Shown in pieces: positions 1-64,000 of a DNA stretch of 64,000 bases. Position numbers and translations under genes: made by a program. Within the stretch, counting starts at the first letter, position 1. Every line of letters begins with the position of its first letter. This DNA comes from Isotricha intestinalis (lineage: Eukaryota > Ciliophora > Litostomatea > Vestibuliferida > Isotrichidae): contig JAJJLU010000346.1 of assembly GCA_023807065.1 (NCBI GenBank), forward strand, positions 21,224 through 85,223. The letters run 5' to 3'. The notes beneath the pieces are model-generated. The model made no database searches. It was not told the origin of the DNA and saw only the letters and a program-made list of their open reading frames with translations.

Positions 1-2451
1 TGATATTTGAAATGTTATTATTGTTAAAGGTATACGTACTCCACCCATATTTTTCACAAATGATTTAAATACTATAAATTTAATCCTTTCTTTTTCCATT
101 TTTTCATCTTTTGTTATTCTTTTTATGACTCCTGTGTTAAGTGAATCTTTATCATTTTTATCATCATTATTATTTAAAAATTCTTCCCTTTTTTCATCTG
201 AGTTTTTCCTTTTTTTTTCTTCTGTTTTTTGCATTTTTTCATAAAATTCAAGAAAGAAATTTTGACCTTTTATTTCATTATAACTTCCAACCCATTTAAT
301 TTCACCTTTACTCATATAAATAATTCTATCAGCAAATGAAATATATTGTAAAGCATGAGTAGCAAGAATTCTTGTTTTTTCTTTTAGATGTCCTAAAATA
401 CAATTTTTCATAACTTTCATTCCAACATTTGCATCTAAAGCAGAAATAGGATCATCAAATATAAAGATATCATTATCTGAATATAATGCTCTTGCCAAAG
501 CAATTCTTGCTTTTTGACCTCCTGATAAATTAACTCCTTTTTCTCCTATTTCAGTTAAATCTCCTCCTTCTAAAATTTCTAAATCTGGTCTTAAACAAGA
601 TAGTTCTATAACTTTATTATATTTTTCTTCAATAAATGAATTATTAAATATAATATTATTTTTGACTGTTGCATTACATATCCATGGTACTTGAGATACA
701 TATGAAACACTTCCATTTAAATAAATTTTTGTTTTTGGATTTAATGGTATTAAATTATTTAATATACTTTGAAGAAGAGATGATTTTCCTGAACCTACTT
801 CTCCTATTATACATATAAATTCTCCATTTTTTATTTCAAAATTTATGTTTTTTAATATTGGATTTAAAGGATTTATTACTTTTTTAGATGAATCATCATT
901 TTCAGTAAGGTAAGTTTGATATAATGAATTTATTTGAGATATCATTGAATAATTATTTGATTTATTATTTACATCATTTTTATTTTTTGAATCAGAATCT
1001 AATAATTCAATTTCTTTAGGAATTAAACTTGTAATTTTATTACTTTTATTCTTTTTTTTTTCTTTTTTTCTTTTTTTTTCCTCTTCTTCTTTTTCCTTTT
1101 GTTGTTTTTCACTTATTGGAGGAATTCCCCAACTAAAGCTTCCATTTTCAATTTTAATTCTAATATCATTCTTTTTAATATTTTCATCATTTTTAATCAC
1201 ATTGGCTTCATTAACTTCATCTTGTTTTAAATAATTTTCTATTCTACCCATTGAAATAGTAGTTTCATAAAAATTAGTCATTATTTCAGGAAAAAATCTT
1301 AAAGGCCATTGTAATCTATTAAATAAACCTAATGCAGTAAATATATCTTCTATTTTAAATACTCCTTTAATATATTGAAATAAACCAATGCTAACTACAG
1401 ATGTTATTACTGGACCTGCCCATTGAATTGTATTATTTAAATTACTTAATCTAAATTTTTTAAGTAAATTAGCTATTTCATCTTCTCTTGCTAAATTAAT
1501 CTTATTTTTAAATTCATCTTCCCACGAATATAATTTTAAAATTTTAATATTATTAAAGGTTTCTGTTGTTACTTTCATTCTCTTATCTTTTAATTTCACA
1601 TGAACCTTGATTAAAGCTTTTATTTTCTTTTGAAAAGATAAATTACCATAAATAAATAAAATTAAAATTATTAATCCACAGAAAAATACTCCACCTAAAA
1701 TTTGATACAACATAACACAATAAATAATAACTTGAATAGGCATACAAAATATATCTGGAGAACACCACATTAAAAATGTTAATTTTTGAGAATCACTTTG
1801 AATAAAATTTATAACTTGTCCAGTATCAACTCTTTCTTTCATTGAAGAAGGACTAATTTTAAGTAATTTTTCAAAAATTAAACTTTGAAATTGAGCAGTT
1901 ACTTTATAACCAAGTAAACATTGATATTCTGTTGTTTTTCTCCATAATAATACATGAACAATTCTAAAAAAGATTAATAAAAATCCTATTTGATATTGAG
2001 AAAAAAGAGAATAAAAACCTTTTTTTTCTGTTGTTTCTTTTGAAAATCTAGACATAAATTCTCTAAAAAGAGAAAGTCTTATTGCTTCCATTATAGATCT
2101 AAAAAATACACTGACCATAACATAAACTAGTAAAATTTTATTAGCTACAAAAGCTGCTCTTATTAATGGATGAAATTTTTTATTTTTATAATTTTTAATA
2201 AACCATATTTCTTTTAAATCGTTTATAAAATTTTTACTTTGCAATTTTTCAGGAAGACTTCCTAAATATTCAGGTTTAAGAGAAAGTAAATTTGATAATT
2301 TTATAATATTAAAAGCCCAAATGACTAATAATCGTTTTATTGGACCGGAACTTGTATATGGATCTTGTTTATTAAGTCTACTATATTTTTTTAATACTTC
2401 ATTTTCATTTATATTTTTTAAAGGAAAATCGGATAATAAAGACTCTTTCAT
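1..2451 (-). CDS. ABCC-type (MRP-like) ABC transporter, N-terminal part
   Basis: Open from an ATG at 2449-2451 to the window edge (817 codons seen), so the C-terminal half lies outside. A cytosolic start (MKESLLSDFP) is followed by hydrophobic segments of one ABC membrane domain; there is no extra N-terminal TMD0, as in short MRPs. The first nucleotide-binding domain has Walker A GEVGSGKSS (about 779-805), the signature LSGGQKARIALARAL (about 487-532) and Walker B DIFIFDDP (about 448-473). The Asp after the Walker B Asp, in place of the usual catalytic Glu, is typical of ABCC NBD1. A Lys/Glu-rich insert (about 1040-1110) separates membrane domain and NBD. The family exports organic anions and conjugates or regulates channels; the substrate cannot be told from sequence. 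Confidence 0.93.
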   Translation of the reverse strand, partial: MKESLLSDFPLKNINENEVLKKYSRLNKQDPYTSSGPIKRLLVIWAFNIIKLSNLLSLKPEYLGSLPEKLQSKNFINDLKEIWFIKNYKNKKFHPLIRAAFVANKILLVYVMVSVFFRSIMEAIRLSLFREFMSRFSKETTEKKGFYSLFSQYQIGFLLIFFRIVHVLLWRKTTEYQCLLGYKVTAQFQSLIFEKLLKISPSSMKERVDTGQVINFIQSDSQKLTFLMWCSPDIFCMPIQVIIYCVMLYQILGGVFFCGLIILILFIYGNLSFQKKIKALIKVHVKLKDKRMKVTTETFNNIKILKLYSWEDEFKNKINLAREDEIANLLKKFRLSNLNNTIQWAGPVITSVVSIGLFQYIKGVFKIEDIFTALGLFNRLQWPLRFFPEIMTNFYETTISMGRIENYLKQDEVNEANVIKNDENIKKNDIRIKIENGSFSWGIPPISEKQQKEKEEEEKKRKKEKKKNKSNKITSLIPKEIELLDSDSKNKNDVNNKSNNYSMISQINSLYQTYLTENDDSSKKVINPLNPILKNINFEIKNGEFICIIGEVGSGKSSLLQSILNNLIPLNPKTKIYLNGSVSYVSQVPWICNATVKNNIIFNNSFIEEKYNKVIELSCLRPDLEILEGGDLTEIGEKGVNLSGGQKARIALARALYSDNDIFIFDDPISALDANVGMKVMKNCILGHLKEKTRILATHALQYISFADRIIYMSKGEIKWVGSYNEIKGQNFFLEFYEKMQKTEEKKRKNSDEKREEFLNNNDDKNDKDSLNTGVIKRITKDEKMEKERIKFIVFKSFVKNMGGVRIPLTIITFQIS

Positions 2452-2620
2452 TTATATATATATATTAAATAAATACATATAAAAAAAGAATATAAAAATA
2501 AAAAGTAAAAGAAAAAAAATAATATAAAAATATGAACAAATAATGAATAAAAATAAAATAAAAATGTATTAAAATAAAAAAATAAAAAAAATAATAAATC
2601 AAAAAAGAAAGAAAAAATAA

Positions 2621-2663
2621 GATTGGGAGTGTGATATTTGAAGAGATTAGGAGTGTGATATTT
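2621..2663. repeat. Tandem pair of 19-base direct repeats at relic edge
   Basis: GATTGGGAGTGTGATATTT (2621-2639) is followed five bases later by GATTAGGAGTGTGATATTT (2645-2663), 18 of 19 bases identical. The first ten bases also form the left arm of the inverted repeat with 3363-3372. Repeated subterminal motifs of this kind are common at DNA-transposon ends, though the role here is inference. Confidence 0.6.
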
Positions 2664-3372
2664 AATAGATTAAGAAAAAATATATTTTTTTTAATTCATT
2701 TATCTCAATCAAATGTAAATATTATTTATTATTGGTTGGTCAGGTTGTAATGAAGTAAATTCAATATAAAGATAATATTGAATTGGCAATCAATATAGAG
2801 GCATATAACATTCATAGTATAAAAGAAAAAATAATAGGATAGAATAAAATTCCAGAAGAGTATGTGATGGTGCACGGTAAAACTTATAAAGTAGATATTT
2901 AATTAATAATATTAAGTCTATAAAATATCTCAATGTAAAATTAAAGAGAGCTTTGAAAGAATAAATGACGATAACATTGTTATAGAAAGTGTAACTAGAA
3001 ATTAATTTAAAAGATATATAATATATAAATTAGGAAATGATTATAATTATTTAATAAATAGAGGAATTTTTGAGATTACAAGAACAAGAAGAGTATTTGG
3101 AATTAAGGAAGAAAAAAGTTATATTTGTTTTTTTATAATAAAAGGATTCGATAAAGTATATTTTGAATATAAAAGGAAGTTTTTTATTTAGAAATCACTT
3201 TCCAATGAGATAAGAAAAAAAAAAGATGAAATGATTCAGTTGATAGAGAAGAAGATTTTGGTGTATGGCTTCACTATTGGAAAAAGAATACTGAAGAGAA
3301 GAAAGAAAAATTAATTGAAAAATGTGGGATTGAAAACTTGATGAGTTTAAAAAAACAATTGAACTCCCAATC
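2621..3372. mobile_element. Candidate decayed transposon or gene relic with short inverted ends
   Basis: The 10-mer GATTGGGAGT at 2621-2630 recurs inverted at 3363-3372. It is unusually G-rich for this DNA, so the pairing is unlikely to be chance. Between the ends lie coding-like pieces on the plus strand broken by stops and frame changes. One frame runs 2916-3002, then TAA at 3003, then 3006-3188, then TAG at 3189. Another runs about 3239-3408 and reads GVWLHYWKKN. The piece at 2916-3002 (VYKISQCKIKESF...) and the YYW codons near 2731 recall a FLYWCH zinc finger, a module common in Mutator-like transposases, but the match is weak. No transposase catalytic core is seen. It may instead be a dead host gene. 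Confidence 0.35.
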
Positions 3373-3893
3373 CCCCAAAATATTGCAATTTATATCTTTT
3401 AGATTTTAATCATTTTATTTTTTTAATTTATTTATTTCTTTATTTTTTAATTTATTTCCCCATTTTTTATTATTACATTTTATTCTTTTTTATTTAAATT
3501 TGATTTTTTATTATTATTTTATTTTTAAGAATTAATTAAACAAATATTAATTATTAATTAAAATCCAAAAAATTAATCTTATAATATTAATTAATTCCAA
3601 GGATGCATATATAAATAACAGAGTAATTTCTATGATTGAATTTTTTCAGTTAATCATTATCTTCATTAAAAAAATTTAAAAGATAATAATTTCCTTTAAA
3701 AAAATCTATCTTTCTCAAATTCATCTTTAAAACCAATTTTTTATTTATTGTTAAAAATCTCTCAACAAATCTTTCTAAAAATATTTCTTTCTTAGATTAA
3801 ACTTATTTTTCCTTTAAAATTCTAATTCTACTAATTTTTTAAAATTTGCCATATTTTCCCTTTAAAGACCATATAAAACAAAAAAAATATAAA
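3373..3893. other. A/T-rich spacer upstream of the BRWD gene
   Basis: About 520 bases of T-rich DNA with no supportable gene. It presumably holds the promoter and 5' untranslated region of the BRWD-type gene. An upstream in-frame reading from 3846 has no ATG and is not taken as coding. Confidence 0.5.
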
Positions 3894-6800
3894 ATGATAA
3901 ATAATAATCCACAAAACTTTGAAGGAGATATCAATTATTTGATAATTGAATATTTAAAAAATCAAAAATTTAAGTCAAATTCTGAAAAAGAAGAAATTAT
4001 TACAAAAGTATATTTCCTTTTTTTTAAATTTTTAAATTTTAGCTTGTAGGCAATTTATCTTATGGTAATTATTCAGATTTATCCTTAAACTTATTAAATT
4101 GTTCTTATGAAAAAAGAAAAGAACTTTTCTCAAATCTTAAATCCAAAAATTTAAATCAAATTGTTTCTGATTTTTTAAATTTTAATTCTGATTCATTAAT
4201 TAAAAAAAATGTCCCAAATGAAGAAATCAAGGCGGAAAAAATTTGTTCTTTTGAAATGATAAGAAAGAAAAAAGAAGTAAAAAAAAAGATATATGAAAAG
4301 AAAAATATTTCAAAATATAATCATATGAAAACTTTATTAGGTCATATACAAATAATGGAAAATTTAAATATAGTTCCTATTCCAATTTTTTGTTTATGTT
4401 TTAGTGAAGATGATTCAATGATTTTCACAGGAGATAATAACGGAGTAATTAAAATATGGAGTACAAGAACAGGAGCATTAATTGATGTTTTTAAAAATCA
4501 TGATAAACCTATTAATGAATTATTTTGTTATTATGATTATTTAATTTCTTGTTCTGATGATCAAAATGTTATTATTTGGAATACTAAAACATTAAGAATA
4601 GAAAAAACATATACTTTTAATGAAAGTATTGTTAGATTAGTTGGTTTTGAATATAAATATTTAACTAAAATAAAACATTTAATAATAGTTATTTCGATTA
4701 GTGGAAAAATTTATTATTTAAGTTTAGATGATTTAAATGATGATGATAATGATATTTTCCCTGGAAAATTTAACTTAGATAAAAATATTTTTGAAAAAAA
4801 AAATTTTAAGAAACATAAACAAATACAACAAAGTAGTGTTGCAGTTAGTAATAAAAGTGAAATTTTAGTATGTGGATATAATGATGGATTAATATGTGTT
4901 TGGGATATAAAAAGAATTTTTGATGATACAATAAAGAATAAAAAATTTATTTTAGATTTTTCAAGTTATGTGCTTTTCTTAGAATATGTACATAATTCAT
5001 TAGTTCAATTTTCAGAATTTTGTACATCTGGAAAATACTTTATCACTGCTTCTGTTGATGGGTCAGTTAATGTATGGATTGTAAAAGAACATATTATTAA
5101 TTCAATAAGAAATAATATTTATATTTTAGAATTCCCTATTTATTGTATTCAAACTATAACAGAAAGTGAAGATAGAGTAAGAAGCTCTGTAAATGTTGCA
5201 ATGTGGACTAAAAAAAATAATTATGTTATAATTATTATTTCTTCAAAACCAAGAAAAAAACATATTAATGATAATCAAAATAACTTATCGCATATTAATA
5301 ATAATAATAATCAAAATAATAACAATAACAATAATCAAGAAAATAATCCAAAGAGAAGTTCTTCTTTAATTGTTTATTCTTTGTCTTTAAATAGAATAAT
5401 AAAAAAATATAATGAATTAAATGGTTTTCATTGTCATGATGAATGTTTTGTTTTAGAAAGTCATCCAATAAATGAAGAAATTATTTTAACTATATCTGGA
5501 ACAAATCATATAGTTTTATTTAATTTTTTAACAGGAGAAATAATAAAAGAATTTACAGAAAATAATTTTTTCTTTTCTAATATTTCTCAGACAATAATTG
5601 CATCAGAAGGTAAATTTTCATCAAAAGGAGATTATTTTGTAATTTCAACTTTTCTTGGTTTTATCTCCATTTATTCTATTTATTCAAGAAATTCATATTT
5701 AACAACTTATATGAATCAATTTATGACTTCAGAATTTAATTCAGAATCAGTGATAATGAGAGACCCTCTTTCAACTACTTTTGCTAAATATGTAAATATG
5801 TATAATTTACCTTATATTATAGAACAACCTTATAGTGAATTTAAATTAAAACAAATTGATTTATATAGAAATACTTTAAGAAATAAATATAATATCACTG
5901 ATAGAGATATTGAAGATAAATATATGAAAAATAATTATAGGAATTATGAATATTTCTTTGAAGAAAGATTACTAGAATGTTCTAAAGAAGAAGAAGCATT
6001 TAAACAAGCTGAAAAAGATAATATGAATTATAGATTATCTAATGAAAATGATAATGAAAGAGAAGAAGGACAAGAAAATGAAGATGAATCATCTAATGAT
6101 GATAATTATAACAATAATGAAAATGTATCTAATAATAGCGAAGAATATCAAAATGATGAGTTTTTAAGTGAAGAGGAGAAAATGGTAATTGAAAGTGAAG
6201 AAATTGAAGAAAATATAAGAAGAAATAATAATAATGTAAATTATAGTTTAAGAGACAGACATAATTCACCAAATGAAAATAGATCAACAAATAATGGTTA
6301 TTATAGTTTAAGAAGCTCTAACACAAATCAAAGAAATAATAATAACAATAATACTAATTCAAACAATAACATTTACATTCATACTAGATCTCATGATCAA
6401 CAAAGAAATAATAATTCAACAAGAAGAAATCATATAAGAATTCGTAATAGATTAAGATTAAGAAGAAATAATCAAAATAATAATAACAATTCAAATTTAA
6501 ATAACGAAAACAATAATTTAAATACTAATAATAATTTAAACAATACAATAGAAGAAATTAATTCAGATGTAGAATATAAAATGGCAATTGAGGAATTCAA
6601 TCATAGAAAAAAGAGAAATATTAAAATAGATGATGAAGAAGAAGAAGATATAAAAGTAAAAGACATTGAAGAAGAAGATGAAATATCAGATTTAAGTAAA
6701 GAGAAAGTAATTGAAGAACTTCTTAGTAAAGCAGTTGAAGATACAGAACATGAATGTTTCTTATGTAAATTTAATTCTAAAAAAACATTAGGACCATTCT

Positions 6801-8449
6801 ATCTTGATGATTCTAAAGGCATTAAAATTTCTTTTGAAAAAAATTCAAACTTTGAAAAAGAAGTTTATTTTGATTTTAATTGCATTTTCTATCATAATGA
6901 TTTTATTTTATTAGATAAACACACGAAAAAATTTGATATAATAAAAACAATAATTAATATAATAAAACAAGAAAAGATTTGTTTTAGATGTGGAAATCAA
7001 TTTGCAACTAAAAAATGTTCGAATAAAAATTGTGAAAAATATTTTCATGGTAATTATTGTTTGCAAAAATTATGTGTTGAAGCACAAGAAAATATATCTC
7101 AATGTTTAGAATGTTATAAAGAATATTTTGAAATTGAATTAAATAATGATTCTAATCAAAAGCCTTTTGGAGGAGTTGATATGAATTTAATACCTAAAAA
7201 TTTTTTTTTAGAAGAAAAAATATTTCCTTCAATTTATTTCCCTCAAAAAGCAGAAGAAGTATATTTTATTTATCAAGGTTATGAAGCTTTTTTACAAAAA
7301 TATTATCCTTTTATTATTTATGAATTAAAAGGAAAAATTTTCTTTTGGGAAAATTCTTTTAATGTTAATTATCCTATTCTTTGTAAAATTATTAATATTT
7401 CTTATGAATTTGAAAATCCAAAAACAATTTCTTTTGTTAAAATATTCTTTGGGAATAAACATCTTTTAAATAATACTAAAATTCTAATAAGAATTCAATT
7501 ATATAATATTGAAGAAGACAAAGAATTTGAAATTATATTCTTTGAAAATGATTTACCTGATTTTCTTATTAGAAAAAATATTTATGAAAAAACTAAAAAA
7601 TATTACGAAGAAGTAATTTCTAAAAATAAAAATATGGAAGTACAAATTTATTTAGGAACAGAAAAATATCAAGCAAAAATAATATCTGATATGCCACAAG
7701 AAAATAATATTAATTTTCTAAATTCAAAATATAATAATTTAAAAATTAAATACATTAATGAAGAAGATTTTGAAGGAAATGAAGAAGAAACTCAAATTAG
7801 TTTTTGGGATATTTACTTAAAAGATACTATTAAAATAGGAGAAATATGGGAAAAAATTCAAAATAAATTATTAAGTCATTTATCAAGTATAATGGAAAAA
7901 AATAAAAATGATTTAAGTTTATTTTTTAATTTAGTAGATGAGACAAAAGATGGTGCTTTGAATTATTATAATATTGTTCCTGTTCCAATGTATTTAAATT
8001 TAATTAAAGAAAGATTAAAAAATAAATATTATCTAACACAAGAAAGTTTTAAATTTGATGTTAATTTAATTTTATCTAATTCAAAATTATATAATGAGAA
8101 TACATCTACTATTGTTAAAAACTCTCAAATTTTAGTTAATAAATTAAATGAAATTTTAGATATGATAAATAAAACATTTGAAAGTAATTTAAATTCAAAT
8201 AAAAATTTAACTGATTCTGCTTTAAAAATATTAACAAAAAAAAGAAAACGATTAGAAAAAGATTTAGGATTTAATTTTGAAGATGAAGATGATTATCTTT
8301 TTGGAAATAATAATCAAAGAAATTTAAGACAAAGAAAAAATATAAAAACAAATTCTGATTCTTATATTGAAAATGATGAAATGTCTCATGTTAAAACCAC
8401 AGCAAGCAAAGGAAAAAGATCTATAAAAAATAAAAAAAAACATAAATAA
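3894..8449 (+). CDS. BRWD/PHIP-type WD40-bromodomain protein with internal ePHD-like module
   Basis: Two exons, 3894-4007 and 4043-8449, around a 35-nt GTATAT...TTTAG intron, give 1506 residues. The N-terminus matches the BRWD leader (INYLIIEYLKNQKF, then LVGNLSYGNYSDL). WD40 repeats follow from about residue 125 (LLGH...GVIKIWSTRTG). After an Asn- and acid-rich linker comes a cysteine/histidine block (6756-7125; CFLC...CFRCG...CSNKNCEKYFHGNYC) that looks like an extended PHD finger. Next is a crypto-Tudor region (EEVYFIYQGYEAFL ... DLPDFLI) and one bromodomain (about 7869-8160) with the YN of the acetyl-lysine pocket (SKLYNENTS). Animal relatives recruit CRL4 and bind histones; a nuclear chromatin reader is inferred. 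Animals have two bromodomains and no PHD at this place. Confidence 0.92.
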
Positions 8450-8652
8450 AATATCTCTCTTTAATTCTAGATTTTATAAAATTATATAATAATAATATTC
8501 TAAATAATTATTATAAAATTTATTCTTTTAATTGAAACTAAAAATTTAAAATAAATATAACATAATGCCTAATTATAAATTAAATATATATATTTTCAGT
8601 TCAATTTATTTTTGTTAAATTTTTTACTTTGAAAGCTTTTTTTAAATAAAAG

Positions 8653-9553
8653 ATGGAAGAAGTTAAAGCAATTTATTATAATTATAATGGAAAATAAATA
8701 CCTAATATTTATGATTTTAAAATATATTTAAAAAAAATTCAAGAAGTATATAAATTATCAGAAATTCAAATGAAATTTATTTCTTTTGAATTTATGTTTA
8801 AAAATGATAATTCTAATTTAACTTTTGATGTAAAAACAAAAGATGAATACTATACTCCATTAGAAATTGGATTTTCATATATACAATTATTTCTAAAATA
8901 AAACTTCCAGAATTAGATGATTAAGATTCTATAATACCTAGATTAAAACAAAAGAAAAAAGAATAGATAAAAGATTATCTTACAATAAAAAAAAAATTTA
9001 GATTTAGAGAAAGAATTATCATTAAATAATAAAGAAAATGAAAAGGTAAATGAAGAATCATTAGAAATAATAATGAAGAAAAAAAGAATAATAATCATTT
9101 AAAAGAAAAAAACATAATAAATAGTATAAATGATTTATTTATAAAATTCAATTGTCATTTTCTAGATAATGATAATATTGAAAATCACATAATAAAAATA
9201 AAATTAAATAAAATAAGTCAAAATAATCCAATAAAATATCATTTTAGAGTAAGAAATAATGGAAATAATAAATGGCCAAATGATACAATATTAAAATGTA
9301 TGAATGATGATACAGAAATATTTTTTTTAATTCTAGTATTAATGATGATTATTCAGAATTTATAAATGATAATGATGGAGGATATCAAATGTTTTCAATT
9401 ATAGTTATTTTTAAAAATTATTGTAATATTCAAGTTGGATATTATAATTTAAGAGCTTATTTAATAAGTGATAAATTTGGAAGAATAGGAGATGAATTTT
9501 GTAATTTAATAATCCAAGTTTTACCTCCTGATAACAATTCTTTTTTTTTTTAG
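8653..9553 (+). pseudogene. NBR1-like PB1 plus FW-domain gene, broken
   Basis: From ATG 8653 a PB1-like domain can be read (VKAIYYNYNGK, then IPNIYDFKIYLKKI). The 3' part, about 9130-9540, reads like the NBR1 central FW domain (YHFRVRNNGNNKWP, later GYYNLRAYLISDKFG). The reading needs several repairs: in-frame TAA at 8695, TAA at 8922 and TAG at 8964, plus frame changes near 8887, 9060 and 9330, mostly at A or T runs. No GT...AG segment removes these lesions. NBR1 proteins are selective-autophagy receptors; ZZ and UBA domains were not seen. It is probably a decayed gene; clustered sequence errors are the main alternative, but they would not explain the stops. Confidence 0.6.
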
Positions 9554-9760
9554 ATAATAGCGAAGAATAAAATGAATGTATTAAATTCACTCAAATTTCA
9601 GTTTTTATCAAAAATACTATTTATAGAATTTTTATGATTATTGTCCTTTTAAAATCTAGAAGAAAAAATATTTATTTTGCTATGTTCATTTTTTATTAAT
9701 AATATAATATAAAATAAAACAGTTTATTTATTTTAAATTAAATTTATATTTTATATAAAT

Positions 9761-10348
9761 TTAATTTGTTTTGATTTCTTTATCAAATAAAATCTTTAAT
9801 AAAATCTTTCGAATTTTATTTCTAAAAATGAATATTATTAAAGGAATAAAAATTAAATTTAAAATCAATATTTTATAAAAGCCTGAACTTATCATAGGTT
9901 TCAAAATCTTTCCTCCTTTAAAACTAACTAATTCAACAATTAAAGGAAATATTATTTCTTTTTCATCTTCAAACTGATAAACTTTTGTATATGGTATTAT
10001 TGAAAGTAAAAAAAAATTTTTATCAAAATTATTTTTACATAAGATTGGATTTTTCTTTTCATTTACTTTAAAACTTCTTTCATTAACTTCATTTAATTTT
10101 ATTTCATTATTTAAATTTGAAACTGGATAAATATCATCACAAATAATTTTAAATTGTATTTTTATACCAAATGAACCAATAAAATGAACTCTTATATTAT
10201 AATCTCCATTTTCAATAAGTTTATCTTTTGATATTGATAATAATATTTCCTCATTATATTTAACTTTATCAAATTTAATTTTTGACTCTGGATTAATTTC
10301 TATAATTTTACATAAAATTTGAGGAAATATGAAAATGAATATTATCAT
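9761..10348 (-). CDS. Predicted type I membrane protein, unknown
   Basis: 195 residues. The first 13 (MIIFIFIFPQILC) look like a signal peptide. A beta-rich central domain follows (VKYNEEILLSISKDKL, YNIRVHFIGSFGIKI), with two cysteines (CDD near 70, LCKNN near 104). One hydrophobic span (about 157-175, ILNLIFIPLIIFIF) is followed by a short basic tail (RNKIRKILLK). This layout suggests a lumenal or extracellular domain anchored by a single C-terminal helix. I do not recognise the family. The gene converges on the NBR1-like relic, with its stop about 200 bases beyond the relic's end. Confidence 0.7.
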   Translation of the reverse strand: MIIFIFIFPQILCKIIEINPESKIKFDKVKYNEEILLSISKDKLIENGDYNIRVHFIGSFGIKIQFKIICDDIYPVSNLNNEIKLNEVNERSFKVNEKKNPILCKNNFDKNFFLLSIIPYTKVYQFEDEKEIIFPLIVELVSFKGGKILKPMISSGFYKILILNLIFIPLIIFIFRNKIRKILLKILFDKEIKTN

Positions 10349-10540
10349 TTAAAATTTATTTTTTTAAATATAAATAATCTAAAAAATTAATTAAATTAAA
10401 TTTGAATTATAATCTTTATTTCAAAGATAGATAATACTCAAAAACAAATTTGAAGATAAAATTTTTATTTTATATATGTCAATTAATTTAACATTTTAAA
10501 AAATTTAAATTTTTTAAAATAATATAAAAAATAAATAAAA

Positions 10541-11791
10541 ATGGGTTGTGGAAGTAGTAATGCTTTTAATAATGAATTATCTATACCAGATCTAAAAGAT
10601 AAAAAAGAAGAAAATGAAAAAAAAGAAAAAGAAAAAGAAAATGAAGTCATTAACAATAAAAGTGAAATTATAAATCCTCCAACTAATTTAATTTTATCAG
10701 ATAATTTAAGTAATATATACGTAGACTATCAATTTAATTTTAATCCAACAGATCAAAATTTACCTAATAACAATATATTATTATATACTTCAAAATATAA
10801 TCCAAATGGGAATTCTTTTATATTATGTGATAAATCAAAGCATTATGAAACAATAATGACAGAATTTAGAGAAACTCCAAATAAACTTTCATTGTATTAT
10901 TCCAAAGGTTCTAAATCTTCAATATTTATAAATCAAGATAAATTTTTTTTATTAATAGATGGAATATTTCAAATATATTGTCTAATTGATGGTCATGGTC
11001 CTTTTGGTGATATAATAGCTCAAATAATTCAAGATAAAATTTTTCAATATTGTACAAAACCAGAAAATCAAAAATTAAAAGAAAATTATGAAATGATTTT
11101 TAAAAATTTATATAATGAATTACAAGATTATTTAATAAAAAACGATGAAGAAAATGGTAATGAAAATGATTATGATTCAATTCTCTCAGGAGTATCAATA
11201 ACAATAATAATAAACCAAGATAAAAAATTATATTGTTCAAATATAGGTAACGTAACAGCTTTTTTATTTCATGTAGATAAAAAAAACCCAAGTTTACAAG
11301 GAATAGATATATTAACAATAGATGATTCAGATTTACAAAATTCAAAAAATCACCTTAATACATATTATGATATGTATAATATTCATGGTAATTATGATAT
11401 AATAGAAGAAAGAAGAAGAATATATGAAAATGGAGGAGAAATAAGAACAATAGCAGAAGAACCAAAACAAAGAATTTTTGTTAAAGGACAATATTATCCT
11501 GGTGTAATTAATACAAGAAGTATTGGAGATAGAATTGCAAATTGTATTGGTGTTATTAGTAAACCTCATATTTCTGAAAGAGATTTAGATTCTAAATGTA
11601 TTAATTATTTAGTTATGTATAGTGATGGAATTGGTATTAGTATTGATCCTGAAGATATTGTTAATATTATTAGAGGAAGAGTCGATAATCCTCATTCTAG
11701 TATTTATTCTGTAGTTGAACAAGCACATAATTTCTTTGCTGATGTAAATTATTTACCTGATATGACTTTTATTATGAAAGTTTTGGAGTAA
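10541..11791 (+). CDS. PP2C-family (PPM) phosphatase with N-terminal lipidation motif
   Basis: 416 residues. The start MGCGSS is a textbook N-myristoylation site with a likely palmitoylated Cys3, so the protein is probably membrane-tethered. Asn/Lys/Glu-rich residues 20-60 precede a PP2C fold: DGHGPFG (Asp150), SGVSITIII, CSNIGNVTAF, the RRRIYENGGEI block, NTRSIGDRIA, SDGIG (Asp362) and PDMTFI (Asp407). Metal-ligand aspartates therefore remain, so metal-dependent Ser/Thr phosphatase activity is plausible. Odd points are Gly-Asn where the family usually has Gly-Asp (GDSR motif) and Asp-Met for the final Asp-Asn. Expected targets are unknown. Confidence 0.85.
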   Translation: MGCGSSNAFNNELSIPDLKDKKEENEKKEKEKENEVINNKSEIINPPTNLILSDNLSNIYVDYQFNFNPTDQNLPNNNILLYTSKYNPNGNSFILCDKSKHYETIMTEFRETPNKLSLYYSKGSKSSIFINQDKFFLLIDGIFQIYCLIDGHGPFGDIIAQIIQDKIFQYCTKPENQKLKENYEMIFKNLYNELQDYLIKNDEENGNENDYDSILSGVSITIIINQDKKLYCSNIGNVTAFLFHVDKKNPSLQGIDILTIDDSDLQNSKNHLNTYYDMYNIHGNYDIIEERRRIYENGGEIRTIAEEPKQRIFVKGQYYPGVINTRSIGDRIANCIGVISKPHISERDLDSKCINYLVMYSDGIGISIDPEDIVNIIRGRVDNPHSSIYSVVEQAHNFFADVNYLPDMTFIMKVLE

Positions 11792-12043
11792 ATATTTATT
11801 TCATATTCTAATTCCAAAAATGTATCTTTTTCTTGTTTTATTAATATATAAAAAATTAATATATTATATCTAAATTAAAAAATTATTTCCTTAGGTATTT
11901 ATTGTTCTTCTTCTTAAGATTTAACATATATAAGAAATTTATAATAAAAATAAGAACAGAAAAGATTAGAAAATATATAAAAAAGATTTCATCATACTTC
12001 TTAGAATATTTTTTATAAATAAAAAATATTTAATTTAGAATAA

Positions 12044-12502
12044 ATGGAAAAAAGAATAGTAAGAGAATTAGAAGATCTAAAAAAGCAGCCAATAGAAGGT
12101 TGTAAAGCATCATTAATAAAAAATGAGGATTTATATCATTGGAAGGCTACTATAACAGGCCCAATAAATTCTCCATATGAAGGAGGAAAATTTAATTTAG
12201 AAATAAAATTACCGAAAGAATATCCATTAAAACCACCATTATGTCGATTTACTACAAAAATATTTCATCCTAATGTAAATGAAAAAGGGGGAATATGTTT
12301 AGATATATTAAATAAACAATGGAGTCCTGTTTTAACAATTGGAAAAGTTCTTCTTTCTATTACTTCTTTTTTGAATGAACCTAACACTGATCATTCTTTA
12401 AGACCTGATGTTGCTTTATTATATAGAAATAATAGAGAATTATATAATACAACTGCTCAAGAATGGACTGAAAAATATGCTAAGGTTAATAATGAAATAT
12501 AA
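12044..12502 (+). CDS. Ubiquitin-conjugating enzyme E2, UBC4/5 (UBE2D) type
   Basis: 152 residues, the usual length for a single UBC domain. Landmarks are W33 in HWKATITGP, PYEGGKF, YPLKPP, the HPN motif at 75-77 (FHPNVNEKGG), catalytic Cys85 in GGICLDIL, QWSPVLTIGKVLLSI and the C-terminal helix ending EWTEKYAKV. Cys85 falls at the same residue as in human UBE2D. The enzyme carries thioester-linked ubiquitin from E1 to RING-type E3s. The loop usually reading DPNPDDP is EPNTDHS here, a modest departure. The exact E2 class (D versus a related group) is less certain than the enzyme call. Confidence 0.93.
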   Translation: MEKRIVRELEDLKKQPIEGCKASLIKNEDLYHWKATITGPINSPYEGGKFNLEIKLPKEYPLKPPLCRFTTKIFHPNVNEKGGICLDILNKQWSPVLTIGKVLLSITSFLNEPNTDHSLRPDVALLYRNNRELYNTTAQEWTEKYAKVNNEI

Positions 12503-13077
12503 TAAATTATTTTTATATTTTTTTTTGAATCAAAAATATAATTTTATTTTTGTGTGTTGGATTTTGTAATTTTAATAAAAGCTTTACTTGTGTGATCTTT
12601 TTTGATAAATAGAAATAATTTTATTTTATTTTTTTTGAAATAAAAACTCTTTTGATATATAAATTTAATTATATATATAGACTTATTTTATTGAAAATAG
12701 TTACTTAAACAGGAAATAGTATTTTTTATTTTAATTTTTTTTTAATGTCTATTTGTTCGTTTTATTTAATTATTATTCTAAAATTATTAGAAAAAAAATT
12801 AAATGTCAATATAAAAAGAAACAAATTAAATATTATAAAAACATGAATCAAATAATTCATTTTGAAGAAGTTTTTTATTTAATTTTAATGTTATCATTTT
12901 ATATAATGTTTTTACTTAAAAATAGTTATCTTAGAATTTAAAAAAAACAATAATAATTAAACAATCTTTATTTTTTTTATTGAATAAATAGAATATTTAT
13001 ATAATAATTGTTTTTTTATTTGATATGATTAATTAAGTGAATTAATTAGTTTTATTTTTTTAATTATTAAAATTAAA
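12503..13077. other. A/T-rich spacer, no gene seen
   Basis: About 575 bases between the E2 stop and the stop of the minus-strand membrane coiled-coil gene. A short open stretch near 12843-12941 (MNQIIHFEEVF...) is hydrophobic and composition-driven, and I do not call it. No RNA gene is recognised. Confidence 0.5.
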
Positions 13078-13602
13078 TTATAATTTATCTTCTATTTCTT
13101 TAATTAATTTTTCAAGATTAGAATTTGATTTTGCAACTCTTTCAGTTTCATCAATGACTAATTGATTTTCTTCTTTTTTTTGTTTGTATGTTTCTTCATA
13201 TTGAATATTCATTTTTTCAATTCCATCATTTGCTTTATTTAATTTTTCAAATTCAGTTCTTAATTCATTTAAATTCTCTTGAAGAGATATATTTTTTTTT
13301 TTTAAATCAGAGACAGTGTCTGAATGTATTTTATAATATGTATCTGCATTTTTTCCTTGTTCTTTATATCTATTAAATAAAAAGAGTGTTCTGTTTTTTT
13401 GTTGTGTTAAATCTTCAATATCGTTATTATATTTTTTAATTGATATTGAATCACTTATTATGAATATTATGAATAAAACTATAAATAATAAACTCATAAA
13501 TAAATATAATAATTTAAATAGTCCACGTCTTGATTTTATGAATAAATTTTTGTTTTTTACATTTAAATCTAAATTGTCTAATTGTTTAAATGTATTTTCC
13601 AT
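13078..13602 (-). CDS. Single-TM coiled-coil protein, unknown
   Basis: 174 residues. A basic stretch (KNLFIKSRRGLFK) leads into one strongly hydrophobic helix at about 28-49 (LLYLFMSLLFIVLFIIFIIS). The remaining 120 residues are heptad-like and charged (LKKKNISLQENLNELRTEF), predicting a long coiled coil. The positive-inside rule suggests a signal-anchor protein with the coil on the far side of the membrane, or a tail facing an organelle lumen. No known domain is recognised. Confidence 0.7.
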   Translation of the reverse strand: MENTFKQLDNLDLNVKNKNLFIKSRRGLFKLLYLFMSLLFIVLFIIFIISDSISIKKYNNDIEDLTQQKNRTLFLFNRYKEQGKNADTYYKIHSDTVSDLKKKNISLQENLNELRTEFEKLNKANDGIEKMNIQYEETYKQKKEENQLVIDETERVAKSNSNLEKLIKEIEDKL

Positions 13603-13909
13603 TTATAAAATAAAATAATAAAACTACTTATTAATTTATTAATCATATTAAAATATAATTATTATAATTCAAAGTATTATTCACATTATATTACAATAAA
13701 ATTTTTAAATTTATATATTAATATAATATAAGTATTGATTTATCTTTATATTTGATTTTTTTTTAAAAAAATATAAACCAATTAAAAAAAAATATTTTTT
13801 GATATTCAATTTAAAAGTTCATTAATTAATTTATTTATAGAAAAATAATATATTTTCATAAATCTATATTTTTAGATAAAAATCATTTTTAATTTAATAA
13901 AAAACATAA
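13603..13909. other. Divergent intergenic region
   Basis: About 307 bases of A/T-rich DNA between the start codons of the minus-strand coiled-coil gene and the plus-strand Pumilio gene. It must hold both promoters if the gene models are right. No specific element can be named. Confidence 0.45.
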
Positions 13910-16082
13910 ATGATATTATCATATAATGTAATTCAAAAAGATCAAGATTCATCAACAGATTCAATAAAAGAAGAAGGAATAAATGAAATAAAAAATATAA
14001 TGAATACCAACAAAAAAAGTAAAAAATAAAAATAAAAAAATTTTAGATAATATATCCCAAAAAAATTCAGAAAATAATACTAAAAATGAATGGTCAGAAG
14101 AAAAAGTTAGTTTAAATAATTCAAGCCAAATAAGTAAAATTGATTTACAAAGTCAAAGTAATAAGTTCTTCATTAAAAGAAAGTTTATCAAGAGCAGAAG
14201 AATGTATTCAAAAAGATATTTTATTAGTTATTGATGGAGAAAATTCTGTAAGATACTTTAATTTAATTTTTAGAAAAGAAATTTCAATGAAAATAAAGAT
14301 AAAAAATTAGAAAGCATTGAATTAGGATTAAATTTATCAAATGAAAATTCGTTTCAAAGTCACGGAAGCAAAAATTTTATTTTAAAATCAGATTTTTTAG
14401 AAAATACAAATATATCAAAAGAAGATAATTTTAATAATTCATCAAATCGATTTAAATAGTAAAATAATTAAAAATTAAAAATTTATAGTTATATGGATAA
14501 TAATAAAAATGAAAACGAACTTCAAAGCAATCAAAATATAAAAAGTAATTATTATAATAAAAACATAAAAGAAAATTATTATCCCGAAAAAGAAAATAAT
14601 AAATTTATAAATAATATAACAGAAAACATTTCAAATCAAGAAACAAACGATATAACAAATAGAATAAATTTAATGAATATAAACTCATATAAACCTCAAA
14701 ATAATTTTCAATATCAACTTCCTCAAAATCAATATAATAACAATTCAATGAATATAAATAATAATAATATAGAAAATATTCAAAATAATATATTTTATAA
14801 TTATTCAGAAAATGATATAATAGAAGATTGTGTAAATTTATGTAAAGAACAAACAGAATGTAGATATCTTCAGAAGAAAATATCAGAAAATCCAAAATTA
14901 GCTTATGAAGTTATTTACCCAAAAGTAAAAGATAAAATAATCGAATTATCATGTGATCAATTTGGTAATTATTTTATTCAAAAAGTAATTGAATATTTAA
15001 AAATAGAACAAATAAGTGAATTACTTTATAAAAAAATTTCTAATCATTTTCGTTCTTTATGCTTTAATCAACATGGAACAAGAGTAATTCAAAAAATATT
15101 TGAAAGAATAATTAATGATGATAACTTATTAAATTATTATACATTATTATTAAATCCAAATTTAAATGATTTTATTATTGATGGAAATGCAACTCATATA
15201 ATAATAAAATATGTATCTTTAATTCCTTCTCCAAAAAATGATTTTATAATTCAATTTTTAAGTGATAATATATTTGAATTAGCAACAAAAAAACATTCTT
15301 GTTGTGCTTTGCAAAAATGTATTGAATTAGCTAATCAAAAACAAAAAAAATTTTTATTTTTATCTGTTGCTAATAAATCTTTTGGTTTATTTACTGATCA
15401 ATTTGGAAATTATGTCGTTCAATATGTTGTTAATGCTTGTGATTATGAAATTAATAAAATTATAGTTTCTAATTTATTATATGATATTCCTAAATTTGCT
15501 TCACAAAAATTTTCTTCTAATGTTATTGAAAAATGTTTAGATTGTTCAGATGAAGAAACTAAAGATTTAATTGTTAAAAATTTCTGTGATGAAAAATTAG
15601 TTCAAACACTTTTATTTGATATGTATGGTAATTATGTTCTACAAAAAACAATGATTATTGCTAAACAACCTTTTAGATCTAAATTTTTTGCTATTGTTGG
15701 TCCTATAATGGAAAATTTAAAAGTTTTATCTTTTGGACAAAAATTATATAATAAATTATTATCTTCTTTCCCAGAATTAAATATTTATGTCAAAGCACAA
15801 AATAAATTAAATGTGAAAAAAAAAAATAAAAAAGACAATAATACTTTTATTAATAATAATTTAGGAATGAATATGAATAATATGATTTTTAATAATGGAA
15901 ATGGACAATTTTTTAATCCTTATCAATATCAAAGAAATTTATCAATGATAAATAATATGATGAATATTAATAATTTTGTAAATAATGCAAATTTAAATAA
16001 TCAAATAGGATTTATGGGAAACAATTATTTCAATAATTGTAATTATAATTTTTTTGGAAACATGAATAATAATTATATATAA
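13910..16082 (+). CDS. Pumilio/PUF RNA-binding protein, multi-exon
   Basis: Proposed exons are 13910-14018, 14047-14157, 14180-14247, 14274-14458 and 14489-16082, giving 688 residues. Introns of 28, 26 and 30 nt (14019, 14248, 14459) have GTAA...TAG ends and keep frame. The 22-nt intron 14158-14179 (ends AAAAG) is less sure; otherwise a one-base frame error sits there. The last exon, with an ATG at 14493, could wrongly be taken as the whole gene. Eight PUF repeats occupy about 14840-15780: ECRYLQ, GNYFIQ, GTRVIQ, ATHIII, SCCALQ, GNYVVQ, SSNVIE, GNYVLQ. By the PUF code, repeats 8 to 6 read UGU, so a UGUAnAUA-like target is inferred; repeat 4 (T-H-I) is atypical. PUF proteins repress or localise mRNAs. 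The tail is Asn/Met-rich. Confidence 0.85.
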
Positions 16083-16245
16083 AATAAATTATAAGAAATA
16101 TAGGAATTTTTTATAAACTATAGTTTCAATTTAAATATTAATAAAATAAATTTATGTTATAAATTAAAATAAATTTAAAAACCTAAAATAATTGTATTGA
16201 ATTTAATTGTATAAAAACAATGAAATTTATTTTTTATTATCATAA

Positions 16246-16971
16246 ATGGAAGATGATGATTATGAGATTCCAAATGAAATAAATTCTCCAAAAAGTATTA
16301 GTAATGATTCAATAGATTCTTTACCTGAAATAAATAAAAGAATTCAACTTTTTTTTAAAATTTGTTTTTTAGTTCTTTCATTAATATCTTGTATATTAGG
16401 TATATTTATATTAATAAATAAAGAATTTTATTTAATTAAATCTTTCAAACAATATTATTATCTTATTTTATTTGTTATAATATATTCAACAGGAACTATA
16501 AGTGCTTTTTTATTATCTTTGCTTATATCAATAATAATGTATTTAATTTCATTTTTTTTTAATATTTTTAATGATAAAAAAGAAATAATAAAAAATAAAG
16601 AAATAATTAATGAATTAGATTTAATTTATCAACAAGAAAAAAATTCAATTATTTCATATACTTTTTCAATATATACTGTAATAATTATTATAGAATATTT
16701 ACTTAATATTCCATATGGTATTTTTTTAATATTAGAATTAATTCAAGATGAAAAATATAAAGTATATAAATCTTATTTTTTCTTATATGGATTTATTTGT
16801 TTAAATATATTAATTGGAATTTCTTTATTAATTATTTTTTTCTTTAGTATCATTTGTATTAAATCAAATTATTCAATAAGACAAAACAAAAATATAATTG
16901 ATAATTTAGATTTAGTTGGAGTTACTAAAGAAGTTGAAATGGCTTTTTATCAATATAAAGAAATTAAATAA
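16246..16971 (+). CDS. Multi-pass membrane protein, unknown
   Basis: 241 residues with an acidic N-terminus (MEDDDYEIPNE) and hydrophobic stretches at about 36-57, 71-107, 139-165 and 176-206, giving four to five helices. The loop after the second stretch is charged (NDKKEIIKNKEII), and the C-tail ends VEMAFYQYKEIK. No family motif is recognised. The spacing from the Pumilio stop is about 160 bases. A small tetraspan-like protein is one possibility, but the Cys pattern of tetraspanins is absent. Confidence 0.65.
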   Translation: MEDDDYEIPNEINSPKSISNDSIDSLPEINKRIQLFFKICFLVLSLISCILGIFILINKEFYLIKSFKQYYYLILFVIIYSTGTISAFLLSLLISIIMYLISFFFNIFNDKKEIIKNKEIINELDLIYQQEKNSIISYTFSIYTVIIIIEYLLNIPYGIFLILELIQDEKYKVYKSYFFLYGFICLNILIGISLLIIFFFSIICIKSNYSIRQNKNIIDNLDLVGVTKEVEMAFYQYKEIK

Positions 16972-17044
16972 ATTCATATTATTGCTATAATTAAATAAAG
17001 ATATTTAATTTTTTATTTTTTATACTTTTTTTAAAGTTTATAAA

Positions 17045-18319
17045 TTAAGTATTTTTATGATAAAAAATAGTATTATCCATATTTGAAAAAGAAGTTTGTT
17101 TAAGCATTTCATCAAGTCTTTGAATTCTAGTTCTTAAACCTTCCAAAGCTTCAGATTTAATAGGAGTATTTCTCCCTTTATATTTACTACTATTATTATA
17201 ATAATAATAATTATTATTATTATTTTTATTCATTTCTAAATCAATACTAAAAGATCTATTTTGTCTTTGATTATAATATGAATTATTTCCATTTGGTTTA
17301 TTATTATTATTTATTTGAATATTATTAGATTTATATGAATTTGAATTATAAGAACTATTATTATCTTCACATTTCATTATTTTAATTCCTTTAGAAGGAT
17401 AACTTGGAGAATTAAAATAATAACTTTTAGTTTTATTTCTTAATTGTGGAGTTGGTGGCTTTTGATTTATAGAATAATTATTAATATTATCTTCTTTAAT
17501 AAAAGATCTTTGTTCTTCTGGATTTATTATATTAATATTACTATTATTTGGTAACATATAAATATTTGATTCATAATTTTTATTTTTTTGTTCATTATAA
17601 AAATCTGTATATTCCATTTTACTTTTTTCTAATTTTTCATTCAATTCTTTATTTGAATTCATTACATTTTCTAATCTTTCAAATAATTCTTTGTTTTGAT
17701 TTTTATATAATTCTAAATCTTTTGAAATTTTTTGATTAATAGTAATTAAATGATTTATTAAATCTTCAAATAATGAAATATCAATTATTTGATTTTCATC
17801 ATCATTAATTTTAATTCCTAATTGAGTAAATAAATCTTTTTTAGAATGTAAAAAATCATCAATTCCTTTTTGTCTTTCAACTAATAAACAATTATCTCTT
17901 TTTAATATTTCAAATTGTTCTTCTATTTCATTTATATAATTATTATATCTTTCATTTTCTTCAATTCCGTTTTTTTCTTTTAATAAATTTAAATTATTTA
18001 ATCTTTCTTCAAAAGAATCTGATTCAATTTTTAAATTTTCATATTGCTTTTTTAATTTATTTAAACTTTCTTCAAGTAATTCATTATGTCTTTTTAAATA
18101 ATCATTTTCATATTTAAGATTTGAATTTTCTAAATGTAATTCTGATAAATTATTTTCAAAATTTTTCTCCTTTTCTGATAAAATTTGACTTGATGATGAT
18201 GGCTTTGATAATTGTTTTATATCTTCTGTTTCAATTCTATTATTTTTAAATTTTGATATTGTTTCATCTACTTGACTTAATATTTCTCTATATTCTTCAA
18301 AGTTAATATCAGAAGACAT
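17045..18319 (-). CDS. Coiled-coil protein with Asn-rich tail, unknown
   Basis: 424 residues from the ATG at 18317-18319 (MSSDINFEEYREIL). An upstream in-frame ATG at 18370 would add 17 hydrophobic residues (MLFIFFIYLIFLKYKFK), which look like translated A/T spacer, so I prefer the later start. Residues about 5-255 form a nearly continuous coiled coil (LKYENDYLKRHNELLEESL). The C-terminal part is Asn/Ser/Tyr-rich, with a Pro motif (KPPTPQLRNK) and a final helix (LEGLRTRIQRLDEMLKQT). A structural role in the cytoskeleton or centrosome is possible but unproven. Confidence 0.65.
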   Translation of the reverse strand: MSSDINFEEYREILSQVDETISKFKNNRIETEDIKQLSKPSSSSQILSEKEKNFENNLSELHLENSNLKYENDYLKRHNELLEESLNKLKKQYENLKIESDSFEERLNNLNLLKEKNGIEENERYNNYINEIEEQFEILKRDNCLLVERQKGIDDFLHSKKDLFTQLGIKINDDENQIIDISLFEDLINHLITINQKISKDLELYKNQNKELFERLENVMNSNKELNEKLEKSKMEYTDFYNEQKNKNYESNIYMLPNNSNINIINPEEQRSFIKEDNINNYSINQKPPTPQLRNKTKSYYFNSPSYPSKGIKIMKCEDNNSSYNSNSYKSNNIQINNNNKPNGNNSYYNQRQNRSFSIDLEMNKNNNNNYYYYNNSSKYKGRNTPIKSEALEGLRTRIQRLDEMLKQTSFSNMDNTIFYHKNT

Positions 18320-18485
18320 TTTAAATTTATATTTTAAAAAAATTAAATATATAAAAAATATAAACAACATCTAAAATATATTTTCAATGAAATATTTATT
18401 AAATAATTAAAAAAAAGATAAAATAATAATATAAATAATAAAAAAAATATAAGAATAAAAAATTAAAAAAGAATAATAAAAAAAG

Positions 18486-19810
18486 ATGGAGTATAAATTA
18501 AAAAGAGGAGAAGTAGTATGGGCAAAACTAAAAGGATTTCCTTGGTGGCCAGCAATAGTAAGAAAAATATATATATAATAAAATTAAAGCTTTCAGAAAA
18601 TGAAATAAAAAAAAATAATCCAAATATAGAATCTCAAGTTTTAGTAAAATTTATAGGAGAAATGACACATTCAATAATTTCAATATCTAAGATAAAACCT
18701 TATGAACAATTCAAAAAAGAATGTAGTAATACTAAAAAATTAAAATTAATTAATGCTATACAAATTGCCGATAAAATATTTAAAGGAGAAATGACTTATG
18801 AACAACATTATTATTTATGTCAAAAAGGAATTGATTCTTGTCAAAAACAAACTTTATATATTTTAGAAAAAATGAAAAAAGAAAAAAAAAATATGAAAAA
18901 TAATAAAGAAAATAATTATTTAGGAAATAAAAGAAATAATTGTAATAATATTTCTAATAATTTTATAAATGGAAGAGATTTACAAATTCAAATAGAAGAT
19001 TTTATTTATTATAAAAAAGGAATTCCAATTGAAGAATATAAAGATATTTTTAATAAAATGAAATTAATGATTGAAAATAATAAAATTAATAATAATTTAA
19101 TGCAATCTTTAATTAAATTATTAAGGTTTTTACATAATACAAGAAATTTCAATGAAGAAATTATTTCTATGGATTTTTTTATAGAGTTTCAAAATATAAT
19201 AAAAAATAAAATTCTATTAACTTTATTTGAAACAAATAATTTAAATTTAGAAGAAAAAAATATTGAAAAAGTAAATATTGAAGAATTAGAAAAGCAAATA
19301 GATAATTATAATTTAGAATTAGAACAAAGTTCTTTATCAATGTCATCAACAAAGAAAAATAAAAATAAAATTGAAACAAACGAAGAATCAATTATTTCTT
19401 ATTCAGGAAGTAAATATGATGATAATAAATCTAAAGTAGTAATTACTCCATTAGATCAATTAAGTATATTTGAATTATTAAATTCTTTTGAAAATGAAAA
19501 TAATTTAAATTTAAATATTAAAGAATCTATTAATAAAGATGATATAATAAAACAAATGAAAAATTTATCTCAAATAAAAAGTAATAATGATAATCAAATT
19601 AAAGATTATTATCTAAGAAGAACTATTTGTTTAAAATTATATAATGTTTTTGAAGTTTTATTTAAAAATATGAATGTTTCAAAAAGTGATATAAAGAATT
19701 TATGTATGGGACTTGAATGCAAAGCTAGAAATTGTGATAATGAAATGTCTTCAACATATAAAAATCATATTAATCATATATTCAAACTCATAAAACAATA
19801 TTTTATTTAA
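18486..19810 (+). CDS. PWWP-domain protein with possible TFIIS/LEDGF-like helical domains
   Basis: Exons 18486-18557 and 18590-19810 flank a 32-nt intron (GTAAGA...TTAAAG) and give 430 residues. The intron cuts the PWWP domain: exon 1 reads KRGEVVWAKLKGFPWWPAI and exon 2 resumes LSENEIKK...VLVKFIGEMTHSIISISKIKPY. The ATG at 18518 is internal to this frame model and should be ignored. The middle (about 150-235, ending MQSLIKLLRFLHNTRNFNEE) resembles the helical bundle of LEDGF/TFIIS N-domains. The end (RRTICLKLYNVFEVLF ... MSSTYKNHINHIFKLI) recalls the TFIIS central domain; both are tentative. PWWP domains bind methylated H3K36 nucleosomes, so a transcription-elongation chromatin role is inferred. 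Confidence 0.82.
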
Positions 19811-20068
19811 TAATTAAAATTATTAAATATAGATGTAAATATAATTTCAGACTTTTATGAAGTTATAAATTAGAGAATTAATTTTTAATATATATATTAT
19901 AAAAAGTAAACTTATTTTTTTTTATTATTTAAAATTTTTATTATCAATCAAATTATTTTATTATATTTATAAATAAAATCCAAGGATTATATTTTAAAAC
20001 AATAAAGAAATTTTTATTGATAATTAACAATATATTTTTTGGTTAATTTATAGTTATTTTTAATATAT

Positions 20069-20965
20069 TTAAAAAATATTACATATAGCAATATTTGTAT
20101 TAGCTGCAATAGAACTTGGTAAATTAAATATTAAATTTCCTAAATTTTGACAGGTTTGAATAATATGCTTTAGTATTAAAGGACTTCTTTGAGATGTTTT
20201 TATTCTATTCAGATAATTATTAATAGTTAAGTGTCCATCTCTTATATTTTGATTTACATAAAATCTAAATTTTATATATTGAATATATAAAAAAATAAAA
20301 TAAAACGAATTTTTTTTAAAGAAATAACCATATATTGTAATGAAAATATTCATTTCGAAAAAATTTGCATATCTTAAAATAATATCTTTAAAAGAAAGAA
20401 TTTTACTAAAAATAAAATTATGAAATAAAGCATTTGATTCTTTACAAATAAAAAAAAAAGTATTAAATAAAATAGGGATTCCAATAAATATATTATGAGA
20501 ATTATCAATACATAATAAAATTAAAAGAATTAAACAACTAAAACTTTCATTATTAATAACCCTATTAAAATATTGTTGATTTAATTTAGGTAGTCCTTCA
20601 TTTTTAATTAAATTATAAATATAATAACCAAGAAGTAACTTAATTGAAGTAGGATAATGAATAAAAAAACTTAAAAAAGAAGTAACACTTAATATAATAT
20701 CAGTACAAATAAAAATAACATCTCCATTATTATTATTATAATTATTATTATTATTATTTCTTTCATTATTTCTTTGATTTAAATTATTATTTCCAGGAAT
20801 ATAGTTAATATCAAAATTAGGATCCACTTTTAATTTATAAAATTTTTTTTTATAATAAAGAATACGACTTTGAGGAGGAGGAGGAAATATATTTTCTAAA
20901 TAATTTTTCCATTCTTCTGAATTATCCCAATCGTATCTTATAAACTCCATGTATTTACTTTCCAT
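20069..20965 (-). CDS. TMEM33: TMEM33/Pom33-family membrane protein
   Basis: 298 residues. An N-terminal extension (YDWDNSEEWKNYLENIFPPPP, then KKKFYKLKVDPNFDINY) is followed by an Asn-rich insert (about 65-80) and a four-helix membrane region beginning VIFICTDIILSVTSFLSFFIH. The last part (FFEMNIFITIYGYF ... FLYIQYIKFRFYVNQNIRD, LKHIIQTCQNLGNL) lines up by eye with the conserved end of TMEM33. Relatives shape the endoplasmic reticulum and nuclear envelope. I believe the N-terminal Trp/Pro block is typical of protist members, but this should be checked. Confidence 0.7.
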   Translation of the reverse strand: MESKYMEFIRYDWDNSEEWKNYLENIFPPPPQSRILYYKKKFYKLKVDPNFDINYIPGNNNLNQRNNERNNNNNNYNNNNGDVIFICTDIILSVTSFLSFFIHYPTSIKLLLGYYIYNLIKNEGLPKLNQQYFNRVINNESFSCLILLILLCIDNSHNIFIGIPILFNTFFFICKESNALFHNFIFSKILSFKDIILRYANFFEMNIFITIYGYFFKKNSFYFIFLYIQYIKFRFYVNQNIRDGHLTINNYLNRIKTSQRSPLILKHIIQTCQNLGNLIFNLPSSIAANTNIAICNIF

Positions 20966-21592
20966 TTCTTTTTTGAAAAATATAATTTTTGAAAATAAAG
21001 AAATTAAAATCGAAAAAAGATAAAAATTATAAAAAAAATTTTTTAAAAATAAAAAATCTTATTTTATGTTAATATTTACTGTATTTATTTTTGTATAAAT
21101 TAAAAAAATATCTTATTTAATTGAATATTTTAAAGAACATAAAATATATTTTTTTTTATGATTTTATAATAATTTTATTTAGTTGACGTGTACTGTTAAA
21201 ATTAATTATTAAAGAATATAAATAAAAGAAATTTTTTTTGAAAGAATTTAAAGAAAGTAATAAACCCTTTTTCAAAAAGTAATTTTAACGAATAAAATAT
21301 TTTTTTAAATAACAATAAAAAAGAATAATATTATTTAATATTATTCATAAATAAATCTTTTAGAATAAATAAATAAAAAATGTTAATTCACCATATTAAA
21401 AAATTAAAATAAACAAAACCAAAATTTTCTAAATCATTAATGTTTATATTTCTATTTTAAATAAATTTCCTTAAACAAGATTTTATTAAAAGTAGACTCT
21501 TATTTTTTTTTGATTAATTTTTTATCATTTTATAAAAATTATATGATATGAAAACAAATATCTAATAATCAACAAAAAATATAAAATAATTA
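20966..21592. other. Divergent spacer, no gene seen
   Basis: About 627 bases of A/T-rich DNA between the start codons of the TMEM33-like gene (minus) and the PEHE-like gene (plus). Frames are short and stop-rich. Both promoters should lie here. Confidence 0.5.
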
Positions 21593-22481
21593 ATGACTGA
21601 TGTTTCAACAATTTTAAGCGAAAAACAAGAAAATCAAAACGATGAAATTTTATTTAAACCAAATTACCAAAATGAAAAAATAAACAAAGAAATTTTTTTT
21701 GTTCATAATGAATTAAATAAAAATCCAAATAATGAAAAATTGATTACAAAAAAAAAAAGTGTAAATAAGGAAAATACTATATCAAAAAATAAAGAAAAAA
21801 TAATTCATCCTAATAAAAAAATAATAAGAACTACAACATTAAATTTTGATAAAATATTAAATATTCTTCATAATCAAAATAAAGAAAATTTGGGAAAAAA
21901 TGAGAAAAAAAAGAAAAAATTATTATCACATAAAAGACAAAGAAAAAACAAAGAGATTAGAGAAAATTTATCATTATTAAGTAAGATAAAAGTTATATAA
22001 TAAAAAATTAAATAGAAAATAATTCAAAAAGAAAAAATAAAATAAATCGTTTTTCAAGAAATCATAATAACGGAAGTATAAATGATATATATAATATTGA
22101 TAATTTTTGTTCTCATACATTTAAAATAGAAGAAAAAAGCTTTCATGTTAATGTAAAAATTCCAGAATTTAAAGAATTAGAAGATAATTTCTTTAAAATT
22201 GATAATTTTGCTAATGAAGTAAAATAATTATTTTTTATTTTTATTAGTTTGAAGATATTGAAGATAAATTTTATCAAAAATTTCATAATCAATTTGAACA
22301 AAGAGAAATTGATTATAGAATTCAATTATTTTCTAATTTTGAAAAGAAACAATCTAAAAAATTGCAAAAAAAATTTTTCATTCAAACTAAAAAATCATAT
22401 GAACATTTGTATTCAAATGATGAAGATAAAAATAATGAAAATAAAAATGAGGATTTAATTATTAAAATCAAATTGGAATAA
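21593..22481 (+). CDS. Three-exon protein with PEHE-like C-terminal region
   Basis: Exons 21593-21980, 22016-22218 and 22248-22481 give 274 residues. Introns of 35 nt (GTAAGA...AATAG) and 29 nt (GTAAAA...TTAG) both restore frame across stops. Reading only to the first stop (22000) would truncate the protein at 135 residues. The N-terminal half is Lys/Asn-rich. The C-terminal part, VNVKIPEFKELEDNFFKI then FEDIEDKFYQKFHNQFEQRE, recalls the PEHE domain of MSL1/KANSL1, in which an E-x2-D-x-Y/F-x3-H-x3-E pattern helps bind MOF-type acetyltransferases. If right, this is a MYST acetyltransferase partner; the similarity is by eye and short. Confidence 0.6.
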
Positions 22482-23467
22482 AGATAAAATCATTCTTTGA
22501 TTCAAATTTGTATATTTTTTAGTATTATTTATTTGATTCATAAGCTCCTTATTTTTTATTTTATTTTTTCTAAAGTTTTTATTTTATTCAATTTTAATTT
22601 TTTCTCTTTGATTTTTTTTATTGAATATTTTTTTCTATTATTTTTTTAAATATTCATATTAATTTTTCAATCAGTTTAAACTAAATTTTTTTTTTGTTAA
22701 AAATTCATTTTATTAAAATTACATTTAATTACCTTTTATTTCCCTTCTTTTTCATTTTTGATTAATCTTTTTTTTTCCTTTTTTTTAAGATTTTTTACTC
22801 TTCATAAAAATCACTTCCATTATTATTTAATATATATTTATTTAACAATAATATTAAAACATATTTTATATTATATTAAAAGAGGAATGATTTCTAATTT
22901 ATTAAAAAAGATTTATGTAAATCTTATATAAAAATTAAATTTAACTTATCTTATTCTTTGAAGATTTAATTATAAATATTATAATATTTTTTTAAATAAA
23001 ATATATTTTAATTTAAATTTTAAATTTGAAAGAGTTTTTTTATAAGAAAATAAAGACATTTGATTTATTTTTCCTGTTTAAAATATAATATTAATATTCA
23101 AGTTAATAAAAAGTTTTATTTATCCTTTAAGATGAAATAAATTAATGAAATCAATAATAGATAATAAAAAATTAAAAATAAATAAATATTGAATGACTAT
23201 AATAATTTTTGTATTTAATAAAAAGATTATAAGGATGTATTAAATACATTAAATTGATTAAGAAATATTATTATAATATAAATACTTACTTCGAGGTAAA
23301 AAAAAGTTTTTTTAATGAGAAAAAAATAATTAATAAATTAATTAAATTAATGATTAATTATAATTCTTTTTTATTATTTGGTTTGAAAATTGAATATTTA
23401 AAAAATAAAGAATTTTTATTTTTGGGAATTAATAATTTAAATTTTATATTAAATTTAAAAAAGAAAA
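22482..23467. other. Long A/T-rich spacer with pyrimidine tract
   Basis: About 985 bases. The plus strand of 22500-22800 is T-rich with many CTTTT runs, then turns mixed A/T. A 74-codon open stretch ending at 23478 starts from TTG and overlaps the next gene's first codons in another frame; it reads as composition-driven Lys/Ile/Asn sequence and is not called. The promoter and leader of the large USP gene presumably lie here. Confidence 0.45.
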
Positions 23468-26400
23468 ATGGACAATAAAGAGATAAATATAAACGAAGTA
23501 AATGATCAAAACGAAAATAATTCAATTAATAATAATAATATAGAAAATGGAAGTACTCAATCACAAAACAATACACAAATAAGTCAAGAAGAACAAAAAA
23601 ATTTAGAAAATGGTTTAAATAATAATATTAATATAAATAACAAAGAAGATTTTTCAGTTTTTAATTGTGAAAATATTGAAAATCAAAATGAAAATAGAAT
23701 AGAAAATAACACAATAGAAAATAATAATAATGGAGATAATCAAAATAATAATAATAATAATAATGAACAATATTTAAATCATATTGAACAATATTCTAAT
23801 AATATTGAATTTTACAATGAATATTTTAAAAATACAATTAATAGAGATTATGAAAATATTTTAAATTATAATTTACAACCAACAGATATAGATAATATAA
23901 AAATTATATATAAATATTTATGTGGTTATATTGGAATTAGATTAAATTATTTAAAATATATGTTAATTGAAGAAATTACTTTTATTGCTAAAATTACTTA
24001 TAATCATCATAAAGTTTATTATTTAAATACTTATTATCAAAATGATAATGAAACTTTAAATAATTCAAAGATTATTGAACAAAAAATATTATTTCCTCTT
24101 CTTCAAAATTATTTTCCTGATATTAAAAGATTAAATAATTCATATAGTAAATATGAAAATATAAATAGTTTATATAAATATTTCCTTGAGTTTTTATTTA
24201 AAGAAAATTTTCTTTTTAAATTCTACGATGATGCTTTACAAAGAGAAGATTTAGATATAATTAATTTTTCTATTTGTTTATATTTTATTTCTTCTTTATT
24301 TATTTTTTATGATAAAGAAAATATTATAAAAAATAATTTGGTTTTTAAATATATTCAATTAATAGAAAAAAGATTTGAAAATTTAATATTAAATGATGAA
24401 TTGAAAGAATTAAATAGAAATACTGTTGAATTGATTTTGTTTTATAAATCCGAAATTGAGAAAAATCTTACTTCTCAAGTTTATTCTGAATTAAAAGAAA
24501 ATAATTTCAAAGAATTAAAGAATTTATTTAAACAAGATTTAAATTTATCATATAAATTATTACAATCAAATAATTTAGAAAAAAGAACAATTGGAATATC
24601 ACTTTTATCAAATTTATGTTCAAAGCTATTAGATAATAATAATTGTAATATATATGAATTTAAAAAAGATATTTTATTAAATTTTCTTTTAAAAATTGAC
24701 ATATATAATTTAATTTTCGGGGAAAATATTCATGAAGCAATTTTAACAAGAGCTCCTCAAATTTTAGTTTTTTTATATAGAAATAATAAATTAACAAATA
24801 ATCATATAATAAACTTATGGAAATTTTATCAAGAAAAACATCAAAGTATTGGAGAAAGTATTTTAAAAGTTTTTAGTGAATTAATGACTGATTTTTCAAT
24901 TGAACATTCTAATTTTGTTTTAAAAATTATTTCCGATATGAATTATAAAGATATTAATGATAATACTTTAAAAATTTTATACAATTTTAATAAAGTAAAT
25001 TTAAGAAATGAGAATTTACTTAAAATATTATTTAAATTCTCAAATGAAAATTCTTTTTATGATGGATTATCTGGAAATATAATAATGAAAAGTAGAGAAA
25101 TTTTATCTATAATCTTATTAAAAGAAGAATATAAATTTGATTTAGTTAAATTTATAAAAAAATGTATTTATGGAATTGGATGTAATAATAATATTAATAC
25201 TTATTTATATCTTTTAAATGATTTATTACAAAAGATAAGAAGTATAAATAAAAAAGAAATTTATCAAGCTTTTGATCCTAAAATAGATGATTATAATACT
25301 TTATTAATTTATTTAGATGATAAATTAACTTTAACTTCAACTATATTATATTCTTTAATAGATATTAAGAAACAAATTTTATTATTATCATCTGAAATAA
25401 ATGAAATTCAAAAGATTTTAATTAAAAATTCAAAAAATGAATCAGAGAATATAATAAATATAAATAATTATAATGATGAAAATAATTCAATAAATAATAT
25501 TCAAGATAATAATCAATATATGAATTTAGATTTAACTCAAAGCACTGAAAAAACTTTTGAAGATAATAATGATAAAATGGATATTGATAATGATATTGAT
25601 ATTAATGAAAATGATAATTCTTTTAATTCTATTTCAACTGATATTTCAGATTTTGAAAAAAATAAAAAGATAATAATTAAAAACTTTATTGAATCATATC
25701 AAAAAGAATTATTATCAAAAGACTTTTTATTAAAAGAAAATTATAATTTTATTTTTAGAAATTTAAAATTAAATTTCCAAGGACAAAATTATTATAAATT
25801 TATATGTTCTTTATTAGATTTTTTAACAAATTTACTTAAATTTTCTTCAATAAATTTAACAAAACAACAAATTGAATTTTTATATATAATTTTAGTAAAA
25901 GAAAGAGTTGATGAAGAAGAAGAAAATGTTTTTTATAGTTTTTTTTCTGAATTAATCAAAGAACAATTCTGTACTAATTTCAATATTATTTCTGAAGAAA
26001 ATTTAAGTTATTTATGTTTAGAATTATTTTATAGAGATGATTCTTTAGTAAATATTACTTATAAAGCTTTTGATTTAATTAAAAGTTTTTTTATTTATAT
26101 TAATTTAATTCATAATAATATCAAATATGATAATAATTTTGAAAGAATTATTTCAATAAATAACTTTTCTTGTTTAAGTTCTTTTAAAACAATATGGAAA
26201 ATTTATTTGCTTTCTAATAATAAACAAATTGAAGAACAATCATTTAATTTATTAAATAATATAATATTAATAGTTTCAGAAAATTTAGAAGATAAACAAT
26301 TAATATTTGAAGATATTTTTCAAGAAATTTCAATTTATCAAAAGTATATTTCTAATAATCCAGATTTTATTATTGTTATTAAAAAATTAATTAATTTATT

Positions 26401-29400
26401 ATCTATTTTAAGTAGATTTAATAATCAAATTGATTGTGTTACTATAATTTTTAAAAATAATTATTATGATAAAAACGGAGAAGAAAGTAAACATCGAATT
26501 TCAAAAAATTTACCTATTTCTCAATTAAAAAAATCAATAATAGAAAGTATAATTTGTTCTAATAATGATAATTCTGAGTTTAAAAGAAGGATTCATGAAA
26601 AGGGAATTTCACTTAAATATAAAGATATTTTTTTAAATGATAATTTAAAAATAAGTGATTATTACTTTGAAGATAATTCAAAAATTATTATTTTAAAAGA
26701 AGAAGATAATGTAAATAAAGCTTTAAATAATAAAATAATGACATTAAAAACAATTTTTGCAAATTATGATAAAGAAATAATATTTGAAGCTTTAAAAAAA
26801 AATAATAGAAATATAGAAGCTTCAATTCAATTTTTAAAAAATTCAGATAATGTTAAACAATTAAAAGAAGAAATTGAAGAAAAAAAACAAAATGAAATAT
26901 ATAATTTAATGAATAAAAATAGATTAATTTTGACTGAAGAAAAAATAAATATATTATTATCTTTATTAGATATTAATGAGAATTATATTTCTAATTTTAT
27001 ATGGAAACTCTTATCTGAAGTTCAAATTCCTGAATCAATATTAAAAATAATTTTAAATGAAAATTATAAAGAAATATTCAATGAAGAAAATAAAAAAAAT
27101 AAAATACTACTTTTATTAAAATTATCCAATAGTATAATATTCAAAGATGATTTTTATAAATTATTAAATTTAAAAAATGAAAAAAGAAAGAATTGGATTT
27201 ATGATTTAATATCAAATAAAGAAATAATGAAAATATATTTTAATTTTATTGAAACAATTTTAGATAAAACAGAATCAAATTTTGGAATTGAATTAAATAT
27301 ACTTTCAATTTTATTAGATTGGTTAAAAATTATAATTAATAATTTAATTCGTAATGAAAAAAATTCACAAATTTTTTCTTTTTTTGACATTCAAAAGACA
27401 AATTTTATTGAGTTTTTAATAGAAATAAATTTTGAAAAAATTTTATGGAACTTAGCAAATAAATTAATTGATAAAATAAATATAATAAATGATTATTTAG
27501 AAAAAAGTTTTATATCTTTATTTGAAATTATAATAATTTATTGTAAAATAAATTCAAATGTTTTAAAGTATTTCTTATTAAAAGAATATGAATCAAATTT
27601 ATTAATAGATATATTAATTTATTGTAATAAAAAATATTTTCGTAGGGAAGTAAGAAAATTTTTTGAAGAAATATTAAATTTGGAACCAATTGAAATTAAT
27701 GAACCTGAAATAAAAGGAAAAGATTCAAAAGAATTGTTAAAATTACATATAATTAATAATCATACTAAAATTTATAATTCTAAAGATGTAAATAATGAAT
27801 TTTTTAATTTATTTGGAGGAATAATTTCAGAAATAGAATATGAAATAAACTTTAAGAAATTAACTCAATATATAATAAATTCAATAATATCTTTATCTCA
27901 ATCAGAAGAAATTAATGAGGAAATATTATTAGGATATTTAAATTTCTTTCAAAATTTATTTTCTTCAGAATCAATAAAAGAAAGCTTAAAAGAAAACTTT
28001 GAGAATAATTCAAATAATATAATAAACCTTCTCTTAGAATATTTATTTTACATAAATCCAGATTATTCATATAAAGAAATAAAAAATAAAAATAGATCAG
28101 AACAAATAAGACAAAAATATTATGAATTATTACAATTAATTCAAAACTTATCACCAATATATTCAAAGCATATAATAGACAAAGTATTATTATTATTTAA
28201 TAATTTTGAATTAACTGAAAATCACTTAAATGAAATAGAAATTCCATTTAGAGAAAAAGAAGATCAATTTATAGGATTAAAAAATTACGGAGCAACATGT
28301 TATTTAAATAGTTTATTTCAACAATTTTTTATGAATCCCTCATTTAATAAAATGTTATATAAATTCAATATTCAAAAAGAAAATAATGAAAATTCAATAA
28401 TATTAAATATGCAAATAGCATTTGAAAATTTAAGAAATACATGGAAAAAATATTATCCATTAATAAATTTTATAAAATCATTTAAAGAAGCATTTAATAG
28501 TGAACCAATAAATGTGAAAATTCAACAAGATTCAGATGAATTTTTAGCAATATTATGTGATGAAATAGAAAAAGAAGGTAAAAAATATAATATGGAAAAT
28601 TGTTTAGAAGAATCTTTTAAAGGGAAAATATCTAATGAAATAATATCTTTAGAAAAAGAATATCCTTATTATTCATGTAGAGATGAACCTTTTTTAAAAA
28701 TAACTTTAGATATTAAAGGACATAAAAGTTTAGAAGAAGCACTTGATTATTATATTAAAGAAGAAATATTAGAAGGTGAAAATAAATATTTTGTTGATAA
28801 ATATAATAAAAAAATATCAATAAGTAAAAGATGTTCAATTAAAAAAATTAGTAATACAGTAATAATTCATTTAAAAAGATTTGAATTTGATTATTATACA
28901 TTTACAAATAATAAATTAAATGATTATTTAAAATTTCCATTAGAAATAAATTTTCAAAAATGGACAAAAGCATACTTAAATATGAATAAAGACAATAATT
29001 TAATATCAGAAGAAGAAAGAGAAAATTTAATAGAAAATAAATTAAATTATCAATTAACTGGAATTTTAATTCATTCAGGATCAACTCTTGCTCATGGTCA
29101 TTATTATTCTTTTATTATGGATCAACAAAATGGAAAATGGTTTAAATTTGATGATACTAAAATTTCCTGTTTTGATATTAATAATATTGAATATGAATCA
29201 TTTGGAGGTAATATTGAAAATAATTATTATTCTCATTTTAATTCTCAAAATGCTTATTTACTCTTTTATACTAGAAAAGACTCTATTTCCTTTAATAAGA
29301 TTAATAATCAATTTTTTGTCTCTCAATACATTCAAAATTTAGTAAAAAAGGAAAATGAAGATTTTTGGAAAGTTAAAATTTTTCTTTCTGATAATTTTTT

Positions 29401-29713
29401 CTTTTTTTTTCAAAAGATTATTGATTATGAATCTAAAGTTGGATTTTATAAAGATATTGAAGAAAGATATAATAATTTTAAAAAGATGATTCAAATAGAA
29501 AAAGAATATAATTTGTATAATAAAGATATTTGTTCCAATAAAGAAATTTATGATAAATGGCAAGAAGAAATTCAAATAAGAAATGAAAAGAATAAAGAAA
29601 ATAAAAATCTTATTTCTGAAAAAATTCAAAGATTAAAAAATATTCCTCAAATGACACAAGAAATTTTTACTAAATTTATGTTATATTATTATATATGTGA
29701 AAAAAACAATTAA
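23468..29713 (+). CDS. Giant ubiquitin-specific protease (USP9X/24/34-like)
   Basis: 2081 residues in one exon. About 95 Asn-rich residues precede a long alpha-helical scaffold. A ubiquitin-like domain follows at about 990-1080 (VTIIFKNNYYDKNG ... DNSKIIIL), then a UBA/CUE-like helix bundle at about 1091-1125 (MTLKTIFANYDKEIIFEALK). The C-terminal peptidase has the Cys box IGLKNYGATCYLNSLFQQ (Cys1611) and the His box LAHGHYYSFIM (His1878), then NGKWFKFDD with the likely third residue, ending NAYLLFYTRK. All catalytic positions are present. The enzyme removes ubiquitin from substrates; size and order resemble USP9X, USP24 and USP34. A C-terminal coiled tail of about 140 residues follows the peptidase domain. 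Confidence 0.92.
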   Translation: MDNKEININEVNDQNENNSINNNNIENGSTQSQNNTQISQEEQKNLENGLNNNININNKEDFSVFNCENIENQNENRIENNTIENNNNGDNQNNNNNNNEQYLNHIEQYSNNIEFYNEYFKNTINRDYENILNYNLQPTDIDNIKIIYKYLCGYIGIRLNYLKYMLIEEITFIAKITYNHHKVYYLNTYYQNDNETLNNSKIIEQKILFPLLQNYFPDIKRLNNSYSKYENINSLYKYFLEFLFKENFLFKFYDDALQREDLDIINFSICLYFISSLFIFYDKENIIKNNLVFKYIQLIEKRFENLILNDELKELNRNTVELILFYKSEIEKNLTSQVYSELKENNFKELKNLFKQDLNLSYKLLQSNNLEKRTIGISLLSNLCSKLLDNNNCNIYEFKKDILLNFLLKIDIYNLIFGENIHEAILTRAPQILVFLYRNNKLTNNHIINLWKFYQEKHQSIGESILKVFSELMTDFSIEHSNFVLKIISDMNYKDINDNTLKILYNFNKVNLRNENLLKILFKFSNENSFYDGLSGNIIMKSREILSIILLKEEYKFDLVKFIKKCIYGIGCNNNINTYLYLLNDLLQKIRSINKKEIYQAFDPKIDDYNTLLIYLDDKLTLTSTILYSLIDIKKQILLLSSEINEIQKILIKNSKNESENIININNYNDENNSINNIQDNNQYMNLDLTQSTEKTFEDNNDKMDIDNDIDINENDNSFNSISTDISDFEKNKKIIIKNFIESYQKELLSKDFLLKENYNFIFRNLKLNFQGQNYYKFICSLLDFLTNLLKFSSINLTKQQIEFLYIILVKERVDEEEENVFYSFFSELIKEQFCTNFNIISEENLSYLCLELFYRDDSLVNITYKAFDLIKSFFIYINLIHNNIKYDNNFERIISINNFSCLSSFKTIWKIYLLSNNKQIEEQSFNLLNNIILIVSENLEDKQLIFEDIFQEISIYQKYISNNPDFIIVIKKLINLLSILSRFNNQIDCVTIIFKNNYYDKNGEESKHRISKNLPISQLKKSIIESIICSNNDNSEFKRRIHEKGISLKYKDIFLNDNLKISDYYFEDNSKIIILKEEDNVNKALNNKIMTLKTIFANYDKEIIFEALKKNNRNIEASIQFLKNSDNVKQLKEEIEEKKQNEIYNLMNKNRLILTEEKINILLSLLDINENYISNFIWKLLSEVQIPESILKIILNENYKEIFNEENKKNKILLLLKLSNSIIFKDDFYKLLNLKNEKRKNWIYDLISNKEIMKIYFNFIETILDKTESNFGIELNILSILLDWLKIIINNLIRNEKNSQIFSFFDIQKTNFIEFLIEINFEKILWNLANKLIDKINIINDYLEKSFISLFEIIIIYCKINSNVLKYFLLKEYESNLLIDILIYCNKKYFRREVRKFFEEILNLEPIEINEPEIKGKDSKELLKLHIINNHTKIYNSKDVNNEFFNLFGGIISEIEYEINFKKLTQYIINSIISLSQSEEINEEILLGYLNFFQNLFSSESIKESLKENFENNSNNIINLLLEYLFYINPDYSYKEIKNKNRSEQIRQKYYELLQLIQNLSPIYSKHIIDKVLLLFNNFELTENHLNEIEIPFREKEDQFIGLKNYGATCYLNSLFQQFFMNPSFNKMLYKFNIQKENNENSIILNMQIAFENLRNTWKKYYPLINFIKSFKEAFNSEPINVKIQQDSDEFLAILCDEIEKEGKKYNMENCLEESFKGKISNEIISLEKEYPYYSCRDEPFLKITLDIKGHKSLEEALDYYIKEEILEGENKYFVDKYNKKISISKRCSIKKISNTVIIHLKRFEFDYYTFTNNKLNDYLKFPLEINFQKWTKAYLNMNKDNNLISEEERENLIENKLNYQLTGILIHSGSTLAHGHYYSFIMDQQNGKWFKFDDTKISCFDINNIEYESFGGNIENNYYSHFNSQNAYLLFYTRKDSISFNKINNQFFVSQYIQNLVKKENEDFWKVKIFLSDNFFFFFQKIIDYESKVGFYKDIEERYNNFKKMIQIEKEYNLYNKDICSNKEIYDKWQEEIQIRNEKNKENKNLISEKIQRLKNIPQMTQEIFTKFMLYYYICEKNN

Positions 29714-29829
29714 TTAATTAATTAATTATTTATAAGTAAATAAATATTTATTAATATAAAAAATTAAATAATATATTAATTTAAAACAAATAATTATTTT
29801 CACAATTAGAAATTAAATTTATTAAGAAA

Positions 29830-31539
29830 ATGAAAAAAGAAAATAAAAAAGAATTAAAATATAAAAATAGAAAAACGTTAGATTTACCAATAATAGAAAA
29901 ATACATAAAATTAACTTTTAATAAAAAATATTATATAAATGAATATAAATATGGGAGTATTATAATCAACAATATAATATATAATGAAAAATCAAATATA
30001 GTAGCAAAATTTAAAGACTATTTAATTTCAGATGACATATCAGAATTTTTAAAAAGATATTATACATTAATAGAATCTTCAATTAGATTACCAAAATTTT
30101 ATGAATATTATGAAACTTATAGTAGAATTTATCCTAATTATACTGCTTTACCTGAGTCTAAATATATTTATAAAAATATTCATAAAAAACAAAAAATGAT
30201 TGATTTACAACAACAAATGGAAGAATCTGAAGAAAGAAAAAAAGAAGTTTTAAAATATAAAAAACATAAAAGAAATAATGAAAAGGATAATTTAGTTTTT
30301 AGCACTGATATTTATAATTCTATTGTTAATGAAAGTGAAGATTTATATTCTTTATTATTTGGAATTCATAAGAATAATGATAATAATGAAAAAACTCAAG
30401 AAGATTTTAATAAAATTATAAATGAAATAAATAAATTTGAATCAGATAATATGAATAATTTTTTTTATGAAAATGAGAAAAATAATAAAAATAATAATTT
30501 AAATAATAATAAAAATTTAGCAGGGAAATTATTTTCAGCATGTACAAAAAATATGATAAAAACTTCAAATAATAAAAGCAATAATAATAATTTAAGTAAA
30601 TATAATCAAAAGAATTTATTTAAAGAACTTCAATTTATAAATTCAAATAGTCATAAAAAAGCAATGAGTACATCATCAGGTAATTCAACAATAAAAAAAA
30701 AGAATAAAAATTCAAATAATAGTTTAAATAATATATTTCCATATTCTCATAAGAGAATAACATCTAAAGGAGAAATAAAGGATTTAATAAATAAAATAAA
30801 AATTCATATTAATTTAAATAATGAAAATAATAGTTTAGGAAAAATATGTGAAACAGAAAGAATAGAAATTAAAAATAATAAGATAATATTACAAAATAAA
30901 ACAAATAATAGAAGAAATAGAAATAAAAATTATTTATTAAATACAAAAGGAAATTTTATTTCTCATACAAATAATAATTCAATAATAAAAACTAAAATAA
31001 ATAATAAACAAAAATTAAATAAAAATAAATATAAAGGAATTTTAAGTCCAAAAATAAATAAATTAAAAGAAATAGAAAAAAATGATAATATAATAAATAC
31101 AAATGATTTTAATATTATAAGAGGATATAATAATTCTCGTTCAGCTTCAATAAAAGAAAAATTAAAAAAAATATCTAGAATAACAAAAAGTTTTATTACT
31201 ACTACAAATAATAATTTCTCTTCAATTCAAAATACAAATAATAACATCAAATACAATAATTATAATACAATTAATCATAAAACTTTATTTAATGATGATA
31301 AAAATAAAAGTAAAAAAAATTCTCATTCCAATTCTAAAATACCTTCAAATAATAAAAAAATAATAAAAGGAATTCAAATTAAAAACTTTAATAAAATTTT
31401 TTCTTTAAATGATAATTTAATTCCTAAATATGATAGTACAAGTAGAGTAAAAATTAAGAAAAATAAAAATATAAATGATATTCAAAAAAATATATTTAAA
31501 CCAAAAACAACAAGAATTAACATAAATAAAAAATTATAA
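29830..31539 (+). CDS. Protist protein with conserved N-terminal block, unknown
   Basis: 569 residues. Residues about 15-130 look folded and of mixed composition (NIVAKFKDYLISDDISEFLK, RLPKFYEYYETYSRIYPNYT, LPESKYIYKNIHKKQKMI). I have an impression of similar blocks in ciliate proteins but no name for the family. The rest is Asn/Lys/Ser-rich, probably disordered, with many basic patches (HKRITSKGEIKDLINKIK). It lies 116 bases after the USP stop on the same strand and converges with the next gene (90 bases between stops). Confidence 0.7.
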   Translation: MKKENKKELKYKNRKTLDLPIIEKYIKLTFNKKYYINEYKYGSIIINNIIYNEKSNIVAKFKDYLISDDISEFLKRYYTLIESSIRLPKFYEYYETYSRIYPNYTALPESKYIYKNIHKKQKMIDLQQQMEESEERKKEVLKYKKHKRNNEKDNLVFSTDIYNSIVNESEDLYSLLFGIHKNNDNNEKTQEDFNKIINEINKFESDNMNNFFYENEKNNKNNNLNNNKNLAGKLFSACTKNMIKTSNNKSNNNNLSKYNQKNLFKELQFINSNSHKKAMSTSSGNSTIKKKNKNSNNSLNNIFPYSHKRITSKGEIKDLINKIKIHINLNNENNSLGKICETERIEIKNNKIILQNKTNNRRNRNKNYLLNTKGNFISHTNNNSIIKTKINNKQKLNKNKYKGILSPKINKLKEIEKNDNIINTNDFNIIRGYNNSRSASIKEKLKKISRITKSFITTTNNNFSSIQNTNNNIKYNNYNTINHKTLFNDDKNKSKKNSHSNSKIPSNNKKIIKGIQIKNFNKIFSLNDNLIPKYDSTSRVKIKKNKNINDIQKNIFKPKTTRININKKL

Positions 31540-31629
31540 AAATAAATAATAATATTAATTATAATTTTTTATTAACACATTAAAAAAAAAATAAAATTTA
31601 ATTCTAAAATATCAATTTATTTTTTTATT

Positions 31630-33597
31630 TTAATTATAAGTATTAAAAGTATTAGAACTTCTAAAATCACTTCCAAAACCATTATAAAGCGATCTTGAAA
31701 AATGATTACCATGCATTAATCTTTTTCTTAAAATAATTCCTCCTTTTCCCATTTCTCTTTCAATTTCTGAATTTAAAGGTTTTTTTGGGTTTTTTAACGG
31801 TTTCATTTGTTTACTTCCAGAAAAACTATTTTTCCATTTATCATTTGAAACTAAAGTAGAAGTAAATTCATTCATTTCCATAAAAGAATCTTTTTTACTT
31901 AAATTACCTTTTTCTTTGAAAATGTTTTTTCTATTTAATTTAATATCTAATAATTCCTTTTCATTTATTAAATCTAAATCATTCATTGAATTTTTTAATG
32001 ACATTATTCCATTTAATTTAATTAAAGGATTTAAAGAAGAATTTAAAATATCTGATTTTAAAAAATTATTAGAAGTTAAATTATTTCTTTTAAACGTTGA
32101 TAAAGAATTATCAGTATTTTGAATTAAATTACTATTATTAAAATTTTCTAAACTAGAATTGAAATTTTTTTGATAATCAGAAGTTAAATTATATTGAGTT
32201 TTCATAAAAGAATTTGTATTATCTTTTAATTTCTGATTATAAGTTTCTAAAGAATATTTATTAAATTTTAAAAAAAAATCTTTTCCTCCTGTTTTAATTT
32301 TTTTATTTTCTTTCATTGTAACTCCTATTTCTAATTTAATTCTATCAAAACAAGATCCACTTGGTGATATTGGTCCACGTTCTATTTTTTTTTCTAATGA
32401 AAATATTGAATCTCTCCTTTTTTGAGAAGGAGATAATATTATTTTGCTTTCATCTGGTATTTTAGGTAATAATACACTTTTATCTATTTTTTCTTTTTTT
32501 TCTTTCTTTTTATCGCTTTTATCAATTTTTTCATTTTTTTCATTTTTTTCTTTTTCTTCGTTTTCTTTATTTTCTTTAATTTCTTTTTTTTCTTTTTCTG
32601 GAAATAATTCTATTTTTGTTTTCTCGGTTTTTAACATTTTTAAATTAGATTTACTTAATAAAAATTCTTTTGATAAAGCTTCAATTTTATATCCTTTAAT
32701 AAATACGATTTTTCCATTTGGATCAATTGTTAATTTTTTTTTTTCATATTGTTTATATAAATTATTCTCTTCTTTTTTTTTCTCTTCATTTTTTCTCAAA
32801 GCTTTAATTCTTAATTTATTTTCTTCTTCTTTTTTTTTAATTTCTTCTTCTTTTTCTAATCTTAACTCATCTAAATTAAGATTATCATTAAAAGGAATTT
32901 CAAAATCTTCTTTAGGAAGTTCATGAAAAGAAAATTTATTCATTATTTCTCCTAAATTCTTTTTTTTTTTAGAACCATCAACTTGACTTTTTCTTTTTTT
33001 AACAGTAAAATTAAAATTAGTATTATTTAATTGACTTGTTGTCTTTAACATAAGATTTTCTTCTTCAACTTTTTCTAATTTACTTTCAGGTGATTTATTT
33101 TCTGGAATAACATAATTAATTAAAGTAGATGAATATCTATCTTTTTCATTTTCTTTTGGTTCTGATAATAAATCCCAATTATTTTCTCCTCTGTAATAAT
33201 TAGAAAAAAAAGCATTTGATAAATCAATATTAAAAGAATTATCTTCATTATTTAATAAATATAATACACTAGTTTTTCTTGTTTTAATATCTATTTTATC
33301 TATTTCTTCTTTTTCACCTTTTTTTTTTTCTTCTTCAAAAATTGGTAAATTTGAATTTTCTTCTTCTTCGTCTTTATCTATTGTTATAAATTGAGTGTTT
33401 ATGTATGTATTTATTAAAGATTTTATTGATTCAAATATTTCTTTTTGTACTTGCTTGTCTACTTTATTTTTAAATGAATTTGATATTGTTAATGATATTA
33501 TTTTTTCCACCATGTGAAATCCTATTGTTTCTGCTTCTCTTTCATATATTTGAGGTTCTGATTTTTTTATTGAATTCCTTTTTTTTTCCTTTTTCAT
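31630..33597 (-). CDS. Lys/Glu-rich coiled-coil protein, unknown
   Basis: 655 residues. The N-terminal 70 (YEREAETIGFHMVEKIISLT) are helical. The middle carries charged coils (LRLEKEEEIKKKEEENKLRI) leading to a short strand-like patch, KKLTIDPNGKIVFIKGYKIE, that resembles a small conserved motif rather than filler. A Lys/Glu run (KKEIKENKENEEKEKNEKNE) and a Ser/Asn-rich end with basic motifs (ILRKRLMHGNHF) follow. No enzymatic domain is seen. The 5' end abuts Elongin C: only 92 bases separate its ATG from the Elongin C stop, both on the minus strand. Confidence 0.65.
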   Translation of the reverse strand: MKKEKKRNSIKKSEPQIYEREAETIGFHMVEKIISLTISNSFKNKVDKQVQKEIFESIKSLINTYINTQFITIDKDEEEENSNLPIFEEEKKKGEKEEIDKIDIKTRKTSVLYLLNNEDNSFNIDLSNAFFSNYYRGENNWDLLSEPKENEKDRYSSTLINYVIPENKSPESKLEKVEEENLMLKTTSQLNNTNFNFTVKKRKSQVDGSKKKKNLGEIMNKFSFHELPKEDFEIPFNDNLNLDELRLEKEEEIKKKEEENKLRIKALRKNEEKKKEENNLYKQYEKKKLTIDPNGKIVFIKGYKIEALSKEFLLSKSNLKMLKTEKTKIELFPEKEKKEIKENKENEEKEKNEKNEKIDKSDKKKEKKEKIDKSVLLPKIPDESKIILSPSQKRRDSIFSLEKKIERGPISPSGSCFDRIKLEIGVTMKENKKIKTGGKDFFLKFNKYSLETYNQKLKDNTNSFMKTQYNLTSDYQKNFNSSLENFNNSNLIQNTDNSLSTFKRNNLTSNNFLKSDILNSSLNPLIKLNGIMSLKNSMNDLDLINEKELLDIKLNRKNIFKEKGNLSKKDSFMEMNEFTSTLVSNDKWKNSFSGSKQMKPLKNPKKPLNSEIEREMGKGGIILRKRLMHGNHFSRSLYNGFGSDFRSSNTFNTYN

Positions 33598-33689
33598 TTT
33601 TTTTAATATTTTTTAGTTATTTTTGTTTTTTATTTATTAAAATATTTTTTATTTATTTTAATAGATTTTATTTATTCTTTCTTATTATT

Positions 33690-34097
33690 TTATAATTCTA
33701 ACTTAATAGAAGCAATATAAACATCTAAAGCACTTTCAGGTTCTAATTGATAATCTTCATTAATAACTAATTGAATATCTTTCATATTTTCCCAATAATA
33801 CTAAATAATAATAATAATTAATTTAATTACTTTATGATTAAGATAATCCATTACTATTTCCATTGTTTTTCCTGTTATATCATCAAATTTTATTACAATT
33901 GGCTTTTCTTTATCATAATCCTCTTAAAAAATTTATATTTTATTTTTACCTTGTGCGGTGATATGAAGAATTTCTTTTTTTAAATATGGTGATATTTCTA
34001 CTATAGGTCTTGGAATATAAATATTTGAATCATCACAACTAAATTTTTATTTTTCAATTTTGATAAATTACCATTCGAGTTTTACATATTGATCCAT
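33690..34097 (-). CDS. ELOC: Elongin C, four exons with tiny introns
   Basis: Exons on the minus strand are 34097-34072, 34038-33950, 33922-33831 and 33800-33690, giving 105 residues (Elongin C is about 112). Introns are 33, 27 and 30 nt, all GTAA...AG, and every junction keeps frame. The reading begins MDQYVKLECCDDSNIYIPRP, continues YLKKEILHITAQ, VIKFDDITGKTMEIVMDYLN and ends EPESALDVYIASIKLEL. YVKL near the start, the central BTB/Skp1-fold helix and the C-terminal EIALELLMAANFL-like helix match Elongin C in order and spacing. The protein is the adaptor of Cullin-2/5 ubiquitin ligases and of the Elongin elongation complex. Its start is 93 bases from the divergent gene at 34191. Confidence 0.87.
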
Positions 34098-34190
34098 TTT
34101 CAAAATAATTTATTTTTATCAATATTTTTTTTATTAAATGGTAACTCCTTGAAAAATAAATAATAATATTTGAAATAAAACTTTAAAATA

Positions 34191-36230
34191 ATGGAATATA
34201 TTAAAATAGGAAAATCAAAAAAAAATTCAAATAATATAATAAAAAATGGTTCTTTAACAAATAGAAATTATTATCCTAATCCAATAAAAAAATTAAATAA
34301 TCAAGAAATTAATAATAATATATCACAGAATTCAACTGGTTTTTCTTTTGATTTTAAAAGAAAAAATTTATCAAGAAGAAATTCAAACAAAGAATTTTCA
34401 AATTTATTTTATTTACCAAAAAAAAATGATAATGAAAAAATAGAAGAAAAAAAAATAAAAGATATATTTTTTAAATTATCAACTTGGGATAATGAAATTT
34501 TAGAAAAGAAGAAATTTCAAGGTTTAGAAATAATAGAAAATTATAATAAAGAAACTAAAAAACAAATAGATTTAATAAAAAGAAAAGAAGAAGTTGATGA
34601 TTTTATAAAAAAGAAATTATTTAAATTACCTAAAGTAGAAAAGCATATAAGAAATAAAAGTCAGAATGTTAATGAAGGTAAATTATTTGATTTTAATGTT
34701 TTTTTGGAAGGAGAAGAAAAAGAAGAAAAAAATAAAGGGAGTTTAATAGGAGATTCAAGTTCATTTGATATATTAAGAGATCAAAAAAGAACAGAAATAA
34801 AACATAGAAAAGCATTAATGGATATTTATGAAAATATATTATTAAATAAATTAAAGAAAAGAAGATATGAAAGTATATTAGATGAAACTTATCATTTATT
34901 AGATACTGCAAGAACTGAATATCTTTTATGTATTGATATATTAAGAGAAAGAATTAAATCTGTTGAAAAATATTATGAAGCTTTTATTAATAGTTATAAT
35001 AATAAAAATAAAAATAATAATAATAATGATAAACATATTAAAAATAAACATAATATTGATAGTAATAAAAATGATAATATTGATATGAATGATAATGAAA
35101 GTAATATTGAAAATAAAATTTACAATAGTAATGATAGTGAATATGAAAATGAAAATAATACAAATAAAGATAATAAAGAAATAAAATATTCAGAAACTAA
35201 TATATTAAGTGCTGAAGATAATCTTTCAATAAAAAGTCAATCAAGTGATGAATCAAAGAAAAAAAATAAAAAAAAAACAAATTTAGAAATCTTAGAAGAA
35301 AAAATAAAAAAATATAATGAATACATATCAATAAAAGAAGATATATTATCAGAAATAAAAGGATATGATAAAAGATTTTCAGAAATAAATGAACAATTAT
35401 CAATAATAATAAAAAATTCAAAGGAAAAAGTAAAAAAATGTAATGAAGAAGGAATAAATTATAGATATTTATTTCAAGAATTAAGTAATGAACAAAAGAA
35501 ATATTATTTAGATATTTTAAAAAAAGGGAAAGATACAAGAAATGAAGGATTAACATGGGTAATTAAAAGATTAATAGAATTAAAAGTACATTTAGATGAA
35601 AGTATGTTTCCTTCTTTTTTAGATAATGAACAAATAGAATATTTAATTAATATTTCAAAATTAGGTTTTGAAAAAAATCAATTAAAATTAATTGTAAATA
35701 CTTTAAAACATAGACATAAAATGCATAGATCAAATAGTTTAATTAATATTAATAATTTTAATGAAAAAAGAAATGAAAATAAAATTTCTAATTATATTAA
35801 AGCTATTTTTAAACCTGGAATTATTTCTAAAAAATTAATTCATCAAATGGAAAAATTATATTTAAAACATGAAGATTCTACTAAAAATCTTATAGAAAAA
35901 AAAGTGGAAGAAAGTGAAATTAAAAATATTGTTTTAAAAAATAAAAAATTTATTCATCAAATTGCTATTAATAAAATTAATCTTGATGAAGAAAAAGAAG
36001 ATAATTATTTACATAGTTTTATGGAACAAGAAAAACAAAAAAGATATTTTTATGATATTATACAATTAAATGATAGAATTAAAGAATTAGATTCTTTTAT
36101 TAATAAATTAATTCAAGAAGAAATTAATGTTTTTGAAGATAAAATAAAATTTGCTAAAAAAGCAAATGGTGAAAATTTAGATAATTTCAAAGATAAAGTT
36201 TATAATGCACTTTTTGGAATAAAACAATGA
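34191..36230 (+). CDS. Coiled-coil protein with conserved C-terminal block, unknown
   Basis: 679 residues ending in TGA. A Ser/Asn/Lys-rich start is followed by helices (WDNEILEKKKFQGLEIIENY, HRKALMDIYENILLNKLKKR, TARTEYLLCIDILRERIKSV), an Asn/Asp-rich hydrophilic insert (about 270-360), a coil (LEILEEKIKKYNEYISIKED) and a block NEGLTWVIKRLIELKVHLDE followed by MFPSFLDNEQIEYLI. That last block has the look of a folded, conserved core. The C-terminus is again helical. No domain name can be given. A cytoskeletal or ciliary coiled-coil role is a guess only. Confidence 0.7.
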   Translation: MEYIKIGKSKKNSNNIIKNGSLTNRNYYPNPIKKLNNQEINNNISQNSTGFSFDFKRKNLSRRNSNKEFSNLFYLPKKNDNEKIEEKKIKDIFFKLSTWDNEILEKKKFQGLEIIENYNKETKKQIDLIKRKEEVDDFIKKKLFKLPKVEKHIRNKSQNVNEGKLFDFNVFLEGEEKEEKNKGSLIGDSSSFDILRDQKRTEIKHRKALMDIYENILLNKLKKRRYESILDETYHLLDTARTEYLLCIDILRERIKSVEKYYEAFINSYNNKNKNNNNNDKHIKNKHNIDSNKNDNIDMNDNESNIENKIYNSNDSEYENENNTNKDNKEIKYSETNILSAEDNLSIKSQSSDESKKKNKKKTNLEILEEKIKKYNEYISIKEDILSEIKGYDKRFSEINEQLSIIIKNSKEKVKKCNEEGINYRYLFQELSNEQKKYYLDILKKGKDTRNEGLTWVIKRLIELKVHLDESMFPSFLDNEQIEYLINISKLGFEKNQLKLIVNTLKHRHKMHRSNSLININNFNEKRNENKISNYIKAIFKPGIISKKLIHQMEKLYLKHEDSTKNLIEKKVEESEIKNIVLKNKKFIHQIAINKINLDEEKEDNYLHSFMEQEKQKRYFYDIIQLNDRIKELDSFINKLIQEEINVFEDKIKFAKKANGENLDNFKDKVYNALFGIKQ

Positions 36231-36503
36231 AAAAATATTATAAAATAATAATAAATATAATTGTTGAATTTATAAAAGTATTTTTTTATAACTTAAATTA
36301 AATTTTAAATTTAATTTTTATTTTAAAAGATTAATTACTTTTTTTTTTATTGAATATATTTGAATACTATTTAATTAAAGCTTAATAAAAAATTTATCTA
36401 AATAAACTAAATATATATAAACTCAATTTTTATACCAAAACAAAGATTATGAAAACATTTAATAAAATATTAAATATTACAATTGGAAAAAAAATTAGAT
36501 AAC

Positions 36504-37541
36504 TTAAGGTAATTCCATAATTTTAAAAGGAATATTTTCTAATTTAAAATCCATTTCTCCTTTAATTTTTAAATTATCATCTTCTTTAATAAGTAAAACA
36601 GAACCATTAGTGCTTCCTAAATCTTTAAAATAGAATAAATTACATTGTTCAGAAAAATCAATAATAGCATGAATTTTAGAAATAGAAGGTTTAGATATAT
36701 TAATTTTACAATCATTTCTTCCTAAAGTAATAGGACAATCATTTTGATTAAAATTATAATTATCATTATTTTTACCATCTTCATTTTCAATTTCTATTTT
36801 AATTTCTTTTGGAGTATTTTCTTTATTATTTTTCATCGTTATTATTGTAATAAAAATATTTCCTAATAATAAATAATAATCTTTATCATTATTCAAATAA
36901 ACAAAATTATTAATTTCATAATAAATAATAATAGAATCATGTATCATATAAAGAGAAAAATCTTTTGTTTTCTTTTGAAAAGAAATATTAAAAACTCTTT
37001 CAGTTGAATTTTTTTTTTTTTCATTATTTTCAAGTTGATAATTAATAACAAAATCATTATAATAAATCCCTCTATAATCAGTTGTATTTTTTAAACCGAA
37101 AAAAGTTAATCCATCATTTTTTTCTCTTAAACCATTAATCATTCCATTTGAAGTAATAATAATTTCTTTTCCAAAAAATAAATCTCCACTTAATAAAATT
37201 TTAGGTCCTATTATTCCTTTATCTTCAATAATTGGATTTATAGGAAAATTTGAAAAAGATAATATAGAAGAGTAAGTTTTTTTTTTCTGATTTTCTGAAT
37301 TATATGATTTATTTTCTATTATTATTCCATTTTCTATAAATCTTGGAGATATTATTTCTTGTGATTCTGATGTTTCCCTATTTTCATCAAATGGGTTTTT
37401 TTCTTCTTTTCTTTTTTTTCTTTCTTTTTCTTTTAATGATAATGTTGAATTTTTTAATTTTTTTAATGAGGATTTTGTTAATATTGTCTCTGTTTCTATT
37501 TTTGGGTTACAACATTCTAAAAATGAAAAAATGTCTTTCAT
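36504..37541 (-). CDS. FHA-domain protein
   Basis: 345 residues. The C-terminal ~80 residues form a forkhead-associated domain: ITLGRNDCKINISKPSISKI with the GR and S-x2-H elements (SKIHAIIDF), then DLGSTNGSVLL with the STNG signature. Such domains bind phosphothreonine peptides. Before it lies a beta-rich region (about 120-250) with no name, and a Lys/Glu-rich stretch (LKEKERKKRKEEKNPF). The N-terminus MKDIFSFLECCNP has paired cysteines that could be palmitoylated, which is inference. The start codon lies 98 bases from the divergent DENN gene. Confidence 0.82.
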   Translation of the reverse strand: MKDIFSFLECCNPKIETETILTKSSLKKLKNSTLSLKEKERKKRKEEKNPFDENRETSESQEIISPRFIENGIIIENKSYNSENQKKKTYSSILSFSNFPINPIIEDKGIIGPKILLSGDLFFGKEIIITSNGMINGLREKNDGLTFFGLKNTTDYRGIYYNDFVINYQLENNEKKKNSTERVFNISFQKKTKDFSLYMIHDSIIIYYEINNFVYLNNDKDYYLLLGNIFITIITMKNNKENTPKEIKIEIENEDGKNNDNYNFNQNDCPITLGRNDCKINISKPSISKIHAIIDFSEQCNLFYFKDLGSTNGSVLLIKEDDNLKIKGEMDFKLENIPFKIMELP

Positions 37542-37639
37542 TTTTTTTTTATTTTAATTTTTTTTAAAGGAATTTTATTTTTTTCAGTAAAGCTCTGTAT
37601 TTTAATTTATATTTTTTTTAAAATTAAAAGTTTTATTTA

Positions 37640-39019
37640 ATGGATAATTTAAATAAGAAAATACCGAAAAGAAAGAAATTATTTGAAAATTTTTTTGTTT
37701 TAGGAATTGAAAATGAAAATTTAGATTTTATAGAAGAAAAAGAACTTTTATTAACTCCTAAAATATTATATACACATCAACAAGATAAATCATATAATAT
37801 ATTAATAAATTATTATAGAAATTGTTGTTATAAAGACGGAGTAAAAGTTACAAGAAATGAAATTTATTCTGAAATAGATTATAGTACTAAAATACTAGAA
37901 GAAAATTTTTTTGCTAATCCAATTTCGACTTTTATTTTTATTAAAGCTCCTGAAGGATTAATTACTGAAAAATATATTTATGGAATTAAATTTGTTGATA
38001 TGTATGTTTTTCAAGAAAAAAAAAAACAAAAATTTAATAGTAGTATTATTTATAAATATGAAAAATGTTATTTATTTATTTCAAAAGAACCTTGTTTTCA
38101 ATTATTAGAAATGATATGTTTTTATTTTCTTCAAATAAAAAAAATAAATTATTTAAATAATTTAACTGATTTTTCTTCAATTTTTAATCAAGTAAAATTT
38201 AATCAATTCAATTTATTGAATTTAGAAAAAAATAATAATACAATAATCAAAACTTTAGATACATTATATAATAATTCTTATTCTAAAAGTATAAATATAA
38301 TAAAAGAAGAATTATCAATAAATTCAAATATAAAAAATAAACAATTTTTATCTTGGTTATTTGAGAAAATAATATGGAATTATAAAGCAGAAATAGTATT
38401 TAAAATAATAATAATGATATTTTTAGAACAACAAATCTTATTTTATGGAAATGAAATTCAATTAATTACTTTTTCATGTTTATTTTTTTCTAAAATAATA
38501 AAACCTTTTATCTGGAAATATCCAATAATACCTAATTTACCTTTAATTAGTAAAACTATGTTATCAAGTCCTACTCCTTTTATTATTGGTATTTTATCTT
38601 CTGAAAATGATTTAAAAGATGTTTCTAAAGAATATTGTAATTTAATTAAAATTGAAAATAGTGATATTACTATTACTAATTTAATTAATAATATTCATTT
38701 TAATTTTGAGAATGGATTATTTTCTTTAAAAGATAATATCGAAAAAATTTTCTCACAAGTTAAAACTATTAATCCTAAATTTGATGATTTTGAAAAAATT
38801 AATAAAGTTTCTGATTTTTTTCTTCTCAAAATTAATGAAGGTATTAATAAAAGTATTATTCAAAATATTAAATTATTTTATGTTAAAGATAAAGATAGAA
38901 ATGTAAAATTGTTAAAATCTTTAATTGATGAAAATATTTCTAATGATAATGAAAAAAAGTTTTTTAAAGAATTTTGTGAAACTGAAATGTTTTTTTCTTA
39001 TGTAAATGATGAAGAATAA
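37640..39019 (+). CDS. DENN-domain protein (likely Rab guanine-nucleotide exchange factor)
   Basis: 459 residues, essentially only a tripartite DENN module. The upstream part starts FENFFVLGIENENLDFIE; the middle runs IFIKAPEGLITEKYIYGIKF and CYLFISKEPCFQLLE. The central DENN core (about 255-325) reads MIFLEQQILFYGNEIQLITF, FIWKYPIIPNLPL and SSPTPFIIGILSSENDL, matching the well-known pattern of a helix, Tyr-Pro strand and APTPYLIG loop. A downstream helical region ends the protein. DENN proteins activate Rab GTPases in membrane traffic; the target Rab is unknown. The next gene, also a likely Rab GEF, converges from the right. Confidence 0.87.
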   Translation: MDNLNKKIPKRKKLFENFFVLGIENENLDFIEEKELLLTPKILYTHQQDKSYNILINYYRNCCYKDGVKVTRNEIYSEIDYSTKILEENFFANPISTFIFIKAPEGLITEKYIYGIKFVDMYVFQEKKKQKFNSSIIYKYEKCYLFISKEPCFQLLEMICFYFLQIKKINYLNNLTDFSSIFNQVKFNQFNLLNLEKNNNTIIKTLDTLYNNSYSKSINIIKEELSINSNIKNKQFLSWLFEKIIWNYKAEIVFKIIIMIFLEQQILFYGNEIQLITFSCLFFSKIIKPFIWKYPIIPNLPLISKTMLSSPTPFIIGILSSENDLKDVSKEYCNLIKIENSDITITNLINNIHFNFENGLFSLKDNIEKIFSQVKTINPKFDDFEKINKVSDFFLLKINEGINKSIIQNIKLFYVKDKDRNVKLLKSLIDENISNDNEKKFFKEFCETEMFFSYVNDEE

Positions 39020-39306
39020 ATTAAATATTTATTTTTCCCTATTATTTAAATATTATTTTTTTTAATTATTATAAAAAAAATTTTTCCCAATTTACTTCAA
39101 AAATAAATATTTTTTTTTAATTAGGAAATAAAATTAATTACTAAAAATCATATCTCACTAATTTTTTGATATATTTTTAAATATATTCCATTATATCTTA
39201 AATAATATTTTTATTATAAAAAAAAATTAAATTGATATAATTGAAAAAACAATAAATGAATTTTTGTATTTGACTTTAAAATAATGTTTGAATGAAAAAA
39301 AAAACT

Positions 39307-42300
39307 TTAAATCTCATCAACACCAAAATCTTCTTCACTAACATTAATTAAATCATTAAACTTCATATTTTCAATAATAGTAACAATCATATTCATTTGT
39401 GTTAATAGCATTCCATATTGTTTTTTAGCTGATTCCGAATCAATATATAACATACTATAATTCATATTAGAAAACATCATTTTAGGTTTTGTTTTTAAGA
39501 AAACATATTCTAAAATAGTAATAGAATCATCAACTCCTAATTCGTCTTTTCCACTACAAAAAGTAATTGAATTTTGTAAAATTCCAAAAGCTTTATTAAA
39601 ACATTTTATTTTCTCTGTTGGAGTATTTTGAATATCCATTTCATTTATATTATTCATTGCTGTTATCCATAATTTTTCATTTATCATTTTTTTATCTTTT
39701 ATTATATTCTCTGGTTTTAAAAAATCAAGTCTTAAACATTTTTTATAAAATTTTAAATCTTTCTTTGTTTGATTCTCTGGAAATAATTTATTATATAATT
39801 TCGATAAAATATAATTATCAAGTTCATAATTCATATTTAAAAATTCTTCATGAGAATATTTTAACATTAAAGGTTCATTTTTTAATATTTTTTTAATATA
39901 ACTAAAATATGTATTTAAAACATCATTAATTCCTAATTTTTCCTCAAAAGATAAAATATCATCATCATCTAATGGATTTTTACTTTTATTTTTTTCATTT
40001 CTAAAATCAGGGAAATTTTCAATAAATAAATGTATTTTTTTTAAAGCATTTGGACTTGAATCTTCTTCAATTGAAACTTTAATTAATTCATTATTATTTG
40101 AATCATATATTGTTGTTAACTTAACAGGACAAATTATTGTATTATATAAATTTTTAATATTTATACATTTTTCCATTTGTTTTATTTGGTTTAAATTATT
40201 TGTTACTATCATATTTATTTTCTCTACGTTTTTCACTTTTGAATAATATTGATTTATTATATTTACTTGAAGATCTTTTATTGAGGATTCTGTTTCATGA
40301 ATTAATTCTATAAATAATTTATTGTAATTATTCATTGAATATTCTTTTGGAATGTTTTTAATGTTTAATTGAAGAAATGTTGCACAGAAAATTAATTTTT
40401 TTTCTTCTTCTGAATTTATATTAAAATCTAATTCTTCTTTTAAAGTTAATAGCATTTTAGGAAGAACTATATTTAAAAAGTCAATATCTTCTTTTTCATT
40501 ATTTTCATTATTTATATTTTCTTTATTTATTTTTTCATCTTTTTCATTTGATAATGATTTAAAGAAAGAAAAAATATCTGAATTAGTAAAATTTTCTTTA
40601 TGTAAAATATTAATAAAACTTAAAACTTCACAAAGACATTTTTTAAATTTAGAAATTTCACTTTTATCTTTTTCAGGATTATAAATAAAAAATCTATTAG
40701 AAATAATTTTATTAATTTTACTTTGAAACTCATGATTATAAATAATTCTAGAAATACAATTAAAAGTAACTTTCTTCATTTTATTATCTTCATCTATTAA
40801 AACTTTAAAAAATTCTTCAGTCATAATAATATTCTCAATCATAGTTTTTAATTCAGGATATTCTTCAATAAAAAATTTTTCATTATTTTTAAGAATCTCA
40901 ATAATAATTAAAATAATTTTTCTATCAAAACATATACTTTGATGAATAATACTTTCACTTTGATTATCATTATAATTAATATCAATATCTCTTTTTTTTT
41001 TTTCTTTAGAAATACTAGTTTTTATCATTCCACTTCCATCACTAATATTAGAATTAATATTTTGATTTTCTTCTTTATAAGATTTAAATAAACCTTCAAT
41101 AATAGTTGGTAAAGTAATATTAATACCAACATTTAAAAAAAATTCAAAAATTTTAGGCATTATTTCAATAATAAAAGAATTAAATATTGTATATGAAGGA
41201 TTATTATTATTATTAAATAAATTACCTTCTAATATTTGATTTATTATTTTTGATATTATATTTAAATTTTCTTTTGTTTTTTCAGATATTACATTTGAAG
41301 TTACTATTCCACAAAAATCAGGATTTATTATTGTTGGTATTAATATATTCCCTAAGAAAAAAGTTGATATAAACATTAATTTTTCATATTTTGATATTTC
41401 AGTTTTTAATTGATTAAATTTATTTGTTATTAAAGATGATATTATTTTACATATGCATTTTAAACTGTATGGTATTGTATTTATATTTGATAATAAGTCA
41501 TTTATTAATTTTTCTATTATTCTTTTTATATTCTCAAAGTTTAATATTAAAAAATTGGTTATTTCATTAAATGTGTTTTTTGATTTTGTTATTGAAATTT
41601 TTTCTAATTCTTCTAAGAAGATTTTATTAGAATATATTTCTTTATTTTCTTTTGAATTTTTAATTTGCCTTTTTAAATAATCAACCATTAATAAATTTAT
41701 TTCATATCCTAATTCTTTTTTTTCGACTTTTTTTTCATATTCAGAAAGAATTTCTTTTAATAAATTAATATTAATATCTTTTTGTTTAAATATCATTTCA
41801 ATTGCATTTTTAGCTTCGAAATCTATTTTTTCACTTATATTCTCTTTTTCTTTTATTTCATTTTCTAAATTTAATTTCCCAATATCAACATTCATAATAT
41901 TTAAACTTTGTCTAAGAGAAAAATCATTTAAAACTTCATTAACATTATAAGTTATATAAATAGAATCACTTAATTTACTTTTTTCATATAAACTTTGTCT
42001 TAAATCATTTTTTTCTAAATTTTGAAATTTATTTATCTCATTATTTTTTTCAATTAAAAATTCATTAATTTTATAAATTTCAGGTGATAAAGTTCCAATT
42101 ACAGATTTTTCAATATTTAAAATTAAATCAGATAAAATATCACATAAATAATTTCTTATATCTTCTTTTCTTGTAAAATTTATAAATAAATAATATAAAA
42201 ATGTATTCTCTAAATATGTTAAACACGAATCATTTAAAGAATTATTTTCTATTATTTTCTCAAGCAATAAATATATTATTACCATAAAATCATCTTGACA

Positions 42301-42792
42301 AAAAGATGGATTTAATATATTTTCATAAAAAAAATTTACTAAAAAATTTGATAAATAATCATAATTTTCTTTAGGACATTTTTCTATTAATTGAAGTATT
42401 TTTTTATTACTATTTCTAAAAGAAAATATTAAAGGAGATATTAATTCATAACTTGAAGCTAAATCATTTTGAATATCTTCACTTAATGTATAATTAATAT
42501 ATTTTTTACTTGAAATATAATCGTATATTTCTTTTATTGCTATTTTACTTTTAAAGAAATTAAAACAATTTTTCTCTATTTGAATTATCATTTTTTCTTT
42601 ATTATTTACAAATCTTTCTTTCATTGATGCTACTTCTTTTAATAAGCTTTGTAATTTACATATTTTTTCAAATGTTGATATATTTAAATCTATGTTTGAA
42701 TGTGATTTAGATATAGGATTTTTATTCACTTTATCTAATTTATAATTTGATGTTATTGGTTTTGATGATGATCTTAAATAAGCTTTGTTCAT
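39307..42792 (-). CDS. RasGAP-like plus VPS9-domain protein (GAPVD1-like Rab GEF)
   Basis: 1161 residues. Two stretches recall a RasGAP fold: ISPLIFSFRNSNKKILQLIE in the N-terminal part and FFLGNILIPTIINPDFCGIV near 470, the latter at the place of the FLR motif but with Gly for Arg, so GAP activity is doubtful. The C-terminus (about 950-1150) is a VPS9 domain: PTEKIKCFNKAFGILQNSI, ELGVDDSITILEYVFLKTKP and SAKKQYGMLLTQMNMIV, with the catalytic Asp and Tyr places filled. VPS9 proteins activate Rab5-type GTPases on early endosomes. The order GAP-like then VPS9 is that of GAPVD1/Gapex-5. Asn/Ser/Lys-rich linkers lie between. Confidence 0.8.
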   Translation of the reverse strand: MNKAYLRSSSKPITSNYKLDKVNKNPISKSHSNIDLNISTFEKICKLQSLLKEVASMKERFVNNKEKMIIQIEKNCFNFFKSKIAIKEIYDYISSKKYINYTLSEDIQNDLASSYELISPLIFSFRNSNKKILQLIEKCPKENYDYLSNFLVNFFYENILNPSFCQDDFMVIIYLLLEKIIENNSLNDSCLTYLENTFLYYLFINFTRKEDIRNYLCDILSDLILNIEKSVIGTLSPEIYKINEFLIEKNNEINKFQNLEKNDLRQSLYEKSKLSDSIYITYNVNEVLNDFSLRQSLNIMNVDIGKLNLENEIKEKENISEKIDFEAKNAIEMIFKQKDININLLKEILSEYEKKVEKKELGYEINLLMVDYLKRQIKNSKENKEIYSNKIFLEELEKISITKSKNTFNEITNFLILNFENIKRIIEKLINDLLSNINTIPYSLKCICKIISSLITNKFNQLKTEISKYEKLMFISTFFLGNILIPTIINPDFCGIVTSNVISEKTKENLNIISKIINQILEGNLFNNNNNPSYTIFNSFIIEIMPKIFEFFLNVGINITLPTIIEGLFKSYKEENQNINSNISDGSGMIKTSISKEKKKRDIDINYNDNQSESIIHQSICFDRKIILIIIEILKNNEKFFIEEYPELKTMIENIIMTEEFFKVLIDEDNKMKKVTFNCISRIIYNHEFQSKINKIISNRFFIYNPEKDKSEISKFKKCLCEVLSFINILHKENFTNSDIFSFFKSLSNEKDEKINKENINNENNEKEDIDFLNIVLPKMLLTLKEELDFNINSEEEKKLIFCATFLQLNIKNIPKEYSMNNYNKLFIELIHETESSIKDLQVNIINQYYSKVKNVEKINMIVTNNLNQIKQMEKCINIKNLYNTIICPVKLTTIYDSNNNELIKVSIEEDSSPNALKKIHLFIENFPDFRNEKNKSKNPLDDDDILSFEEKLGINDVLNTYFSYIKKILKNEPLMLKYSHEEFLNMNYELDNYILSKLYNKLFPENQTKKDLKFYKKCLRLDFLKPENIIKDKKMINEKLWITAMNNINEMDIQNTPTEKIKCFNKAFGILQNSITFCSGKDELGVDDSITILEYVFLKTKPKMMFSNMNYSMLYIDSESAKKQYGMLLTQMNMIVTIIENMKFNDLINVSEEDFGVDEI

Positions 42793-43157
42793 TTTTTTAA
42801 TTAAAAAATATTTATTTTTTGTTAAAAAAATATATTATCTTTTTTCTGAAAAAAATCAGATTCGAATCAAATAATAAATTATTAATATTCTATAATAATA
42901 GAAAATAAAAGAGAAATTTATTTAAAAATTCTAGAAAAAAAATATTAAATAAATTAACACATTTTTAAACTGTTGCTTTATAATATTTTTTTATCTACTT
43001 CAATAAGAAAAAAAATAATTTACATAAGGGATTTTAATTGATATTTAAAATGAAAATAAATAATATATAATGATTTTAAAGAATAATATTAAAGTCTTAA
43101 TAATAGAAGAATGATTATTTAAATAAAATAAAATATTTACTAAAATTAATATAATAA
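42793..43157. other. Divergent spacer, no gene seen
   Basis: About 365 bases between two start codons. It holds the ten-base palindrome GATTCGAATC near 42861, which resembles neither a tRNA T-arm in context nor a known site I can name. Both promoters should be here. Confidence 0.45.
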
Positions 43158-45368
43158 ATGAAAGAAAGCTTAACAGCAATAGGAAGTAATAATCAATTTA
43201 ATTTTGAAATAAAGAAATTTCACGTGAAAAAAAAATTTGAAAAAGCAATATTAAATAATTTAATAAATCCAAAAAAATTATCTCCAAATTCAACCTTAGA
43301 TTTAATGTTAAAAACTTTAGAAAAGAAAAATAACAGTGAAAAAAATGTATTTAAGCCTTTTAAAAACATTCCTCCAGTATATAAAGGATTATCAAAATAT
43401 TTATTAAAAAAAAAAAAATATAATAATTCATTTTCAAATGAAAGAAGTGTATCAATAATATCAAGTTATGATAATAATAATCTTCAATTAAATTTATCAG
43501 GTAAAAAAGAAGAAATAGAAAAATTTTCAAGTAATAATTTTAAAAAATATATTTTATTAGTATTACAAAAGGAAAAAATAATAGAAAAAAAAGAAAATAT
43601 AAAAAAAATAAATGAAAAAAAATGTAATTTAATATTTAAAAATGCTTATTCTCAAACATTTATAAAATCAGATTTAAAAGAAGAAAAAATAGAAATGAAA
43701 GTAAGAGAATTAGATAAAAAAATAGAAAAAATTTTTAATAAATTTCCTCAAAAAGTAAAAAGAGAAATTAATAAAATGAAACAATTAAAAATTCACATTA
43801 AATTTTGTAAAGAAATGTTAAATTCAATAATGAGGAATTTAGACATAAGAGAAGATAATAATTTTCCAATTTCTGAAAGTGAAAGAAATTTAGAATCAAA
43901 ATTATATTCAAAATTATTGAATTATATTGAAGAATATAATGAAAAAAATAAAAATATTATTGACTTTGATGTTATAATAAAAAATGATTTTGAACTTGAA
44001 AAATGTTATTCTAAAGAAAATTATTTTCCTCCTTCTAATTATGAAGAAGAAATTAAAAATAAAAGAAATTTAATTAAAATTGCTTCTGAATCTGAATTAT
44101 TTAATACTAAAAATAAACATAAATCTATTGATGAAATGATTAAAAATTCTATTAAGAAGAATAAAGAAAAAAAAACTGAAGTTGAAAGTATTATTAAAAA
44201 ATTAATTAATTTTTCAAATGGTTTAATTCAAAGAGCGCTTCATTCAGAAAAATATAAAAAAAAAATAAAAAAATTTAGATTAAATTCTTCTTCTAAAGTA
44301 TTTCCTAAAACAGAAAGAAAAAATTATTTTTTCTATTCTTTTCATGAAATAAAAGATAATTCAAATGAAAAGCAATATTTAAAAGATAAAGAAGAAAAAA
44401 AAAAAGTTGATATTAAAGAGCTTTTCAAAAAAAAATATTTTCCTGAAAAAAAAGAAGAGAAAAAAAAAAGAAAAATTGTAAATTATATTGTTCCAGATTA
44501 TAAAGAAAAAACAAGAAGTAGTCTTTCTGATTATATAAATAATGGAAAAATAGAAAATATAAATAATACCAAAAGAAAAACAAAAAGAAGAAAAACAATA
44601 AAAAGAGAAAATGAAGATATTATAATAAGAGATGATTCTCCTAAGTCAAGAAGTGAAAAAAAAGAAAATGAAATTTTATTAAATTTAAAAGAATCAAAAA
44701 AAGAAAAAAAAGAAAAAAAAGAAGAAAAAGAAATTAAAAAAAGTACAGAAAGAAAAAAAGAAAGTAAAGAAGTTAAAAAAGAAGAGAAAGAAAAAAGAAA
44801 AGAAAAAGTAGAATTAAAAATAAAAGATATTAAAAAAAGAAATAAAATTAAAATTCCAGATGAATTACTTAAAAAAAAAGAATCAAAAGCAAAATTAAAT
44901 AAATATTATTTTTTTCAAGAAGAAGAAAGAGAAAATAAAACACCAATTCATATTGATTTTAATAACTCAGATTCTTATGAAAGGAAAAAAAAAGAAAAAA
45001 TTCAAAAAGAAATAAAAGCATTAAAATTACAAAAAGAATTAGATTATTTTTTAAATGAAGAAGAAGATTCTTTTGCAAAAGAAAGAGATAAATTATTTTT
45101 TGAAGATTTTAAAGAAAAAATCAATTCTTTAAAAAATTTATCAAGAGAACAATATGTTGAATATTTAATAAGTAATTATTCTAATATACAAGAAGAATTA
45201 GATTATGTTAAAGATGCAAGGAAAAAAGCAAGAGAAATTAATGATTTTGTTGATGAATTAAATTTCGATAGATTACAATATAAAAGTAATCATCAGTTTT
45301 TATCTCGTAAATCTAAAGTCATTGATGGAAATCTTGAATTTTTAAATTTGTTTAAATTTTATAAATAA
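43158..45368 (+). CDS. Highly basic Lys/Glu-rich coiled-coil protein, unknown
   Basis: 736 residues. The N-terminal third mixes basic patches with helices (LSPNSTLDLMLKTLEKKNN, FKNIPPVYKGLSKYLLKKKK). A coiled region follows (VRELDKKIEKIFNKFPQKVK), and 420-600 is nearly all Lys and Glu, such as ESKKEKKEKKEEKEIKKSTE. The end (LKNLSREQYVEYLISNYSNI, LDYVKDARKKAREINDFVDE) regains normal helix composition and may be the functional core. No family is recognised. Possible roles are microtubule or nucleic-acid binding, on charge alone. Confidence 0.65.
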   Translation: MKESLTAIGSNNQFNFEIKKFHVKKKFEKAILNNLINPKKLSPNSTLDLMLKTLEKKNNSEKNVFKPFKNIPPVYKGLSKYLLKKKKYNNSFSNERSVSIISSYDNNNLQLNLSGKKEEIEKFSSNNFKKYILLVLQKEKIIEKKENIKKINEKKCNLIFKNAYSQTFIKSDLKEEKIEMKVRELDKKIEKIFNKFPQKVKREINKMKQLKIHIKFCKEMLNSIMRNLDIREDNNFPISESERNLESKLYSKLLNYIEEYNEKNKNIIDFDVIIKNDFELEKCYSKENYFPPSNYEEEIKNKRNLIKIASESELFNTKNKHKSIDEMIKNSIKKNKEKKTEVESIIKKLINFSNGLIQRALHSEKYKKKIKKFRLNSSSKVFPKTERKNYFFYSFHEIKDNSNEKQYLKDKEEKKKVDIKELFKKKYFPEKKEEKKKRKIVNYIVPDYKEKTRSSLSDYINNGKIENINNTKRKTKRRKTIKRENEDIIIRDDSPKSRSEKKENEILLNLKESKKEKKEKKEEKEIKKSTERKKESKEVKKEEKEKRKEKVELKIKDIKKRNKIKIPDELLKKKESKAKLNKYYFFQEEERENKTPIHIDFNNSDSYERKKKEKIQKEIKALKLQKELDYFLNEEEDSFAKERDKLFFEDFKEKINSLKNLSREQYVEYLISNYSNIQEELDYVKDARKKAREINDFVDELNFDRLQYKSNHQFLSRKSKVIDGNLEFLNLFKFYK

Positions 45369-45432
45369 ATTTTTTTAAAATTATTCATTTTAAATTAAAA
45401 ATAATTATTAAAAAATAAAACAAATAATTTGA

Positions 45433-46968
45433 ATGTCAGATGATAAAATAAAAGATTTAGAAAATGAAAATAAAAAACTTAAAAATGAATATAATGCATT
45501 AGAAAGAAATTATGAAGCATTATGTTTAAAAATAAAAGAAAATAAAAATATAATAAAAAGATTACAAGATGAATTATCATTATCAATAGATAAAAAAACA
45601 AAAGATGAGATGTTAGCAGAGCTTCAAAATTATAAAGAAAAATATGAAAAATTAGCAAATTCAGTATCATTAATAGAAAATAAATTAAAATTATCAACTC
45701 AAAATTGTATAAAATATCAAGAAAATGAAGTTAAATATAAAAATATAATATTACATCTTGAAGATAAATTAAAGAGTAAAGATAAGAATGAATATAATAA
45801 TAAGAAAGTAAAAAAAAAAAATGAAGAAAATATAGCTTTATTAATTGAAGAGAATAAAAAATTAGAAATTGAAAATAAAAAATTACTTAAATTAAATGAA
45901 GAAACTAATAAAAAAGCAAAAGAAACAAATGATACTTATGAAGAAATGAAAAAAGAAAATCAAATTATTTATAAATTATTAGAAGAAACAAGAGAAAAAT
46001 TAAAAGAAACTCAAAAAATAATTGATAAATTAACTGAAAAAATGAGTGAAGAAAAAAAAAATTCTCAAGATTTAAAATATAAAGAATTATATAATGATGT
46101 TTTAAAAGGATTTAATACTTTAAAAAGTGAAAATGAAATTTTAAAAAATGATATTGAATTTTATAAAAATTTAAACTTAAATCAAAAAAATGATTTTTCT
46201 AAACAATTTCAAATAAATAATATTATTAAAGATTTTTTTTATTTAGGAAAAAAAAACACAATTAAAATAAATAATAATATTGAATATTATATTTCATTAA
46301 ATTCAATAATAAAAGAATATGAAAATAAAATAGAAACAAAATTAAATAATTTAGAAGAAAAACAAAAGAAAATAATAACTAAATTAATAAATAAGATTTC
46401 AGAATCAAAACTAAAATCAAAAGAAAATTTTTCAAATGCAGAAGATTTAAAATCTCAAATATTAAAATTAAAATTTGAAAATTCGAATTTAAATAGTGAA
46501 ATAAAAAAAAAAGATATAAAAATAGAAAAAAAGAAATTAAAAAAAGTAAAATTAAAACAAGAAATAAAAGAATTAAAAGAAGAAATATTAAATTATCAAA
46601 AAAAAGAAAAGACAAAAGTAGATTTATCAGAAATAAAAAAATTATTTAAATATATTAAAGAAATAATAGATAGATTAAAATTAACAATGGAAACAATAGC
46701 AATAAATTTAAAATGTAAAAATTGTTATCAAATACAAAATAAATTAATTCAATTAACTTGTGGTCATTCTATTTGTTCTAATTGCTTTAGTGTTGAAGAT
46801 AAATGTTTAGAATGTGATAAAAATTTTAATAGAGAAGATAATAATTGTAAAGAAAATTATTTTTTAAATCATGTTATTTTAAGATATAAATATGCTCAAC
46901 AACAAATTGAAAGTGATATTACTTTAATGATTAATACTTTAAATGATTATTTAGTGCAAAAAGAATAA
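45433..46968 (+). CDS. Coiled-coil RING-finger protein, probable E3 ligase
   Basis: 511 residues, 64 bases after the previous stop. Residues 1-425 are a near-continuous coiled coil (LENENKKLKNEYNALERNYE). The C-terminal RING reads CKNC...LTCGHSICSNC...CLEC, with spacing C-x2-C-x11-C-x-H-x2-C-x2-C-x6-C-x2-C, complete for two zinc ions. About 45 residues with a final helix follow. RING domains of this C3HC4 kind bind E2s such as the UBC4/5-like enzyme at 12044-12502, though no direct link is shown. The long coil plus C-terminal RING recalls BRE1-like ligases, but it lacks other evidence for that assignment. Confidence 0.8.
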   Translation: MSDDKIKDLENENKKLKNEYNALERNYEALCLKIKENKNIIKRLQDELSLSIDKKTKDEMLAELQNYKEKYEKLANSVSLIENKLKLSTQNCIKYQENEVKYKNIILHLEDKLKSKDKNEYNNKKVKKKNEENIALLIEENKKLEIENKKLLKLNEETNKKAKETNDTYEEMKKENQIIYKLLEETREKLKETQKIIDKLTEKMSEEKKNSQDLKYKELYNDVLKGFNTLKSENEILKNDIEFYKNLNLNQKNDFSKQFQINNIIKDFFYLGKKNTIKINNNIEYYISLNSIIKEYENKIETKLNNLEEKQKKIITKLINKISESKLKSKENFSNAEDLKSQILKLKFENSNLNSEIKKKDIKIEKKKLKKVKLKQEIKELKEEILNYQKKEKTKVDLSEIKKLFKYIKEIIDRLKLTMETIAINLKCKNCYQIQNKLIQLTCGHSICSNCFSVEDKCLECDKNFNREDNNCKENYFLNHVILRYKYAQQQIESDITLMINTLNDYLVQKE

Positions 46969-47350
46969 TTAATATATTTAATTTCTTAAAATATTTATAT
47001 TTATTGATTATTTTTAATATTATTATAATAAAGAATAATCTCAATTAAAAATTTTAAATAAAAAAAAATATCAATCAAAAGTGAATTTAATTTAGTTCAC
47101 TTATATAATATAATAAAAATATGTTTTTTATGTTAAAACATAATATTTTTTTCTTTGCCTTTTTTTTAAAAGATTTTTAAAGTTTTTAAGTAAATATTAT
47201 TTAATAATAGTTTATAATAAAAGAAGTTCAATTGAAAAAATAATTGAATGTTTTTTTAAATACTAGTTAAAATAAATTATCTTAATTTAAAATTCAATAT
47301 TTTAATCAAACAAAACAATTAAAATTGAACAGAAAATATTTTTTTGATTT
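46969..47350. other. Convergent spacer, no gene seen
   Basis: About 382 bases between two stop codons. An imperfect hairpin (ATGTTTTTTATGTTAAAACAT near 47120) and an imperfect palindrome around GTGAATTTAATTTAGTTCAC (near 47080) could be 3'-end structure, but A/T-rich DNA makes such foldbacks common. Confidence 0.4.
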
Positions 47351-49669
47351 TTAATCATAAGAATTAATTTTTCTTCTTAAATCATTAATTTCAGTATTTA
47401 ATCTAAGGTTTTCTGATTCTAAATTAATTCTTCTTCCTCTTTCAATTCTAAAATCTCTTCTAAAAGTTTTAAATAAAACTTTAACACACACAAATTCATT
47501 ATGTAAAAGATAATTTTTGTAAGTAAATATATTAAAACAATTAAAGCATAATAAATTCTTATTTTCACATTTTTTTTTATGATTTCTAAATTCTTTACTT
47601 TCAATATTTTTAAAGCATAAATCACATTGAACTAAACTTTTCCCACATTCATTAATATGTTCATTTAAATAAATTTTAGGAATTGGTTCCATACATAAAT
47701 CACATTTTATTTTAATCATTCCACATAATTGAATATGAGAATCTAAATCTTTTTTTAAAACAATACTATTACAATCATTAAAAGGACATTTATATTCTCC
47801 AAAATTACAATTTTTAATATGATCAATATAATTTTTATATAATATTATTTCATTACAACCTTCTTTAAAATGATAACATTTTAATTGAATATTATTTAAA
47901 TAATCAATTGTATTATTATTACAATTTATTCCTTTAAATATTTCTCTACAATTTGGACATTTATTTGATTTTTCTTGATATTCTCCTATACATTTTTTAC
48001 AAAAATTTCTGTTGCATTGAGAACATGCTATTGGATAAATTAATATTCCTAAACATATTTCACAATCTATATTAATATTATTCTTATTATTTTCTATTAT
48101 TGATTTATCTATTAATAATTCTTCAGGAAGGCTTTTAATAAATCTTTCTTCATGAAGATATTTTATTTGAAGATTTGAAAATGGATTTTTTAAAGGATAT
48201 ACATTATCATTATTGGGATTTGAAAAAAAAATATTATTTTCTATTTTATTTGGGTAATTATTTATTATTTCCTTATTATTATCTAAATTTAATTTTATAT
48301 TTTCTCCCCATTCTATAAAAGTATATTTACTTAATATTTGATATTTATTTAATGAATTATATAAATCTTTATAAGCTTTAAAATTTTGCATAATTATATT
48401 ATTATCTTTTTCATCAATGTGAATTATTTTATTTTCTTGTCTACATATATTACAAACTCTATTTCTATTTAATTTAATATTTTTTAAATTATCTAAAGTT
48501 TTTCTCCCATTTAAAAATTTAATAATATCATTATAATTTAAAATAGGAAAAACTCTTTGAACAATAAAATTTCTATCAAATAAATATTTAGAATACTCTT
48601 GATAAGTTTCAATAATAAATTCATATTGGGCAATATTAGTAAAAATAATAGGATAAAAAGAATTAATATCACAATATTTAAAAATTGAAAAAGCTAAAGA
48701 ATAAATTTTTTTTACTTCCATTTCTGCATTTTCTCCTTTTAATTTTGGAATTAAAAATGTAGGATTATTAAATAATTTAAATACCATTTCTTCATATTTT
48801 TTAAAAGATAATTTTAAAGGATATTTCATTTTATCAATTAAGAATTTAGAAATTAAATTTTGAAATTTTGGAGTATCATCTTCAATTTCTTTTAATAAAA
48901 AAGCATATTTAAAAAAATCTTTTTCAATTATAAAAGCAAAATTATTTATCATATGATTTACAATATTATATTTCCATTGGATATAACCATTTGAATTTAA
49001 ATATTGAACAAATATCATAGAAAAATCAAATAAAAGAGTTTTATTATTTATTAAATCAGAAACAATTTTAGATAAAAAATCATTATGTAATTGAGTTTTA
49101 ATAAACTTTTGTTCAATAAAAAATTGATCAAAAAAACAAAAAGTTTCAATTTTTAATAGTAAATTTGCATTTTTAAAATAATTAATAGAATCATTAATAA
49201 AATAAGATAATAAAATCTCATTTTGAATTAAATTATTATTTTTCATAAATTTAACATAACTATTAAATTGTTCTTCATGTGATAAATTTAAACTATTAGG
49301 AGGTTCAACTGTTTTCATGCCAAGCCATAACTTTTCAGGATTTAATTTAAAAAAATAACTAAAATTATCTCTTTGAGGGTCAATTAAAATTTTATTAGAA
49401 AGAAAAACATGTTCTTCATTACCTTCTTTATTATAAGTTACTTTAATTGTAATATTTGGTTCTTTTATATCTTCAGTTAAATAAGCATCTGAAAATAATA
49501 ATATAGTATACATTTCTCCTTTTAAACCCTCTTTATTTCCGATTATACATTCATTTAATATTTTATTATATTTATATTTTTCATCTGAAATTATTATATT
49601 ATTAAATATGTTTGTTGGTGCTGAAAAGATAAAGTATAATTTTTTCCTACTTATTATTACTGATTCCAT
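47351..49669 (-). CDS. RING plus TRAF-type zinc-finger protein
   Basis: 772 residues from the ATG at 49667-49669 (MESVIISRKKLYFIFSAP). An in-frame ATG at 49738 would add 23 Lys-rich residues and overlap the divergent gene, so it is less likely. The N-terminal 520 residues are helical and unassigned. The RING (CEICLGILIYPIACSQCNRN, FCKKC, CPNC) uses eight cysteines, with Cys where His is usual. Five TRAF-like C/H fingers follow: CYHFKEGC...HIKNC, CPFNDC...HIQLC, CDLC...HINEC, CDLC...HKKKC, CFNC...HNEFVC. A short coil ends the protein. TRAF/SINA-type layouts suggest an E3 ubiquitin ligase; the substrate is unknown. No MATH domain was seen. Confidence 0.8.
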   Translation of the reverse strand: MESVIISRKKLYFIFSAPTNIFNNIIISDEKYKYNKILNECIIGNKEGLKGEMYTILLFSDAYLTEDIKEPNITIKVTYNKEGNEEHVFLSNKILIDPQRDNFSYFFKLNPEKLWLGMKTVEPPNSLNLSHEEQFNSYVKFMKNNNLIQNEILLSYFINDSINYFKNANLLLKIETFCFFDQFFIEQKFIKTQLHNDFLSKIVSDLINNKTLLFDFSMIFVQYLNSNGYIQWKYNIVNHMINNFAFIIEKDFFKYAFLLKEIEDDTPKFQNLISKFLIDKMKYPLKLSFKKYEEMVFKLFNNPTFLIPKLKGENAEMEVKKIYSLAFSIFKYCDINSFYPIIFTNIAQYEFIIETYQEYSKYLFDRNFIVQRVFPILNYNDIIKFLNGRKTLDNLKNIKLNRNRVCNICRQENKIIHIDEKDNNIIMQNFKAYKDLYNSLNKYQILSKYTFIEWGENIKLNLDNNKEIINNYPNKIENNIFFSNPNNDNVYPLKNPFSNLQIKYLHEERFIKSLPEELLIDKSIIENNKNNINIDCEICLGILIYPIACSQCNRNFCKKCIGEYQEKSNKCPNCREIFKGINCNNNTIDYLNNIQLKCYHFKEGCNEIILYKNYIDHIKNCNFGEYKCPFNDCNSIVLKKDLDSHIQLCGMIKIKCDLCMEPIPKIYLNEHINECGKSLVQCDLCFKNIESKEFRNHKKKCENKNLLCFNCFNIFTYKNYLLHNEFVCVKVLFKTFRRDFRIERGRRINLESENLRLNTEINDLRRKINSYD

Positions 49670-49728
49670 TTTTTTATTTTTTTTTCTCTTTTTTATTTTT
49701 TTAAATTCTTTTAATCGAATATAAATAA
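49670..49728. promoter_or_regulatory. 59-base bidirectional promoter region
   Basis: Only 59 bases separate the two chosen, divergently oriented start codons (49669 minus, 49729 plus). The tract is T-rich on the plus strand next to the minus-strand gene and A/T-mixed near the plus gene. Both transcripts must start within it or inside the partner gene, unless the starts are mis-chosen. Confidence 0.45.
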
Positions 49729-50643
49729 ATGAAAGCAAAAGATTTTTTACCTGTTGAAAATAAGACTATTAATAATTATAATAAAAGTAATCTTTTGAAT
49801 AATTCAATTAAAGAAAAATTTTTCGAAGAGAAACATTCTCGTTATTATACTATTAATAAATATATTAAAAATATAAATGGTCAAAAGAAAAAAATGAATA
49901 TTTTTATAAGGAAATCAGAATTAAAAAAGATATTTGATAAAGATGATAAAAAAAATTCTCCTTTATTTAAGAATAAGAATAATAAGAATAATATAATTCT
50001 TCATCAAAGTTTAATTTCTTTAAAAACAGCTTCTCAAAAAAGTTTACAAAGTGAAGTATTTTCAAATTTTAATTTCAATCTTTCAGAAAATTTTTTAAAA
50101 TGGAAAAAAAAGATGAATGAATTAAATAAAATAAAAGAAAAAAAAATAGAAAATATCATAACAATAAATAATGAAAAAAATAAAGATTTTAATTTTGATA
50201 ATTTCTTTAAAAAAAAAAATGATGATAATCAAAATAACATAAAAAATTATTTAATCCAAGAAGATTATTTAAATAAAAAGAACGATAATATAAAAAAAGA
50301 AGAAGAAGAAGAAGAAGAAGAATTTAATATAAGTAAAAAATTAAAAAAAATGAAAAAAACTAATAAAAGTAATAGAAGAAAAAAAAAGAAAAAAATAATA
50401 TTAAAAAGTAAAGATAATGATGATAATTCAATAAAATATTATGTTTTAACTGATTTATCAAATTATAAAGTTAATAATATAATTGCTGTTAAAAATTTTT
50501 CTAATAAATTATATGTTTTTGCAAATTGTGTTGATTTAGAAAAAGATGAAGAAAATGAATATTTAATTGAACAAGAAATATTTAAAAGTCAATATCCTTA
50601 TATGTTAATCGATTTTTACGAATCAAAACTTGTTTTTGGGTAA
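49729..50643 (+). CDS. Lys-rich protein with small folded C-terminus, unknown
   Basis: 304 residues. The first 220 are Lys/Asn-rich with an acidic run (KKEEEEEEEEFNI) and a basic run (RRKKKKKIILKSKDN). The last 80 residues (KYYVLTDLSNYKVNNIIAVK, KLYVFANCVDL, YPYMLIDFYESKLVFG) look like a small alpha/beta or beta domain. I recognise no family. It is likely real because the C-terminus has non-repetitive composition. Confidence 0.6.
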   Translation: MKAKDFLPVENKTINNYNKSNLLNNSIKEKFFEEKHSRYYTINKYIKNINGQKKKMNIFIRKSELKKIFDKDDKKNSPLFKNKNNKNNIILHQSLISLKTASQKSLQSEVFSNFNFNLSENFLKWKKKMNELNKIKEKKIENIITINNEKNKDFNFDNFFKKKNDDNQNNIKNYLIQEDYLNKKNDNIKKEEEEEEEEFNISKKLKKMKKTNKSNRRKKKKKIILKSKDNDDNSIKYYVLTDLSNYKVNNIIAVKNFSNKLYVFANCVDLEKDEENEYLIEQEIFKSQYPYMLIDFYESKLVFG

Positions 50644-51131
50644 AGAATATGAAAAAAAAATGAAAAGAAAAAATCATTTAAAAATAAAAAAAAAAGAAAT
50701 AAATTAATTTAAAAAAAACATAAATCTAAAAAAATGAAATTAACATTTATGATATATTAATATTATTCTTCCAAAATAAGTAGAAAAAGAAATAAATATG
50801 TAAAATTAATTATTTATAGAATATAATGTTGTAGATTTTTGATTTAATTATTAGAATGTATATTTAGGAGATAAATATCATTATGTTTATTGTTTATGTT
50901 TTTAATAATTTTTTAATTGTATTATAACTAACATTATAATTTATTTTATATTAGTTTGGATATTTTTAATTGAATTTTTAAAAATTTAAAAAAAAATTTT
51001 TTTATTTTTTTATTTTTGTTAATTTATCAATTTAAATAAAATATTTAAATTTATAATTGAACAAACGAAAGCTGAAAAAATTTATTTTTCCTTTTATTTA
51101 TTATATTCGAAAAAAATTATAATCGACTTTT
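50644..51131. other. Convergent spacer, no gene seen
   Basis: About 488 bases between stop codons, with A-rich then T-rich strand asymmetry. No open frame of note, RNA gene or repeat is recognised. Confidence 0.45.
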
Positions 51132-53300
51132 CTAATTTAAAAAATCTTTAATCAATTTAATTCTATCTTCAATATTATTATTATCATCATCTTCTTCAGG
51201 ATGAATAATTTCTTTTAACCAATTAGGTAAAAATTCTTTATTATTTTCACTTAATAATTTATCTTCAAGAATAACAATGATTTTTTTATCTAAAGAATTA
51301 TAAATTTTATTAATTATTTTTAAAGTGAATAATTTAAAAGCATCATACTTTAAAAATTCATCACTAATAACACTAACTAATTTTCTATAATATTCAACTT
51401 TAAATTCTAATATTTTATTAACATTAGTTTCAATAGGAAAACCAATAAAAACAATTCCTTTAGAAAATTCATTTAATAAACCATCAATTAAAAAGCTTTT
51501 ATTTCTTATAGATATTAATAATATTCCTCCTCTTCCTAAAGAAATACTTTTTTTATAATTTACTATTATTTTACTTAATCTAATAGGATCTTTTTCTTCA
51601 ATAAATATTAATTTATAATCTAATATAAAATTAAATACATCATGACTATTCCATTTTTCAACATATTCTTTTAATAATTTATTAGATGAAAAATATACTA
51701 TAATTCCATCTGGAATTATTTGACTTATTTTTTTTAATGTTTCACCATAAAATATTTTATTTGTAGGAGTTGTTGTTCCTATACTTGTAAAGAATAAATT
51801 ATTTTTTTTCTTTTTTTTATAATAATCATCTATTAATGATATTGATTCTAATTTAAATATATTACAAAATATTTCTAATTTTCCTATTCCTCCTGATAAA
51901 TATATTGAATTGTTATTTATTTTAGTATTTAATTTCTGAATAAAATTTGATGGTTCCATTAAATAAAGTTCTAAATATAATTTATTTGAATTTAAATTTC
52001 TATAATTTGATAAATTGATTATGTATTTATAATCTGTAAATTTTCCCATATGACATAGAAAAAAAATAAAATGAATTAAATGATACATTTCACTATAATT
52101 AAAAAATCTTATATCATTAAATTGGGAAATTAATTTTTTAAATAATTGCTTAATTGTTGAAAATTCTAACCAAAATTTCTGTAAAAAATCATATTGAAAA
52201 TAATAAATAGAAGTAATTTCTTCTTCTTTTAAATAATTTCTTTCTTTTTTTTTTTTTTCAAAAATTTCAAAGAAATAAACTAATAATTTAGATAAGACAT
52301 TAAGAAAAAGATGTGAATTTCTAATAGAACCATTAATATTATTTGTATTAGGATCATCAATTAATAAATTATAATTTAATATTTCTAATTCAGGTTTAGA
52401 TAAAATAAATTTATTATCTATTTCATTATCAATTTCCATATTATCATTCATTCTATCAAATTTTTTTATTTTTTCTCCTAAATTAAAAACTTCTATTCTT
52501 GCATTTGTTATTAAATCTTCATCAATTAAATTTGAAAAATTATTAATTAATATATTTTCTAAATTATTTACTTCATCAAAAAGAAGAAAATAATTTGATT
52601 CGTTATTTTCATAATTTATCATTTTTTGAATTGAAACTCTTCTTCTACAATCAAAAAAATCTTTAAATAAACAAATTATAATATCATATTCTCCTTTAAT
52701 TATTTTTGTTGAATTATAATAAAAAGAACATAATTTAGAATTTTTTAATAAATTAATTTGTTCTTCTAAATTAAAGTCTAAATTTAATTGAAAAGAACAA
52801 TTAAAATTATTTGAAAATAAATTATTGTAATAAATACATTTTTCATTATCTTTTTTAAAAGAAGCATTCATTTCAATACAATAATTATCAAAATCAAAAG
52901 AATTTGATTTGCTTAAGGATTCTTCATTAAAACAAGTATATTTTCTTTCGTAAAAAGGAATAATTGTTATTTTATTATTATTATTTTCTTTTTGTGAAAA
53001 ATGCTTTTTTAATATATTAAAATTATTATATATATATCTTATTTTTTCATAATCATTTACAATTATTATTATTTTTTTTTTTTGAAGTAATTTATAAAAA
53101 TATAAAGAAAATAAAACTGAACAATATAAAAAATCCTTATCTAAAGTAGGTGGAATTTCAATAAGTAAATTTTTTTGATTTATATTTAATATTTTTCTTG
53201 ATAATTCGTATACGAAATTATATTGATTTTTAGTCATTTTTTTATGAATGTAGTAAATGTTAAAGAAAATAGAATTATCTACTTTAACAGTTGTCTCCAT
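51132..53300 (-). CDS. ERCC2: XPD/Rad3-family TFIIH helicase homologue with degenerate ATPase motifs
   Basis: 722 residues. It follows XPD end to end: start (KVDNSIFFNIYYIHKKMTKN), iron-sulfur region, arch, helicase domain 2 (FYGETLKKISQIIPDGIIVY, SLGRGGILLISIRNKS, ILEFKVEYYRKLVSVISDEF, EFLPNWLKEIIH). The four iron-sulfur cysteine places are filled (C123, C141, C155, C191; human 116, 134, 155, 190). ATP motifs are not intact: Walker A GTGKT is TLDKD at 52-56, DEAH is DEVN at 242-245, the EGIDF motif is LIDGL, and the QxxGRxxR motif is KIINKIYN with both arginines lost. In TFIIH, XPD's ATPase serves nucleotide excision repair, while its bulk holds the CAK module for transcription. A structural XPD is therefore inferred. 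Confidence 0.85.
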   Translation of the reverse strand: METTVKVDNSIFFNIYYIHKKMTKNQYNFVYELSRKILNINQKNLLIEIPPTLDKDFLYCSVLFSLYFYKLLQKKKIIIIVNDYEKIRYIYNNFNILKKHFSQKENNNNKITIIPFYERKYTCFNEESLSKSNSFDFDNYCIEMNASFKKDNEKCIYYNNLFSNNFNCSFQLNLDFNLEEQINLLKNSKLCSFYYNSTKIIKGEYDIIICLFKDFFDCRRRVSIQKMINYENNESNYFLLFDEVNNLENILINNFSNLIDEDLITNARIEVFNLGEKIKKFDRMNDNMEIDNEIDNKFILSKPELEILNYNLLIDDPNTNNINGSIRNSHLFLNVLSKLLVYFFEIFEKKKKERNYLKEEEITSIYYFQYDFLQKFWLEFSTIKQLFKKLISQFNDIRFFNYSEMYHLIHFIFFLCHMGKFTDYKYIINLSNYRNLNSNKLYLELYLMEPSNFIQKLNTKINNNSIYLSGGIGKLEIFCNIFKLESISLIDDYYKKKKKNNLFFTSIGTTTPTNKIFYGETLKKISQIIPDGIIVYFSSNKLLKEYVEKWNSHDVFNFILDYKLIFIEEKDPIRLSKIIVNYKKSISLGRGGILLISIRNKSFLIDGLLNEFSKGIVFIGFPIETNVNKILEFKVEYYRKLVSVISDEFLKYDAFKLFTLKIINKIYNSLDKKIIVILEDKLLSENNKEFLPNWLKEIIHPEEDDDNNNIEDRIKLIKDFLN

Positions 53301-54012
53301 TCAAACAATTTTTAAATGAATAAAAAATATAAAATATTAAATAAAAATGCTAATAATTAAAAAAATATTATTATTTTTTTTTTTCAATTGATATTAAATA
53401 TTTCATAATCATAAATGAATAAAAAAGTAAATATAAAAATAATTATTGTTTTCAATATATTTACTTATCAAACCTAATAATATTTTTGCACAAATATTGT
53501 CTTTATATAAAAATATAAACTATAGAAATTTTGATAACACTTTTTTATAATATTAAATAATTTTTACTTGAATAATCATTATTATATTAAACAATTATCT
53601 ATTTGAAATTACTTGATTTATTATTATATTTAGAAGGAATAAAAAATCAATTAAATAATTTGAATTTTGAATTATTATTTTATTATTATATTATTTTGAA
53701 AAAAGTAAAGATATTATAATATAAACTTATAAATTGTTTTTTCAATCAATCTAATTACAATGATATAATATCCTTAAAATAAATAATACTTTTATATCAT
53801 CTACATTAATATTTTAACATAAATAGAATTATCATAATTTCATCGGAATACTTTTTTATTATCTTCTAAATTTAAATAAAATCAAAATAATATTTGTCAA
53901 AATTATTATAATAAGATGAAATAATATTATTATATAAGACGTTAAAGAAAAATCATTTTCAATAATTAAAATAAATAAAAAAAATATAAACTAAAATTTA
54001 AAAATTTAAAAT
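53301..54012. other. Long divergent spacer, no gene seen
   Basis: About 712 bases between the start codons of the XPD-like and NEK genes. It is uniformly A/T-rich with short stop-rich frames. No tRNA, repeat or upstream exon could be supported, although a small upstream exon with a tiny intron cannot be excluded. Confidence 0.45.
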
Positions 54013-56145
54013 ATGTCATTAAATGACTTTGAAATAATAAAAGAACTAGGAAAAGGTTCATTTGGAATAGTATATTTAATAAAAAGAAAGATAGATAATT
54101 CATTATATGCATTAAAACAAGTGAAATTATCAAAAATGGAAAAAAAAGAAAAAATCAGTTCTTTAAATGAAATAAGATTATTAGCATCAATATCCCATCC
54201 AAATATAATAGCATATAAAGAATCATTTTATGATGAAAAAACAGCAACATTAAATTTAATATTAGAATATGCAGATGGAGGAGATTTACAATCAAAAATA
54301 AAAGAAAGAAAAAATATGAAAAATTACTTTAAAGAAAATACAATTTGGACATTTTTTATTCAAATGTTAATAGGATTAAAAAATTTACATGATCATAATA
54401 TAATGCATAGAGATTTAAAAAGTGCTAATATATTTATAATGAAAAATGGAATAATTAAATTAGGTGATTTAAACGTAGCAAAAATATTAAAAAATGAATT
54501 ATTATATTCTCAAACTGGAACTCCATATTATGCTTCTCCTGAAGTTTGGAATAATCAACCTTATAATTTTAAAAGTGATATTTGGTCTTTGGGTTGTATT
54601 TTATACGAATTATGTTCATTAAATTTACCTTTTAAAGGAAATAATTTTTGTGAAGTTTATAAAAATATTATTAATGGTTTTTATCAACCTATTCCTAATG
54701 TTTATTCTCAACATTTAAAATTTATTGTTAATTGGTTATTACAAGTTAATCCTTTAAATAGACCTTCTTCTTTAGAGTTAATTAATAATAATATTATTAA
54801 ATCATATTTTGAAAAATGCTTTAATGCTAATATTGATAATATTAGTAATTATAATTATTATAATGATGATTTGATGAAAACTTTTATTTTTTCTGATAAT
54901 AAAGATATTATATCTATTCTTCCTAAAAATAAAAATTATGGAAGTGAAAGAATTAATATTAGTAAAAATAATGATAATTTAAAAAATAAAATTATTGAAG
55001 ATATTAAAGATTCAAATATCAAAAGTGATATTAAAAACTTTCTTCCTCCTAAGAGTACAAATCGAATTACTTATACTTATATGAAAAGAAATTTATCTTA
55101 TCAAAAAATGAAACCTATTCAAACTGAGCAAAAAATCAATAATTTAATTAATATTTCTAAACAAATTAATGATTATAAAGAAAAATTTCAAATTAATAAA
55201 AATATTATGTATTCAAGTAATAATGAAGAAATAAATGATAAAAACTTAAAATTAAAGAATAAAAGGTTAGTTAAGAATAATTCATATATAAATAAAAATT
55301 CAATTTTTAAAAATTCAATAGAACAAATAAATACAAAGAATAATGAAAATAAAGAAAAAAATAAAATTTATAATCAATTAAAACCTCAAACGAAAAAATT
55401 AAAAGAATTAAGAAAAAATCACAGTTTATATAATATAAAAACCAAAATAAAAAATAATAGAAGTCATACTCCATCTCAAAACATAATAAATAAAACAATA
55501 GAAAAATTAAATACATTAAATAATAATTTAACATTAAATCAAATAAAAACAAATAAAAATGAAGATAATAATAATATAAATCATATAAAAAAAATATCAA
55601 AAAGAAAAATAAATAATATTCCAATTCAATTAAGAAGTAAATTAAATAGTGATTTAACTCATAATAACATAACTGAAAATTCAACTCCAATGAAAAATCA
55701 ATTATATTCTTTTTTATCAACAAATTCAAATACAAAGAAAAGTTTAATTAATAGTCCTTCTTTAAATACTCAATATAATATAAATTATATTTATTCAAAA
55801 GAAGAAGTTAAAAAAAATTTGAATTATATTCCTAAACCTTCAAATAACTCAAATATTATCACAGATAAAAATTTAATTGATAAATTTGAAACTAATTTTT
55901 CTCCTGAAAGAAATTCTTTTGGTTATAGTAATAATTGCTTTTTAGAATGTAATAAAAAAAAAAGTTTAGGACAAAGAGCTTTTTCCTTTATTAAAAAAAA
56001 TGATGATAGTGATATTGATCCTTTTAAAAAAATGCTTATTAATCCTATTAAAATTATTGAACATAAAAATATGAAAATTAAAAAAGATTTATTACCTAAT
56101 CATATTAAAATTCTTAAATTACAAAACAGTGAAATTATTTATTAG
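54013..56145 (+). CDS. NIMA-related (NEK) protein kinase
   Basis: 710 residues, ending in TAG. The kinase domain spans about 5-262: glycine loop GKGSFG, Lys in LYALKQV, HRDLKSANIF (Asp134), DLN at 152-154 in place of DFG, the TGTPYYASPEVW substrate loop, and FKSDIWSLGCILYEL. The HRDLKSANIF and GTPYYASPE signatures are NEK-like. The catalytic Lys, HRD Asp and DLN Asp are kept, so activity is likely. The 450-residue tail is Asn/Lys-rich with basic clusters (KRNLSYQKMKPIQTEQK) and no named domain. NEKs act on microtubule organisation and cilia; a cytoskeletal role is inferred. Confidence 0.92.
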   Translation: MSLNDFEIIKELGKGSFGIVYLIKRKIDNSLYALKQVKLSKMEKKEKISSLNEIRLLASISHPNIIAYKESFYDEKTATLNLILEYADGGDLQSKIKERKNMKNYFKENTIWTFFIQMLIGLKNLHDHNIMHRDLKSANIFIMKNGIIKLGDLNVAKILKNELLYSQTGTPYYASPEVWNNQPYNFKSDIWSLGCILYELCSLNLPFKGNNFCEVYKNIINGFYQPIPNVYSQHLKFIVNWLLQVNPLNRPSSLELINNNIIKSYFEKCFNANIDNISNYNYYNDDLMKTFIFSDNKDIISILPKNKNYGSERINISKNNDNLKNKIIEDIKDSNIKSDIKNFLPPKSTNRITYTYMKRNLSYQKMKPIQTEQKINNLINISKQINDYKEKFQINKNIMYSSNNEEINDKNLKLKNKRLVKNNSYINKNSIFKNSIEQINTKNNENKEKNKIYNQLKPQTKKLKELRKNHSLYNIKTKIKNNRSHTPSQNIINKTIEKLNTLNNNLTLNQIKTNKNEDNNNINHIKKISKRKINNIPIQLRSKLNSDLTHNNITENSTPMKNQLYSFLSTNSNTKKSLINSPSLNTQYNINYIYSKEEVKKNLNYIPKPSNNSNIITDKNLIDKFETNFSPERNSFGYSNNCFLECNKKKSLGQRAFSFIKKNDDSDIDPFKKMLINPIKIIEHKNMKIKKDLLPNHIKILKLQNSEIIY

Positions 56146-56214
56146 TTTATTTTTTTAATTTTATTTAATTGATAATTAATATGAAATATAAAAAGTAAAA
56201 ATAAAAAAAAAATT

Positions 56215-58485
56215 ATGGATTTGAATTTAATTACAACAATTATTTTGTCTGTTATTTTAGTAATTAATATTTTAGGTTTTTTAATTTTTTTCTTTAATAA
56301 AAGTAGAATAAATTCAGGTTCTTTAATTCCAAATTTTATAATGATAAAATATTTAATTCAATCAATATTAACATATACTTTAATAACAAGTTTAAATGAT
56401 ACTTTTTTTTTAAAAAGCCATATATTACCTTTAATATTTGATAAAATACAAATATATTTTTCAATGTCTTCTTATTTAGGAATTTCAATAAAATTTATGA
56501 ATAGTGTTCTTTTTATTTCTACAACAATTTATGGTTTTATTATAGAAATATTATATTGTATAGAATCAATTTTATTATTTCAAAATCCTGTGTCATCAAC
56601 TAAATTTAGAAAGCCAATATATATTATTATATTATGTTTATTTGGTACAAATATAATAATATTTATATTTGTAAAAAAATTTTATCAATTAAATGATTGT
56701 AGTATAGATACATATAATATTTTAACAAAAAATTTTTGGACTGATTTTCATAAGTGTATTGAAATTTTATATAATACTGATGAAAATCAAATAATATTAA
56801 ATACTAAAATGATATTAAAGTCTAGCCTTATTTTATTAATTATTTATACTATTATTGCTTGTGTTTCTGTATATTATATTTTTTTAAATATAAATCAAAA
56901 ATCAGTTTTATTTACAAAACAAAAAATTATTTTTAGACAAGAACATATTATTTATGTTATAATATCAATATTATCATTAATTGCTTTTTTAATTGTTTGT
57001 TATGCTTTCCCTACTTCAGAAATTGCTATAATTTTATCTTTAACTGCTTTTGGAACTTTCGGTTGTTTAATTAGATTTTTAGAAATAGATTTTTTCAGAA
57101 ATCAATTTAAAGGAATAAGAGGGAATTACATAAATAATGAAGGAATAAATGAAATTGCAATAAAAGAATTTAAAGTATTATCAAATGATTTAAAATCTCA
57201 AAAAAAAGAAATGAAAGAATCATTATTAGGAAACGATGATAATTACTATAATAAGGATATAGATTTAATGAGTGAAAAAAGTGGAATAAACAATAATTTT
57301 TCAATAATAAATAATCCACCTTTAAGTTCACAAATATCATCAAATTTTCTTTCTGAAAGTGTATTTTATATAGTAATGTGTATATTAAACACAGCAGAAG
57401 AAAAAAAAAATGAAAATGAAACTTATATATCTTTAATAATGAATACATCAGATAAAAAATATTCAAACATTCAAGAACATACAGTTAAAATAAAAGATAA
57501 TAAATTTATAGGAATAAAAACAAAAGAATGTTTTCAAAAAACACAATTAAATTTTAATCTATTTAATCAACATGAAATAAAAATATTAGAATATGCTCCA
57601 GATATATTTCATAATATATTAAAAGCAGATAAAATATCATATGAGCAAATAATAGAAAGTTTTAATTTAGAATCAAATATAATAAATTTATCTAAATTTG
57701 CAGCTTCTGAAGGACAAAGTGGTTCAATTTTTTTTCATACTCATGATAAGAAATTTATAATTAAAACAATAAGTTCTTCTGAATTAAATGCAATGAAAGA
57801 TAATTTATTATTAAATTATTATAAATTATTAACTGAAAATACTTTTAGTATATTAACTAGAATTTATGGTTTATATACTTTAAAAATTGGAATTAGTGTT
57901 GTTCATATGGTTTTAATGGAAAATATTTTTCCTTATGAATCTGATTATGTTTTATATAAATTTGATTTAAAAGGTTCTTATATAGGAAGAAAAACTAAAA
58001 ATTTATTTCAAAAGAAAGATGTTACTTTAAAAGATATTGATTATTGTGAATTATCTTCTAATAGAAGTGATATTAAATTATCCTTTTTAAAAAATGATAT
58101 TATTAAAATTAAAAAAACATTTATTAGTGATTTGAAGATTTTAGAAAAAGGAAATTTAATGGATTATTCTTTTTTTATTTGTATATGTAGAAATGAAAAT
58201 ATTGATAATAATAGATTATTAATTAAAGAAAGAATGTTTAAATCTAAAAATAAAGATATTGTTTATTTATTAGGTATTATAGATTATTTATCAATATATA
58301 ATAAAAGGAAAATGATAGAAAATGCTATAAAAAATTTATTTCATAAAACTGATTCTTTTTCAGCTGTTAATCAAACTAAATATAGAAAAAGATTTCAAAT
58401 TTTTATGAAAGCTGTTGTTAAAGGAGAAGATAATTTATTTTTGTTGTTAAAAGAATTAAATTCTGGAAAAGATTTAAATAAATGA
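56215..58485 (+). CDS. Seven-TM receptor fused to phosphatidylinositol phosphate kinase (GPCR-PIPK)
   Basis: 756 residues, 69 bases after the NEK stop, ending in TGA. Hydrophobic helices lie at about 6-27, 42-59, 84-103, 105-123, 134-153, 200-224 and 245-290, giving seven or so. A cytosolic PIPK domain follows from about 375: glycine loop SEGQSGSIFF (about 498-507), Lys517 in FIIKTI, KFDLKGSYIGR, MDYSFFICI and the LGIIDYLS motif (about 686). The domain should phosphorylate a phosphoinositide to PI(4,5)P2 or a relative, possibly under receptor control. This fusion is known in Dictyostelium RpkA and in oomycetes; ligand and substrate preference are unknown. Confidence 0.9.
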   Translation: MDLNLITTIILSVILVINILGFLIFFFNKSRINSGSLIPNFIMIKYLIQSILTYTLITSLNDTFFLKSHILPLIFDKIQIYFSMSSYLGISIKFMNSVLFISTTIYGFIIEILYCIESILLFQNPVSSTKFRKPIYIIILCLFGTNIIIFIFVKKFYQLNDCSIDTYNILTKNFWTDFHKCIEILYNTDENQIILNTKMILKSSLILLIIYTIIACVSVYYIFLNINQKSVLFTKQKIIFRQEHIIYVIISILSLIAFLIVCYAFPTSEIAIILSLTAFGTFGCLIRFLEIDFFRNQFKGIRGNYINNEGINEIAIKEFKVLSNDLKSQKKEMKESLLGNDDNYYNKDIDLMSEKSGINNNFSIINNPPLSSQISSNFLSESVFYIVMCILNTAEEKKNENETYISLIMNTSDKKYSNIQEHTVKIKDNKFIGIKTKECFQKTQLNFNLFNQHEIKILEYAPDIFHNILKADKISYEQIIESFNLESNIINLSKFAASEGQSGSIFFHTHDKKFIIKTISSSELNAMKDNLLLNYYKLLTENTFSILTRIYGLYTLKIGISVVHMVLMENIFPYESDYVLYKFDLKGSYIGRKTKNLFQKKDVTLKDIDYCELSSNRSDIKLSFLKNDIIKIKKTFISDLKILEKGNLMDYSFFICICRNENIDNNRLLIKERMFKSKNKDIVYLLGIIDYLSIYNKRKMIENAIKNLFHKTDSFSAVNQTKYRKRFQIFMKAVVKGEDNLFLLLKELNSGKDLNK

Positions 58486-58582
58486 TTTAAATAATAATAA
58501 ATATTTGTTCGTTAGTTTATAAAAAAAATATAAATTATTATTATTATATCATTCAAATAAATATTTAAAAATTTGATATTTT

Positions 58583-60025
58583 TTATTTTTCTTCTTCTTC
58601 ATTTTTATTTTCATTTTTATTTAAAGGCATTTTTTCATAATTTAATTGAAGTTCTGTTAATTCTTTAACTAAAATTTTATTTTCTTCATCTTTTAATCTA
58701 ACTTTATTTTTTTGTTCTTCTAAAACTTTAATACACTGTTCTAATTTTTTTTGTAAACTAAAAACTTCTTTTTTTTGCTCATTAATTTGAATTAATAAAT
58801 TTTTATTTTTTTGTTCATTTTCTTTTAATTGTAAAAGAGAAATTTCATATTTATTTTCAAGATCTTTATTTTCTTTATTTAATAATTTAGTTTCGAGAGC
58901 ATATTTTCTTTTTAAATTATTCTTAGCATTATCAATGCATTCATATCTTTTTTCAAATTTTTCAATTTCTTTTTCAGGTAAAATATTCAATAATATTTTT
59001 TTTTCATTTTGATTAAATAAAGGAATTTTAGGTAATAATTCATTACTTTTTCCAATTTTTAAATTTTCATTTCTAATCTCTTCAGCTATTTTTTTTTTAA
59101 TATTTAAAATATTTTCTTTCTTATCTTCTTTTTTTTTCATATCATTTAAATTATTATTATTATTATTCTCATTTGAATTATTTTCATCATCACTTTCCAT
59201 TAATTTATCTTTATTTTTACTCCAAAATTCATCTAAAGAGTTTTTAATTTGTAATTCTTTTTCTTCAGGAGATTTTTTATTTATATTTATATTATCTTTC
59301 ATTATTTGAGAAGTTTGCATTGATAAATGTATTCTTTCAGTTTTTGCTTTTTCTTTATTTTGTTGTTTTAATTCATTAATTTGTTTTTTTAATTCATCAA
59401 TTTCTTTTTGAATTTTATTTTGTTCAAAAGCACATTTTTTATGTTCTTCTTTTACTTTTAATAAATATTTTTGCTCTTTTTCTAAATCATATATTTTTTC
59501 TTGAGCTAATTTAATTTGATCATTTAAAGAATTTATTTGAACCATATCTACTTTATCTTCTATTATTTGTTGAAGTTGTTCTTTTTCTTTTTTATATGTT
59601 TTTACTATATCTATTGAATTTTGTAATTCTTTTTCTTTCACTTTTAATAATTGTTCTAAAGGAGCATATCTTTTTTTTTTCTCATTTTCAAATATATCAT
59701 TTTTCTCTTTAAATTCCATTTTATCTAATTTTTCCTGAACTTCCACTTGTAATATTTCCAATTCTGATTTTAATTTTTTATTAGTTTCTGTCATTTGATT
59801 TATTGTTCTTTCTTTTCTTTCTATTTCCTTCTTCTTCATCTCTATCAAATTTTTCCTTTGCTCTTGTTCAAATTTTAATTTCTCTTCACTTTCTTTTATT
59901 TTTTGAAGTAAAAATAATTTCTTGTTTAATTCTTCTTTTTCTCTTCTTTCAATCTCTAAGTCTTCCTTTTTCTTCTTTTTCAAAGGTTGTTGAGTTATTA
60001 AAGTGTGATCTTCATCTGTATTCAT
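58583..60025 (-). CDS. Long coiled-coil protein, unknown
   Basis: 480 residues, predicted coiled coil almost throughout (IERREKEELNKKLFLLQKIK, LDKMEFKEKNDIFENEKKKR). A central conserved-looking patch is LLPKIPLFNQNEKKILLNIL followed by PEKEIEKFEKRYECIDNAKN. Its N-terminus MNTDEDHTLITQQPLKKKKK shares TLITQQ with the divergent kinesin's N-terminus; their start codons are 219 bases apart. No motor, kinase or zinc domain is present. A partner or regulator of the kinesin is an idea from position only. Confidence 0.7.
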   Translation of the reverse strand: MNTDEDHTLITQQPLKKKKKEDLEIERREKEELNKKLFLLQKIKESEEKLKFEQEQRKNLIEMKKKEIERKERTINQMTETNKKLKSELEILQVEVQEKLDKMEFKEKNDIFENEKKKRYAPLEQLLKVKEKELQNSIDIVKTYKKEKEQLQQIIEDKVDMVQINSLNDQIKLAQEKIYDLEKEQKYLLKVKEEHKKCAFEQNKIQKEIDELKKQINELKQQNKEKAKTERIHLSMQTSQIMKDNININKKSPEEKELQIKNSLDEFWSKNKDKLMESDDENNSNENNNNNNLNDMKKKEDKKENILNIKKKIAEEIRNENLKIGKSNELLPKIPLFNQNEKKILLNILPEKEIEKFEKRYECIDNAKNNLKRKYALETKLLNKENKDLENKYEISLLQLKENEQKNKNLLIQINEQKKEVFSLQKKLEQCIKVLEEQKNKVRLKDEENKILVKELTELQLNYEKMPLNKNENKNEEEEK

Positions 60026-60278
60026 TATTAAATTTGGTTAATTGATTTTAATTGGAAATTTACTATTAATTAATTGAATTACGAAAGAAAATAAATAAAG
60101 AAATTATAATTAAAAATGATATTATCAAAAAGTAGTAAAAACGCTAAATAAAAAAAGTGAAAAATAAAAATAAAAATTAAAACCAAAAAAAAAAGTAAAA
60201 ATACTTAAAATAAAAAAAATAAAAATAAAAAAGAAGAAAGAAAAATGAATCCTCAAAACACCTTAATAACTCAACAAC
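59985..60278. repeat. Inverted repeat over a divergent promoter, encoding TLITQQ in both genes
   Basis: The arm at 60260-60279 begins ACCTTAATAACTCAACAAC. The reverse complement of 59985-60004 begins ACTTTAATAACTCAACAAC. They share 18 of 20 bases, with 16 in an unbroken run. Each arm lies just inside the coding start of one of the two divergent genes and is read as TLITQQ (residues 6-11 of the kinesin, 8-13 of the coiled-coil protein). Confidence 0.7.
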
Positions 60279-62605
60279 AACAACAACAACCCCCAGAGCC
60301 TCAATATCCTCAAAAATCCAATATTTTTGTATCAGTTCGTATCCGTCCATTATCTGCAAAAGAATCAGAATTTTCAAAAACAGAATGTTTAACAATTCAA
60401 AATCAAAATACTCTTTCAATAGAGAATTTAGATGTTAAGCAAATAAAAGCAAAGACAGTAAAAGAGCAACAATACACATATGATTTAGTATTTAATAAAA
60501 ATTCATCTCAAGCAGAAGTATATGAGAATACAACAAAAATATTATTAAATAGTATATTAAATGGATTCAATGCAACAGTGTTTGCTTATGGAGCAACAGG
60601 AAGTGGAAAAACATATACAATGTTAGGAACAGGAGAACAACCTGGAATTATGCCAAGAGCCATTACTGATTTATTTAATTATGTTAGAGGACATGGTGAT
60701 AAAGAATATAAAATTAAATTTTCCTATTTAGAAATTTATAATGAAAATATTAGAGATTTATTAGGAAATGAGAAAAAATTAGATATTAGAGAAGATAATA
60801 ATAAAGGAATTATTATTAGTGGTTTAAAAGAATTTGAAGTTGAAGATACTAATACTTTTTTTGGTCTTTTATTAAAAGGAAATAATAATCGACATGTTGG
60901 AGAAACTAATCAAAATGAACAATCAAGTCGTTCACATGCTGTTTTACAAATAAATATATTTAATAAAAATAAAAGTGGAAATAATACTAATGAAATAACT
61001 ACTTCTAAATTTATTTTGGTTGATTTAGCTGGAAGTGAAAGAGCTTCTAAAAATTTAAATAGTGTTGATAATAAAACTAAACAGGAAGGAAGTAATATTA
61101 ATAAAAGCTTATTAGCTCTTGGAAATTGTATAAATGCATTATCTGATGGAAATAAATTTATAGCTTGGAGAGAAAGTAAATTAACAAGAATATTAAAAGA
61201 TTCTTTAATTGGTAATGGAAGAATAGTAATGATAAGTACAGTTTCTCCTTCTTTACTTTCTATTGATGAGACTATTAATACTTTAGTTTATGCTAATAGA
61301 GCAAAAAATATTCAAACTACACTCAAAAAAAATACTATTAGTATTAATGATAATATTGACTCACAAATTAAATACAAAGAAGTTATTTCTAATTTACAAG
61401 ATGAATTAGAAGGATTAAGAAATCAATTAGCTGTTAAAACTAATAATCAACATCTTCTTAATTTTAATAATGATAAAAATGAAGATGCTAAAATTGATAA
61501 GTTAAGTAAAGAAATTGGAAATCATTTTCAAGAAGAAATTAGAATGAAAAATGAAATTATAGATATGGAAAAAAATATTGATAATATGAAAGAAAATATT
61601 AAAGATAAAGAATATAGTTTGTTTAAAGTTATTAATTCTAAAATGAATAGAGGAAATTCTATGAAAGAAAAAGAAATTAGAAGTCAAATTAATAGATTAA
61701 ATGAACAAATAAATATTCAAAAAGGATTATTATATAATAAAGAATCTAAATATAATGAATTAATGAAAAAAAGAGAATATTTCGAAAATGCAATAAATAA
61801 ATTTAGTAATCCAAATAATTCTTCTTTAACAATATTACAATATTTATATAATGGATATATATTTGAAGTCAATAACTTAACAAATGAATTTATTCGAAAA
61901 AGAAATTTAAATTTAATTCGTCAGAAAGATTTAAAAATTCAGAAATTATTAGAGCAATTAAAAATACGTGATGAATATATAACAAATGAGAAGAAAGAAT
62001 TAGAAAAGAAGAAAATAAAATTTTTTTATGAGGGAGAAAACAATATAAAGAGAGTAGAAGATTTATCAATAGAAAAACCATTAGCATTACCAGTTTTAAT
62101 TCAACAACAAGTGATATCAGGTAATAAAACTCCATTAAAAAAAACATTATATAGTTCTAAAAATAGTAGAGTTGCTTCTGCAAGTTTTTCAAGAACTGGA
62201 GGAAAATTTGATTATTCTGGTTATTCCAATCCTAATATTGTTAAAGAAAAACAAGTCATTAAAACTAAAACTAATGAAATTATGAATAAAGGAAGAAAAA
62301 ATGAATTAACCGAATTAAGATTAAATATGCTTAATGCTATTTATAAAAATTCTAAAGTTATGTATGTTAATAAAAGACATAAAAAAAATAAAGATAAGTT
62401 CAATAATGATGATAGTGTTGTTATCACTTTTGATACTAGAAATCTTAATAAAAGCCATTCTAATGCTAGTTTTACTTCTAAAAAAAGCCAAAGTGATTTA
62501 AATAAAAGTAGAGGAAATTTAGGATTTATGGAAAGAGAAATTGATAATAAAATTAAAAATATTATTGGAGGAAGAATTAGAAAAGGACCTTATGTTAGAA
62601 AGTAA
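60245..62605 (+). CDS. Kinesin-8 (KIF18/KIF19-like) motor protein
   Basis: 786 residues. The motor domain is N-terminal (about 24-358): IFVSVRIRPL, P-loop GATGSGKT at 116-123, NEQSSRSHAVLQI (switch I), DLAGSERASKN (switch II), NKSLLALGNCINAL and WRESKLTRILKDSL. The stretch ILNGFNATVFAYGATGSGKT and the match in insert lengths favour kinesin-8, a family of plus-end-directed motors that shorten microtubules and set cilium or spindle length. A neck coil (KYKEVISNLQDELEGLRNQL) and further coils to about 640 precede a basic, Ser-rich tail ending RIRKGPYVRK. A Gln run (TQQQQQQPPEP) opens the protein. Confidence 0.92.
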   Translation: MNPQNTLITQQQQQQPPEPQYPQKSNIFVSVRIRPLSAKESEFSKTECLTIQNQNTLSIENLDVKQIKAKTVKEQQYTYDLVFNKNSSQAEVYENTTKILLNSILNGFNATVFAYGATGSGKTYTMLGTGEQPGIMPRAITDLFNYVRGHGDKEYKIKFSYLEIYNENIRDLLGNEKKLDIREDNNKGIIISGLKEFEVEDTNTFFGLLLKGNNNRHVGETNQNEQSSRSHAVLQINIFNKNKSGNNTNEITTSKFILVDLAGSERASKNLNSVDNKTKQEGSNINKSLLALGNCINALSDGNKFIAWRESKLTRILKDSLIGNGRIVMISTVSPSLLSIDETINTLVYANRAKNIQTTLKKNTISINDNIDSQIKYKEVISNLQDELEGLRNQLAVKTNNQHLLNFNNDKNEDAKIDKLSKEIGNHFQEEIRMKNEIIDMEKNIDNMKENIKDKEYSLFKVINSKMNRGNSMKEKEIRSQINRLNEQINIQKGLLYNKESKYNELMKKREYFENAINKFSNPNNSSLTILQYLYNGYIFEVNNLTNEFIRKRNLNLIRQKDLKIQKLLEQLKIRDEYITNEKKELEKKKIKFFYEGENNIKRVEDLSIEKPLALPVLIQQQVISGNKTPLKKTLYSSKNSRVASASFSRTGGKFDYSGYSNPNIVKEKQVIKTKTNEIMNKGRKNELTELRLNMLNAIYKNSKVMYVNKRHKKNKDKFNNDDSVVITFDTRNLNKSHSNASFTSKKSQSDLNKSRGNLGFMEREIDNKIKNIIGGRIRKGPYVRK

Positions 62606-62734
62606 TATTTTTTTAATATAATTATTTATATTCTATTTATAAATTCAATATTATATCCAAATTTAAAAAAAATTATGAATAAAAAAAAATTTTAAAATTA
62701 AAAAACATTAAAATTAAAAAAACTAGCAAAAAAA

Positions 62735-63915
62735 ATGAAAAAATCGTCATTTATTCCAAAACCTCAAAAATCTCTAAAAGAAACTCCAATTAAAATAACC
62801 GATGAAGAAAAGAAGAAGGATGAATCATCATCAGATGAAGAGGGTGAATTAAAGGATATAATCCCAGATTTAAAAAGTATTCCTAACATATATGACATTC
62901 CAAAAATATCAACATCAGAGAAAACATCTATATCAAAAAGATATAGTCCTTTAGATTGGAAAACAGCTTTTCCAGAAACATATAAAATAAACGATAACAT
63001 TCCAATATATATAAATGGTAATAAAGGACCAAATTTAGTATGTCTTCACGGAGCAGGACATTCTGGATTATCTTTTGCTCCTTTAGCTTTAATAAATAAA
63101 AATTATAGAATTATTTCTTTTGATTTTAGAGGTCATGGTTATAATACAATGAGTGAAGGAGATGATTTAAGTGAAGAAAATTTAATTAATGATACTATAT
63201 TAGTTTTAAATTATATAAATGAAAAATTCCCTCTTGATAATATTATTGTTATTGGTCATTCAATGGGAGGTTCTGTTGCTACTAAAACTTGTGAAGAAAT
63301 TTTTAAAAATCAAGATAAATATAAAGACTTGTATGATAAAATTCAAGGATTAATGGTTATTGATGTTGTTGAAGGAACTGCAATGGAAGCTCTTCCTTTT
63401 ATGGAAATTTTGTTAATAATAGACCTGAAAATTTTCCTTCTATTGAAAAAGGAATTGAATATATGTTTAGAAGTGGAACAATTAAAAATTTACAAAGTGC
63501 AAGAATTTCTGTTCCTCCTTTATTAGAAGAAATTGATAATAATGGAAAAAAATTTTATAAATTTAAAACTAATTTAATGGCTTCTAAGAAATATTGGAAT
63601 GATTGGTTTATTGGTTTAACCAAATCTTTTCTTTCTATTAAAGTTCCTAAAACTTTAATGTTAGCTGGAATTGAAAGAATGGATAAAGATTTAACTATTG
63701 CTCAAATGCAAGGTAAATATAAATTGTCTATTTTAAGAAATGTTGGTCATGTTATGCATGAAGATGCTCCTGATAAAGTTTTAGGAGTAATTGATGATTT
63801 TATTCATACTTTTAGAATCACTCCTCAATTAAGTGAAATGACTCCTATTATTGGAATGTTAGGAAATCAAAATCCTGAAACTCCGGCTATGATTAAATAT
63901 GATAAATTCCATTGA
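62735..63915 (+). CDS. PPME1: Protein phosphatase methylesterase 1, interrupted by a one-base frame break
   Basis: An alpha/beta hydrolase that removes the C-terminal methyl ester of PP2A. The first frame (62735 to about 63405) has LVCLHGAGHSGLSFAPL, SFDFRGHGYNT, the nucleophile elbow VIGHSMGGSVATK (Ser176) and IDVVEGTAMEALPFME. The second frame (about 63406-63915) continues RPENFPSIEKGIEYMFRSGT, KYWNDWFIGLTKSFLS, RMDKDLTIAQMQGKY and VGHVMHEDAPDKV with the catalytic His. The joined order is that of PPME1. Adding one A in the AAA at 63405-63407 would align both frames and give the expected NF-x-x-x-RP sequence, so the break is either a sequence error or a fresh mutation. The N-terminal 60 residues are acidic and Lys-rich. 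Confidence 0.85.
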
Positions 63916-64000
63916 TTTAGATTGATTTTAATAAATTATTATGTTTATTTTGGTTTTTTTAAAGAATTCATAATATTGTTTTTTAATTATTTTTTAAATT

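Follow-up and report, generated by a model that had tools for sequence, protein, structure and literature searches.

Whether XPD (Rad3/ERCC2), the 5'-3' Fe-S helicase subunit of TFIIH, can persist once its motor has gone is the question raised by a gene of the ciliate Isotricha intestinalis. The gene lies at 51132..53300 of the window, by which is meant the whole stretch of 64,000 nucleotides analysed here from contig JAJJLU010000346.1 (C146), and is read on the minus strand from 53300 to 51132 as a single frame in the standard code, with an ATG start and 722 codons for a protein of 722 aa, the stop codon being included in the coordinates. Its homologues share the start M1-E2, and frame 1 of the plus strand over the same interval is packed with stops. 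Our answer, drawn from comparison of sequences, is that the gene probably encodes a litostome-ciliate XPD turned pseudohelicase, which would serve as an immobile structural part of TFIIH.

The resemblance to XPD extends over the length of the protein. Pfam places a DEAD_2 domain (E=4.8e-11) and a Helicase_C_2 domain (E=5.1e-6) in it, each above cut-off, and positions 7-699 of the 706 in the NCBIfam rad3 model (TIGR00604) align to residues 18-705, at 146.7 bits and under the curated cut-off of 246.95. The top PDB sequence is yeast Rad3 (E=1.2e-27), and the alignment with human XPD is co-linear through to the C-terminus, identity to three canonical XPDs being 17-22% for the seven family members compared. 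An AlphaFold model of moderate confidence has the XPD of TFIIH as its best fold match; that FANCJ is not among the fold matches listed says nothing either way. Profile scores and fold put the protein nearer XPD than FANCJ-type helicases in a comparison that left RTEL1 and DDX11 references out. The protein is likely XPD by descent, and the earlier note, which had seen in it an XPD homologue from end to end, is borne out by the full-length rad3 alignment, the yeast match, the profile scores and the fold; the structure prediction that it proposed matches XPD, and the better match to another helicase family that it had envisaged did not appear in these comparisons. The HBB model (PF06777), which we take to be XPD-specific, gave no match to the protein at E<=10 and no gene of the assembly above cut-off, and two weak matches elsewhere in the assembly (C356 and C292) look unrelated.

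The gene belongs to a conserved family. A protein search in which 8000 candidates were scored yielded 22 homologues of 702-758 aa, with 97-100% query coverage and 35-100% identity, one of them (P0001) being more than 99% identical to the query. The alignment (A1) has 23 rows, from which three near-identical ones were dropped to leave 20 non-redundant sequences, P0002 among them being possibly a chimera: its middle matches the query and its C-terminal part is identical to that of P0004, which points to recombination or chimeric assembly. Scans of genome and viral contig collections found no DNA of relatives. A pseudogene is rejected because the frame is intact and the family conserved, with motif places invariant across the homologues, and the earlier note's view that this is no pseudogene is supported.

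Against this background the state of the helicase motifs can be set out, all on the minus strand. At the motif I (Walker A) place (residues 50-59, 53124..53153) PPTLDKDFLY stands against PSGTGKTxxx in human XPD, so that GTGKT has become TLDKD; T and D stand in place of the two P-loop glycines, the residue following the lysine is D, E or N across the family instead of threonine, and the lysine place itself, K55, is kept in 20/20. Motif II (residues 242-245, 52566..52577) reads DEVN, of which the family keeps D, E and N without exception, and it is only partly lost because the Walker B Asp-Glu pair, D242 and E243, is kept in 20/20, the DEAH histidine being gone. The motif III place (residues 467-475, 51876..51902) is YLSGGIGKL, in which LSGGIGK aligns to the human TSGTLSP and the S-G partly survives, as S or T at 469 and G at 470 in 19/20. 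Motif V (residues 599-607, 51480..51506) is RNKSFLIDG where human 601-609 is RGKVSEGID, and the motif VI (QxxGRxxR) place given by the alignment (residues 661-668, 51297..51320) is KIINKIYN. The letters TLDKD with K55, DEVN, LIDGL and KIINKIYN are as first quoted; the register of motif VI in our own alignment is one residue off the earlier one, human Q662 facing L660 and R666 facing N664, with the same conclusion. The original claim that the ATPase motifs are lost holds for motifs I, III, V and VI, which are wholly or largely replaced, and needs softening for motif II, which lacks only its H, and for the S-G of motif III, which is mostly kept. Because helicase motifs I, II, III, V and VI do not stand in the protein in their helicase form, it is filed as an XPD-derived pseudohelicase and not as an XPD helicase.

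What replaced the motifs is itself conserved. In all 23 rows of A1 PPTLDK, D-E-x-N and four cysteines are invariant, and the altered residues are conserved across the 20 non-redundant sequences, including those whose identity is as low as about 37%. The stretch PPTLDKDFLY has a mean conservation of 0.97 vs 0.67 overall and ranks first of 713 ten-residue windows in those 20 sequences; the corresponding windows over motifs II and III and over the cysteine stretches are unexceptional (fractions 0.16-0.42), invariance there being that of single residues only. The human residue is matched at 44 of the 109 invariant family columns. Moreover, 34 positions are invariant within the family and within three canonical XPDs yet different between the two groups, including motif I residues S44, G45, T46 and G47, the residue H237, motif III residues T460 and S462, and motif V residues G602 and I608. 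Since these 34 positions are fixed in each group but differ between them, the motifs have not been randomly worn down; the helicase motifs look to have been swapped early and then held.

The Fe-S domain has fared differently from the motor in the sense that its predicted ligands are all present: C123 (52932..52934), C141 (52878..52880), C155 (52836..52838) and C191 (52728..52730), minus strand, align to human C116, C134, C155 and C190, each in 20/20 sequences and in the places that had first been proposed for them, and the human R112 position is invariant alongside them. We read the predicted cluster either as structurally required by the domain or as pointing to a remaining DNA contact.

The p44 face bears on what the protein may still do. 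According to the interface description in Greber et al. (PMC6422496), XPD contacts p44 through residues 531-533, 563-565, 589-592, 612-616 and 718-725. In the ciliate protein PDG (residues 530-532, 51705..51713) supplies the invariant P and D that correspond to human 532-533, K563 (51612..51614) is the invariant counterpart of human K565, and G589-R590 (51531..51536), also invariant, corresponds to human G591-R592; NEFSK (residues 610-614, 51459..51473), facing human 612-616 HHYGR, is partly kept, with R616 being R or K and H612 and G615 lost, all on the minus strand. Taking the ten p44-contact residues that are invariant in the three canonical pieces, 71.5% of cells are kept vs 27.0% in the 116 other canonical-invariant residues of RecA2 (permutation 5e-5). 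The 32 catalytic motif residues are kept at 18.4% vs 26.3% over all 313 canonical-invariant residues (permutation 0.10, not significant), with motif ranges of our own choosing, the motif III set starting from T460 and omitting S458-G459 (mostly kept) and the motif VI set stopping at R666 and omitting R669 (lost). The p44 count does not take in the helix 718-725, which the yeast and Chaetomium pieces do not reach, and the human piece is without 723-725; within 718-722, F720 and L721 are kept in 19/20 and R722, the p44 salt-bridge residue, is lost. The place of human D673 is invariant in the family and Y674 is lost. At the Arch-MAT1 contact, with residues as listed in PMC7125077, R324 is R or K in 20/20, R335 is K or R in 17/20 and R334 is basic (K) in only 4/20.

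Retention of much of the p44-binding face favours a predicted structural role. On this reading the protein would be unable to run an ATP cycle or to unwind DNA, would still fold round an Fe-S cluster and bind p44 by its RecA2 face, and would act as a static structural component of TFIIH, holding the core together for transcription initiation and perhaps docking CAK; the new Walker A place would be a conserved structural or binding element in its own right. XPD would in that case no longer check lesions, and nucleotide excision repair would be either lost or run without the XPD motor, which is a guess.

Experiments with human XPD, as described in PMC4182028, bear directly on this. There the ATPase/helicase is needed for repair and not for transcription, the K48R protein works in transcription, transcription drops to 20% with the R722W protein, a mutant unable to bind p44, and C134S, in which the Fe-S domain is compromised, still gives 65% transcription. 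The pattern in the ciliate family is largely as expected if a scaffold role alone were selected, with the p44 face kept and the motor lost; the loss of R722 and the perfectly kept cysteines fit a simple scaffold poorly, and a transcription scaffold explains cysteine retention only in part because of the 65% left by human C134S. The K48R protein (PMC4182028) is a laboratory Walker A mutant, alike in being a helicase-dead XPD able to act as a transcription scaffold in vitro, whereas the ciliate change arose naturally, affects several motifs while leaving the lysine in place, and has become fixed in many sequences. Utp25 of the yeast SSU processome, termed a pseudohelicase in PMC9539457, also belongs to a large complex, but comes from another family and serves another process than the ciliate protein. 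Set beside XPD/Rad3/ERCC2 in general, the ciliate protein shares length, domain order, the four Fe-S cysteines, R112, P532, D533, K565, G591, R592 and the best fold match, and differs in having motifs I, III, V and VI largely replaced and in lacking the DEAH histidine and R722.

No account of a naturally occurring XPD pseudohelicase was found among the matches listed in the open-licence PMC literature. Divergence of ciliate TFIIH is already known, and the altered Walker A place as the most conserved stretch and the many-member family add to the earlier observation. The gene suggests that an XPD reduced to a scaffold can be maintained; a lineage with the motor discarded and much of the p44 face and the cysteines conserved would be a natural test of the split between a repair motor and a transcription body, would show which XPD surfaces TFIIH needs, and raises the question of the part played by an Fe-S cluster when the helicase around it is unable to unwind.

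The clutch of p52 binds XPB in human TFIIH. A p52 gene is present in the assembly and matches the Tfb2 model along its length; the database has nine similar proteins, two at 99-100% identity. Its residues 321-400, which we take to map to the clutch, are the most conserved part, with 39% invariant vs 12-25% elsewhere in the comparison of six of the nine database proteins. XPB was not detected in the assembly with three models, and the candidates were set aside: C947, the sole XPB-domain match, reads as a FANCM-type helicase to which Pfam gives generic helicase domains, and C376, the sole rad25 match, adjoins a DEAD-box frame on the same strand. Neither p44 (two models) nor p34 (one model) was detected, in searches that are without a positive control because none of 14 control genomes matched above cut-off. 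A weak p44 match on C150 looks by eye like another vWA protein, and three of the weak p44 zinc-domain matches (C715, C1029 and C2003) do not look p44-like. Membership of TFIIH therefore rests on p52 and the contact residues, and the proposal of a purely structural TFIIH subunit, as first made, keeps its scaffold role as the favoured part and goes without detected p44, p34 or XPB as partners. In Paramecium, as reported in PMC12716044, XPD, XPB, p44 and p52 are the sole clear TFIIH orthologues, and they were also identified in Tetrahymena; the likeness to those ciliates (PMC12716044) lies in a TFIIH with few recognisable subunits and a detectable p52, and the difference in that XPD, XPB and p44 are clear there, whereas the present assembly has a degenerate XPD and no detected XPB or p44. 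As to p52 itself, P0029 and P0032 agree over most of their sequence and differ at the end, by recombination or chimeric assembly.

These results bear on a wider proposal, namely that trichostome TFIIH is motor-free altogether, XPD being a dead scaffold, XPB lost, promoters opened without ATP-driven translocation and TFIIH lesion checking abandoned. The conservation of p52 321-400 suggests that a partner still occupies the XPB site and argues against XPB having simply been lost, and we consider the proposal unlikely, if worth keeping in mind.

Also unlikely is that XPD was duplicated and one copy became the pseudohelicase, the intact XPD being missing from the assembly or lying in the micronuclear genome. 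Incomplete assembly could explain the non-detection of XPB, p44 and p34 too, and the conserved p52 stretch hints that XPB may exist. The assembly (57 Mb, 2153 contigs) was searched with DEAD_2, which gave eight matches representing seven genes, the XPD-like gene and six others. In all six others GTGK[ST] or GSGKT and DE[AG]H are intact (for C289 and C1002 the Walker A pattern of the motif listing overlooked the real site, and the sequences themselves show motif I), all six group away from XPD in the tree, and FANCJ is the best match of each of the two that were compared with the PDB. The DEAD_2 search and the tree of its seven genes thus contain no intact XPD from the 57 Mb, which is how the earlier note's search for a second copy came out. 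Matches above cut-off were obtained for 4 of the 11 families searched (DEAD_2, Tfb2, ERCC4 and XPG_I), so that many repair genes are in the assembly, and this argues against the duplication, as does the protein database: the profile search made from the family alignment yielded no canonical XPD and had one archaeal protein as its sole addition, in a search that scored only 8000 candidates and favours close relatives. The same six genes exclude a general drift under AT bias, in that they keep motif I and DE[AG]H, with C942 a partial exception at motifs III and VI. C942 is FANCJ-like and 81% identical to C1240 in the trimmed alignment; its motif III reads TSDTLCP and its motif VI GRILSN, and it is perhaps a second helicase losing its motor.

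The repair genes also bear on the fate of excision repair. C201 carries an XPF candidate, a 906-codon frame with an ERCC4 domain, the GDY and ERK letters and a rad1-type C-terminus below the model cut-off, which looks like XPF. The eight XPG-I matches include no identified XPG, the five scanned each scoring best with the FEN1 model. Of the XPB, XPF and XPG looked for at the earlier note's suggestion, an XPF-like protein was therefore the one recovered, and the idea that nucleotide excision repair has been lost or rebuilt is not established, an XPF-like protein remaining.

That the protein has left TFIIH for another job requiring the Fe-S cluster and DNA contacts and no motor, for example DNA damage sensing, replication or development, is a distinctly unlikely reading. 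It would accommodate the four invariant cysteines and R112, kept though a compromised Fe-S domain lowers human TFIIH transcription only moderately, the loss of R722, and an altered Walker A place that is the most conserved segment; the retained p44 face would be expected only of a protein that still binds p44, and p52 is kept. It is very improbable that an unusual site still binds or hydrolyses nucleotide: K55, D242 and E243 are kept in 20/20, but both P-loop glycines and the threonine after the lysine are replaced, and little is left of motifs III, V and VI. Descent from another Fe-S helicase of FANCJ, RTEL1 or DDX11 type is scarcely credible given the profile scores, the fold ranking, the co-linearity with XPD to the C-terminus and the p44 face, although the protein, which groups with XPD in the best trees, does so on a long branch, and the AU test leaves two of five rival placements unrejected (p 0.08-0.20), both nearer the FANCJ side.

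Gene-sized chromosomes are described for ophryoscolecids and Dasytricha, and large chromosomes for Isotricha and Muniziella. For the 15 more distant homologues (P0008-P0022) the longest contig is 2369-2635 bases in 14 and 4248 in one, about the size of one gene, from which we infer a fit to gene-sized chromosomes as in the former groups. In five contigs of the assembly telomere repeats (AATCCCC/ATTGGGG) stand at four of the ten ends, namely the start of C146, the contig of the window, whose other end is without them, both ends of C16 and the end of C289; C16, with 49.9 kb between two telomeres, probably fits a trichostome with large chromosomes. A (CCCCAAT)n telomere is reported for Balantidium ctenopharyngodoni and Muniziella cunhai, and for Muniziella such telomeres are described as typical of Litostomatea and the standard code is reported (PMC10978948, PMC11316547). 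The telomeres and the standard code of the present DNA thus indicate a litostome of the trichostome kind. In the window, where GC is 14-23%, the ORFs of at least 250 codons end in TAA 18 times, TAG three times and TGA twice.

Several further features of the assembly deserve mention. At C1030:40000-44612 there is a near-perfect inverted repeat of about 4.6 kb with an ERCC4-domain gene, MUS81-like by eye, on both arms, which may be an assembly artefact or a real palindrome. On C794 an in-frame TGA breaks the XPG-I match, as a pseudogene, an intron or an error would. Besides FEN1 and two EXO1-like proteins there are, by eye, three divergent XPG/EXO1-like proteins on C2012, C201 and C315, that on C201 having a long asparagine-rich tail. 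Within the window itself, an alpha/beta-hydrolase gene at 62735-63915, PPME1-like by eye, is split across two frames, perhaps by an intron.
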